41,647 nucleotides of DNA from Paracoccaceae bacterium. Its GTDB lineage: Bacteria > Pseudomonadota > Alphaproteobacteria > Rhodobacterales > Rhodobacteraceae. Both the position numbers and the translations under genes were made by a program. The stretch is from assembly GCA_002709405.1 (NCBI GenBank), contig PAQV01000053.1, positions 1 through 41,647 on the forward strand. The letters are read 5' to 3'. Position 1 is the first letter of the stretch, and each line of letters begins with the position of its first letter. Positions 1 to 41,647 of the stretch are shown here, piece after piece. The notes under the pieces are model-generated. The model saw only the letters and a program-made list of their open reading frames with translations. It did not search any database and had not been told where the DNA came from.

Positions 1-98
1 CCCGATGACCTCGGGGGCATCATCCACATCAGTGTAAGGGGGTCATTTTTGGACGCCGATCACCCCGCTACGGGGTCAATTTTGCATGCCGGTTCACA
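1..98. mobile_element. Terminus of an IS21-like insertion sequence (partial)
   Basis: Two imperfect direct repeats of about 25 bp are visible at about 40-65 and 72-98. Each begins GGGGTCA, then a T-rich run, then a GCCG core and a TCAC end. A short dyad (ACCCCG-CTA-CGGGGT) lies between them. Multiple terminal repeats of this kind, ending in CA, are typical of the IS21 family, and this wording resembles IS21-like ends I recall from alphaproteobacteria. The outer end is best placed at position 98 (...TTCACA). The transposase genes would lie left of the window, and the orientation of the IS cannot be judged. The family call is from memory; the repeats themselves are seen directly. Confidence 0.5.
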
Positions 99-667
99 GC
101 CATGCCCTGTTCGACGACCTTGGTATAGAAGTAGGAGTCGATGCTGCGCGCCGATCTACCGGAGCCCTTCGACCGTGCCATGTCGCTCGCGAGCGACGCA
201 TCCTCCGCCCTCTCAACCGCCACCATAAGACGCGCCCACCAGTCATCGACCGCAGCCTTGACCTCGGCTACTTTCGCCTTGCCCATCGGTCTGCCCGAGA
301 ACCACGCGTTGAAGGCGCTCTGCGATGCCGACAACTGCAACACATCCCGCCACCAAGGTGCAGGCGCGATCTGCTTCATCCAGTCCTGTAGCCCATCGTC
401 AGGCGGGTCGTCGTGAGGCAGGTATTTCCTTGGATGGGAAACCTGATCACCCCACAGGTCATGCAAGGCATCGACGATACCCTCCCAGACCTCCTTGCCA
501 TTCAACGCGCGATTCCAAGAACTGTAGTCCTTGGTCTCGTCGAACAGGTCTTCGTCAAACTCCACATTGCAGAGATCGACGATGCGCTGCTTCTTGATGT
601 TGAACGCCATAAGCTGAGCGGCGTAGCCCTTGCCGAATTTCGCCGTCACTCTGTCCTTGTTCGCCAT
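68..667 (-). CDS. Hypothetical protein of element 1, C-terminus replaced by IS sequence
   Basis: A 199-residue protein of no family I recognise. It is soluble and mixed in charge, with Trp-rich patches (WWRD, DDWWARL) and a Lys/Arg-rich start (MANKDR). The start at 667 is chosen because its ATG overlaps the TGA of the upstream HTH gene (TGATG), suggesting translational coupling; a longer frame starts at 700 but runs back into that gene. The last nine residues (VNRHAKLTP) are encoded by the IS21-like terminus, so the original C-terminus has been lost or moved left of the window. It may be non-functional. No signal peptide or membrane segment is seen. Confidence 0.55.
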   Translation of the reverse strand: MANKDRVTAKFGKGYAAQLMAFNIKKQRIVDLCNVEFDEDLFDETKDYSSWNRALNGKEVWEGIVDALHDLWGDQVSHPRKYLPHDDPPDDGLQDWMKQIAPAPWWRDVLQLSASQSAFNAWFSGRPMGKAKVAEVKAAVDDWWARLMVAVERAEDASLASDMARSKGSGRSARSIDSYFYTKVVEQGMAVNRHAKLTP

Positions 668-912
668 CACCCTTGCCCCACTTCTTTTTGCTTCGCCCAC
701 GCAATGACCTCGTGCAGGTCGTAGCGCACTGTCCGCTGGCTGAAGTAGATGGCAGGCGGCGCGTCGCCGCGCTCCTTCATGTCATAGAGCGCGCGTTCCG
801 AGATTTGCAGGAAGTCGCAAACTTGGAGCGGGGTCATCATGCGGGGATGGTTCAGTCGGGTTTCGAGTTCTTCAAGGCGCGACTCGATTGCGCACAGTTG
901 GTCCTGAGACAT
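667..912 (-). CDS. Small helix-turn-helix (AlpA/excisionase-like) protein
   Basis: An 81-residue protein. Residues 1-25 are probably helical (ESRLEELETRLN). From about residue 26 there is a compact DNA-binding domain of the HTH_17/AlpA/MerR-like type: MTPLQVCDFLQISERALYDM is the helix-turn-helix and PPAIYFSQRTVRYD is the wing. Proteins of this size and fold beside a phage-type integrase are usually excisionases (recombination directionality factors) or regulators. Its gene follows the element 1 integrase on the same strand after a 163-bp gap and overlaps the next gene by TGATG. The ATG at 912 has only a weak purine-rich site upstream. Excisionase versus transcription factor cannot be separated from sequence alone. 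Confidence 0.65.
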   Translation of the reverse strand: MSQDQLCAIESRLEELETRLNHPRMMTPLQVCDFLQISERALYDMKERGDAPPAIYFSQRTVRYDLHEVIAWAKQKEVGQG

Positions 913-1075
913 ATCAACGGTTCTTTCTGTTCAAGCATGAACAGCAGGGTCGTTTGCGCTCTCCGCGCCCGTTGATAATTCGGCTTGACCCAAATCATTC
1001 AGGCGCCGATCCCCTGAACAATGTGCTGGCACTTACCACAACGGCAAGCGCACCATAAACTTAGTGCAGGAATGG

Positions 1076-2236
1076 TTAAGATTCAATTTCGAAAGAAGGT
1101 ACTACCTTAATCCGCTCGAAATACACTTTCTCAATATCCTCGACGGCGCGGCGGTTACCCATGCGCTTGAGGTATTTCATAAGCATGTCACTGCCCTCGC
1201 CTGCCTTCTTGTCGCCGCGCAGGAAGTGGGCGACGTAGTCAGGCAAGAACGCCTCGGCTGACGCCTGCATGAAGTGACGCCGCCCGTCATGGGGCAGAAA
1301 CACGCGAACCCGCTCTCCGCCGATCTCTGCGAACGTTCCCTTGGGGTCTGTGATGTAGCCATTGGCAGACGACGCCGGGAACACCCACTCGCTGCCCGAC
1401 TGACGGATCGCCTTGAGCAGGTCGATAGCTGTGTCCATGACTGGCAGAGTGCGGGCGAGCTTGTTCTTCATCTTGGTCAGGTGGATCGTCTTGTTCTGCA
1501 AATCGACCTGATCCCACGACAGCGAGCAGACGTTCTCGGAGCGGATGCCCGTCAGGAACATGACGGCGACGGCGGTGCCGACGATCACGTTCTTTTCGCG
1601 CCGCGCCATAATCGCCTCCCAGATCATCGACCAGTCGTCGGCATCGAGGTCATGGTCGCGGGCAGCAGCAGTCCACTGCGCCTCTGTCTCGTCGCTCTTG
1701 GCAACCCGCGTCTTCTTCTGGCCGACCGGATTGACGACGGGGGCGAAGTTGAACGCGTTGCCTATCCCGATGCGCACGGCTCGCGCCGTCGCCTTCTTGC
1801 CCTCGGCCATTAGACGGTTGAGGACAGCCTGCACGTTTGCCGAGGTCACGTCCGCGACGTTGCTGTCTATGATCTCCTTCGCGTGCATCTCAAGCTGGCG
1901 GGTCATGCGGTCGCGGTGGGAGTCCGACATACCACCCTGCGCCTGTGACGTGTCGCACCAGAACCGCCAACCATCGCGCACCGTCTGAATGTCGCTCTTG
2001 GCAACACCCGTTTTAGTGTCCCCCTGCTTGAACGCTGTCAGGGCGTCCATCGCCGGGAACCCGCCGATCTTGATCGACTTCGTTTTCCCATCGACCTTGC
2101 GCTTGATGTACCAAGTGCTCTTGGTTTTGCCGACGTTCAGGTAGAGGCCCGGAAAGCGGTCGCCGTCGTGTCGATACATGCCCGGTGGGGTTTTCAGCAG
2201 GCGTGCGGGCTTGGTGAAGTCGATTGCGGTGGTCAT
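1076..2236 (-). CDS. Tyrosine recombinase/integrase of element 1
   Basis: A 386-residue site-specific recombinase. The N-terminal part (residues 10-60) resembles the arm-binding domain of P4-type integrases (FPGLYLNVGKTKSTWYIKRKV). The catalytic domain shows Arg232 (LTGIRSENVCSLSW), His316-x-x-Arg319 (LPHDGRRHF) and a likely nucleophile Tyr355 (MLMKYL). The usual LGH motif appears as FLRGDK around 338-343, so the second active-site His is not conserved. The ATG at 2236 is preferred over an upstream TTG at 2269 because GGAG stands 8 bases before it. The gene lies beside the 2401-2446 tRNA-Asn scar and is read away from it, the usual layout for an island integrase. Confidence 0.88.
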   Translation of the reverse strand: MTTAIDFTKPARLLKTPPGMYRHDGDRFPGLYLNVGKTKSTWYIKRKVDGKTKSIKIGGFPAMDALTAFKQGDTKTGVAKSDIQTVRDGWRFWCDTSQAQGGMSDSHRDRMTRQLEMHAKEIIDSNVADVTSANVQAVLNRLMAEGKKATARAVRIGIGNAFNFAPVVNPVGQKKTRVAKSDETEAQWTAAARDHDLDADDWSMIWEAIMARREKNVIVGTAVAVMFLTGIRSENVCSLSWDQVDLQNKTIHLTKMKNKLARTLPVMDTAIDLLKAIRQSGSEWVFPASSANGYITDPKGTFAEIGGERVRVFLPHDGRRHFMQASAEAFLPDYVAHFLRGDKKAGEGSDMLMKYLKRMGNRRAVEDIEKVYFERIKVVPSFEIES

Positions 2237-2251
2237 CTGTCGTGCTCCGAT

Positions 2252-2329
2252 TTTTGCAACGTTTTGCAACGCACGACGTCACTAAGGCGCATTCTGGCGC
2301 ACTGTCAACCGATTGATTATCGTTGCAAA
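2252..2329. repeat. Short repeats beside integrase 1, candidate arm-type sites
   Basis: Two adjacent identical 10-mers, TTTTGCAACG, at 2252-2261 and 2262-2271, with an inverted copy CGTTGCAAA at 2321-2329. They lie between the integrase start and the att scar, where tyrosine integrases of the lambda/P4 type carry arm-type binding sites. A second small repeat (GGCGCAYTC) is at 2286-2303. The function is inferred from position only. Confidence 0.4.
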
Positions 2330-2400
2330 GTAGGTTCAAACCACTGTTTTTAATGACGAACTGCATCAACATGCACCAAGTGAATAAATATCGTCGCTTG

Positions 2401-2446
2401 ACTGTTAATCAATTGGTCGTAGGTTCGATCCCTACCGCCGGAGCCA
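2401..2446 (+). repeat. tRNA-Asn 3'-end att scar (left copy, junction of elements 1 and 2)
   Basis: 46 bp identical to 15533-15578. It covers the anticodon loop (CTGTTAA, anticodon GTT for Asn at 2404-2406), the variable loop, a perfect T-arm (GTAGG-TTCGATC-CCTAC) and the 3' acceptor strand CGCCGGA-GCCA. The D-arm and 5' acceptor strand are absent, so this is not a functional tRNA gene. It is the copy of the attachment site left at the far end of element 1, and it became the left boundary of element 2. Confidence 0.9.
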
Positions 2447-2512
2447 AAATATCTCAATAAAATGAGATACATGGAAGACGAGGCGCTTCGGGCGGCCGTT
2501 TGTCTTCTCACT

Positions 2513-2535
2513 GAATCGCCACGGAATCGCCACCG
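2513..2535 (+). repeat. Candidate arm-type integrase sites, left end of element 2
   Basis: Two tandem copies of a motif close to GAATCGCCACSG, at 2513-2524 and 2524-2535. The 15-mer ACGGAATCGCCACCG (2521-2535) recurs exactly at 15391-15405 near the other end. In the excised circle these two clusters would flank the att core, about 67 bp on this side, as arm-type sites of a tyrosine integrase do. Confidence 0.5.
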
Positions 2536-2747
2536 CGAGCGCGATTCAACGCGGCGCGGCATCGCGCACGTTGAAGGTTGCCCAACCAGTCAATAGACCG
2601 CCAGAACACCCGTACTCCCCGAATGCGCCCGATTACCGCCCAGATCGGGCGGCACAAGGAAACGATGGCTCGCGTTTGCGGTAGATTGCTCCGACGCCCT
2701 CCTGCTAAAGTTGACCCATTGGGTAAGGTTCGAGAAGGAATTTGACG

Positions 2748-3362
2748 GTGAAGGGTTTGGGTAACGTTTTCGCCCTCATGGTGGTGGGGGTGGTTGTCGC
2801 GGTGACGGCACCGCAAATCGGGCTTTGGGTCGGGTTGGCCTTCCTCGTGGTGCCTCTAGTGGCACTGTTCAGGCTGCTTCCGCAACTCCACCTCGGGCAT
2901 CGCGGCTTCGGTATTGCGGTTGCGGCTATTGTGGCAACGACTGCTATAGGATCGCACTATGCGTCAGCGTTCGGACGGGACGACAAGTGGGTCAGTGGTT
3001 GGGGTCAAGGTGTCGCGGAAGCGATTGTGACGCACGGCCCGGGAAATCAAATCTATGTAACATGCAATGAGAGCGGTGGAGCGGGATCAACCGGCATATC
3101 GTTCATGCTCGCCGGGAAAGCACCCACCGGCGACAACATCACGTTGACCTTTGACAATGAGAATCCTGAACAAATTTGGATTTCCAATGGGGAAATCACA
3201 TCGAACTGTCGCGCTTGCATGGGCAATTATGAATATACTATCCGAAGACTTAAATCGCACAATTCCGTGCACGTCCTTTTCGAGAACGGCGACAATGCAA
3301 GGTTCACCCTCCAAGGGTCCAATAAGGCCATAAAGGACTGTGTCCCTGATTTCGCACGTTGA
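2748..3362 (+). CDS. Hypothetical membrane-anchored protein
   Basis: A protein of 204 residues with three hydrophobic segments at about residues 5-20, 24-42 and 52-68, followed by about 135 polar residues rich in beta-forming and Gly/Asn residues. The soluble part holds four Cys (VTCNESG, NCRACMG, KDC), which suits disulphides outside the cytoplasm. It ends with FTLQGSNKAIKDC, a pattern I associate loosely with small periplasmic proteins. The GTG at 2748 is chosen because AAGGA stands 7 bases upstream; an in-frame TTG at 2742 is too close to that site. It is the first of three plus-strand genes at the left end of element 2. The function is unknown. Confidence 0.6.
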   Translation: MKGLGNVFALMVVGVVVAVTAPQIGLWVGLAFLVVPLVALFRLLPQLHLGHRGFGIAVAAIVATTAIGSHYASAFGRDDKWVSGWGQGVAEAIVTHGPGNQIYVTCNESGGAGSTGISFMLAGKAPTGDNITLTFDNENPEQIWISNGEITSNCRACMGNYEYTIRRLKSHNSVHVLFENGDNARFTLQGSNKAIKDCVPDFAR

Positions 3363-3437
3363 TGCAATTCATACCATTTTGACACAGGCGCACGGATCAT
3401 CCCGTTACCCCGCACGCCTTTGGAAACGGAGCACGGC

Positions 3438-3767
3438 TTGAACAAAGTACTTCCAATAATCTTCTTGGCGTTTGACGGCCTTGCTGCACCGGCGCAGGCT
3501 CAGACGATTCCCCGCTACAATGTCGAAGGCTACTGCCAACAGGTTGCCGATATTAGTGGCGGGTCGGCGATGATCTTCAACGGCTGCATGGATATGGAGC
3601 AACAGGCCTACAACGTCCTGAAACCCGTCTGGGCGCAACTGCCCGGCAATTCGCGCAACTACTGCGACGAGGTCGCACGGGTTAGCGGCGGGTCCTACAG
3701 TATCCTTCAAGGCTGCATCGAAATGGAAACCGACGCGACAAACTCACCCCGATCGTTCGATTACTGA
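3438..3767 (+). CDS. Exported protein with two Cys-containing repeats
   Basis: 109 residues. The TTG at 3438 is preferred because GGAG stands 6-7 bases upstream and the protein then begins with a clean Sec signal peptide (residues 1 to about 21, ending APAQA). The mature protein consists of two copies of a roughly 35-residue unit: YC-x2-VA-x-I/V-SGGS-x3-I-x-GC-x-x-ME. The first copy starts at the YNVEGYC segment, the second at GNSRNYC. Each unit has two Cys that could form one disulphide. Similar YC...GGS...C repeats occur in small secreted alphaproteobacterial proteins of unknown role. It lies 75 bp after the membrane protein and 2 bp before the next gene. Confidence 0.65.
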   Translation: MNKVLPIIFLAFDGLAAPAQAQTIPRYNVEGYCQQVADISGGSAMIFNGCMDMEQQAYNVLKPVWAQLPGNSRNYCDEVARVSGGSYSILQGCIEMETDATNSPRSFDY

Positions 3768-3769
3768 TC

Positions 3770-4228
3770 ATGGCCTTGAAAATAGTCCCTCCAATCCTCG
3801 CCGCGGCATTCGGCACTCTCCTGTCCGCCCCAGCACAAGCCGATTTCATTGACACCCGTTGGTCGGTTGTCGGTTTCACCGGCGAAGCGTGGGTCATCAA
3901 CCCGCAGAGCATCATTGGCCAGTCTCAAACCTTCAATCGCGGATTTGCGGAAGGCGTGTTCTACAACTGCGACTATTCCGGTCAGTCTTCCACCTATACC
4001 CGGTATGACAACGACGCCTTTTTTGCCAATCCCGAATTCGAGCTATTCAAATCGCTCCGCAATGAGTTGACGCTGAGTAGTGAAACCTTGTTCGTTCATC
4101 GGATTACCTGCGAAGGTGACGGCAACCCAGCCAACCGGCGCGTGATGTATCCCTTCGTCACGAATGAGGCCCGGAAATCCGCGTGGTATATCTTTGAAGG
4201 TGGGGTTTTCTCGCTTTACACCCCCTAG
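3770..4228 (+). CDS. Hypothetical exported protein
   Basis: 152 residues with a signal peptide (residues 1 to about 24, ending SAPAQA before DFIDTRW). The mature part has one Cys pair (YNCDYSG and HRITCEGDG) and a beta-rich look (RWSVVGFTGEAWVI). The ATG lies 2 bp after the TGA of the previous gene and no clear Shine-Dalgarno is seen, so it is probably translated by coupling. The gene converges on the subtilase gene, whose stop lies 49 bp further on, with no obvious terminator between them. I do not recognise the family. Together with its neighbour it forms a two-gene exported-protein unit carried by element 2. Confidence 0.65.
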   Translation: MALKIVPPILAAAFGTLLSAPAQADFIDTRWSVVGFTGEAWVINPQSIIGQSQTFNRGFAEGVFYNCDYSGQSSTYTRYDNDAFFANPEFELFKSLRNELTLSSETLFVHRITCEGDGNPANRRVMYPFVTNEARKSAWYIFEGGVFSLYTP

Positions 4229-4277
4229 CCCCGCTTGCCGCTACGATATGAAGCACGTCCATAGCAGCGCGAGGCTA

Positions 4278-6815
4278 TTAGACCGAAGCCTCAATTTGTT
4301 TGGCTTCAACCATCGCACTGATTTCGGTGTGAAGGTCGACAGGCTGTCCGGGCGCGGAAATCGAAATCACCAACGCATAGCGTCCCTTGTCATTAAAACG
4401 CTTCTGCCCGGAATGGGTCTTCCACCACCCGGTGACAGGATAGACCGCAATCGCGTCGTGCAAGGCGAGGTCAATCGCTTTGCCGCGCCACAGGTCACAG
4501 TGCAGCGATCCCGCCTGAACCGCTTTTGGGCCGAGGAGCCAATAGTCAGCTTCTTTGTCGGCCGGAGGAGTTCCCTTCTCCTGATGCCCCGAAATTCGAC
4601 GAAGAAACTTCTCTTTGCCCTCTAGGCGCTTCTTCATGGCGAACCGGAGCCCGAACGAGCGGTAAGTCTCGGGGCGGGTTGCCGCGCGCCCTGAAAGGTT
4701 CGGCTCAATAAAATAGGAGACCGTGACCTTCATCATGACGATGCCGTTTTCAATCGCTTCCAGAGCCGCCTTCGGCCACGGGAGGTTATAGAAGTGCATT
4801 TCGTTGAAGACCGGCGGGCCTCCTGCATCGCTGGGGGCGAACGGCTGAATCGGAGCCTGCGCAACAAGCGTCACATCGTTTTGCGCCGAGAACACGGCCC
4901 GTTGCAGGTTCGGAACGCCATAACCAAACTCACGCAGCGCCTTTTGCTTCTCCCCTTTGCTCCCGCCTTTCCAATGCGCCCCGCGCCCAATGAAGTGCTT
5001 TCGGATCGGCTCAGGCCAGAAGGCGGAATCCACCATCAACGCTCGGTGCGTCTCGGGCCACAGGTCCGGGAGGGCCGCCTGCAAGCCGCCCACGAAGTTT
5101 CCCGCCATCCCTGCCGCCGCACTTGTCGCCCAGAAGGGCACGAGCGGCTGATGCAACACATTAGAGCCCGGAGCGAGCAGCGAGACAGATTCCGCCCAAC
5201 CGCAATCTCCCGAGGCATTGGTCAGCATGTTGCCCGCCTCGAAAAGCACCTCGGGCTTGATCGGCGTCAGGTCGTTCGCCAAGCTCTGAGTGCCCAAGCT
5301 GAAGGGACTCCGATGATTTGCCGGGACCACTGGTTTCAAGCCCGGTGGCGCGGGCGGTGGCGTCTCCTTTCGTGTGAAGCCGCCGATTGTAAGCGCGTTC
5401 CAGCTTTGTGACGGGTCTTCCAGAGGGTGCGATTGCTGGACGTGAGCCAAGGCACCACCGGGCATGTTGCCCGTCGCCACCACCATCAGCCGTTTAGGGC
5501 GTTCGGCAGCAGGAACGCCGTCAGCCTGATCGCCGGGCATCGAACCCGAAATAATCTGATCCAAAGCACCGCTCCAACTTGAGGGGCGCTCGGGTGGAAA
5601 ATCACAGGCGGAGTTTGCGAGGCAGAAGGCCCGCCGGACATTTGGCCGCTCCGCCTCGACGAGTGATACGGCGCCTTCCGTAACCACGCCGTAGCTCGGC
5701 GGCTTTGTTGCGGGGAAACCATGCGGGGGGAGGAGCTTCATGGACTCGACTGCGTGGGTCAACTCCACCTGCCGCTGATCGTTCATCAGAGGCTCAAGGT
5801 CACCATAAAGCGCCAGCCCGGCCAGCGGTGTGCCGTGGCCGCCGTGGGGATAGTGGTCTTCCGTCCCCCAAGCCCCATCATAGGCCCAAGCTCCGTGCAG
5901 CCCGGGAGCGATCAGCGGGTGCCCTCCCGCAACACCCGTGTCCAACGCGCAGACCGCATTTGCGCCCTCTGGCGGCGGGGAAACCCGCTTCACAAGATCG
6001 ACAACCCAATCCTCCGGGCCGACACCATTGCCCTGACTGTCTAGGAAAGGCTCAATCGTGCCGGTTGACCTTCGCACTTCCACAAGCGCGCCCAGCACCC
6101 GGCCAGCGAAGCCCGCTGCCGTGGCCGCTGATCCGTGAACGAAAAGAACTGTCGTGTCCGGGAAAAAGAGGCGATCCTGATGCACCTCAAGGTCCGCAAG
6201 TTGAGCCGCCGCCGCGACACCCTCGGCCATATTCGCGCCGCCGCGCACCCAGAGTTCCCACCAAACGGCATCGGGAGAATCGAACTCCGCCGGGCCAACA
6301 AATAGGGACCGTGCCGCTGCGGCTTGGATCGTCTCAATCCGCTCAAATCGGTCAAGGTCTTGCCGTGCTTGGTTTCCGGGGTCTTTTCCATACCCCTGAA
6401 GCCTGCCCCGCAGAAAAGCACGGGCATCATCTGGCACGAAAATGAGAGCGCTTTCCGTTCGGTCGTCTCGCCGCTCTGATCGAAGCAAGACCACATCTTC
6501 CTGCGGGAACTCAAGATTCTTGGGCAGTTTCACCGCGCCAGAACGGGCAGATTGCGGCGGCATGGTGCCCACCTCAACAATCGTGCCGGGCTTCAGCCAC
6601 TCGACGGGCAAACGGTTGTCGTGCCCCGCCCCAGGTATCTCGCCCAGCGCGGCAGCCAATTGGTCGAGAAGGTTCTGGGCGTGTGCCGCGTAATCTTCCC
6701 GGAGCGGCTTCTTGTCCATCTTCTGCTTCGGGTAGGAATAACCAACCTCGTCCCGGAATACGTCGAACGGGATGTGCACATGCTTGCGCGCGTCGAAATC
6801 ACTTTGATCCGCCAT
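4278..6815 (-). CDS. Subtilisin-like (S8) serine protease paired with an AAA+ ATPase
   Basis: 845 residues, far longer than a simple subtilase. Residues 1 to about 285 are an uncharacterised N-terminal region with no signal peptide, so the protein is probably cytoplasmic. The S8 domain (about 286-640) has the full triad: Asp292 (CALDTGV), His327 (HGGHGTPLAG) and Ser565 (FWATSAAAGMAG), plus oxyanion-hole Asn450 (VVATGNMPG). A C-terminal region of about 200 residues (660-845) is likely a beta-rich accessory domain. The gene follows the AAA+ ATPase gene on the same strand after 53 bp; AGGG stands 5 bases before the ATG. The lack of a secretion signal and the fixed ATPase partner suggest an intracellular, regulated protease, perhaps in phage defence. 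That role is inference. Confidence 0.85.
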   Translation of the reverse strand: MADQSDFDARKHVHIPFDVFRDEVGYSYPKQKMDKKPLREDYAAHAQNLLDQLAAALGEIPGAGHDNRLPVEWLKPGTIVEVGTMPPQSARSGAVKLPKNLEFPQEDVVLLRSERRDDRTESALIFVPDDARAFLRGRLQGYGKDPGNQARQDLDRFERIETIQAAAARSLFVGPAEFDSPDAVWWELWVRGGANMAEGVAAAAQLADLEVHQDRLFFPDTTVLFVHGSAATAAGFAGRVLGALVEVRRSTGTIEPFLDSQGNGVGPEDWVVDLVKRVSPPPEGANAVCALDTGVAGGHPLIAPGLHGAWAYDGAWGTEDHYPHGGHGTPLAGLALYGDLEPLMNDQRQVELTHAVESMKLLPPHGFPATKPPSYGVVTEGAVSLVEAERPNVRRAFCLANSACDFPPERPSSWSGALDQIISGSMPGDQADGVPAAERPKRLMVVATGNMPGGALAHVQQSHPLEDPSQSWNALTIGGFTRKETPPPAPPGLKPVVPANHRSPFSLGTQSLANDLTPIKPEVLFEAGNMLTNASGDCGWAESVSLLAPGSNVLHQPLVPFWATSAAAGMAGNFVGGLQAALPDLWPETHRALMVDSAFWPEPIRKHFIGRGAHWKGGSKGEKQKALREFGYGVPNLQRAVFSAQNDVTLVAQAPIQPFAPSDAGGPPVFNEMHFYNLPWPKAALEAIENGIVMMKVTVSYFIEPNLSGRAATRPETYRSFGLRFAMKKRLEGKEKFLRRISGHQEKGTPPADKEADYWLLGPKAVQAGSLHCDLWRGKAIDLALHDAIAVYPVTGWWKTHSGQKRFNDKGRYALVISISAPGQPVDLHTEISAMVEAKQIEASV

Positions 6816-6868
6816 TAGACCCTGCTTCCAAATTCATTGGGCTCACCATTCACGCTCTGCGTGCACGG

Positions 6869-7879
6869 CTACAGGTTCGCGCCTTTACGAAACTTACCCT
6901 TGAAGGTTTGGCGATCATGCAGGGCCGAGCGCAGGGCGTCAGCCGAAATTTTTGTCACGCCGTCAATAATTGCGTCTTTCACAACCGAGTCCGTGGCGCG
7001 CACAAGCTCACCGGGGCTCAACCCTACCAATGTCGGTTCAAATGAGGACCAAGACCGCGCATTCAACTTGAACTTGCCGAGGCGCTTTTCAATAATCTCT
7101 CGCGCAGCAACGGAGTCCGGCAGCGAATATTCCACCACCTCGTCAAACCGGCGAGCCAAGGCTTCGTCGAGAATTTCAACATGGTTTGTCGCGGCCAGCA
7201 CAACGCTGTCCGTCGAATTGGGCTCTTCCATGAATGCGAGAACCGAATTCAGGACCCGGCGGATTTCGCCAACATCGTTCGGATCACCCCGGCGAGCGCC
7301 GATAGCATCGAACTCGTCGAGAAGATACACACCGCGCATCTGGGCAATCTGATCGAACAACACCCGGAGCTTGCCTGCGGTCTCCCCGAAGAATCGGCTG
7401 AAAAGGGATTCAAGCCGGACGGTGAACAAGGGCAACCGAAGCTCACCGGCCAGCGCCGAGGCTGTCATGGTCTTGCCCGTTCCGGGAGGTCCAACGAGGA
7501 GCAAATGGGTTGTGGGCTTCTGACCGTATTGGCGCAGCGTGGCACGTTCTTCTTGCTGCCGGACCACGCGGGCTAGTCGGTTGCGCACATCGTCGGTCAG
7601 CACCATGTTGCCCAAGGTAATCTTCGGGTAAGTGCTTTCGACAAGCTCCTGAAGTTCGGCCCGTGGGCGAGCCATCGGGATCGGCGCCTGTCCCCCTGCA
7701 GGAGCGCCAAGGCGCCGCTGATCTCGCGCCTTCTGAACAGCACGCTTCAGCTTCTCCGCATCATCGGCCCGCCCTTCGCGCGCCTGTTGCGCGGCGATCT
7801 GCAAAGCGACTGAAAGGAACTGATCTTCGTCGCCCTCGATATGCGAATTGAGGAGGGCAAGAATCTGTCGTGTAGTCAT
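6869..7879 (-). CDS. AAA+ ATPase partner of the subtilase
   Basis: 336 residues. Residues 1 to about 55 form a helical N-domain (QILALLNSHIEGDEDQFLS, then an Ala/Lys-rich helix), followed by a Pro/Gly linker. The AAA+ core has Walker A GPPGTGKT (130-137), Walker B LLDEFD (186-191), sensor 1 Asn232 (AATN) and an Arg finger in ARRFD (242-246). It resembles the classical FtsH/Cdc48-type AAA clade with a single ring domain and no protease or membrane segment of its own. The start at 7879 is favoured by GGAGG 9 bases upstream; longer frames lack such a site. It is transcribed just ahead of the subtilase. It could unfold substrates for the protease or hold it inactive until triggered. Confidence 0.88.
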   Translation of the reverse strand: MTTRQILALLNSHIEGDEDQFLSVALQIAAQQAREGRADDAEKLKRAVQKARDQRRLGAPAGGQAPIPMARPRAELQELVESTYPKITLGNMVLTDDVRNRLARVVRQQEERATLRQYGQKPTTHLLLVGPPGTGKTMTASALAGELRLPLFTVRLESLFSRFFGETAGKLRVLFDQIAQMRGVYLLDEFDAIGARRGDPNDVGEIRRVLNSVLAFMEEPNSTDSVVLAATNHVEILDEALARRFDEVVEYSLPDSVAAREIIEKRLGKFKLNARSWSSFEPTLVGLSPGELVRATDSVVKDAIIDGVTKISADALRSALHDRQTFKGKFRKGANL

Positions 7880-7950
7880 CACCTGCGCCTCCTTTTCTGA
7901 AAAGCTCGCTGCGCCGTGGCCAACGTCGAAATCACGATGACGGTTCACAA

Positions 7951-7982
7951 TTGAGGAATTCTCTACCTCAACCGAGGATTCT
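7951..7982. promoter_or_regulatory. Repeat/dyad upstream of the ATPase gene, candidate operator
   Basis: The dyad TTGAGG (7951-7956) / CCTCAA (7966-7971) overlaps a direct repeat GAGGAATTCT (7953-7962) / GAGGATTCT (7974-7982). The period is 21 bp, two helical turns. It lies 72-103 bp upstream of the ATPase start, in the 212-bp gap after the HTH gene. This is a plausible binding site for the adjacent HTH regulator; no -35/-10 pair was assigned with confidence. Confidence 0.3.
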
Positions 7983-8091
7983 GCACCACGAAAAAGGCCG
8001 TCCTGTGGCGCCACGTCCCAACAAAATCAGCCGAGTGCAACTGCCCAGCAACGAAACGCCCGCACCGAGGAGAGGCCACGCTGCCAGCGGG

Positions 8092-8352
8092 TCAGTCCCA
8101 ACCGGGCAAGCGTGTCACCTCGTCCCAATCGTTCACCTCGTCGCCCCAATCGCTGCCGGGCAAAGCGTCGATTGCAAAGTCGAGCGCGCACATCCAGAGG
8201 ACTCGCCCGTATACCCGGATCGGCCCGGGCATGAGGTCATCGGCAATCATGCGGTCGAGCGTGTTCACCGATACACCGACATAGGCGGCGGCCTCGGCGC
8301 GGTGGAGCATCCGGCGTGTCAGGAGCGGGAGAGCTTTGGTGCATTCGGGCAT
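8092..8352 (-). CDS. Small helix-turn-helix DNA-binding protein
   Basis: 86 residues from the ATG at 8352, which has GGAGGAG about 10 bases upstream; a longer frame to 8397 has no better site. The middle is a MerR/AlpA-type HTH (LHRAEAAAYVGVSVNTLDRM) with a short wing (PGPIRVYGRVLWMCALD). The tail is acidic (DWGDEVNDWDEV). It sits between the repeat-rich non-coding block and the ATPase-subtilase genes, on the same strand as the latter, so it may control the cargo promoter, the origin, or excision. It is the second HTH protein of this fold in element 2. Confidence 0.7.
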   Translation of the reverse strand: MPECTKALPLLTRRMLHRAEAAAYVGVSVNTLDRMIADDLMPGPIRVYGRVLWMCALDFAIDALPGSDWGDEVNDWDEVTRLPGWD

Positions 8353-8648
8353 TCGGCCTGTTCTCCTCCCCGGGGTGACGATTAAGAGCCAGACCATAGC
8401 ACACGCCCGGCGTTCGGATCACCAAGGCGGCGGGGTGCCCGAGGTCGCTCGGGTCCTTCCGAGGGGCTGGGGATCGTCAGGGGGTTCGCGGAGTCCCGGT
8501 TCGCGAAGTTTTTTCGGAAGTCATGAATTTTAGCCAAGATTTTTTAGAATCGAGGGGAACCGAGTTTCTAATTCAAAAAATTTTTGCGCAGCGGGAAAGA
8601 CCGGGGCTCCGCGGTACCCGCATTGCCCTTTCCCGGATAGTACCTTCA

Positions 8649-9078
8649 CGGGAACGGCGGTAAAGCCGGGAAAGTCGGCAAGCCCTTGAGCGGCACCCGG
8701 ACAGCCTGCCACGGCAGAGCGACGGCCCAACGCCTCGGGATTGGTCCGAGTGATCCGGGTCAGCCCGGATCGGGACGCTTCACCCGGATCGCACAAACCA
8801 CTACAGTTCAATGCCTTACACAACCCTGATCCAAGTGATCCAAGTGATCCAAGTAAAGAGGCAAATCGTCTGATGAATCCGTTTGGGAAGAACACCCCCG
8901 GAGAACAGGGGGCGTAGAGAAGCATATCTAAAAGAATATCCGAAAAAGGGCGGATCCCTTGGAACACTTGGATCACTGAAACAAAAACAATGGGTTACGG
9001 ATATCCTCACCCGGATCACTGCCCGGATCACCCGGAAGTAATGGCGGGAAGTTCGGGAACGGCAGTAAAGCCGGGAAC
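8649..9078 (+). repeat. Pair of 25-bp direct repeats bracketing the iterons
   Basis: CGGGAACGGC-R-GTAAAGCCGGGAA, followed by looser similarity (GGGAAAGYCGGCAA), occurs at 8649-8673 and 9054-9078; the first 24 bases differ at one position. The two copies stand about 405 bp apart on either side of the GATCCAAGT units. They may be further replication-protein sites or the trace of a duplication. Confidence 0.55.
8828..8854 (+). repeat. Tandem 9-bp iteron-like repeats (GATCCAAGT x3)
   Basis: Three exact, adjacent copies at 8828-8836, 8837-8845 and 8846-8854, with an inverted copy ACTTGGATC at 8966-8974. There is no spacer between units, so this is not a CRISPR array. The 9-bp length keeps a reading frame open by chance across the block. 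Confidence 0.75.
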
Positions 9079-9153
9079 GCTGGGAAAGCCGGCAAACCCC
9101 GCTCTGGAAAATCCACCACGGCAAACGGGGAACACCGCAGCCCGGGTTGCGCG

Positions 9154-11595
9154 TCATATCAGGGCATCGGCTTCCGGGTCATCGTCCACCCCGGCGTCAG
9201 CATCACCCCACTGCACCGGAGCCCCAAGCCACCGCTCGAACTTCGCACGGCACTCAGCCAGCGAAGGGAAGACAAACACCCGCGGCCCGGGCGTCCCATC
9301 AACGCGGGGCCGCTTTTCGGCCAGTTCATCACCCAAGAGCCGCTTCAACTCTTTGGTGAAGACCGACTCGACAACGGGATCACCGCCAAACCGCCTTTCA
9401 CGCAATGCAGCCTTATAGCTCGCCCTCACCGCCTCCTTTTTCACAGTGATCGGGTCAGACCAATCCCCGAAATCCTCGAACTCGGCCGCATCCCCTTTTT
9501 CCAACACCTCGAACCACCAGAGTTCCACGCCCCGAAGCGAGGCGATTTTCTGATCCCGCAGGGCTTCGGTTTGCGGAACGTCGCGCACGTCGAACCCGGC
9601 AAGGTCAACTGAGAGGAGATAGGCAAGAAACGCGCCGGGCCCGCCCCCTTCGATCTCCTTATAAAGCGGGCCGAACCATCCGGCCTCGCGCTGATGAACG
9701 TCCGAAACGTCAAAGACCGCATAGCGGCGCTCATCCTCCGAGGCCGGAACTGCCCATGCATCGTTGGTCGTCATCAACACGCGCAGGAAGGAGTTGACTT
9801 CGATCCGATCAACCCCCTTCCGTTCGATGGGCTGGGTGCGCGCGGTGATGAGCGCCTGAAGGGTGCCCTTCTTACTCACGTCGCCTGACCAAAACGCCTC
9901 CTCGACGTGGACGAGGAGCGCAGTGGCGAAGGGGGCGTTGAACCGCCCGGTCAGGTCATCGGCCCGGATGATGTGGGCAACGTGCTTGCGGCCAATGATC
10001 CTCCCCATGATCTCGGCCAGCGTGTCTTTGCCCACTCCCTTGCCGCCACGCAGCACGAGGGCAACACCGGGCTTCCGCCCGGGGTTCTGCACGAGGTCCG
10101 CTAGCCACCCGATGACATACCGGAAATGCGCTTCGTTCCCTGCCGCGATCACATCCCGAACGTGCGCGACAATCCTCTCGCACGAGCCTTTCGGGTCAGG
10201 CTGCACGGCAAGGCCGGAGTAGAGATTGAGCGCACTCTTGGGGGCGCTGCCGCTTGGATCAAAGACAATGCCGTGATAGGTGCGCCGCCCGGGGGAGGCA
10301 ATCCAGTGCTTGGAAACCGGAACCATCGCCCCCTTGGCCCCCGAGGGCACCAGATCATTCGCGTAAAGGGCGTGAAGCCCTTCCACCGGCCCAAGTTCGA
10401 TCTGGTCCCCCGTGAAATCCGCAATCCACGTCTTGGCACCGTGGCGCACCACCGCGTGACGCTCGTTCATTCGCGCCGTCACGCGGTCAACCTTGGGCTT
10501 CCCGACCTTGGACGCCGGAACGGCCGTCGTCGCCCCTACAAGGTCTTCTATAGCTGCGAGTTCATTCGCCGGAATGCTGGCTTCAATATCGTCGAAGTCC
10601 GCCAGAGGATCACACCACGGCAGCGGCCGAGCCATGCCCGAATTGAGGCCGTTGCTGATGTGGCGCTCAAGATCGCGGGAAGAATAGTCGGCCAGATAGC
10701 CCACCTCATCTGCCGCTGCCGCCAACGCCTCACGCGCCTGTTCTTCAGAAAGGACACTGCACGCAACATATCCTCCGAGGTGAACGGCTTGCCGATGAAT
10801 TTCTCCGGTGCGGGAAAGGCCCTTCTCTGCGGCCTCGACAATCCGGGCCTTGGCCCAATCAAGCATCTTCAAGGCATGGTCGACGGCCTCTGGAATCTCG
10901 GATTGGTCCACGGCAGCCTGCGGCGTTTCGGAAAGCAAGGCGCTGGGCGGGCGGCTCGGCCCGATAGCCTGCGCGTCCAGATCGTCGACTTGGTCAATGC
11001 ACCTGGGGCCATCAACAAGGAAGGTCCGCACCGGGGGCTGGCCCTCCACTGATCCGAAATAGAACCCCTGCGAGAGCTTGAAAGACTCGTCCGCCAGCGC
11101 GCCGCGCAGCACCCCGTTCATGCGGGCCGCCATCTGAAGCCGCTCATCAGGCCGCACCGGGCGGCTGTAGGGCAACACGACACGGAAGCGATTCCCCTTG
11201 CCCGGCTTGCCGTGGCTCGGCGTCGTGAAGATCAGCGCGAGCACCCCGGCTTTGGTGAAGGCATCCCTAGCAGCCTCAGGCGTGATCTCGCCCGCGTCAT
11301 AGTCCCCTTCCACCCCGGTCACTTCGATCACGTTCGCATCGCAGCGGTAGGAGTGCCCCGAAGGCGAAAGCGCGGTCGTATCACCGAAACGCGCCAGCTT
11401 CAGAAACGGCAGGTATTCCTTGGCCTCGGCCGAGGTGCCGGGGATCAACTTCGCAAGCTCCCGGAGCGTGGCGGTCTTGTCGACTTTCCGCCCGCCCGTT
11501 TCGTCGGGGAAGATCGTGTAGGCAAAGGGCACATCGGCCAGCCGGGGCCGCAACTCTTGATCGGGCAGCGCCCGCGCGGTATTCTTCATCATCAT
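9154..11595 (-). CDS. Primase-polymerase/superfamily 3-type helicase replication protein
   Basis: 813 residues. The N-terminal half looks like an archaeo-eukaryotic-type primase (PrimPol): EGDYD with Asp98 and Asp100, then TTPSHG with His128, then NRFRVVLPYSRPV around 135-146. Those are the three motif positions of that fold. Residues about 480-640 are a DUF5906/VirE-like SF3 helicase ATPase: Walker A GGKGVGKDT (517-525), Walker B LLVHVEEAF (560-568), sensor-like MTTND (608-612) and DERRYAV (621-627). Such fusions replicate satellites and plasmids independently of host primase. Three Met codons open the gene, and GGAAG stands 6 bases before the first. It ends next to the repeat block taken as the origin. 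Confidence 0.85.
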   Translation of the reverse strand: MMMKNTARALPDQELRPRLADVPFAYTIFPDETGGRKVDKTATLRELAKLIPGTSAEAKEYLPFLKLARFGDTTALSPSGHSYRCDANVIEVTGVEGDYDAGEITPEAARDAFTKAGVLALIFTTPSHGKPGKGNRFRVVLPYSRPVRPDERLQMAARMNGVLRGALADESFKLSQGFYFGSVEGQPPVRTFLVDGPRCIDQVDDLDAQAIGPSRPPSALLSETPQAAVDQSEIPEAVDHALKMLDWAKARIVEAAEKGLSRTGEIHRQAVHLGGYVACSVLSEEQAREALAAAADEVGYLADYSSRDLERHISNGLNSGMARPLPWCDPLADFDDIEASIPANELAAIEDLVGATTAVPASKVGKPKVDRVTARMNERHAVVRHGAKTWIADFTGDQIELGPVEGLHALYANDLVPSGAKGAMVPVSKHWIASPGRRTYHGIVFDPSGSAPKSALNLYSGLAVQPDPKGSCERIVAHVRDVIAAGNEAHFRYVIGWLADLVQNPGRKPGVALVLRGGKGVGKDTLAEIMGRIIGRKHVAHIIRADDLTGRFNAPFATALLVHVEEAFWSGDVSKKGTLQALITARTQPIERKGVDRIEVNSFLRVLMTTNDAWAVPASEDERRYAVFDVSDVHQREAGWFGPLYKEIEGGGPGAFLAYLLSVDLAGFDVRDVPQTEALRDQKIASLRGVELWWFEVLEKGDAAEFEDFGDWSDPITVKKEAVRASYKAALRERRFGGDPVVESVFTKELKRLLGDELAEKRPRVDGTPGPRVFVFPSLAECRAKFERWLGAPVQWGDADAGVDDDPEADALI

Positions 11596-11618
11596 TCAAG
11601 ACTTCCAGACTTTCGCGT

Positions 11619-11640
11619 CCCCGGCGGTGCAACGCCGGGG
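11619..11640. promoter_or_regulatory. Hairpin before the primase-helicase gene
   Basis: A perfect 8-bp inverted repeat, CCCCGGCG / CGCCGGGG, with a 6-base loop. It lies 24 bp upstream of the primase-helicase start and 5 bp after the previous stop codon. No T-run follows on the minus strand, so it is not a standard terminator; an attenuator, RNA-processing site or protein-binding palindrome is possible. Confidence 0.45.
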
Positions 11641-11645
11641 CACAT

Positions 11646-11900
11646 TCATTTTTGCGGTTTGAGGTAAAGGGAATAGCCCCACGGGTGGCGGCCGGTTTCG
11701 CGGTAGCGCCGAGGGAGGGATTTGGGGTCGGGGCAATGGGCAACGCGATGGCTCGGGGCGCCATTGCGAAGATCATCATCGAGTCCGTGAACGTGCCGCC
11801 GTCCGCAGATCGGGCACGGCGCCACGAAAATCACGGTGTCGCACGGCGCTTCGGATTCAGGACGATCGAGATAGGTCGGGATTTCGGTGCTGGGCATCAT
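11646..11900 (-). CDS. Small zinc-ribbon-like hypothetical protein
   Basis: 84 residues. CPICGRRHVHG (Cys29 and Cys32, with following His) and a later HRVAHC give a set of Cys/His ligands consistent with a zinc-binding module. The C-terminus is basic and aromatic (RRYRETGRHPWGYSLYL). The ATG overlaps the stop of the upstream gene (ATGATG), so it belongs to the same operon, just before the primase-helicase. A DNA-binding or replication accessory role is plausible from context only. Confidence 0.6.
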   Translation of the reverse strand: MMPSTEIPTYLDRPESEAPCDTVIFVAPCPICGRRHVHGLDDDLRNGAPSHRVAHCPDPKSLPRRYRETGRHPWGYSLYLKPQK

Positions 11901-12670
11901 TTCCGCACTTCGGGGCTGGGTTTCGGTTCATGGCGCAGGGCGGTGGCGCCGTCGCGCTGATCGTGCCCGCGCGCCCAGATCAGGGCCGCCTCGCCCTCGG
12001 TGATCGTGGCCGGGTCCTTCGCTTTCGGGAGCCAAACGGGGTAGCGCACGAGGGCGCCGGACAGGTCGCGCCGCACAGCCATGACCGGCTCGGCGTCACC
12101 GGGGTTGAATTGCCGGATCGCCCGCCGCGCAAACTCGGCTTCAGCAACGGCCGCACGGCGCACCCAGAACCGACGGCCGGGGTATTGCTCGGCGAAGGTC
12201 TTGTCACGGCGGGCGGCGTCTCGCAGCCGGATCACGAACGAAGGACCGGGCATCCAATTGTGACGTTCAACAGGGTGCAACCCGGAAAGCGTCGACTCCG
12301 CGATCCGCTTCGCAAGGCTCGCAGCACGGCCGCGCAGGCGGCGCCCGCCCAACGAATAAGGAACGGCGCGCAGGATCGTCTTCGCCAGCCATTCACCCGA
12401 GGTCGAGGGCTCGAAGGGCACCGTCTCGCCGGTCAGGTCACGGCGCACGATCTCGGTCGCCCAGAGTTCGGCCAGCGCATCGCCCAGCGCCACCAGTTGC
12501 CGCCGGACATTCGCAACGGCCGCCGCATGAGTCTCCTCGTGCATCAGAACGGCGCTACGGCGCAGGGCGGCGGCACTCGTGCGGCTCGCCTCCTTGGCGG
12601 CCCGGGCATCGGCAAAGGCGGCCCGGGCCTCGGTCATCGCGGCGGTCAGGTCTTTATGGTTGAACATCAT
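11897..12670 (-). CDS. Hypothetical protein of the replication operon
   Basis: 257 residues. Residues about 5-70 are Ala/Arg/Glu-rich and probably helical (EARAAFADARAAKEASR), and could form a coiled coil. The rest is basic, with FWVRRAAVAEAEFARRAI near the middle and a short acidic/basic tail. No known family is recognised. The ATG at 12670 overlaps the TGA of the gene before it, and the stop overlaps the next ATG. It is conserved in position between small HTH-linked genes and the primase-helicase, so it may act in replication or be a structural remnant. Confidence 0.6.
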   Translation of the reverse strand: MMFNHKDLTAAMTEARAAFADARAAKEASRTSAAALRRSAVLMHEETHAAAVANVRRQLVALGDALAELWATEIVRRDLTGETVPFEPSTSGEWLAKTILRAVPYSLGGRRLRGRAASLAKRIAESTLSGLHPVERHNWMPGPSFVIRLRDAARRDKTFAEQYPGRRFWVRRAAVAEAEFARRAIRQFNPGDAEPVMAVRRDLSGALVRYPVWLPKAKDPATITEGEAALIWARGHDQRDGATALRHEPKPSPEVRK

Positions 12671-12999
12671 AAGGCGCCCCCGGGACACAGGAGCGAGGTC
12701 GGCAACGCGACTGCGTGAAGGCCGAGCGCCCGATAGGCTGCATCCCGTTCGGTTGGGTCGATAAGGCCCGGGTCAATCCAGAAGCCGAGCGTTTCGCCAC
12801 CGTCGCGGCCCGGGATCAACCCGAACTGAGCGGCCAGCGCGACACGGCGCCTGGTGGTTTTCGCAATCCACTGGCGGGCTTCTGCCTCAAGGGACGAACC
12901 GGCCTCTGCCTGCGAGGGGGTCGCCCCCGCGCGTAGGTAATTAGTCCGCCGCTTCCGGCGCCAGCGGTCCCAGTAGGGAGTAAGGTTCGGGCCGGTCAT
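12667..12999 (-). CDS. Small hypothetical protein
   Basis: 110 residues from the ATG at 12999, which overlaps the TGA of the HTH gene (TGATG). It begins MTGPNLTPYWDRWRRKRRTN, a basic stretch that may bind nucleic acid. The rest (ARQWIAKTTRRRVALAAQFG, then a DPGLIDPTERDAAYRALG segment) is predicted to be helical. The family is unknown. The stop overlaps the start of the next gene. Its place in a fully overlapping operon is the main reason to accept it as real. Confidence 0.55.
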   Translation of the reverse strand: MTGPNLTPYWDRWRRKRRTNYLRAGATPSQAEAGSSLEAEARQWIAKTTRRRVALAAQFGLIPGRDGGETLGFWIDPGLIDPTERDAAYRALGLHAVALPTSLLCPGGAL

Positions 13000-13214
13000 C
13001 AGGCAGCCCCCGCGCCGAAGCGAACGGTGCGCCCCTCGGCCCATTCAAGGAGGCTCGGGGTGTGATACCGGATCGCGCCACGACCGAAGACCACGAAGGG
13101 CGGCCCCTTGCGGTCGTGGAAGTGGCGATACTTTTCGAGCGACGAGCGCGAAATCCCAAGCAGGTTCGCGGCGGTCTGAGTGTCGATATAAAGCGGCAGG
13201 TTCTCGGGTTGCAT
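12999..13214 (-). CDS. Helix-turn-helix regulator (AlpA/HTH_17 type)
   Basis: 71 residues: LYIDTQTAANLLGISRSSLE is the HTH, followed by the typical GPPFVVFGRGAIRYHTPSLLEWAEGR wing and helix of the AlpA/excisionase-like family. It heads a four-gene overlapping run that ends before the primase-helicase. It is preceded by an unusual hairpin that includes its ribosome-binding site (13215-13250) and by a 15-bp direct repeat (13283-13316). Both are candidates for autoregulation. It may be the master regulator of replication and excision of element 2. Confidence 0.75.
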   Translation of the reverse strand: MQPENLPLYIDTQTAANLLGISRSSLEKYRHFHDRKGPPFVVFGRGAIRYHTPSLLEWAEGRTVRFGAGAA

Positions 13215-13250
13215 TTTCGTCTCCGGGCTTTGATTGGCCCGGACACGAAA
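13215..13250 (-). promoter_or_regulatory. Hairpin/palindrome enclosing the ribosome-binding site of the HTH gene
   Basis: On the minus strand the arms TTTCGTGTCCGGGC and GCCCGGAGACGAAA pair at 13 of 14 positions around an 8-base loop. The second arm contains the GGAG Shine-Dalgarno and ends directly at the ATG (13214). As RNA it would hide the ribosome-binding site. As DNA it is a long palindrome fit for a dimeric repressor. Both readings are inference; the pairing is seen directly. Confidence 0.65.
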
Positions 13251-13282
13251 GCACCGACTTTCAAAATATCAAAACAAGTGCA

Positions 13283-13316
13283 CAGCACTCAGACTCCAAG
13301 CCAGCACTCAGACTCC
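13283..13316. repeat. 15-bp direct repeat upstream of the HTH gene
   Basis: CAGCACTCAGACTCC occurs twice, at 13283-13297 and 13302-13316, with a 19-bp period. The copies lie 69-102 bp upstream of the HTH start, and the last base touches the stop codon of the gene before it. They are well placed as operators or replication-protein sites in a promoter region. Confidence 0.6.
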
Positions 13317-13996
13317 TAGTCGCTCCTCCTGCGCGCCTTGATTTTTGCGCACCACCCGTAGAGTGTGCTTTGCGGCGGCGCGTCGTCTTCCTCCTCAAAA
13401 GTGGCGAGGATTTCCGCAGGCTCCCAGCCCTCGGCCAGAAGCTTTTCTACGGTGGGGTGCCACTTCGAGCGCTGGCGATCTTTATCACGCTTGGCCTGCC
13501 CCCCGCGCGAGGCAACTTCTTTTCGGGTCAACGGGACGCGCGGCGCATCGGCCGAGGCGTCCAGTGCCTCGGGCGGCAGGTATTTCCGGCACTCAGGATC
13601 GTCCCGGGCGATCTTCAGCCACGGAATCGGCACCCCGGCCGCAATCGTCTTCGCTATTGCTTCCTTGGGAGGCATGGTGGTCAGGCGCAGCCCGCCGATA
13701 TAGCCGTGTTGATCTTCAAGCCCGGCGTCCAGTGCCCACAGGTCTTCGGGTTGCCGCGCATCGAAGGGGACACCGTAGAAAACATCCGCGCGGGGGAGGA
13801 AAGACATGTCGGCGCCCCCGGTGTTGCGGCCAATCTCGGGATCGTAACCGCATAGCACCGCCATAGCCTGTGAAGGCTTCCACGAAGGCACGGCCAGCCA
13901 ATCCCGCAGCCGCCGCATCCTCGCCCGTTCCTTTAGCGGCAGGTGCGCAAGATCGTCGTGGTCGTCCACCGCGCCGAGCAGGTGTTCTTCGGTCAT
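13316..13996 (-). CDS. Hypothetical protein co-transcribed with integrase 2
   Basis: 226 residues with no family recognised. The N-terminus is acidic (GAVDDHDDLAHLPLKERARM). The middle has WKPSQAMAVLCGYDPE, a segment seen in small phage/island proteins. The C-terminal 60 residues are basic and end in an HTH-like stretch (QSTLYGWCAKIKARRR). The ATG overlaps the TGA of the integrase gene by 4 bases (ATGA), so it is translationally coupled to the integrase, which suggests a role in mobility or its control. A 101-bp promoter-like gap follows. Confidence 0.6.
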   Translation of the reverse strand: MTEEHLLGAVDDHDDLAHLPLKERARMRRLRDWLAVPSWKPSQAMAVLCGYDPEIGRNTGGADMSFLPRADVFYGVPFDARQPEDLWALDAGLEDQHGYIGGLRLTTMPPKEAIAKTIAAGVPIPWLKIARDDPECRKYLPPEALDASADAPRVPLTRKEVASRGGQAKRDKDRQRSKWHPTVEKLLAEGWEPAEILATFEEEDDAPPQSTLYGWCAKIKARRRSD

Positions 13997-15357
13997 GCCC
14001 GTTTCCCCCGTTTTCCGCCATCAAGCGCCACCACATTCGCGCCCAGCCCGAGCGCGGCGGCTACCTCGTTTCCAATCAAATCAGCCGCCCGGCGCTGCGG
14101 ATCGGCGGCAAGGTGGGCGTAACGTTTCGTCGTGGCCGCCTGCGAATGCCCGAGCAAGGCGCCGATCTGGTGCAAGCTGAGCCCGGCCCCGGCGCCCACG
14201 GCCGCGTTGGAGTGGCGCAGATCGTGCAGCCTCGTCCCCTCGATTCCGGCTTCGCGGCAAACCGCTCGCCAGAGCCGGTTCACGTCCGCGCGGGGCTTCT
14301 CGTTCGCGGTCCCGGCCGAGGTGCTTGCAATGACAAAGCGCCCGATGCGCGGCAACCCGTCCAACAAGGCCAGCGCGGCGCCGCCCAAAACGATCACTTT
14401 CGCTCCCGTCTTCGAGTCTGGCAACCGGAGCATCCCCCGCCCGAAATCGACGTGCGACCATTCCAGATCAAGGATTTCGCGCACCCGGGCGCCGGTCAGC
14501 AAAAGGAGCCGGATCGCAGCCACCGAATGCACATCGAAATTGGCGCGGCGGTTCTCGGGGGCAGGAAGGTGTTTCGCGCCCGGGGCTGCCTCGTTCACTT
14601 GCCACGGCAGCCCCTCGGTCTCCGCAAGGGTCAGGGCAGCGCCGAGGGCCTGCATTTCTTCCGAGGAAAGGAAGCGCTCGCGCCCCTTCTCCTTGAACGC
14701 CTCTACCCCGGTAGCCGGATTCTGCGAACCCTCGGGGAGAAGGCCGAGGCCAATCGCCCAACTGAACATGGCCTTGAGAACGGCCAGCGCCCGATTGGCG
14801 ATGATCGGGCCGCCCCTCGTCTTCTGGGCAGCCGTCCGCTTCGCACCTGCCTTCTTAGCGCCCGTCGCTTTACGGGCAATCGCCCCGTGCAACTTGGCAA
14901 CGTCGCTCCGTGTCAACGTAACGGCCTTCCGGGAGCCAATGGCGGGCAAAATGTGGGTATCGAGAACCGCGCGATACAGCTTCGCCGTGGCTTCCTTGCG
15001 CTTCGGTTCGACGTGCCGGGAAAGCCATTCGGCCGCGATCTCGGAAATGGTGTCAGCCGCCCGGGCCTCGGCTCGCTCGGCCGCAGGATCAGCGCCGAGA
15101 CGCACCTTGGCGAGAAGGTCTTTCGCCATGTCCCGGGCCTGTTCCGGCGTGACGGTCTCAAGGTTGCCCAGAACCACCCGTTTCTTGGCTGTGCCGCGCC
15201 CTCCGGCACCCGGGCGATATTCAAGAATCCACGAGCGCGAGCCCGAGGGGCGCACGAGGAGCCCGAAGCCTTTCAAGGCATCATCGTAATAGGTGACGGG
15301 CTTCTTGGGCGTCTCGATTGCCGCGATGGTGCGGCGGGCGATTTTGATGACAGGCAT
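13993..15357 (-). CDS. Tyrosine recombinase/integrase of element 2
   Basis: 454 residues. The N-terminal 95 residues match the DUF4102-like arm-binding region of P4-type integrases (YYDDALKGFGLLVRPSGSR). A core-binding domain follows, with an unusual Lys/Ala-rich insert at about 162-182. The catalytic domain has Arg291 (LTGARVREILDLEW), His378-x-x-Arg381 (LHDLRHS), His404 (LLGHSQ) and nucleophile Tyr413 (KRYAH). A second insert of about 25 residues lies at 250-275. The ATG at 15357 has GGAGG 6 bases upstream; a longer GTG-started frame would run through the arm-type repeats. The gene lies beside the 15533-15578 scar and reads away from it. Confidence 0.93.
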   Translation of the reverse strand: MPVIKIARRTIAAIETPKKPVTYYDDALKGFGLLVRPSGSRSWILEYRPGAGGRGTAKKRVVLGNLETVTPEQARDMAKDLLAKVRLGADPAAERAEARAADTISEIAAEWLSRHVEPKRKEATAKLYRAVLDTHILPAIGSRKAVTLTRSDVAKLHGAIARKATGAKKAGAKRTAAQKTRGGPIIANRALAVLKAMFSWAIGLGLLPEGSQNPATGVEAFKEKGRERFLSSEEMQALGAALTLAETEGLPWQVNEAAPGAKHLPAPENRRANFDVHSVAAIRLLLLTGARVREILDLEWSHVDFGRGMLRLPDSKTGAKVIVLGGAALALLDGLPRIGRFVIASTSAGTANEKPRADVNRLWRAVCREAGIEGTRLHDLRHSNAAVGAGAGLSLHQIGALLGHSQAATTKRYAHLAADPQRRAADLIGNEVAAALGLGANVVALDGGKRGKRA

Positions 15358-15373
15358 TCCGGCCTCCGGGCTT

Positions 15374-15416
15374 CCGGTGGCGACTTGAGGACGGAATCGC
15401 CACCGAGTCGCCACCG
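15374..15416. repeat. Candidate arm-type integrase sites, right end of element 2
   Basis: Three units of the motif seen at 2513-2535: an inverted AGTCGCCACCGG at 15374-15385, then direct GAATCGCCACCG (15394-15405) and AGTCGCCACCG (15406-15416). They fill the space just upstream of the integrase gene and lie about 117 bp from the att core. The exact 15-mer shared with the left end argues for one DNA-binding protein acting at both ends. Confidence 0.5.
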
Positions 15417-15532
15417 ATCATTGAAACCACAAGATAGCCATTCCGGAAAAAAATACAATTATGAAAGCGAAAACAGTGCCTTATTGAAAGAATGTGAAAT
15501 GGCATGAAAGCCTGTGAAACCGGATTTCTATA

Positions 15533-15578
15533 ACTGTTAATCAATTGGTCGTAGGTTCGATCCCTACCGCCGGAGCCA
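15533..15578 (+). repeat. tRNA-Asn 3'-end att scar (right copy, element/chromosome junction)
   Basis: Identical over 46 bp to 2401-2446, from the anticodon loop to the encoded GCCA. The sequence before it (CCGGATTTCTATA) cannot form the D-arm or the anticodon 5' strand, so this is a scar and not a gene. It is followed at once by the terminator of the original tRNA, which marks the return to chromosomal DNA. Confidence 0.9.
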
Positions 15579-15580
15579 TG

Positions 15581-15618
15581 AAAAGCCCTTTAAGGTGAAA
15601 GCCTTAGAGGGCTTTTTT
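15581..15618 (+). terminator. Rho-independent terminator of the original tRNA-Asn gene
   Basis: AAAAGCCCT pairs with AGGGCTTTT and a T-run follows (CTTTTTTGC). It lies 3 bp after the tRNA fragment and has been separated from the intact tRNA by the island array. Confidence 0.85.
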
Positions 15619-15684
15619 GCGTTTTTCGCACACCTCTGCAACGACATACCCGGGGATCTCTGCCCCGGCAAAGGTGCCGTGTTA

Positions 15685-16461
15685 TCAGGCGGGTGTCACC
15701 GTGACCGTCTGGGACAAGAGTTCGGCCGGGGCCTCGGAATCCATGAAGGCAATGTCATAGGCGTCTCGGCCCACGGCAATGATGGCCATCGTGTCGGCCC
15801 CGCACATGCCGGTGGCGTCAACCAGGTGCCAGGCCCCGGCCAGCCAGACCTCGGCCACGGCGTGGAAATCCGGAGGGGTGACATCGGGGCTGTAGACGGC
15901 CACCATGCGGGCCGGGATCTGCGCGGCCCGGACCATGGCGCACATCAGGTGCGCGTAATCCCGGCAGACCCCCTGCCGGCCCGCGAAGGTCTCCAGCACG
16001 TTGGTATCCGCGTCAGAGCTGCCGGGGACATAGGTCAGCTCGGCCTCGATCCAGTCGCGGATGGCGCTGACCTTTGACCCGCCCTCCAGGTGCCCGAACC
16101 GCTTGCCCACGAAGGTCACGAACTTGTCCGACTGGCAATAGCGCGACGGCCGCAGGTAGGGCGCGACCGGCCCCGGGATCTTGTAAAGCGGCGCGGCGTC
16201 CAGCGGGCCAAGGCCCTGGGCCGGGCGCGTGATGTCGACCTTGGCGCTGTAATTCAGCTGCATGTCATGCCCATGAACCCGGGCCCAGATCCGCGTGCCC
16301 ACATCGGCATCCCCCGCGATGCGGGTCAGGTCGGCATCGGTCAGGCTGAGGGTTTCGAACAGGATCGATTGCCCCGCGCCCTCGGCCGCCTCGAGCGCCA
16401 GGAACACCGTGTTCGGCCGGGTGAAGCGATAGTGCATGGCCACGTCGATCTGGATCTGCAT
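15685..16461 (-). CDS. Transglutaminase-like cysteine protease family protein
   Basis: 258 residues. An N-terminal beta-rich domain (residues 1 to about 110, beginning MQIQIDVAMHYRF) is followed by a transglutaminase-like core. The Cys-His-Asp triad is visible: Cys in GRQGVCRDYAHL, His in DFHAVAEVW and Asp in HLVDATG. This matches the family of bacterial transglutaminase-like proteins that often sit near proteasome-like or circularly permuted ATP-grasp genes. The start at 16461 has AGGA 6 bases upstream; the longer frame would overlap the neighbouring gene. No signal peptide is seen, so it is likely cytoplasmic. It is 29 bp downstream of the NTF2-like gene and probably co-transcribed. Confidence 0.85.
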   Translation of the reverse strand: MQIQIDVAMHYRFTRPNTVFLALEAAEGAGQSILFETLSLTDADLTRIAGDADVGTRIWARVHGHDMQLNYSAKVDITRPAQGLGPLDAAPLYKIPGPVAPYLRPSRYCQSDKFVTFVGKRFGHLEGGSKVSAIRDWIEAELTYVPGSSDADTNVLETFAGRQGVCRDYAHLMCAMVRAAQIPARMVAVYSPDVTPPDFHAVAEVWLAGAWHLVDATGMCGADTMAIIAVGRDAYDIAFMDSEAPAELLSQTVTVTPA

Positions 16462-16490
16462 CCCGGGTCCTTTCGGGCTGGCGGAGTTGG

Positions 16491-16919
16491 TCAGGCCTCG
16501 ATCCCGCGGGCGGTCAGGATGCGCTCTGCGCTGTCGTTCCAGACGTCCATCTTCACGATCTTGCCGTTTTCGACCACGAAGCGGTCGATGTAGCGGTTGC
16601 CCTCGAACGGGGTGCCGTCGGGCCATTCACCATACAGGTAACCGGTGGAATAGACCACCGTGCCCTCGTCCCCCTGGGCCACGTCGAACTGGCGCATGTC
16701 CTTCTTTACCCACTTGTAGCGCATCGCGTTGAAGCCGGCCGGCCCCGAGGGATGATCAAAGACCCGCCCCCCGGTGAAGGTGATGACAACAGTGTCGGCC
16801 ACGTAGGTCGCGGCCCGTTCGGGATCGGGGATCATCGACGCATCCAGGTAGTCGCGGACGATGCGGGCTTCTTCCGGCAGTTCCGTTTCGGGTGCATCCA
16901 TGGTCGTAGGGTCGGTCAT
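16491..16919 (-). CDS. NTF2-like (SnoaL-type) domain protein
   Basis: 142 residues forming one NTF2-like fold. A helical start (EEARIVRDYLDASMIPDPERAA) is followed by beta strands with VVITFTGGRVF, a GFNAMRYKWVKKD helix and the usual RYIDRFVVENGKIVKMDVWND end. Such proteins bind small molecules or act as isomerases or hydrolases; the substrate cannot be told. The ATG at 16919 has AAGG 7-8 bases upstream. It diverges from the nuclease gene at 17065, with a 145-bp shared promoter region holding an inverted GACCAG/CTGGTC pair. Confidence 0.8.
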   Translation of the reverse strand: MTDPTTMDAPETELPEEARIVRDYLDASMIPDPERAATYVADTVVITFTGGRVFDHPSGPAGFNAMRYKWVKKDMRQFDVAQGDEGTVVYSTGYLYGEWPDGTPFEGNRYIDRFVVENGKIVKMDVWNDSAERILTARGIEA

Positions 16920-17064
16920 GTCGGGGCCTTTCGGTCTGTGGTCTGCCAAACCCTGCCACGGCGGCCGGGCCACGACCAGACACCAGGGGCGCCGCGCGCG
17001 GCCGCTGGTCTCTGACGGCGAGATTGTGCTTGAACAATCGGCCGGTTTCCTGATGGTCGGGCCC

Positions 17065-18195
17065 ATGACCCTGCGCTTCATCCATAGCTCGGACCTGCAT
17101 ATCGGGCGGCGCTTCGCCAATATCCCCCAGCCGGCCGACGGCAATATCCGGGGTCGCCTGATGGAGGCCCGCCACACGGTCATCGCCCGCCTGGCCGAGG
17201 CCGCACGCGCCCAGGGCGCGCAACATGTGCTTCTGGCCGGGGATACGTTCGACACCGCCACGCCCTCGGCGACGCTTGTCCGCCAGACGCTGGCCGCGAT
17301 GCAGGATGCCGCCGGGATCACCTGGTGGCTGCTGCCTGGCAACCACGACAACCTGCGCGATGCCGAACCCCTGTGGGAGACCCTGTCCCGCGACGCGCCC
17401 GCCAACCTGAGGGCGTTGACCGAGGCCGCGCCTGTCCCTCTGGGCGATGGGGCGAGCCTGCTGCCCTGCCCGGTGGCCTACCGCTCGGGCGGGACGGATC
17501 CCACCGAACCGCTGGCGGACATGCCCAGCCCGCCCGACCACATGCGCATCGGGCTGGCCCACGGGGGCATCACCGATTTTACCGACAGCGGCGAGGCGAT
17601 CGCCCCGGACCGGGATCGCTCGGCCCGGCTGGATTATCTTGCGCTTGGCGACTGGCATGGGCGGATGGCGGTATCAGAGCGGGTGCAGTACTCGGGCAGC
17701 CCCGAACAGGACCGGTTCAAGCATGGCAGGCGGGGCTGTTGCCTTGGCGTTGAGATCGACGCGCCCGGCGCCGCCCCCAGGATCACCGAGATCGAGACGG
17801 GCACTTTCCTGTGGCAAGACATCGACCTGCCGTTGCACGCGCACCAGGATGCGGGCGCGGCGTTGGACGCGGCGCTGCCCGCCGAGGGCCGGCGCGACCG
17901 GTTGGTCCGTGTGGCGGCCACCGGCTGGATCAGCCTGCCCGAACAGGTGGCCCTGACCCGGGCGGCGGACAGGTTCGGCCCCGAATTTGCCCATTTCGAC
18001 CTGGTGACAGAGGCGCTTGGCACCCAGGTCGACACCGCCGACCTGGAACAGATCGACCGGGCGGGCGCGTTGCGGCTGGCGGCCGACAGCCTGCACGCCG
18101 AGGCCGAGGATGACGCTCTTCCCCAGGCCGAGCGCACCGTTGCCCGCGACGCCCTGGCCCGGCTTTATGCCTATGTGCGTGAGGCGGCCGAATGA
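17065..18195 (+). CDS. DNA repair exonuclease, SbcD/YhaO-type metallophosphatase
   Basis: 376 residues with all calcineurin-type metallophosphatase motifs: IHSSDLHIG (8-14 region), LLAGDTFD, LPGNHDN, LAHGG and LGDWHG. These bind two metal ions for Mn-dependent DNA end cleavage, as in Mre11 and SbcD. The start at 17065 begins MTLRFIHSSDLHIG directly; an ATG four codons earlier (17053) is possible. The stop overlaps the start of the SMC-like ATPase gene (ATGA), so the two form one complex-encoding unit, as expected for a nuclease-ATPase pair. Confidence 0.88.
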   Translation: MTLRFIHSSDLHIGRRFANIPQPADGNIRGRLMEARHTVIARLAEAARAQGAQHVLLAGDTFDTATPSATLVRQTLAAMQDAAGITWWLLPGNHDNLRDAEPLWETLSRDAPANLRALTEAAPVPLGDGASLLPCPVAYRSGGTDPTEPLADMPSPPDHMRIGLAHGGITDFTDSGEAIAPDRDRSARLDYLALGDWHGRMAVSERVQYSGSPEQDRFKHGRRGCCLGVEIDAPGAAPRITEIETGTFLWQDIDLPLHAHQDAGAALDAALPAEGRRDRLVRVAATGWISLPEQVALTRAADRFGPEFAHFDLVTEALGTQVDTADLEQIDRAGALRLAADSLHAEAEDDALPQAERTVARDALARLYAYVREAAE

Positions 18196-20810
18196 AGATC
18201 CGGGCGATCACCCTGACCAACGTGCGCCGGTTCACCGACCCGGTGCGCGTCGACGGGATCGGAGACGGGCTGAACGTGCTGTGCGAGCCGAATGAACATG
18301 GCAAATCCACCCTGTTCGACGCGATCCAGGCGCTGTTCTTCAAGGCCCATGGGTCAAAGGACAAGGATATCAGCGCCTTGCGGCCCCATGCGGGCGGAGC
18401 TCCGGAAGTGGCCGTCGACGTGGAAACCGAGGCCGGGCGCTTCACGATCACGAAACGCTGGTGGCAAAAGCCGATGGCCACGGTGCACCAACAGGGGCGC
18501 CTGGTGGCGCAGGCCGACGCAGCCGAGGCCTGGATCGCCGACATGCTGGGGGGCGACGCGGCCGGGCCGTCGGGGCTGGTCTGGGTCCGCCAGGGCATGA
18601 CCGAGCTGGGCGGCGGCTCGAAGAAGGAACAGGACCTGGCCCTGGCCGCAAGGCGCGACCTGATGTCGTCCGTGGGCGAAGAGGTCGAGGCCCTGACCGG
18701 AGGCCGGCGCATGGACCGGGCCCTGCAGCGCTGCCATGCCGAACTCGACGCCTATGCCACTGGCAAGAACCGCACGCCCCGGAAAGGCGGACCTTGGAAG
18801 ACGGCGCTGGACCGGGTGGCCGAGCTGAACGACCAGCGCGACACCCTCGCCGCCACGGCAGCGGACTTGCATGACGCGCTGGCCGCACGCCAGCGGGCCC
18901 GGCGGGACCTGAAGGACTGGACCGCGCCCGATGCCGTGGCGGATCGCCGCCAAAGGCTGGAGGCCGTGCAAGCCGCCCATGCCACCGCAGAGCGCCATGC
19001 CCAGGAGGTCGAAACCGCCGCGCGCCGGCTGGACCTGGCGCGGCTGTCGGCCGAACAGGCAGGCTCTCGACTGGCCAACTTCCGCGCCGCCGAACAGGAA
19101 CGGACAGAGGCCACTGCCCTTGTGGCGCAGGCGGAAACGGCCGCGCTTGCGGCCCGTGCGCTGTTGGACGACCGGCGCGCCAACGCGGACAGCGCGGCCA
19201 TCACCCTGCAAAACGCCGAAGCGGCCCTGGCCAAAGCCGAGACCTTGCGCCGGCGGGCGGACCGGTCGCGGGCGGCGCGCGAAGGGGCCGACAGGCGGCG
19301 CGACCTGGCCGAACGCATCCGCCGGGCCGAAGCCGCCCGGGCCGAGATGGAAACCGCCGCAGCCGCAGCCCGCACGGGCCCCGATGCCCGGACCATGCAG
19401 AAGATCGAAACTCTGGCCTCGGCCCACGCCGCTGCCCAAGCCGCCCGCGACGCCGCCGCCCCGCAGATCGTCGCGCATTACGCCCCCGGCCAGGATGGGG
19501 CCATACGGCTTGACGACACCCCCCTGCCCGACGGAACCGCCCGCCCCCTGACCCGCTCTGCCCGGCTGGTCATCGACGGGATCGGCACGCTCGACATCCG
19601 CCCCGGAGACCAGGGCCAGGACGACACGGCGGTCGGCAGAGCCGAAGCGGCGTTGAAAGAGGCCCTGTCCGCCATCGGCGCCGACGAGATCGAAACCGCC
19701 CGCACTGCCGCCGCCGACCGCGCATCGGCCGAACGCGCCCACGGCGAGGCCAGGGCGGTCTTTGGCAGCCTTGCCCCGGAGGGCCTTGCCCCCCTGCACG
19801 ACGCCCTGGCCGCGATCCCGGTCACGCCCGGGTCAACAGACACCCCGGAGGAGGACGCGCCCGACCCGGAGGCCGCCGAAGCCGCCCTTGACGCGGCCCG
19901 CGCCGCCACCGAAACGGCCCGCCAGGCCAGCACTGCCGCCCAGGCCGCCCTGGCCGATGCACGCAGCGAAGCGACGCGCGCGGATACCGAACTGGCGTCG
20001 GTGCGTGACCGCCTGGCCCGGGCTTCCGCGATGCTGCGGGATCGCCCCGAGGACACCGGTGCCGCCCTGGCCCAAGCCGCGCGCCAAGCCGATGCCGCCC
20101 TGGCCGCCGCCCGCGATGACCACGACACCACGCAGCGCAACGCCCCGGATCTGGCCAGCGCCAAGGCCGCCCTGGCCCGAGCGCAATCCATCGAGGACCG
20201 GGCGGCATCGGAAATCGCCCGCCTGACCCCCTTGCTGGCCACGCTCGACGAACGGATTTCGCGATCCGCCGGAGACGCGGTCGAGGAACGGCTGGCGGAA
20301 ACCGAAGAGGCCCTGCAGGCGGCCGAAGCGGACCTGGCGCGGATCGAGCACGACGTGGCGGTCCTCACCCGGTTGTCGCAAGCTCTGGAGGCTGCGCGCA
20401 CCGAGGCCCGGGAACGCTATTTCGCCCCCATCGCACGCGAGCTGCGGCCCTTGTTGCAGCTGCTCTGGCCGGATGCCGAATTGACCTGGGGACAGGAATC
20501 CCTCTTGCCCGATGCGCTGGTCCGCGATGGCCGGACCGAGCCGATCGACGTGTTGTCCGGTGGCACCCAGGAACAGGTCGCGCTGCTGGTCCGGCTGGCT
20601 TTTGCCCGGATGCTGGCCGGCTCGGGGCGGCATGCGCCCGTGATCCTGGACGATGCGCTTGTCTTCACCGATGACGACCGGATCGAGCGGATGTTCGACG
20701 CCCTGCACCGCCAGGCAGGCGAATTACAGATCATCGTTCTGACCTGCCGGCAACGCGCCTTCAGGGACCTGGGAGGCCATGGCCTGACCTTGGCCCCGGT
20801 CGCCCCCTGA
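18192..20810 (+). CDS. SMC/Rad50-like ATPase (YhaN-type), partner of the nuclease
   Basis: 872 residues. The N-terminal head has Walker A EPNEHGKST near residues 34-42. The middle (about 215-750) is Ala/Arg/Glu-rich, strongly helical and probably coiled coil. The C-terminal head has the ABC signature LSGGTQEQ and Walker B VILDDALVFTDD. There is no CxxC motif in the middle, so the zinc hook of true Rad50/SbcC is missing; this and the 'EPNEHGKS' P-loop favour the YhaN subgroup. It overlaps the nuclease gene by 4 bases. It would act on DNA ends or protein-blocked DNA in the cytoplasm. Confidence 0.87.
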   Translation: MKIRAITLTNVRRFTDPVRVDGIGDGLNVLCEPNEHGKSTLFDAIQALFFKAHGSKDKDISALRPHAGGAPEVAVDVETEAGRFTITKRWWQKPMATVHQQGRLVAQADAAEAWIADMLGGDAAGPSGLVWVRQGMTELGGGSKKEQDLALAARRDLMSSVGEEVEALTGGRRMDRALQRCHAELDAYATGKNRTPRKGGPWKTALDRVAELNDQRDTLAATAADLHDALAARQRARRDLKDWTAPDAVADRRQRLEAVQAAHATAERHAQEVETAARRLDLARLSAEQAGSRLANFRAAEQERTEATALVAQAETAALAARALLDDRRANADSAAITLQNAEAALAKAETLRRRADRSRAAREGADRRRDLAERIRRAEAARAEMETAAAAARTGPDARTMQKIETLASAHAAAQAARDAAAPQIVAHYAPGQDGAIRLDDTPLPDGTARPLTRSARLVIDGIGTLDIRPGDQGQDDTAVGRAEAALKEALSAIGADEIETARTAAADRASAERAHGEARAVFGSLAPEGLAPLHDALAAIPVTPGSTDTPEEDAPDPEAAEAALDAARAATETARQASTAAQAALADARSEATRADTELASVRDRLARASAMLRDRPEDTGAALAQAARQADAALAAARDDHDTTQRNAPDLASAKAALARAQSIEDRAASEIARLTPLLATLDERISRSAGDAVEERLAETEEALQAAEADLARIEHDVAVLTRLSQALEAARTEARERYFAPIARELRPLLQLLWPDAELTWGQESLLPDALVRDGRTEPIDVLSGGTQEQVALLVRLAFARMLAGSGRHAPVILDDALVFTDDDRIERMFDALHRQAGELQIIVLTCRQRAFRDLGGHGLTLAPVAP

Positions 20811-20945
20811 CCGACGCCAAAGGCCAACCGCCTGTTCCAGCGGGAAAATCTCGCGCCGTGACAGATGGACATGATCCGTCAGAGTGTCAGAGTGCCCCTT
20901 GGCCCGCCATGCGCCGGGCTGAGGACGCCCCCTGGATCACGCCTA

Positions 20946-22436
20946 TCACAGAAGGAAGGCGTCTTCGGCCACTCCAAGCGTGTCCAGCAGGAAGAACTTC
21001 ATTTCCGCCGTAGCATCACCATCCGCATCGACCAGCACCAGGGTGTTGCCGTTCTTCTCCCGCGTGACCACGCTTGCGATCCCGGCTTGCAATGCTCCGC
21101 CGATGGTCAGCGCCAACGCGGTCTCTGAAATCGCCGACAGGTCGATCAGGTCGATGCCCAGCTCGAAGTCCATGACCCGGTCCAGCCGGTTGCCCACCAG
21201 GCTTTCGTCGACCGAGCGGAACCGGAACGTGTCGGCCCCCGCCTGCCCGTGAAGACGGTCAAACCCGTCCCCGCCCCACAGCATGTCGTCCCCGTCTCCG
21301 CCGATCAGGATGTCGTCGCCGTTCTGCCCGCGTAGCCGGTCGTCGCCCCCGCCGCCATTCAGACTGTCGTTGTCATTGGCCCCCGACAGCACGTCGTCGC
21401 CCAGACCGCCCAGCAGAAAATCGTCTCCACGCCCGCCGATCAGGTCGTTGTTGCCATCATTGCCCAGGATCTCGTCATTGCCATCCCCGCCGATGGCGTT
21501 TTCGATCAAGGACCGCAGGTCGCCCTCGAACAGCAGCGCATTGGCCAGGTTGCCCCGCGCCATGCGCGTCGGGTCATCGGAATAACGGTCCAGATCGGCC
21601 AGCTGCGCCTGGGAAAAGGTCGACCATTCCCCGGGCCGCAGGTCGATCAGCAGATCGGTGGCATAATTGCCAAGATCATAGGTGTCCTCGCCATGACCAT
21701 CCCAGATCGTGCGGAAAATCCGGTTCCCCGCAGGCGTGCCCTGCCCGATCCCGTTGATCGACATCTCGCCGGTGTCGGGATCAAATGTATAAACGGTGTT
21801 GCCCGACCAGACCTCGCCCGTGGCCGAGAAATTGGCCCCGTACATGAATTGAATGGCCGCGATATCCAGCTGCTGATAGCTTTGCGCCCAATCCACCAAC
21901 CCGGAATCGTAGGAAAACGTATCGGTGTCGCCGACGTAATCGGTATAGGTGACCACCGTGAATTCCTGGCTATCCATGCCCGAGGCCACGAATTCGGGAT
22001 ATTCATGGCCGTGTTCCAGCCCCATGGCATGGCCGATTTCGTGGGTGAAATAGAGGTAGGCCTCGTTTCCCACTACCGGGTCCGCGGTACCCGAGCCCAC
22101 AAAGATGTCTCCGCCCTGGCTGGCCGCGGTCGGCAGGTAGGCATAGGCCCCGCCAAGCCCTCGTTCCTGGGCAAACCGCAGATCGCCTTCGGTGGCCTGC
22201 GTTTCGGTGACCTCGACAAAATTCAGGCCGGTGAAACTGGCGATATCGGCCAGCGCCCGGCGCACAGCGTCCTTCTGGCTGTCGCTCAATTCCTCGACCC
22301 GGAAATCGGGCTGGTAGGAATAATAACTGCCATCCGTCGGAAAGCTGTAGGTCAGGGTCGGGACGTCCCATTTCAGGTCCCACAGCCAGGGGTCGTAAAC
22401 CGCGCCGGATTGGCCTGTCTCTGTCACAGCGGTCAT
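20946..22436 (-). CDS. Serralysin-type RTX zinc metalloprotease
   Basis: 496 residues. The catalytic domain (about 30-205) has HEIGHAMGLEH (zinc ligands His132, His136, His142, with Glu133 as base) and a Met-turn IQFMYG (Met198), as in peptidase family M10B. Residues about 316-400 are glycine-aspartate RTX nonapeptides (GGDGND, GGRGDD, GGLGDD and so on) that bind calcium. The C-terminal domain (ADTFRFRSVDES onward) is the serralysin C-terminal type used for type I secretion. There is no N-terminal signal peptide, as usual for this route; no ABC exporter gene is nearby. The ATG at 22436 has AAGGA 8 bases upstream. The gene converges on the SMC-like ATPase gene, 135 bp away. Confidence 0.92.
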   Translation of the reverse strand: MTAVTETGQSGAVYDPWLWDLKWDVPTLTYSFPTDGSYYSYQPDFRVEELSDSQKDAVRRALADIASFTGLNFVEVTETQATEGDLRFAQERGLGGAYAYLPTAASQGGDIFVGSGTADPVVGNEAYLYFTHEIGHAMGLEHGHEYPEFVASGMDSQEFTVVTYTDYVGDTDTFSYDSGLVDWAQSYQQLDIAAIQFMYGANFSATGEVWSGNTVYTFDPDTGEMSINGIGQGTPAGNRIFRTIWDGHGEDTYDLGNYATDLLIDLRPGEWSTFSQAQLADLDRYSDDPTRMARGNLANALLFEGDLRSLIENAIGGDGNDEILGNDGNNDLIGGRGDDFLLGGLGDDVLSGANDNDSLNGGGGDDRLRGQNGDDILIGGDGDDMLWGGDGFDRLHGQAGADTFRFRSVDESLVGNRLDRVMDFELGIDLIDLSAISETALALTIGGALQAGIASVVTREKNGNTLVLVDADGDATAEMKFFLLDTLGVAEDAFLL

Positions 22437-22576
22437 GGGCAAGATCCTTGGAACGAATGAAACAGCCGAAGCCGAATGGCTTCCCCAGGTTGAGTATCCG
22501 CCGATTGGTCGCATCGCGCAACAGAGCGTCATTCACCCCGCCCGATGCTGAGCCCCCAGGACATTAAACGAGACAC

Positions 22577-22606
22577 GAAAAAAGGCGGGGGCCGAAGGCC
22601 CCCGCC
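22577..22606 (-). terminator. Rho-independent terminator downstream of ndk
   Basis: On the minus strand GGCGGGGGCC pairs perfectly with GGCCCCCGCC around a 3-base loop and is followed by TTTTTT. It lies about 80 bp beyond the ndk stop and ends transcription before the metalloprotease gene. Confidence 0.85.
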
Positions 22607-22610
22607 CGGG

Positions 22611-22678
22611 GCGGGGCGCGTCAGCGCCCCGCAAATCCTCTGTCCGGTCCCGGGCGCTAAAGCCCGGCGGTTCCGGAC
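22611..22678. repeat. Two further strong hairpins between ndk and its terminator
   Basis: GCGGGGCGC / GCGCCCCGC with a 4-base loop (22611-22632), and a nested hairpin with outer arms GTCCGG/CCGGAC (22642-22647, 22673-22678) and inner arms CCGGGC/GCCCGG (22650-22655, 22662-22667). Neither has a T-run. They may stabilise the ndk mRNA 3' end or be small palindromic repeats. Confidence 0.55.
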
Positions 22679-22686
22679 GAAACCCG

Positions 22687-23109
22687 TCAGCCGACGATTT
22701 CGCAGCCAGCGAAGAAATAGGCGATTTCGACCGCGGCGGTTTCCGGCGCGTCCGAGCCGTGAACCGAGTTCTCACCGATCGACTCGGCGAAGTCCGCGCG
22801 CACGGTGCCCGGAGCCGCATCGGCCGGGTTGGTCGCGCCCATCACTTCACGGTTCTTGGCAATGGCGTCTTCGCCTTCCAGGACCTGGGCCACGACCGGA
22901 CCCGACGACATGAATTCGCACAGCTCGTCGTAGAAGGGGCGTTCCGCATGCACACCGTAGAAGACGCCGGCCTGGGCCTTGGTCATGTGGATGCGCTTCT
23001 GGGCGACGATGCGCAGGCCGGCATCCTCGAACTTGGCGTTGATCTTGCCGGTGAGGTTGCGACGGGTTGCATCGGGCTTGATGATCGAAAAGGTGCGTTC
23101 CAGAGCCAC
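22687..23109 (-). CDS. ndk: Nucleoside diphosphate kinase
   Basis: 140 residues, the normal length. The enzyme moves the gamma-phosphate from ATP to nucleoside diphosphates through a phospho-His. Seen: the start [17 protein letters not shown], the active-site His117 in [10 protein letters not shown], and the [17 protein letters not shown] loop. The start is a GTG at 23109 with AGGAGA 7 bases upstream; it gives the standard N-terminus. It is followed by two hairpins and a strong terminator and appears monocistronic. Confidence 0.97.
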
Positions 23110-23279
23110 GGGATCTCTCCTGTCCTGCGCAGGCCCCAATGGCCCGGCGTTCAAATCGGCGTTCGCCTATCATGGGGCCACAGCTTTGGGAAGGGACAAA
23201 ACCCGCCATTCCCAAGCCACGTCGCACCGGTTAGCCTGCCCTTGCGTCACCAACCTGCCCACCCCTTGGACCACGGCCC

Positions 23280-24365
23280 ATGCTGACCCGCCGCGCCCTT
23301 TGCACCGGCCTGTGTACCGGCCTTGCCGCATCCCTGCTGGTGCCCGGGGCCCGTGCGCAATCGGCCGACAGCCGCATCCACATCATCGACATGGCCAACG
23401 CGGCCTTCTTCGACCGCTCCCGCATGCCTACCGACCTGGGATCGGCCAACGCCTGTTCCCGGCCCAATACCCTGTTCTACGAAGTGCTGGCCAATTCCGG
23501 GGTCGACACGGTGCTGCGCTATTATTCCGATGAGAACAACGCAGGCATCGCCTGCAAGAACGTCACTCGCCTGGAACGCGACATCCTGCACGATCACGGG
23601 CTGTCGCTGGCCATCGTCTACCAGTTCGAGGGCCGGGCCAGGAACCGCTACACCGGAGCGCGCGCCACGCAGGACGCCGCCTTCTGCCTGGACCGCGCCC
23701 GGGCGATTGCCCAGCCCGAGGACAGCGCGATCTACTTCGGCGTGGATTCGGACGCCGCACTGAACTCCGACCAGGGGGTCATCGACTATTTCCGCGAGGT
23801 GAACCGGATCTTCGGCGGCCGCTACCGGGTGGGCATCTATGCCGCCGGCGCCCGCTGCCAGCTGATCCGCGACGCGGGCCTGGCCAGCTATTTCTGGGTG
23901 CCCGAAGCACCGGCCTGGGCGGGCACGCGAGATTTCATGAACTCCGGAGCCTGGACCGTTTTCCAGAACAAGACCGACATCACCAAGAGCCTGATGACCG
24001 ACGGGCTGGACCAGCCGATCGCCATCGATACCGATATCGTCAACCCTGCCAGTGGCAACACCATCGGGGCCTTCGGACGCGACGGGTCCATCACCACCTA
24101 CGATCCCGCCCGGCTACGCGCCGTGGCAGGCGCGCGCCAGTGGGTCACCGAGGGCCGGCTGGATCTGTTTGATGCGCCCGGCGGCAGCGGCGCCGGCCAC
24201 CTGTGCATCGCGCGCACCGTCCATGTCATCGAGGCCGACGGCGACTGGGCCTGGGTGGATGTCGACGAGGACGGCTTCGGCGAGGGCTATTGCCGCCGCG
24301 CGGCCCTGTCCCCCCTGTCGCAGATGCCCGCCTGGCGCAGCGGGTGCCGGCCGATGGACATCTGA
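23280..24365 (+). CDS. Tat-exported DUF1906 (glycoside hydrolase-like) protein
   Basis: 361 residues. The N-terminus MLTRRALCTGLCTGLAAS with a twin Arg and an ARAQ cleavage site (about residue 26) suggests a Tat signal. Residues about 33-265 match the DUF1906 fold, a TIM-barrel related to lysozyme-like hydrolases: DTVLRYYSDE at the start, IYFGVDSDA with the key acidic residues, YRVGIYAAG, and a final AIDTDIVN. The last 80 residues form an SH3-like domain (LDLFDAPGGSGAGHLCIA, then WVDVDEDGFGEGYC) with paired Cys. It probably acts on the cell wall or a glycan in the periplasm; the substrate is unknown. It diverges from ndk. Confidence 0.75.
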   Translation: MLTRRALCTGLCTGLAASLLVPGARAQSADSRIHIIDMANAAFFDRSRMPTDLGSANACSRPNTLFYEVLANSGVDTVLRYYSDENNAGIACKNVTRLERDILHDHGLSLAIVYQFEGRARNRYTGARATQDAAFCLDRARAIAQPEDSAIYFGVDSDAALNSDQGVIDYFREVNRIFGGRYRVGIYAAGARCQLIRDAGLASYFWVPEAPAWAGTRDFMNSGAWTVFQNKTDITKSLMTDGLDQPIAIDTDIVNPASGNTIGAFGRDGSITTYDPARLRAVAGARQWVTEGRLDLFDAPGGSGAGHLCIARTVHVIEADGDWAWVDVDEDGFGEGYCRRAALSPLSQMPAWRSGCRPMDI

Positions 24366-24375
24366 TCCCCCGTTG

Positions 24376-24420
24376 CCGGAATTTTACAAAATTCCGGGCC
24401 GTTTTCTTCCAAGAAAACGG
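24376..24420. repeat. Two adjacent perfect palindromes (terminator-like or repetitive element)
   Basis: CCGGAATTTT / AAAATTCCGG with a 2-base loop (24376-24397), followed at once by CCGTTTTCTT / AAGAAAACGG with a 2-base loop (24399-24420). Each stem is 10 bp. The first is AT-rich at its tip and could stop transcription after the DUF1906 gene. The twin layout looks like a dispersed palindromic repeat; similar sequences seem familiar from Rhodobacterales genomes, but I could not verify this. Confidence 0.6.
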
Positions 24421-24495
24421 GGCCGCCGCGGATGGATCCAGGCAATGCCACGGCAGCCACTGGCCCCTTGCCAAAAGCTCTGCTAGGGCGCTTGC

Positions 24496-26352
24496 ATGCT
24501 CAGGATCGAAGATATCACCTATGCCGTCGAAGGCCGCCCCCTGTTCGAGGGCGCCTCGGCCACCATTCCCGAAGGCCACAAGGTCGGCGTCGTCGGCCGC
24601 AACGGCACCGGCAAGACCACCCTCTTTCGCCTGATCCGGGGCGAGTTGGCGCTGGAAGGCGGGTCGATCTCGTTGCCCTCGCGCGCACGCATCGGCGGGG
24701 TGGCCCAGGAAGTGCCGTCCTCGGACGTGTCGTTGCTGGACACCGTTCTGGCCGCAGATACCGAACGCGCCGCCCTGATGGCCGAGGCCGAGACCGCCAC
24801 CGATGCCCACCGCATCGCCGAAGTGCAGACCCGCCTGGCCGATATCGACGCCTGGTCGGCCGAGGCCCGGGCGGCCTCGATCCTGAAGGGCCTGGGCTTC
24901 GACGATGACGAGCAGCTGAAACCCTGTTCCGATTTCTCGGGCGGCTGGCGGATGCGCGTGGCCCTGGCCGCCGTGCTCTTTGCCCAGCCCGACCTGCTGC
25001 TGCTGGACGAACCGACGAACTACCTGGACCTCGAAGGCGCCCTGTGGCTGGAAAGCTACCTGGCCAAGTACCCCCACACGGTGCTGATCATCTCGCACGA
25101 CCGGGGCCTGCTGAACCGCGCGGTGGGCTCGATTCTGCACCTGGAAGACCGCAAACTGACGCTCTACCCGGTGCCCTACGACATGTTCGCCAAGCAGCGC
25201 GCCGAAAAGATCGCCCAGGCCGAGGCCATGGCCAAGAAACAGGAGGCCCGGCGCGCCCACCTGCAATCCTACGTCGACCGCTTCCGCTACAAGGCCGACA
25301 AGGCCAAGCAGGCCCAGTCACGGCTCAAGGCGATCGCGCGGATGGAAACCATCACCACCCCGCAAGAAGCGGCCCTGCACGCCTTTTCCTTCCCCGAACC
25401 CGAAGAGCTGTCGCCCCCCATCATCAACCTCGAAGGCGGGATCACCGGCTATGGCGACACCCAGGTGCTGTCCAAGCTGAACCTGCGCATCGACCAGGAC
25501 GACCGCATCGCGCTGCTGGGCAAGAACGGCCAGGGCAAGTCCACCCTGTCGAAACTGCTGTCGGACCGGCTGGCCCTGATGGCGGGCAAGATGACCAAGT
25601 CGTCCAAGCTGCGCATCGGCTATTTCGCCCAGCACCAGGTCGACGAGCTTTACGTCGACGAAACCCCGCTGGATCACCTGCGGCGCCTGCGCCCGTCCGA
25701 GGCCCCTGCCCGCTGGCGCGCCCGCCTGGCCGGGTTCGGCCTTGGCCCCGCGCAGGCCGAAACCGAGGTCGGGCGCCTGTCGGGCGGCCAGAAGGCCCGG
25801 TTGTCGCTGCTGCTGGCGACGATCGACGCGCCCCACATGCTGATCCTCGACGAACCGACCAACCACCTGGATATAGAAAGCCGCGAGGCGCTGGTCGAGG
25901 CGCTGACCGATTACTCCGGCGCGGTGATCCTGGTCAGCCACGACATGCACCTGCTGTCGCTTGTGGCCGACCGGCTGTGGCTGGTGTCCGGCGGGACGGT
26001 GACCAATTTCGACGGCGATCTTGAAGCTTATCGCGATTTCCTGCTGACCCGCGACAAGCCCGCGCCCAAGCAGACCAAGGCTGCGGCCAAGCCCAAGCGG
26101 CCCTCCAAGGACGAGATGACCGCGCTGCGCTCCGAGGTCCGCAAGTGCGAGGCCCGGATGAAGAAGCTGGAAGAGATGCGCGAGGAGCTGGCCCGCCGGC
26201 TGGGTGATCCCTCGGCCTATGCCGAGGAAAACACCGCCAAGCGCGAAGTCTGGCAGGCCAAGTATGCCGAAGTCATGGAGGCCCTGGACCGGGCGGAAAC
26301 CCTGTGGATGACCGCCGCGGAAAAGCTGGAAAACGCGGAGCAAGCGGCCTGA
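24496..26352 (+). CDS. ABC-F family ATPase (YheS/Uup-like)
   Basis: 618 residues with two ABC domains in tandem and no membrane segments. Domain 1 has Walker A GRNGTGKTT, signature FSGGWRMR and Walker B LLLLDEPTNYLD. Domain 2 has GKNGQGKST, LSGGQKARL and LILDEPTNHLD. The linker between them (KIAQAEAMAKKQEARRAH) is charged and helical, as in the P-site tRNA-interaction motif of ABC-F proteins. The C-terminus ends in a Lys-rich coiled coil (about 535-615). Family members bind ribosomes and relieve stalls or resistance; the exact subfamily is inferred. It lies 75 bp after the twin palindromes, with the MarC gene 43 bp downstream. Confidence 0.92.
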   Translation: MLRIEDITYAVEGRPLFEGASATIPEGHKVGVVGRNGTGKTTLFRLIRGELALEGGSISLPSRARIGGVAQEVPSSDVSLLDTVLAADTERAALMAEAETATDAHRIAEVQTRLADIDAWSAEARAASILKGLGFDDDEQLKPCSDFSGGWRMRVALAAVLFAQPDLLLLDEPTNYLDLEGALWLESYLAKYPHTVLIISHDRGLLNRAVGSILHLEDRKLTLYPVPYDMFAKQRAEKIAQAEAMAKKQEARRAHLQSYVDRFRYKADKAKQAQSRLKAIARMETITTPQEAALHAFSFPEPEELSPPIINLEGGITGYGDTQVLSKLNLRIDQDDRIALLGKNGQGKSTLSKLLSDRLALMAGKMTKSSKLRIGYFAQHQVDELYVDETPLDHLRRLRPSEAPARWRARLAGFGLGPAQAETEVGRLSGGQKARLSLLLATIDAPHMLILDEPTNHLDIESREALVEALTDYSGAVILVSHDMHLLSLVADRLWLVSGGTVTNFDGDLEAYRDFLLTRDKPAPKQTKAAAKPKRPSKDEMTALRSEVRKCEARMKKLEEMREELARRLGDPSAYAEENTAKREVWQAKYAEVMEALDRAETLWMTAAEKLENAEQAA

Positions 26353-26395
26353 CATAATCTGTCAGGCTGTCAAAAGACCATAAGAAGGGACCGGA

Positions 26396-27022
26396 ATGGA
26401 CGTTCAATTCGTGATGACGGCCTTTTTCACCCTCTTCGTGGTGATCGACCCGCTGGGCCTGTCGCCCATGTTCATTGCCCTCACCCAGGGCATGTCGCGC
26501 AAGACACGCTTTGGCATTGCCCTGCGCGCCTGTGCCGTGGCCGCCGGAGTTCTGACGCTGTTCGCGGTCTTCGGCGACAAGGTGCTGGGCTATGCCGGCA
26601 TCTCGATGCCCGCCTTCCGCGTCGCCGGGGGGATCCTGCTGTTCCTGACCGCCCTGGACATGCTGTTCGAACGCCGCACCAAGCGGCGCGAAAACCAGGC
26701 GGACGCCAGCCACCAGGAGCCAGAGCACGATCCCTCGGTCTTTCCCCTGGCCATCCCCCTGATCGCCGGCCCCGGAGCCATCGCTGCAATGATCCTGCTG
26801 GCCGGGCAACAGCCAGGCGTCGAGAGCCTTGTCCTGACCCTGGGCGTCATGCTGTCGGTTCTAATGATCGTCTTCGCCCTGTTCCTTGGCAGCGAGCTGC
26901 TGGAACGCGCCCTGGGCCCCATCGGCACCAACGTCGTCACCCGTGTCCTTGGCATGTTGCTGGCCGCCCTGGCGGTCCAGTTCGTCATGGACGGGCTGAC
27001 CGCCTTCGGCTTCGCCGGCTAG
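26396..27022 (+). CDS. MarC-family integral membrane protein
   Basis: 208 residues with six hydrophobic segments. Typical sequence is seen: FFTLFVVIDPLGLSPMFIAL at the start, RVAGGILLFLTALDMLF in the middle, and FPLAIPLIAGPGAIAAMIL, the most conserved MarC/YchE block, around 115-135. The family sits in the inner membrane; its transport role is not settled. The ATG at 26396 is preceded by AAGGGACCGGA. It probably shares a transcript with the ABC-F gene upstream. Confidence 0.9.
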   Translation: MDVQFVMTAFFTLFVVIDPLGLSPMFIALTQGMSRKTRFGIALRACAVAAGVLTLFAVFGDKVLGYAGISMPAFRVAGGILLFLTALDMLFERRTKRRENQADASHQEPEHDPSVFPLAIPLIAGPGAIAAMILLAGQQPGVESLVLTLGVMLSVLMIVFALFLGSELLERALGPIGTNVVTRVLGMLLAALAVQFVMDGLTAFGFAG

Positions 27023-27068
27023 CACCCTTTCCGCGCCGCTCCTATATCGGCAGGGAAGGAGAGCCTGA

Positions 27069-27650
27069 ATGAACGGTATCGACACCGGCAACCTGATCTA
27101 TTTCATCGTGCTCGGCGCGGCGCTGATCGTGATGTTCCTGATCAACAACCGCCAGGGCATTGGCGCAACATTGAAACAACTGCTGACCTGGGGGCTGATC
27201 TTCCTGGCTGTGCTGGCCGGCTACGGCCTGTGGGAAGACGTTCGCCGCACCGTGGTCCCGTCTCAGACCGTCATCGCCACCGAGGACCGCATCGTGGTCC
27301 CGCGCAGCCCCGACGGTCATTTCTACCTGACGCTGGACGTCAACGACCGCTCGGTTCGCTTCATGGTCGACACCGGGGCCTCTGACCTTGTGCTGACACG
27401 GGCCGATGCCCAAAAAGCCGGGCTCGATCCCGAGAACCTGACATTTTTTGGTCGCGCACGGACGGCGAACGGCGAAGTGCGCATCGCTCCTGTCACCCTG
27501 GAGTCAGTTGCCCTGGGGCCATATATCGATCGCAACATCGCCGCCAGCGTCAACGACGGCGTGATGGACGTGTCCCTTCTGGGCATGCGCTACCTGGAGC
27601 GCTGGAGCAGGCTGGAAATGGGCGGTGGAGAGCTCGTCCTGACCCGTTAA
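27069..27650 (+). CDS. Membrane-anchored retropepsin-like aspartic protease (TIGR02281 type)
   Basis: 193 residues. Two N-terminal hydrophobic segments (about 9-25 and 35-55) are followed by a single-domain clan AA aspartic protease. The catalytic motif is FMVDTGASDLVLT, with the flap and second half in TFFGRARTANGEV and VSLLGMRYLERW. One Asp per chain means it must dimerise. This matches the alphaproteobacterial TIGR02281 family, with the protease domain outside the cytoplasm. AAGGAG stands 7 bases before the ATG. Its stop overlaps the end of a decayed gene on the other strand. Confidence 0.88.
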   Translation: MNGIDTGNLIYFIVLGAALIVMFLINNRQGIGATLKQLLTWGLIFLAVLAGYGLWEDVRRTVVPSQTVIATEDRIVVPRSPDGHFYLTLDVNDRSVRFMVDTGASDLVLTRADAQKAGLDPENLTFFGRARTANGEVRIAPVTLESVALGPYIDRNIAASVNDGVMDVSLLGMRYLERWSRLEMGGGELVLTR

Positions 27651-29169
27651 CGCGCGGCCTTCCGGCGCGTGCGATTTCCTCGCGCAGCCAGGCCACACCG
27701 CCTTCCTGCGAAGGGGCCAGGGTGCCCTGCCGTCCCATCCGTTCCCCAACCGCAAGGGCGCGTTCCAGATCCGGCAGCGGGTCCTCGGCGACGACTGCCA
27801 GCTTGATAGGACACGATTTCGTCCCGCTGCCACTCGGCCTTTTCCGGGTCGAAAGCGACCAACTCCTGGGAGATCTTCAGCGAGCGCAGGAAATACGCCC
27901 TGGCCGCCTCTGCCTCGCCTTGTTGCGCGGCCACGTCGCCCACCTTGTTCACGATCACCGCAAGATCGCGCTGCCATCCCGAGTTGAGCGGGTCGCGGCG
28001 CGGCCATTGCCACGTCTCCGATCCTTGAAAGGGCGTTGGACACGTCGCGCTGCCACGTGGTATTTTCGGGATCTTGTTCGACCACCGCGGTCAGGATTTC
28101 AGCTGCCGTTCCAAAGGACTGAAGCGCGCCATCATAGTCGTCCCGACCCTGGGCAAACATCGAACGCCATGCCCGCCTTAGCCAGCTGTCCCGTTTCAAC
28201 CAGCGCATCGCCGTACCGGCTCAGGCTGACCATCAAATCCGGTGATCTCGGGGCTCGCCGCAGGTCCGCGCGTGCCAAACCGGCGGACAGCTAATTGGTT
28301 TCCGCGCGCGACAGCTTTCGGGCCACCAGGCGGCTTTCCAACAGGTCTTCCGAGGCCAGGTCGATCGCCTTGGCCTGATCCAGCTTCGCGAAGGCCGTCC
28401 GGAGCGCCCCCCAACGCGGCCTGATATTCGGCCAACTGACACAATTCCGTCACCCGCGGATCGTCTGACCCAAGCCGCCGCAGATCCTGGCGCACCAATG
28501 TCAGGACCGACCGGATTTCCAGCCCCTCGGTGTCAAAATGGCGCAGCAGGGACCCGGTGAAGGGCGAATTGTCACCGCTTCCGTCCATTGCCGCCTGGCC
28601 GGGCGCCGCCGCATAGGCATAAAGCAGGTTGTGCGCCCGACCGACCCGGCCAAGACCGGCACTGACAGCAGGCTGCCTTGCCTCCGACCTGCTGAAGCCC
28701 CCCTCGGTACCGCCAAAGGCATCAGTGCGGCAGGCGTCGATGATCAACAGCCCCGTCGGCGCAGCCTTCTGGACGGAGGCCGCCAGATCCGCCAGGGGCA
28801 AACCGCTGGCCTTGAGGGTTGCGGCATCGTCGGCCACCGCATCTATCGGCAACACCAGGTTTTCACCCCCGACTTCTATGCCGTGACCCGCGAAATAGAC
28901 CAAGGCCATGTCCGCCTGTGCGTTTTCGGCATCCTCGACAAACCTGTCCAACGCACACTGCATCCGATGAAGATCGCGATCAGTGACGAGAGTGACGTCG
29001 AAGCCGAGGTCATACAGAACCTCGTCCATCAAGCGGGCATCATTGCGGGGGTTCTTCAGCGGACGTAGAGCTTCTAATCGCCGACCCCGAAGACCAGGGC
29101 ATTACGAGAGGGCTCTGCCCAGGCAGGGCAGGCGCAAAGCAGTGACAGGAGGAAGATCCGCACCCTCAT
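27647..29169 (-). pseudogene. Caspase-like (peptidase C14) protein with TPR-like C-terminus, degraded
   Basis: A signal peptide frame starts at 29169 (MRVRIFLLSLLCACPAWA) and runs into the caspase start RNALVFGVGD, where an in-frame TAG (29074-29076) replaces an expected Tyr codon. A one-base loss some 10 bases later shifts the frame. The p20-like domain then continues (28196-29032) with catalytic His in YFAGHGIEVGGENLVLP and Cys in LLIIDACRTDAF. After about 28440 the frame breaks again. Pieces of a repeat domain (DPENTTWQRDVSNALSRIGD, then FDPEKAEWQRD) appear in two other frames down to 27647. At least four lesions are needed to explain this, so the gene is dead. Functional relatives are secreted or anchored metacaspase-like proteases. 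Confidence 0.85.
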
Positions 29170-29227
29170 GCCCGTCCCCTCAATACCTCCTGACAGGTTA
29201 CTGACATTGGGGATTTCGGTAAAGAGG

Positions 29228-29686
29228 TCAGGCCTCGGCCTTCTTCTCCCAGCGACCAGAGTCCTCGGACCAGTATTGCGCCTTGCAGCCAGCGCTTGTC
29301 AGCTGTTTCCACTGGGCCCGAGCCCGCTGCACCGCGCCGTCGTCGCTCCCGTCGAAAAGGACGCAGGCCCGTTCCAGCGCAGCAACTTCCTCGGCCGCGA
29401 TTTCGGCCCCATCAACTGACATCAAGCACGCGCAACCGGCCAGATCCTGACGATCAGATGTCAGGAGCACCGGTTGCAGATCGTCATGCGGCCCCCCCGA
29501 CAGACCGTGCGGCAAAAAACTCTCTTCCGGGCCAAGCCACAGTCTTTCGTCCAGCCAGGCCATCCGCCGGTCATCGGTTCCGCGCACGACGACACGCCAG
29601 CCGACCTGCAGCGACCGATCCAACAGCATCGGCAAAACGGCTTCGATGGGCCGTCGCGTCAGGTGGTAGAACAGCACGTCGCCCAT
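29228..29686 (-). CDS. holC: DNA polymerase III subunit chi
   Basis: 152 residues. Typical HolC features: the start MGDVLFYHLTRRPIEAVLP, then LLDRSLQVGWRVVVRG and LDERLWLGPEESFLPHG, as in chi proteins that link the clamp loader to SSB. The ATG at 29686 is preferred over a GTG one codon earlier. The gene begins 6 bp after the VOC-protein stop and belongs to the pepA-VOC-holC run; pepA and holC are neighbours in many proteobacteria. The region after its stop holds only the dead caspase gene. Confidence 0.92.
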   Translation of the reverse strand: MGDVLFYHLTRRPIEAVLPMLLDRSLQVGWRVVVRGTDDRRMAWLDERLWLGPEESFLPHGLSGGPHDDLQPVLLTSDRQDLAGCACLMSVDGAEIAAEEVAALERACVLFDGSDDGAVQRARAQWKQLTSAGCKAQYWSEDSGRWEKKAEA

Positions 29687-29692
29687 CACCCG

Positions 29693-30088
29693 TCACCCGC
29701 GCGGATCATAGGTGCCGATGGTCCAGACATGACCTTCGGGGTCACGAAGCGAATACTGCAATCCGCCATGGGCCTGCTCTTCCAGCGGAACGATGATCGT
29801 CGCGCCTGCCGCCATGGCCTTGGCATTGTGGGTTTCGACGTCGCCCACGATCACGTACATCACCGTGGTTTCCCGCCCCCCGGTGTCCCGGGGCGCGGTC
29901 ATGTATCTCGAAAACGGCGTGTCGGCCTCGGGGCCGAACATGAACAGACTGTCCCCCATCCGCATTTCGGCATGCTGGATCGTCCCTGTCTCGTCTCGGT
30001 GGACGGCCAGTTCCTCCATCCCGATCACCTTCTTCAGGAAGGTTAACGCGCCGTCGCAATCGGCGTAGCGGGTGGCAGGGATCAGCAT
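29693..30088 (-). CDS. VOC-superfamily (glyoxalase/bleomycin-resistance fold) protein
   Basis: 131 residues with the two beta-alpha-beta-beta-beta halves of the vicinal-oxygen-chelate fold. The first is IPATRYADCDGALTFLKKVIG to AEMRMGDSLFMFG; the second is TTVMYVIVGDVETHNAKAMAAGA to YSLRDPEGHVWTIGTYDPR. The ending resembles PhnB/YdeM-like members, and the GHVWTIGT Trp end is typical. Substrate and metal use cannot be inferred. It lies 24 bp after pepA and 6 bp before holC. It interrupts the usual direct pepA-holC neighbourhood. Confidence 0.88.
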   Translation of the reverse strand: MLIPATRYADCDGALTFLKKVIGMEELAVHRDETGTIQHAEMRMGDSLFMFGPEADTPFSRYMTAPRDTGGRETTVMYVIVGDVETHNAKAMAAGATIIVPLEEQAHGGLQYSLRDPEGHVWTIGTYDPRG

Positions 30089-30112
30089 GGTCTCAGCCTC
30101 TGAGGAATCTGG

Positions 30113-31591
30113 TCACTCTGCCTCGTAGACGTCCGAAACCAGACGGTTGAGCGCCGCAACCCCCCAGCCCGTCGCCCCTTTCGGCGCGAAGCTCGTGTCC
30201 GCCTTGACCGAGGCAACGCCCGCGATGTCCAGGTGGATCCACGGCACGTCATCCTTGATGAACCGTTGCAGGAACTGCGCCGCCGTGATCGAGCCGCCGG
30301 CCCGGCCGCCCACGTTCTTCATGTCGGCGATGTTGGACTTTAGCAGGTCGTCATAGGCCTTGCCCAGGGGCATCCGCCAGGCGCCCTCGCCCTCGGAAGC
30401 CGCGGCCTTCAGAAACTTGTTGCAGAAGGCGTCATCGTTCGAAAAGACGCCCGCGTTCTCGTTCCCGAGACCCACGATGATCGCCCCGGTCAGGGTTGCC
30501 AGGTCGACGATCCCCGCCGGTTCAAAGCGTTCCTGCGCGTACCAGAGCAGATCGCACAGCACCAAACGGCCCTCGGCGTCGGTGTTGATGATCTCGACCG
30601 TATCGCCCTTCATCGACTTGACCACGTCGCCGGGCCGCGTCGCCCGGGCCGAGGGCATGTTTTCGACCAGCCCGACCAGGCCCACGACGTTGGCCTTGGC
30701 CTTGCGCAGGGCAAGCGCCTTCATGGTGCCCGCCACAACACCGGCACCGCCCATGTCCATGGTCATGTCTTCCATGCCGGCTGCGGGTTTGAGCGAAATT
30801 CCGCCCGTGTCAAAGACCACGCCCTTGCCAACGAGCGCCAGCGGAGCCTCGCCTTCGGTGCCGCCTTTCCATTGCATGACCACGACCTTGGACGGGCTGT
30901 CCGAACCGTGCCCGACGCTCAGAAGGGTCCGCATGCCCAGCTCGGCCAGTTCGTCTTCGTCGAGAACCTCGACCTCCAGCCCGATCTCGCGCATCTCGTC
31001 CAGCCGGTTGGCGAATTCTGTGGTTGTCAGGACATTGGCAGGTTCGTTGGTCAGGTCGCGTGTGAAAAACGCCCCTTCTGCAATCGCCGACAGCGGGCCG
31101 AACTCGGCCTCGGCCTCTTCGGGTTTGCCCAGGTACACATCCACTCCTGACATTTCCGCGTCAGTGTCGGCCCCGGTCTTGTGCTCGGTGAACGCATAGG
31201 CCCGCAGCTGGGCGCCAAGCGCGATTTCCGCTGCTTTCCGGTGGCTTCCGGCCATGATCGCAAGCGGCTTCGAGCCCTTCAGCTTGCCCAGCATCGCCCC
31301 GGCCTTGCGCGCCTCCAGCGCGGACACCTGCCTGGGCAGGACCAGGATATCAAGCGCCTCGGCCGCCATGCCCGCGGGCCAGGCCAGCGTCACTGTCTTG
31401 CCTGCCCCGATTTTTGCAAAGCTGTCACTTTCGACCAGCCGCGCCACCGCGCCCCTGGTCAACCGATTGGCGCGCCGCCCTGCCACGTCGAACTTGCCGT
31501 CCGGTGACACGATGATGGCAACACGGCCCGTGGCTGTTTCCATGATGTCCAGATCGGTGGCCAGGAATCGGATCGGTGCAAGTGCGCTCAT
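30113..31591 (-). CDS. pepA: Leucyl aminopeptidase (M17)
   Basis: 492 residues, the normal length. It removes N-terminal residues from peptides in the cytoplasm using two metal ions. Seen: Lys256 and Asp261 in VGKGVVFDTGG, Asp279 in TMDMGGAGVV, and the signature NTDAEGRL (336-343) with its Asp and Glu ligands and catalytic Arg. The ATG at 31591 has GGAG 7 bases upstream; a longer frame to 31696 lacks support and enters the shared promoter region. It diverges from lptF across about 120 bp and leads the pepA-VOC-holC run. Confidence 0.96.
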   Translation of the reverse strand: MSALAPIRFLATDLDIMETATGRVAIIVSPDGKFDVAGRRANRLTRGAVARLVESDSFAKIGAGKTVTLAWPAGMAAEALDILVLPRQVSALEARKAGAMLGKLKGSKPLAIMAGSHRKAAEIALGAQLRAYAFTEHKTGADTDAEMSGVDVYLGKPEEAEAEFGPLSAIAEGAFFTRDLTNEPANVLTTTEFANRLDEMREIGLEVEVLDEDELAELGMRTLLSVGHGSDSPSKVVVMQWKGGTEGEAPLALVGKGVVFDTGGISLKPAAGMEDMTMDMGGAGVVAGTMKALALRKAKANVVGLVGLVENMPSARATRPGDVVKSMKGDTVEIINTDAEGRLVLCDLLWYAQERFEPAGIVDLATLTGAIIVGLGNENAGVFSNDDAFCNKFLKAAASEGEGAWRMPLGKAYDDLLKSNIADMKNVGGRAGGSITAAQFLQRFIKDDVPWIHLDIAGVASVKADTSFAPKGATGWGVAALNRLVSDVYEAE

Positions 31592-31714
31592 ATCAATCTC
31601 CAAGAAGTCACACGTCTGACCTAGCCTGCGCCCGGCTTCTTGACCAGAGAGCAGTTTTCGCGTCAGGCCAATTGCACTAGGATTTGACACCGACACGGCT
31701 TCCGGGGAAACGCA

Positions 31715-32845
31715 TTGTCAAAATTCGACCGCTACGTTCTGTCCCAGTATCTGCTGTTTTTCGGGTTCTTTTCGCTGATCCTGGTGGCCGTCTTCTGGCT
31801 GAATCAGGCCGTCATCCTGTTCGACGTGCTGATTGGCGACGGTCAGACCGCCCTGGTGTTCCTGGAGTTCACCGCCCTGACCCTGCCCCGGCTGATCCGC
31901 ATGATCCTGCCGATGGCCGCCTTCGCCGCGGTGATCTATTTCACCAACCGTTTGAGCAACGAAAGCGAGCTGACGGTGATGCAGGCAACCGGGTCCAGCC
32001 CCTGGCAGATGGCCCGGCCGGCGGCGGCCTTCGGGCTGATCGTGGCGCTGATGATGGCGATCCTGACCAACCTGTTGCTGCCGGCATCGGTCAGCCGGCT
32101 GAATGTCCGCGAGGCCGAGATTTCCCAGAATATCGCAGCGCGCCTGCTGACCGAGGGCACCTTCCTGCATCCCACCGATGGCGTGACCTTCTACATCCGC
32201 GACATCGCTGCGGACGGCACGCTGAACGATGTCTTCCTGTCCGACAAGCGCGACCCGGAGCAGGCGACCTTGTACACCGCCTCGCGCGCATTTCTTGTGC
32301 GTGAAGACGATGGGGCTCGCCTGATCATGGTCAACGGCATGGCCCAGGCACTGGATGCCGGGCGCCAGGCCCTGTCGCTGACCCTGTTCGAAGATTTTTC
32401 CTATGATATCAGTTCGCTGATGCCTTCGGGCGCATCGGGTAAGCGCAGCTATCGCGCGATCCCGACGCTCGAACTGCTGATGCACCGCCAGAGGATCGCC
32501 GACACCGAAGGCCACCGGCTGGGCACTCTGACCGAAGAGCTGCACGTGCGCATCACCCGTCCGCTCAATTGCTTTGCGGTCGCCCTGCTGGGCTTTTCGA
32601 CCCTGCTGCTGGGCGGATTTTCGCGCTTTGGCCTGTGGCGCCAGATGCTAGGCGCGTTCGGCCTGCTGATCGTGCTGGAAACCGTGCGCGGGACGGTGTC
32701 GCCCCCGGTCGAGGCCAACCCGGCGATGTGGCCCATCCTGTACCTGCCACCGTTGCTGGCCACGGCGCTATCGGCGGTTTTCCTGCAAATCGCCAGCCGG
32801 GGCGTGATCTTTCGCCGGCGGCCCCGTCCCGAGGTGACGGCATGA
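31715..32845 (+). CDS. lptF: Lipopolysaccharide export permease LptF
   Basis: 376 residues of the YjgP/YjgQ family. Three membrane segments lie in the first 120 residues (LFFGFFSLILVAVFW and so on), then a periplasmic beta-jellyroll domain (about 130-270), then three C-terminal segments. With LptG and LptB it drives LPS out of the inner membrane. The start is a TTG (31715) giving MSKFDRYVLSQYLL, with GGGGAA 7 bases upstream. The stop overlaps the LptG start (ATGA). It is the first gene of the lptF-lptG-lptD-surA-pdxA run. Confidence 0.93.
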   Translation: MSKFDRYVLSQYLLFFGFFSLILVAVFWLNQAVILFDVLIGDGQTALVFLEFTALTLPRLIRMILPMAAFAAVIYFTNRLSNESELTVMQATGSSPWQMARPAAAFGLIVALMMAILTNLLLPASVSRLNVREAEISQNIAARLLTEGTFLHPTDGVTFYIRDIAADGTLNDVFLSDKRDPEQATLYTASRAFLVREDDGARLIMVNGMAQALDAGRQALSLTLFEDFSYDISSLMPSGASGKRSYRAIPTLELLMHRQRIADTEGHRLGTLTEELHVRITRPLNCFAVALLGFSTLLLGGFSRFGLWRQMLGAFGLLIVLETVRGTVSPPVEANPAMWPILYLPPLLATALSAVFLQIASRGVIFRRRPRPEVTA

Positions 32846-33939
32846 TCCTGGACCGCTACTTCGGTCGGCGCTTTCTGATTCAGCTGGGGCTGATCACCGG
32901 CGTCTTCCTGACCCTGATGTTCCTGATCGAACTGATCGAGCAGGTACGCCGGTTTTCCGAGACGAATGTCAAACTGACACAAATCCTCTATCTTGTCAGC
33001 CTGAACATTCCCGCCGCGATGTCGACGATCCTGCCGCTGATGACGATCCTGGCCACCGTGTCGCTGTTCCTTGGCCTGGCCCGCAGTTCCGAGCTGGTGG
33101 TGACCCGCGCGGCCGGCCGATCGGGCATCCGGGCCCTGCTGGCCCCCACCCTGCTGTCCTTCGTCATCGGCATCCTCGCCGTTGTCATCCTGAACCCGCT
33201 GGTGGCCTCGACCATGAACCATTACCAGCGGGTGGCCGAGATCTACCGCTCGGGCGAGGCCTCTGCCGCGTCGCTGTCGGGCGAAGGCCTGTGGCTGCGG
33301 CAAGGCGGGGACGATGGCCAGTCGGTCATCCACGCCACCGGCTATGTCCCTGAAGACGCACGGATCTTCGGGGTGACCGTCCTGTCCTACACGCGCGGTG
33401 GCGGCCCCGAGCGGCGCATCGAGGCCGGCTCGGCCACCCTGACCGACAGCGGTTGGCTGCTGGAGGACGTCAAGATCTGGCCCCTGACGATCGAGGGCAA
33501 TCCCGAAGCGGCGGCACAGACCCTCGACCGGTTCGAACTGGCCTCGTCGCTGACCCCCGAGCGGATCCGGGAAACCATCGGCGGGCAGATGAACATATCG
33601 GTCTGGGACCTGCCCGGCACGATCCGACAGCTGGACGAGGCTGGGTTTTCGACCCTGCGCCACCGCGTCTGGTACCAGTCGGAACTGTCTCGGCCCCTGT
33701 TCCTGGTAGCCATGGTGCTGATCGGCGCCGCCTTCACCATGCGCCACGTCCGCTTTGGCGGCACCGGCATCGCGGTGCTGACGGCGGTGCTGCTTGGCTT
33801 CGGGCTGTACTTCATCCGAAATTTCGCCCAGATCCTCGGCGAAAACGGACAGATCCCGGTCCCCATGGCCGCCTGGGCCGCACCGGTTGCCTCGGTGCTG
33901 CTGGCGCTGGGGCTGCTGCTGCACGCGGAGGACGGATGA
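32842..33939 (+). CDS. lptG: Lipopolysaccharide export permease LptG
   Basis: 365 residues from the ATG at 32842, overlapping the lptF stop by 4 bases. It begins MILDRYFGRRFLIQLGLITG, and the topology matches LptF: three N-terminal membrane segments, a periplasmic domain (TYRSGE-like region through FELASSLTPERI), and three C-terminal segments (LFLVAMVLIGAAFTMRH onward). It pairs with LptF as the second half of the transporter. Its stop overlaps the start of lptD. Confidence 0.93.
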   Translation: MILDRYFGRRFLIQLGLITGVFLTLMFLIELIEQVRRFSETNVKLTQILYLVSLNIPAAMSTILPLMTILATVSLFLGLARSSELVVTRAAGRSGIRALLAPTLLSFVIGILAVVILNPLVASTMNHYQRVAEIYRSGEASAASLSGEGLWLRQGGDDGQSVIHATGYVPEDARIFGVTVLSYTRGGGPERRIEAGSATLTDSGWLLEDVKIWPLTIEGNPEAAAQTLDRFELASSLTPERIRETIGGQMNISVWDLPGTIRQLDEAGFSTLRHRVWYQSELSRPLFLVAMVLIGAAFTMRHVRFGGTGIAVLTAVLLGFGLYFIRNFAQILGENGQIPVPMAAWAAPVASVLLALGLLLHAEDG

Positions 33940-36086
33940 GACACACAGCCCTTGCCCTGCTGGCCGCAACAATGCTGGCCGCTCCCGATGCCTGGGCACA
34001 GGTGTCGTCGGACCCGGCCGAACAGGCGCAGGACACGCCGGCCATCCTGGTCGCCGACAGCGTTTACGTGACCGCCGACCGCCAGCTGGTGGCCGAAGGC
34101 CAGGTCGAGGCCTACCAGGGCCAGACCAAGCTGACCGCCAGCCGCATCGTCTTCGACCAGGCCTCGGGCACGCTGTCGATCGACGGGCCGATCCGGATCG
34201 AGGACAGCCGGGGCGTGATCGTCCTGGCCTCGGCCGCGGAAATGGACGAGACGCTGCAGAACGGCCTGCTGACCGGCGCGCGGCTGGTGTTCAACGAACA
34301 GGTCCAGCTGGCCTCGACCCAGATGACCCGGGCGGGCGGGCGTTACACGCAATTGTACAAAACGGCGGTCACCTCCTGCCATGTGTGCGACGACGGCTCG
34401 CCGCCGCTGTGGTCGATCCGCGCGCGCAAGGTGATCCACGACGAAGCCGAACGGCAGCTGTATTTCGAGGGCGCCCAGCTGCGCATCCTGTCGGTGCCGG
34501 TCTTCTACCTGCCCCGCCTGCGCCTGCCCGATCCGACCCTGGAACGCGCCCGGGGCTTCCTGATCCCCGAGATTCGCAACACCTCGTTGCTGGGCACCGG
34601 GGTCAAGCTGCCCTATTTCATCCCGATCGGCGACCATGCGGACCTGACCCTCGCCCCCTACTGGTCGCACAAGACGAAGACCCTGGACTTCCGCTATCGG
34701 CAGGCCTTCTGGAACGGCGAGATCGAATTCGAGGGCGCGCTGACTCGCGACGAGCTGCTGCCGGGCGAATGGCGGGGCTACCTGTTCGGCGAGGGCGCGT
34801 TCCGGCTGCGCAACCGGTTCCGGCTGGATTTCGACGTCTCGACCTCATCCGACGATGCCTACCTCAGCAATTACGGCATTTCCGACGCCGACCGCCTGCG
34901 CAGCGAAATCGAATTGAGCCGATCCGACCGCAACAGCTTTTTCGGCGCAACGGCGGTCAATTTCACGTCACTGCGCGACAGCGACGACAGCGCGATCCAG
35001 CCCACCAGCGTGGTGGACCTGCGCTACCAGCGGCGCACGTTCATCGACGGTCTTGGCGGAGAGCTGCGGACCTCGGTCATCGCCCACGGCCATACCCGCG
35101 AATCCGACGAGGACATCCTGGGCCGCGACATGACCCGGACCACGGCCGAGCTGATGTACCTGCGGTCGGTCTTCCTGCCCTGGGGACTGCGCAACGACAT
35201 CCGCATCGGCCTGGCCGGAGACCTGTTCGCCATCCGCCAGGACAGCACCTATCCCGACAGCGTGTCGGTCCTGACCCCGCAGACCGCGATGACCCTGTCC
35301 TACCCGATGATCAAGGGAACCGCGGGGGCGACCCACATGCTGGAACCGCTGGTGCAATTGGCCTGGACCGACGTCAGCGGCGGCGATGTGCCCAACGACG
35401 AAAGCAACCAGGTCGAATTCGATGCCGGCAACCTGCTGGCCCTGTCGCACTTCCCCGCCGAGGACCGGCGCGAGGACGGGCTGATCCTGGCCTATGGCCT
35501 GAACTGGACCCGCACCCCGCGCGACACCGGCTGGGGCGTGCATGCCAGCTTTGGCCATATCCTGCGCGACATCGACAACGCGGATTTCTCGGAATCCTCG
35601 GGGCTTGCGGGCACCAACTCCGATTTCCTGCTGGCCGGGCAACTGCTTTACGACGACGACCTCTCGCTGACCGCGCGCACGATCTTCGACCAGGAGTTTT
35701 CCTTCGCCAAGGCCGAGATCATGGGGGCCTGGGTGTCGGGGCGCAACGCGCTGGCCGGTTCCTACCTGTGGCTGGACGCCGACACATCCGAAGGCCGCAC
35801 CCAGGACGCGCACGAGATCTACCTGGATGGATCCTACGGCATCAACCGGCACTGGACCGCATCGGCCTATTGGCGCTATGACATCGCCGAAGAAAGCCCG
35901 ACCGAAGCCGGCATCGGCATCGGGTACACGAACGAATGCGTCGTGGTCGAACTGTCGGTCGAACGCGACTATACATCCTCGACAACGGTTGAACCTTCCA
36001 CGAGTGTCGGGCTAACCATTTCGCTACGCGGGTTCGGAACCGCGGACGGAGCAGAAAGATACGCATCCCAATGCAGAAATTCCTGA
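33936..36086 (+). CDS. lptD: LPS-assembly outer-membrane protein LptD
   Basis: 716 residues, the usual size for Rhodobacterales. A signal peptide (MRHTALALLAATMLAAPDAWA) is followed by an OstA-type jellyroll domain (ADSVYVTADRQLVAEGQVEAY onward) and a large beta-barrel. TAVTSCHVCDDG and the late TNECVVVEL supply Cys for the family's disulphides. It inserts LPS into the outer leaflet. It overlaps lptG by 4 bases and surA by 16 bases, which fits translation-coupled production with the chaperone that folds it. Confidence 0.93.
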   Translation: MRHTALALLAATMLAAPDAWAQVSSDPAEQAQDTPAILVADSVYVTADRQLVAEGQVEAYQGQTKLTASRIVFDQASGTLSIDGPIRIEDSRGVIVLASAAEMDETLQNGLLTGARLVFNEQVQLASTQMTRAGGRYTQLYKTAVTSCHVCDDGSPPLWSIRARKVIHDEAERQLYFEGAQLRILSVPVFYLPRLRLPDPTLERARGFLIPEIRNTSLLGTGVKLPYFIPIGDHADLTLAPYWSHKTKTLDFRYRQAFWNGEIEFEGALTRDELLPGEWRGYLFGEGAFRLRNRFRLDFDVSTSSDDAYLSNYGISDADRLRSEIELSRSDRNSFFGATAVNFTSLRDSDDSAIQPTSVVDLRYQRRTFIDGLGGELRTSVIAHGHTRESDEDILGRDMTRTTAELMYLRSVFLPWGLRNDIRIGLAGDLFAIRQDSTYPDSVSVLTPQTAMTLSYPMIKGTAGATHMLEPLVQLAWTDVSGGDVPNDESNQVEFDAGNLLALSHFPAEDRREDGLILAYGLNWTRTPRDTGWGVHASFGHILRDIDNADFSESSGLAGTNSDFLLAGQLLYDDDLSLTARTIFDQEFSFAKAEIMGAWVSGRNALAGSYLWLDADTSEGRTQDAHEIYLDGSYGINRHWTASAYWRYDIAEESPTEAGIGIGYTNECVVVELSVERDYTSSTTVEPSTSVGLTISLRGFGTADGAERYASQCRNS

Positions 36087-37300
36087 TCAGCGCCCTGCGC
36101 GGGCTGGCGTTCGGCACCACGCTGGCGGCTGTCCTGGCCCCCGCCACCCTGACCGCCCAAAGCCTGTTTGCCCCGGCCATCGTCGTCAACGGCGATATCG
36201 TCAGCCGGTATGAACTGGAACAACGCGCGCAATTCCTGCGCGTCCTGGGCGCCCCTTCGGACCCCGAGGAACTGGCCACCGAGCAGCTGATCGAAGACCG
36301 CCTGAAACTTCAGGCCGCCGCCGAGGTCGGGCTGACGCTCAGCCCCGAAGACGTGCGCGCGGGCATGGAGGAATTCGCCGGCCGGGCGAACCTGGACGCC
36401 GATGCCTTCATCGCGGAACTGGCCAAGGCCGATGTCTCCGCCGAAACCTTCCGCGCCTTCGTCGAGGTCGGCCAGACCTGGCGCGACCTGGTCCGCGCGC
36501 GTTTCCTGGCCCAGGCCCGTCCGACCGAAGCCGAAATCGACCGGGCCATCGGCTCGGGCGGCCAGGGCGGTCTGCGCGTCCTGCTGTCGGAAATCATCAT
36601 TCCGATCACCCCCACCAACCAGCAGGCGGTCATGGCCCGGGCCGAGGAAATCGCCCAGATCAAGAGCTTCGATGCCTTTTCGGCTCAGGCCCGAGAGGTC
36701 TCGGCCACCAACACCCGCGATCGCGGCGGCCGGATGGACTGGGTGCCCCTGAACGAATTGCCCGCCGCCCTGCGCCCGGCCATCCTGGCCCTGTCGCCCG
36801 GAGACGTCACCCAGCCGATCCAGCTGCCCAACGCCATCGCCCTGTTCCAGATGCGCGACCTGGCCGAAATCGTCGGCCCCGCCCCCAGCTATGCGGCCAT
36901 CGACTACGCCATGTTCTTCTTCGGTGGCGGCCGTACCCCGGAAACGCTGGGAATTGCCAACCGCATCGTCGACTCTATCGACACCTGCGACGACCTCTAC
37001 GGCGTCGCCAAGAACCAGCCTCCGGGCACCCTGCAGCGTGTGTCCGAACAGCCCGGCCAGATCCCGAAGGACGTGGCCCTGGAACTCTCCAAGCTCGACC
37101 CCGGCGAAACCTCCCTGGCGCTGACCCGCAACAACGGCCAGTCCCTGATGCTGCTGATGCTCTGCGGGCGGACCGCCGCGGCCAACGAAGACGCCTCGCG
37201 CGAGGACGTCGCCAATGCCCTGACCGCCCAGCGGCTGGAAACCCTGGCCGCCAGCTACCTCGACCAGCTCGAAGCCAACGCCCTGATCGAGGTCAAATGA
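36071..37300 (+). CDS. surA: Periplasmic chaperone/peptidyl-prolyl isomerase SurA
   Basis: 409 residues. A signal peptide (residues 1 to about 29, ending LTAQS) is followed by the SurA N-domain (APAIVVNGDIVSRYELEQRA, then EQLIEDRLKLQAAAEVGL) and one parvulin-type PpiC domain at about 170-275 (RVLLSEIIIPITP to GRMDWVPLNELPAAL). E. coli SurA has two such domains; this one has a clear first and a reduced second. It helps fold outer-membrane proteins, including LptD. The ATG lies inside the end of lptD and the stop overlaps pdxA. Confidence 0.9.
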   Translation: MQKFLISALRGLAFGTTLAAVLAPATLTAQSLFAPAIVVNGDIVSRYELEQRAQFLRVLGAPSDPEELATEQLIEDRLKLQAAAEVGLTLSPEDVRAGMEEFAGRANLDADAFIAELAKADVSAETFRAFVEVGQTWRDLVRARFLAQARPTEAEIDRAIGSGGQGGLRVLLSEIIIPITPTNQQAVMARAEEIAQIKSFDAFSAQAREVSATNTRDRGGRMDWVPLNELPAALRPAILALSPGDVTQPIQLPNAIALFQMRDLAEIVGPAPSYAAIDYAMFFFGGGRTPETLGIANRIVDSIDTCDDLYGVAKNQPPGTLQRVSEQPGQIPKDVALELSKLDPGETSLALTRNNGQSLMLLMLCGRTAAANEDASREDVANALTAQRLETLAASYLDQLEANALIEVK

Positions 37301-38259
37301 CCCCGCCCCTGGTCCTGTCCTGCGGCGATCCCGCCGGGATCGGGCCGGAACTGGCCGCCAAGGCCTGGGCCCTGCTGAAGGGCGACCTGCCCTTCGCCTG
37401 GATCGGAGACCCCTCGCACCTGCCCGCCGGCACCCCGGTGGCGATTGTCGACACCCCGGCCGACGCGACTGCCCATGCTGCAACCGCCCTGCCTGTCCTG
37501 GCCCATCCCTTCCCGGCCCCGGCACGCCCCGGCCAGCCCGATCCAGCCAATGCGCCAGCCGTCATCGAAGTACTCGACCGCGCCGTCGACCTCGTGCAAT
37601 CGGGCGCAGCAGGCGGGCTTTGCACCGCCCCGATCAACAAGAAGGTGCTGATCGACGGCGCCGGCTTCGCCCATCCCGGCCATACCGAATACCTGGCTGC
37701 CCGGGCCGGGGTCGACCGCGTCGTCATGATGCTCGCCGGCCCCGATCTGCGCGTGGTGCCGGCCACGATCCACATCGCCCTGGCCGACGTCCCCCGAGCC
37801 CTCACGCCAGACCTCCTGCGCGAGACGATCGAAATCACCGCCCGGGACCTCAGGACCCGCTTCGGCCTGCCCACCCCCCGGATCGCCATCGCCGGTCTGA
37901 ACCCCCATGCCGGCGAAGGCGGCGCCATGGGCCACGAGGAACTCGACTGGATCGCCGGGCTCATCGCCACCATGCAGGCCGAGGGCCATCTCCTCACCGG
38001 TCCCCACCCCGCCGATACGCTCTTCCACGCCGCCGCCCGCGCCCGCTACGACGTGGCCATCGCCATGTACCACGACCAGGCCCTGATCCCGATCAAGACG
38101 CTGGATTTCGACCGGGGCGTGAACGTCACCCTCGGCCTGCCCTTCATCCGCACCTCGCCCGACCACGGCACCGCCTACGACATCGCCGGCAAGGGCATCG
38201 CCACCCCCACCAGCCTGGTCGAAGCCCTAAAACTCGCCCACCGACTGGCCAGCGCATGA
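37297..38259 (+). CDS. pdxA: 4-hydroxythreonine-4-phosphate dehydrogenase
   Basis: 320 residues. It catalyses an NAD-dependent step of pyridoxal phosphate synthesis. Motifs: [17 protein letters not shown] at the start, [11 protein letters not shown] in the middle, [21 protein letters not shown] with metal-binding His, and a final [10 protein letters not shown]. The ATG overlaps the surA stop (ATGA). The surA-pdxA-rsmA order is widely conserved in proteobacteria. Confidence 0.95.
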
Positions 38260-38323
38260 CCTGCTGCTTCTTTCTCTTCCCAAATACCCCGGCCCGCCGC
38301 GCACCAAGGGCGCTCCCCCGCAC

Positions 38324-39166
38324 ATGAGCGCCATCGACAGCCTCCCGCCCCTGCGCGCCGTCATCGCCACCCATGGCCTCTCCGCGCGCAAGTCGCTCGG
38401 CCAGAACTTCCTGCTCGACCTCAACCTCACCGCCAAGATCGCCCGCCAGGCCGGAGACCTCACCGGCTGCGATGTGCTTGAAATCGGGCCTGGTCCGGGC
38501 GGGCTGACCCGGGGGCTGCTGGCCGAAGGCGCCCGGCGCGTCGTGGTGATCGAAAAGGACAGCCGCTGCCTGCCCGCCTTGCAGGACATCGCCGCCGCCT
38601 ATCCCGGCCGGCTAGACATCCTGCAGGGCGACGCGCTCGACATCGACCCGCTGGCCCACCTGGCCCGCCCCATCCGCGTGGCCGCCAACCTGCCCTACAA
38701 TGTGGGAACGGAACTGCTCGTGCGCTGGCTGACCCCGGACGACTGGCCGCCCTTCTGGCAAAGCCTGACCCTGATGTTCCAGCGCGAAGTGGCCGAGCGC
38801 ATTGTTGCCCGGCCCGGCTCCAAGGCCTATGGCCGGCTGGCCATCCTCGCCCAATGGCGGGCCGAGGCGCGGATCGTGATGTCGCTGCCGCCCGACGCCT
38901 TCACGCCCCCGCCCAAGGTCTCCAGCGCGGTGGTCCACCTGACCGCCCTGGAGCAGCCCCGTTTTCCCGCCGATGCCAAGGTCCTGTCGCGCGTGGTCGC
39001 CGCGGCCTTCAACCAAAGGCGCAAGATGCTGCGCGCCGCTCTGAAAGGGGTGGCCCCGGATATCGAGGATCGCCTGCTCGCTGCCGGGCTCAAACCCACG
39101 GACAGGGCGGAAACCGTGCCCCTGGAAGGCTTCTGCGCCCTCGCCCGGGAAATCAGCGCCGGTTGA
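38324..39166 (+). CDS. rsmA: 16S rRNA dimethyladenosine transferase
   Basis: 280 residues (KsgA). It dimethylates two adjacent adenines near the 3' end of 16S rRNA. Seen: [23 protein letters not shown]-binding [18 protein letters not shown], the catalytic [15 protein letters not shown], and [14 protein letters not shown]. The ATG at 38324 gives the standard N-terminus. A 64-bp gap separates it from pdxA, so it may have its own promoter or be co-transcribed. Confidence 0.95.
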
Positions 39167-39291
39167 AACGGGCCCGGACTGTACGATCCCGGGAAACCGG
39201 ACCGCCAGCATGGCCCCGGCCGAACATCGGCCGAGATACAGATACGCGCCCCCCACCCTGACGGCAGGCAGACGCTCAACACATTTGGGGT

Positions 39292-39966
39292 TTAACCCGC
39301 AGCCGCCTGGTTCGGAGGCGTCTTGCCTTCATCCGACGACCCGTCGGCCGGCTCGGACGCCGGGTCGCTGGGCGCTGCATCGGCGTCCTTGGCCTCTGCC
39401 TTGGCACCGGCTTTCGCCTCGGCCTTGGGCTTCTTGGGCGCGGCCTTCTTGCGCGGCGTGGTGCTGCGCGTGCTGCCCGACTTGGAGCTGCTGGACCGCG
39501 TCGTCTTCTTCGGCGCGCTTTCCGGCGTTTCCACCAGGCCGCTGTCGCTTTCGGCCGCTTCATCGGCAATTACATCGATCACGTCAGGCTGCGGCGCTTC
39601 GGCCGGATCCGAGCTGCGAGTGTTCGATTCGCGCTCTTGCCGTTCGGCCCGCTCGCGGTCGCGTTCGGCCTGGCGCTCGCGGTTCTGGCGCTCCTGCTCT
39701 TCCCGGCGCTGATCCTGTTCACGCTGCGCTTCGCTCAGAAGACGCAGGTAATGTTCGGCATGCTGCTGGAAGTTCTCGGCCGCCACGCGGTCGTTGCCCA
39801 GCTGGGCATCGCGCGCAAGCTGGTTGTACTTGTCGATAATCTGCTGGGGCGTGCCCCGCACCTTGCCTTCCGGCCCCGAACTGTCGAACACCCGGTTGAC
39901 TACGTTACCACCAGAGGGACGGTTACGGCTGGACTTCGACCGTGAACGTGATTTGGACGATCTCAT
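39292..39966 (-). CDS. DUF4167 domain protein
   Basis: 224 residues. The first ~75 residues form the DUF4167 domain (NVVNRVFDSSGPEGKVRGTP, then IIDKYNQLARDAQLGNDRVA, then FQQHAEHYLRLL), preceded by a Ser/Arg/Lys-rich start. The rest is low complexity: an Arg/Glu/Gln-rich stretch (about 80-115) and a Lys/Ala/Pro/Ser tail, probably disordered. The family is common in alphaproteobacteria near prfA-prmC and may bind nucleic acid; no function is established that I can state. It converges on rsmA. Confidence 0.88.
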   Translation of the reverse strand: MRSSKSRSRSKSSRNRPSGGNVVNRVFDSSGPEGKVRGTPQQIIDKYNQLARDAQLGNDRVAAENFQQHAEHYLRLLSEAQREQDQRREEQERQNRERQAERDRERAERQERESNTRSSDPAEAPQPDVIDVIADEAAESDSGLVETPESAPKKTTRSSSSKSGSTRSTTPRKKAAPKKPKAEAKAGAKAEAKDADAAPSDPASEPADGSSDEGKTPPNQAAAG

Positions 39967-40226
39967 CTACTTGCTGTCAGCTTTTTTCTACCGTGTGTCG
40001 ACCCGCTTCGCGCCTCGCGCGCTCTGATCGTTCCAGGTCGACGACTTGTTGGGTTAGCGTTGCGCGGGAGCGTAACAGCGTCCAGCGCAGCAACGGTTCA
40101 TGACTAAACATGTCCGGCCCCGCGAAACAAGTCCCTCCGACCGACAAATGCCATTTTTCCTTTCAAATCGGAGTAATTTTCCGACTTTCCCCAAGTTTCC
40201 CTGACGTGCCCCCGGCCCCGGCCGGC

Positions 40227-41063
40227 TTAGCAAAGGCCGCGCGCCCGCACGACGCGGTCGCGGCCATCCAGATCGGGCAGGATCTCGACCTCGCCGAAAC
40301 CGGCCGCATGGCAGATCTTTGCCACCGCGCGCCCTTGGGTCGGGCCGATTTCAAAGATCAGCCGGCCGCCCACCGCCAGGAAGCCGGGCGCCGCCATGCA
40401 GATCGCCCGGTAGGCCCCCAGACCGTCGCCACCATCGGTCAGGGCCACGTCGGGTTCGTGCTGGCGCACCTCCGGCGACAGGTTCTGCATTTCCGACCGG
40501 GCGATATAGGGCGGGTTCGACACGATCAGGTCAAACTGCTGATCGATCCGGGAAAACCAGTCCGAGACCTGGATCCGCGCGCGTTCATGCACCCCCTGCA
40601 TCACCGCATTGGCGCTGGCCTGCAGGCAGGCGGCCTCGGAGATATCGACGCCCACGCCCCGCGCTTCGGGCATTTCGGCCAGCAATGTCACAAGGATACA
40701 GCCCGAGCCCACGCCCAGGTCCAGCACGTCGTCGAACGGCTCGGCCAGGGCGGCCTCGATCAGGGCCTCGGTTTCGGGGCGCGGGTCCAGCACATCGCGG
40801 CTGACCTTGAAGCGGCGGCCATAGAAGGCGCGCTCCCCCACCAGGTGCGACACCGGGATGCGGACCGAGCGCAGGGCGATCAGCCGGTCATAGCGCTCGG
40901 CGATCTCGGGCTCCAGGTCCTCGGGCGCGATCAGGGTCACGCGCGCCGCCTCGATCCGGGCGGCATGGGCCAGCAGCAGCCGCGCGTCACGGGCCGGGTC
41001 GTCAACGCCAGCCGCGCGCAGCCGCGCCGTCGCCGTGGCCATCGCTTCGGCTGCCGTCGTCAT
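40227..41063 (-). CDS. prmC: Release-factor glutamine methyltransferase
   Basis: 278 residues. It methylates the Gln of the GGQ motif in release factors. SAM motif [10 protein letters not shown] lies at about 115-123 and the catalytic NPPY at 183-186 ([13 protein letters not shown]). A PrmC-type N-terminal helical domain ([15 protein letters not shown]) precedes them. The ATG overlaps the prfA stop (ATGA), placing the enzyme in one transcript with its substrate. The 260 bp between it and the DUF4167 gene hold no feature I can support beyond a likely promoter for the latter. Confidence 0.95.
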
Positions 41064-41647
41064 GCGCCCATCTCCGCCATGCGCCGCGCCTGGTCGTCGG
41101 TCGTCAGCGCGTCGATCACCTCGTCCAGGTCGCCGCCCACGATCTGGTCCAGTTTGTACAGCGTCAGGTTGATCCGGTGGTCGGTCATCCTGCCCTGCGG
41201 AAAGTTATACGTGCGGATCCGTTCCGACCGGTCGCCCGAGCCCACCTGAGCCGCCCGATCGGCCGAACGTTCGCTGGCCAGCCGCTGGCGTTCCATGTCG
41301 AACAGCCGCGAGCGCAGCACCTGCATGGCCATCTCGCGGTTGCGGTGCTGGGATTTCTCGGAACTTGTCACAACGATGCCCGTCGGCAGGTGAGTGATCC
41401 GCACGGCGGAATCGGTGGTGTTGACGTGCTGCCCCCCGGCCCCCGACGACCGCATCGTGTCGATACGGATGTCGTTCGGAGAAATCTCGACGTCGACCTC
41501 CTGCGCCTCGGGCAGCACCGCCACCGTCGCGGCCGAGGTATGGATCCGCCCGCCGCTTTCCGTCGCGGGCACCCGCTGCACCCGGTGCACGCCGCTTTCG
41601 AATTTCAACCGGGCAAAGACGCCCTCGCCCTGCACATGGGCGGTGAC
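41060..41647 (-). CDS. prfA: Peptide chain release factor 1 (partial, N-terminus beyond window)
   Basis: The C-terminal 195 residues are visible; the frame is open to the end of the window. It terminates translation at UAA and UAG. Seen: [40 protein letters not shown], and the GGQ motif in [20 protein letters not shown], whose Gln is the target of PrmC. RNxxA-type and Arg-rich C-terminal segments also match RF1. The stop overlaps the start of prmC. Confidence 0.95.

What the first reader, a model, noticed from the sequence alone, without database searches (positions are those of the whole stretch)
4278..7879. AAA+ ATPase and giant subtilase pair as island cargo: candidate two-part ATP-dependent protease/defence module
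Seen: adjacent same-strand genes, an AAA+ ATPase with intact Walker A, Walker B, sensor 1 and Arg finger, and an 845-residue S8 protease with an intact Asp292-His327-Ser565 triad and no signal peptide, carried on an integrated element. Known: AAA+ rings feed proteases such as FtsH, ClpP and Lon, and islands commonly carry defence cargo. Inferred: here the ring and a subtilisin-type protease are separate partners, with the ATPase either unfolding substrates for the protease or restraining it until infection. The ~285-residue N-terminal region of the protease has no family I recognise and is the obvious docking or sensing part. I recall such pairs being annotated together in other genomes but could not check that.
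Basis: partly seen in the sequence, partly recalled or inferred. Interest (0 to 1): 0.8.

Follow-up and report, generated by a model that had tools for sequence, protein, structure and literature searches.

The report
Island-borne protease toxin with ATPase antidote
A small mobile DNA element carries a two-gene module, an intracellular protease and the ATPase that most likely keeps it in check, of a kind already known to hold mobile DNA in place and to defend bacteria against phages.

Summary
In detail: at 4278-7879 (minus strand) an AAA+ ATPase (336 aa) is followed after 53 bp by an 845-aa S8 protease, both with intact active sites, inside a 13.1-kb element bounded by a 46-bp tRNA-Asn repeat. 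The pair is not unknown: it matches PADLOC's IetA (1.2e-69) and IetS (2.4e-26). Relatives are published as toxin-antitoxin pairs (pTiC58, SGI1: protease toxic, ATPase protective) and as phage defence. Pairing is near obligate: 38 of 41 IetS loci in viral contigs have IetA directly upstream (the other three are cut or truncated near a contig end), 9 of 9 in a class sample. Partner distances correlate at r = 0.965. The window lies in a branch of 51 of 64 pairs whose proteases lost the glycine (50 of 51) and proline (51 of 51) flanking the catalytic serine, while D, H, N and S stay. NCBIfam's anti-phage equivalog cut-offs are not reached. Best reading: a toxin-antitoxin module, IetA restraining IetS, serving element maintenance and probably phage defence. 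New member of a known kind.

The parts
6869..7879 (-). ietA: AAA+ ATPase, 336 aa; N-terminal three-helix bundle (about 3-56), classic-clade AAA module, Walker A K136, Walker B D188/E189, pore-loop F163, R243/R244
4278..6815 (-). ietS: S8 (subtilisin-type) protease, 845 aa; D292, H327, N450, S565; N-terminal region 1-285 and last 200 residues without Pfam family
6816..6868 (-). 53-bp gap, ATPase gene first, same strand: likely one transcription unit (inferred)
2401..2446 (+). left 46-bp direct repeat (3' end of tRNA-Asn), attachment site, probably between this element and a neighbouring one
15533..15578 (+). right 46-bp direct repeat (3' end of tRNA-Asn), followed by a terminator like the one that follows tRNA-Asn in a congener
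13993..15414 (-). tyrosine integrase of the element
12999..13214 (-). HTH/excisionase-like protein of the element
9154..11595 (-). phage-type primase (DUF5906) of the element backbone
8092..8397 (-). small HTH/excisionase-like protein upstream of ietA; no evidence that it belongs to the pair

Best explanation
The pair is an IetAS/SgiAT-type toxin-antitoxin module carried by an integrated element. IetS is a cytoplasmic subtilisin-type protease that harms its own cell when unrestrained; IetA, probably a hexameric classic-clade AAA+ ATPase made first from the same transcript, holds it inactive. If the element is lost, or if a phage disturbs IetA or its cue, IetS is released and stops the cell, which keeps the element in the population and limits phage spread. 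Shown here: gene order, intact active-site residues, near-obligate pairing, co-divergence, membership by profile, carriage on a tRNA-Asn element. Taken from published relatives: protease as toxin, ATPase as antidote, a maintenance role, a phage-defence label. Inferred: that this copy acts so, that it is hexameric, that restraint is by direct ATP-driven remodelling of IetS, and what triggers release.
For: PADLOC IetA 1.2e-69 and IetS 2.4e-26; 39 of 39 proteases of the window's alignment match IetS models. IetA directly upstream on the same strand in 38 of 41 viral-contig IetS loci; in two of the other 3 the protease runs off the contig start, the third is a truncated protease about 250-300 bases from it; 9 of 9, window included, in a 385-genome class sample; 4 of 4 genome-contig loci, one pair decayed; 8 of 9 in 295 family genomes, one of these split between the two ends of a contig, the ninth being a 152-aa fragment. 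Distance correlation 0.965 (shuffles at most 0.169). Active-site D/H/N/S kept in 64 of 64. Published: SgiT cuts transformation 100-1000-fold in E. coli and SgiA cancels this; the paper's title says that the system promotes SGI1 maintenance (PMC5006074, passages and listing); in the minimised mycoplasma Syn2.0 deletion of the ATPase gene alone is lethal, deletion of the protease gene or of both is not (PMC8562856 citing earlier work, passages). Identity to homologues on 214,233-bp Agrobacterium plasmids (the size of pTiC58, recalled): IetA 46.1%, IetS 35.6%.
Against: No function of this copy is shown. NCBIfam's anti-phage equivalog cut-offs are not met: IetA 195 of 510 bits, IetS 13.6 of 900. 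IetA keeps an aromatic pore-loop residue in 39 of 39, as expected of a threading unfoldase, so feeding of substrates is not excluded. SgiAT from its own promoter gave no post-segregational killing in E. coli (PMC5006074), so simple addiction is not general. ATPases without a protease exist: L106 (299 aa) and the C-terminal third of one in G102:C658, with no protease match within the 10 kb and 3.5 kb held; an antidote alone is allowed by the model, but these weaken strict pairing.
Confidence: 0.72

Rival explanations
1. Two-part ATP-dependent protease: the IetA ring unfolds phage or host proteins and threads them into IetS, as FtsH, ClpXP or PAN-proteasome do.
For: Classic-clade AAA module; the best folds include FtsH and proteasomal ATPases; pore-loop aromatic F or Y in 39 of 39.
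Against: Subtilases form no known closed degradation chamber (recalled). In tested relatives the protease is toxic without the ATPase and the ATPase cancels the toxicity (PMC5006074, PMC8562856; passages). No complex could be modelled with these tools.
Confidence: 0.13
2. Unfoldase-switched zymogen: IetS is latent because an N-terminal prodomain-like piece (about 184-249) covers its active site; IetA pulls on or holds this piece and so sets the protease on or off.
For: The predicted order beta-alpha-beta-beta-alpha-beta at 184-249, just before the catalytic domain, is the order of the I9 subtilisin propeptide (recalled); the top fold matches are subtilases solved with their propeptides.
Against: Inhibitor_I9 is matched by 0 of 18 members at E up to 10; pro-subtilisin E scores like mature subtilisins in the fold list, which gives no alignment ranges, so the prodomain match is not shown; IetS relatives are toxic alone, so latency is not complete.
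Confidence: 0.12
3. Decayed or unused copy kept by chance on the element.
For: Decayed copies exist: L005 has lost the Walker B glutamate and its protease is truncated, G039 holds only a 152-aa fragment.
Against: Both genes here are full length with every catalytic residue, and relatives at 88% and 77% identity are full length with the same residues.
Confidence: 0.03

Closest known systems
IetA/IetS of Agrobacterium plasmid pTiC58 (Yamamoto et al. 2009; known here only from citations in PMC8562856, PMC5006074, PMC8765062)
   Same: AAA-ATPase antitoxin and S8 serine-protease toxin, on a mobile replicon; homologues on plasmids of pTiC58's size (recalled) are 46% (IetA) and 36% (IetS) identical to the window's.
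   Different: Carried by a large plasmid, not by a small tRNA-integrated element; function there tested, here not.
SgiA/SgiT of Salmonella Genomic Island 1 (PMC5006074)
   Same: Island-borne pair, ATPase gene first, protease second, 20 bp apart; the protease is toxic, the ATPase cancels it; said to promote island maintenance.
   Different: Direct sequence comparison with the window was not made; the paper gives 50% (SgiA) and 36% (SgiT) identity to pTiC58 IetA/IetS.
IetAS phage-defence system of E. coli (Gao et al. 2020, recalled; NCBIfam IteA/IteS, PADLOC IetA/IetS)
   Same: Same two-gene order and domain types; PADLOC models match both proteins.
   Different: NCBIfam equivalog cut-offs far from met. 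Window-branch proteases lack the glycine and proline of GTSx[AS]xP, which 13 and 12 of the 13 other-branch proteases on the tree keep. Where the E. coli pair itself falls was not tested.
T133/A132 of Mycoplasma mycoides subsp. capri (PMC8562856)
   Same: Subtilisin-like protease toxin (757 aa) and AAA-ATPase antitoxin (353 aa), functionally confirmed in that paper (passages).
   Different: Chromosomal, very distant host; sequence not compared here.
FtsH, proteasome-activating nucleotidase, p97 (AAA unfoldases)
   Same: Same AAA fold and motifs.
   Different: Those are fused to or dock on chambered proteases or act alone (recalled); IetA pairs with a subtilase.

Membership tests
IetAS (PADLOC sense) | AAA+ ATPase matching IetA models | tested here: met
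   E 1.2e-69, 233.5 bits; PADLOC's own cut-offs are not shown by the tool
IetAS (PADLOC sense) | S8 protease matching IetS models | tested here: met
   E 2.4e-26, 90 bits, partial coverage 464-839; 39 of 39 aligned proteases match
IetAS (PADLOC sense) | Adjacent same-strand genes, ATPase first | tested here: met
   window; 38 of 41 viral loci; 9 of 9 class loci, window included
Anti-phage IteA/IteS equivalogs (NCBIfam NF042959, NF042956) | score above the curated cut-off | tested here: not met
   195.4 of 510 bits; 13.6 of 900 bits
Toxin-antitoxin pair of pTiC58/SGI1 type | protease toxic alone, ATPase cancels toxicity | not testable with these tools
   only shown for relatives in print (PMC5006074, PMC8562856)
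Toxin-antitoxin pair of pTiC58/SGI1 type | closer in sequence to those pairs than to other AAA-S8 pairs | tested here: inconclusive
   tblastn identity 46.1% and 35.6% to homologues on 214,233-bp Agrobacterium plasmids; the 13 other-branch pairs have 24-30% and 16-20% over a whole alignment, and the other-branch ATPases in the family sample 29-36% over the matched part. That the length is pTiC58's is recalled, and neither reference pair was placed on the tree
S8 subtilase | Asp-His-Ser triad plus oxyanion Asn | tested here: met
   Pfam 3.1e-41; D, H, N, S kept in 64 of 64
S8 subtilase | G and P of the GTSx[AS]xP signature round the serine | tested here: not met
   window ATSAAAG; G absent in 50 of 51 and P absent in 51 of 51 branch members
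Classic-clade AAA unfoldase | Walker A/B, sensor 1, arginine fingers, aromatic pore loop | tested here: met
   the first three and R243/R244 invariant, pore-loop F (27) or Y (12), in 39 of 39
Inhibitor_I9 propeptide | Pfam match in the N-terminal region | tested here: not met
   0 of 18 members at E up to 10; predicted strand-helix order is compatible
tRNA-integrated mobile element | direct repeats of a tRNA 3' end, integrase, uninterrupted site in a relative | tested here: met
   the flank beyond about 86 bp is not shared with the congener's tRNA site

The most novel reading that the evidence does not exclude
The window's branch is a functionally shifted IetAS lineage: its proteases have lost both signature residues flanking the catalytic serine (G to A/D/E/M/S, P to A/G) while keeping the catalytic four, so the protease may be nearly silent until IetA remodels it. 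IetA would then be antidote and activator in one, switching a latent protease by threading its N-terminal piece.
Probability: 0.1. Interest if true: 0.6.

Novelty: new member of a known kind. Interest (0 to 1): 0.3.

Why it matters
It turns an apparently new module into a concrete, testable case of IetAS, whose mechanism two papers seen here in passages (2023, 2025) call undescribed or unknown. It also shows that the database models of IetAS cover the window's branch poorly (best match 1.6e-43 among 39 proteases), yet the window protease has relatives on 456 plasmid records, 315 of them predicted conjugative. A branch-wide change next to the catalytic serine is a clear handle for asking how an AAA+ antidote controls a subtilase.

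Tried and rejected
Considered and rejected: secreted protease (no leader visible by eye, partner a cytoplasmic type of ATPase); chance neighbours (adjacency and co-divergence); a third conserved gene (upstream neighbours differ between L004, L005, L124, L125 and the window; by eye, not counted); an I9 propeptide by sequence (0 of 18; PF05922 found in 0 of 115 class genomes, so no local profile could be built); PDB relatives of the pair by sequence (14 subtilisin-type rows matching one short stretch for IetS; for IetA p97/AFG2/FtsH kin, 60 of 274 rows shown; no row shown is named IetA or IetS). A search of the N-terminal piece A5 against PDB gave 8 weak rows, best E 0.015. Element backbone: the primase has relatives in only 2 of 197 other family genomes at E 1e-60, so cargo exchange was not studied. 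Literature: Gao 2020 and Yamamoto 2009 are not held; searches for a mechanism paper listed surveys, the SGI1 paper and the mycoplasma papers.

Rows dropped or against: the 64-pair set was put together by hand plus viral loci with protease at least 660 aa and ATPase at least 310 aa, less one identical protease; truncated, split or cut loci (such as L005, L044, L053-L056, L103, L109, L127, L133) are not in it, nor is the intact L043, whose protease reads GTSCSNA, that is, glycine kept and proline lost in another branch. A5 uses 18 of the 24 slices printed. The strict motif [ADEMS][TS]SxAx[AG] fits 49 of 51 branch members. The tree is a quick one without bootstraps, and treekit warns that long branches meet, so the order of the outer branches is unsure. 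Nearest relatives agree between the two proteins in only 41 of 64 pairs.
Full report
OBSERVATION. The minus strand of the window carries a 336-aa AAA+ ATPase (6869-7879) and, 53 bp downstream, an 845-aa S8 protease (4278-6815). Pfam gives AAA at 5.4e-30 and Peptidase_S8 at 3.1e-41 over protein residues 287-633. In alignments of 39 ATPases and 39 proteases these positions never vary. The N-terminal 285 residues of the protease and its last 200 have no Pfam match at E up to 10.

ELEMENT. A perfect 46-bp direct repeat lies at 2401-2446 and 15533-15578. It occurs a third time in the genome, on contig C97, as the 3' end of an intact tRNA-Asn. No complete tRNA is found at either window copy. In a congener (G675) tRNA-Asn is intact and directly followed by a terminator like the one after the right repeat (95% over the first 86 bases). 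Beyond that the flank differs: the genes right of the element lie on another contig in G675 and far from the matching repeat in G239. The stretch between the repeats, about 13.1 kb, holds an integrase next to the right repeat, HTH/excisionase-like proteins and a phage-type primase; the pair lies towards the far end. A second integrase (1076-2269) stands next to the left repeat in the same orientation, so two elements probably sit in tandem on one tRNA; the ends of C97 and C53 show no overlap, so this is inference.

IDENTITY. PADLOC names both proteins: IetA 1.2e-69, IetS 2.4e-26. NCBIfam's equivalog models for the anti-phage pair (spelled IteA/IteS) are found but far below cut-off: 195.4 of 510 and 13.6 of 900 bits. 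All 39 members of the window's protease alignment match IetS models, the best at 1.6e-43. Of the four other-branch proteases scanned two reach 963 and 996 bits, the others 370 and 139; the window reaches 90. The window is therefore IetAS in the wide sense, in a branch that the models cover poorly.

PAIRING TEST. In viral contigs 41 loci encode a relative of the protease; 38 have the ATPase gene directly upstream on the same strand, between 110 bp of overlap and a 309-bp gap (the 309 bp belongs to a shortened protease). In two of the other three the protease runs off the contig start; the third is a truncated protease whose match begins about 250 bases from the contig end. In a class-wide sample of 385 genomes 9 of 9 protease loci, the window's included, have the ATPase adjacent. 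The 4 loci of genome contigs all have it. In 295 family genomes 9 have a protease match: 7 with the ATPase adjacent, one with the pair at opposite ends of the same contig, one a 152-aa fragment without ATPase in the 12 kb held. In the family sample the 13 more distant ATPases (29-36% identity) are followed by an S8 protease in 12 cases, one of them (L044) only a weak profile match without the serine motif, and the 13th ends 47 bases before its contig. G102 holds two ATPase pieces: one runs off its contig, the other (C658, the C-terminal third) has no protease match in the 3.5 kb held. Over 64 pairs the distances of the two proteins correlate at r = 0.965, shuffled pairings reaching at most 0.169; the nearest relative is the same for both proteins in 41 of 64.

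A BRANCH WITH A CHANGED SERINE MOTIF. In a quick tree of the ATPases the window lies in a set of 51 of 64 rows (SH-aLRT 99). In the partner proteases of this set the glycine two before the catalytic serine is replaced in 50 of 51 and the proline four after it in 51 of 51, by A or G; of the 13 proteases outside, 13 keep the glycine and 12 the proline. One more outside protease, not on the tree (L043, GTSCSNA), has lost the proline too, so the glycine is the better mark. D, H, N and S are kept in 64 of 64. The outer branches are long and their order is unsure. That these two places are residues 219 and 225 of subtilisin, and that changes at 225 shift a subtilisin from hydrolysis towards peptide ligation, is recalled.

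STRUCTURE. AlphaFold models from the 39-row alignments: ATPase mean pLDDT 79, a three-helix bundle at 3-56 before the AAA module; protease mean pLDDT 84. Best PDB folds are proteasomal and FtsH ATPases for the former and subtilases, led by pro-forms of Thermococcus Tk-SP, for the latter. Just before the catalytic domain, 184-249 has the order strand-helix-strand-strand-helix-strand, as in subtilisin propeptides (recalled), but no I9 match by sequence; this stays open. IetA has F or Y at the pore-loop place in 39 of 39. No complex could be modelled.

WHAT RELATIVES DO. Yamamoto et al. [quoted passage not shown] title and short remarks seen in papers citing it). Homologues on 214,233-bp Agrobacterium plasmids, the size of pTiC58 by recall, are 46.1% (ATPase) and 35.6% (protease) identical to the window's by tblastn; the 13 pairs outside the window's branch have 24-30% and 16-20% over a whole alignment, a stricter measure. 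SGI1's SgiT lowers transformation 100- to 1000-fold in E. coli and SgiA prevents this; from its own promoter the pair did not cause post-segregational killing there (PMC5006074, passages). In the minimised mycoplasma Syn2.0 deletion of the ATPase gene alone is lethal, that of the protease gene or of both is not, and toxicity and neutralisation were confirmed for M. mycoides (PMC8562856, passages). The phage-defence role rests on Gao et al. 2020 (not held; recalled) and on later papers that list ietAS as such: one lists it among systems activated by components of the phage replication machinery (PMC10732053, passage), a review lists it with systems tied to functional phage proteins (PMC10286901, passage), and two call its mechanism undescribed or unknown (PMC9958689; PMC11878078; passages).

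MECHANISM. Most likely IetS is a self-harming cytoplasmic protease and IetA the antidote that holds it, with release on loss of the element or on infection. Shown here: anatomy, pairing, co-divergence, carriage. From relatives: toxin and antidote roles. Inferred: all else, including that this copy does so. In some searches no full-length protease was seen without an ATPase, contig-edge cases apart, while ATPases without a protease do occur (L106, G102:C658); this asymmetry is what an antidote would give, on few cases.

VERDICT. Observation confirmed; interpretation partly supported; a new member of a known kind, in a branch with a change at the catalytic serine that I found no remark on (searches, none of them aimed at the motif).

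Noticed in passing
1076-2269 and 667-912 (-); G000:C97:15858-24238 (L061): A second integrase and an AlpA-like HTH stand near the left tRNA-Asn repeat; on C97 the intact tRNA-Asn is followed by a cytosine methyltransferase gene, a 444-aa protein with a weak MzaB match (1.3e-4) and a protein that looks like a phage terminase by eye. Probably the other end of a second element or prophage in tandem.
   Followed up: partly
8649-8681 and 9045-9104: Repeats of a 33-nt unit, the second group with 9-nt spacing, between the small HTH gene and the primase gene: possibly a replication origin of the element.
   Followed up: no
L005 (Pelagimonas MAG): A decaying pair: the ATPase has lost the Walker B glutamate (LLDVFD) and the protease frame is truncated.
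   Followed up: partly
plasmid collection: Relatives of the window protease occur on 456 plasmid records, 213 of them from Klebsiella, in the rows shown mostly at about 32% identity and mostly annotated as plain S8 family peptidase.
   Followed up: partly
2742-4228 (+): Three small plus-strand ORFs at the element's cargo end without PHROG family at E 0.001; the two that were also scanned against Pfam, PADLOC and NCBIfam had no match there either.
   Followed up: no
NCBIfam NF042956/NF042959: NCBIfam spells the names IteS/IteA, while PADLOC and the papers seen use IetS/IetA.
   Followed up: no
20946-22532 (-): A 528-aa ORF that looks, by eye, like a serralysin-type metalloprotease with glycine-rich repeats, outside the element.
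   Followed up: no
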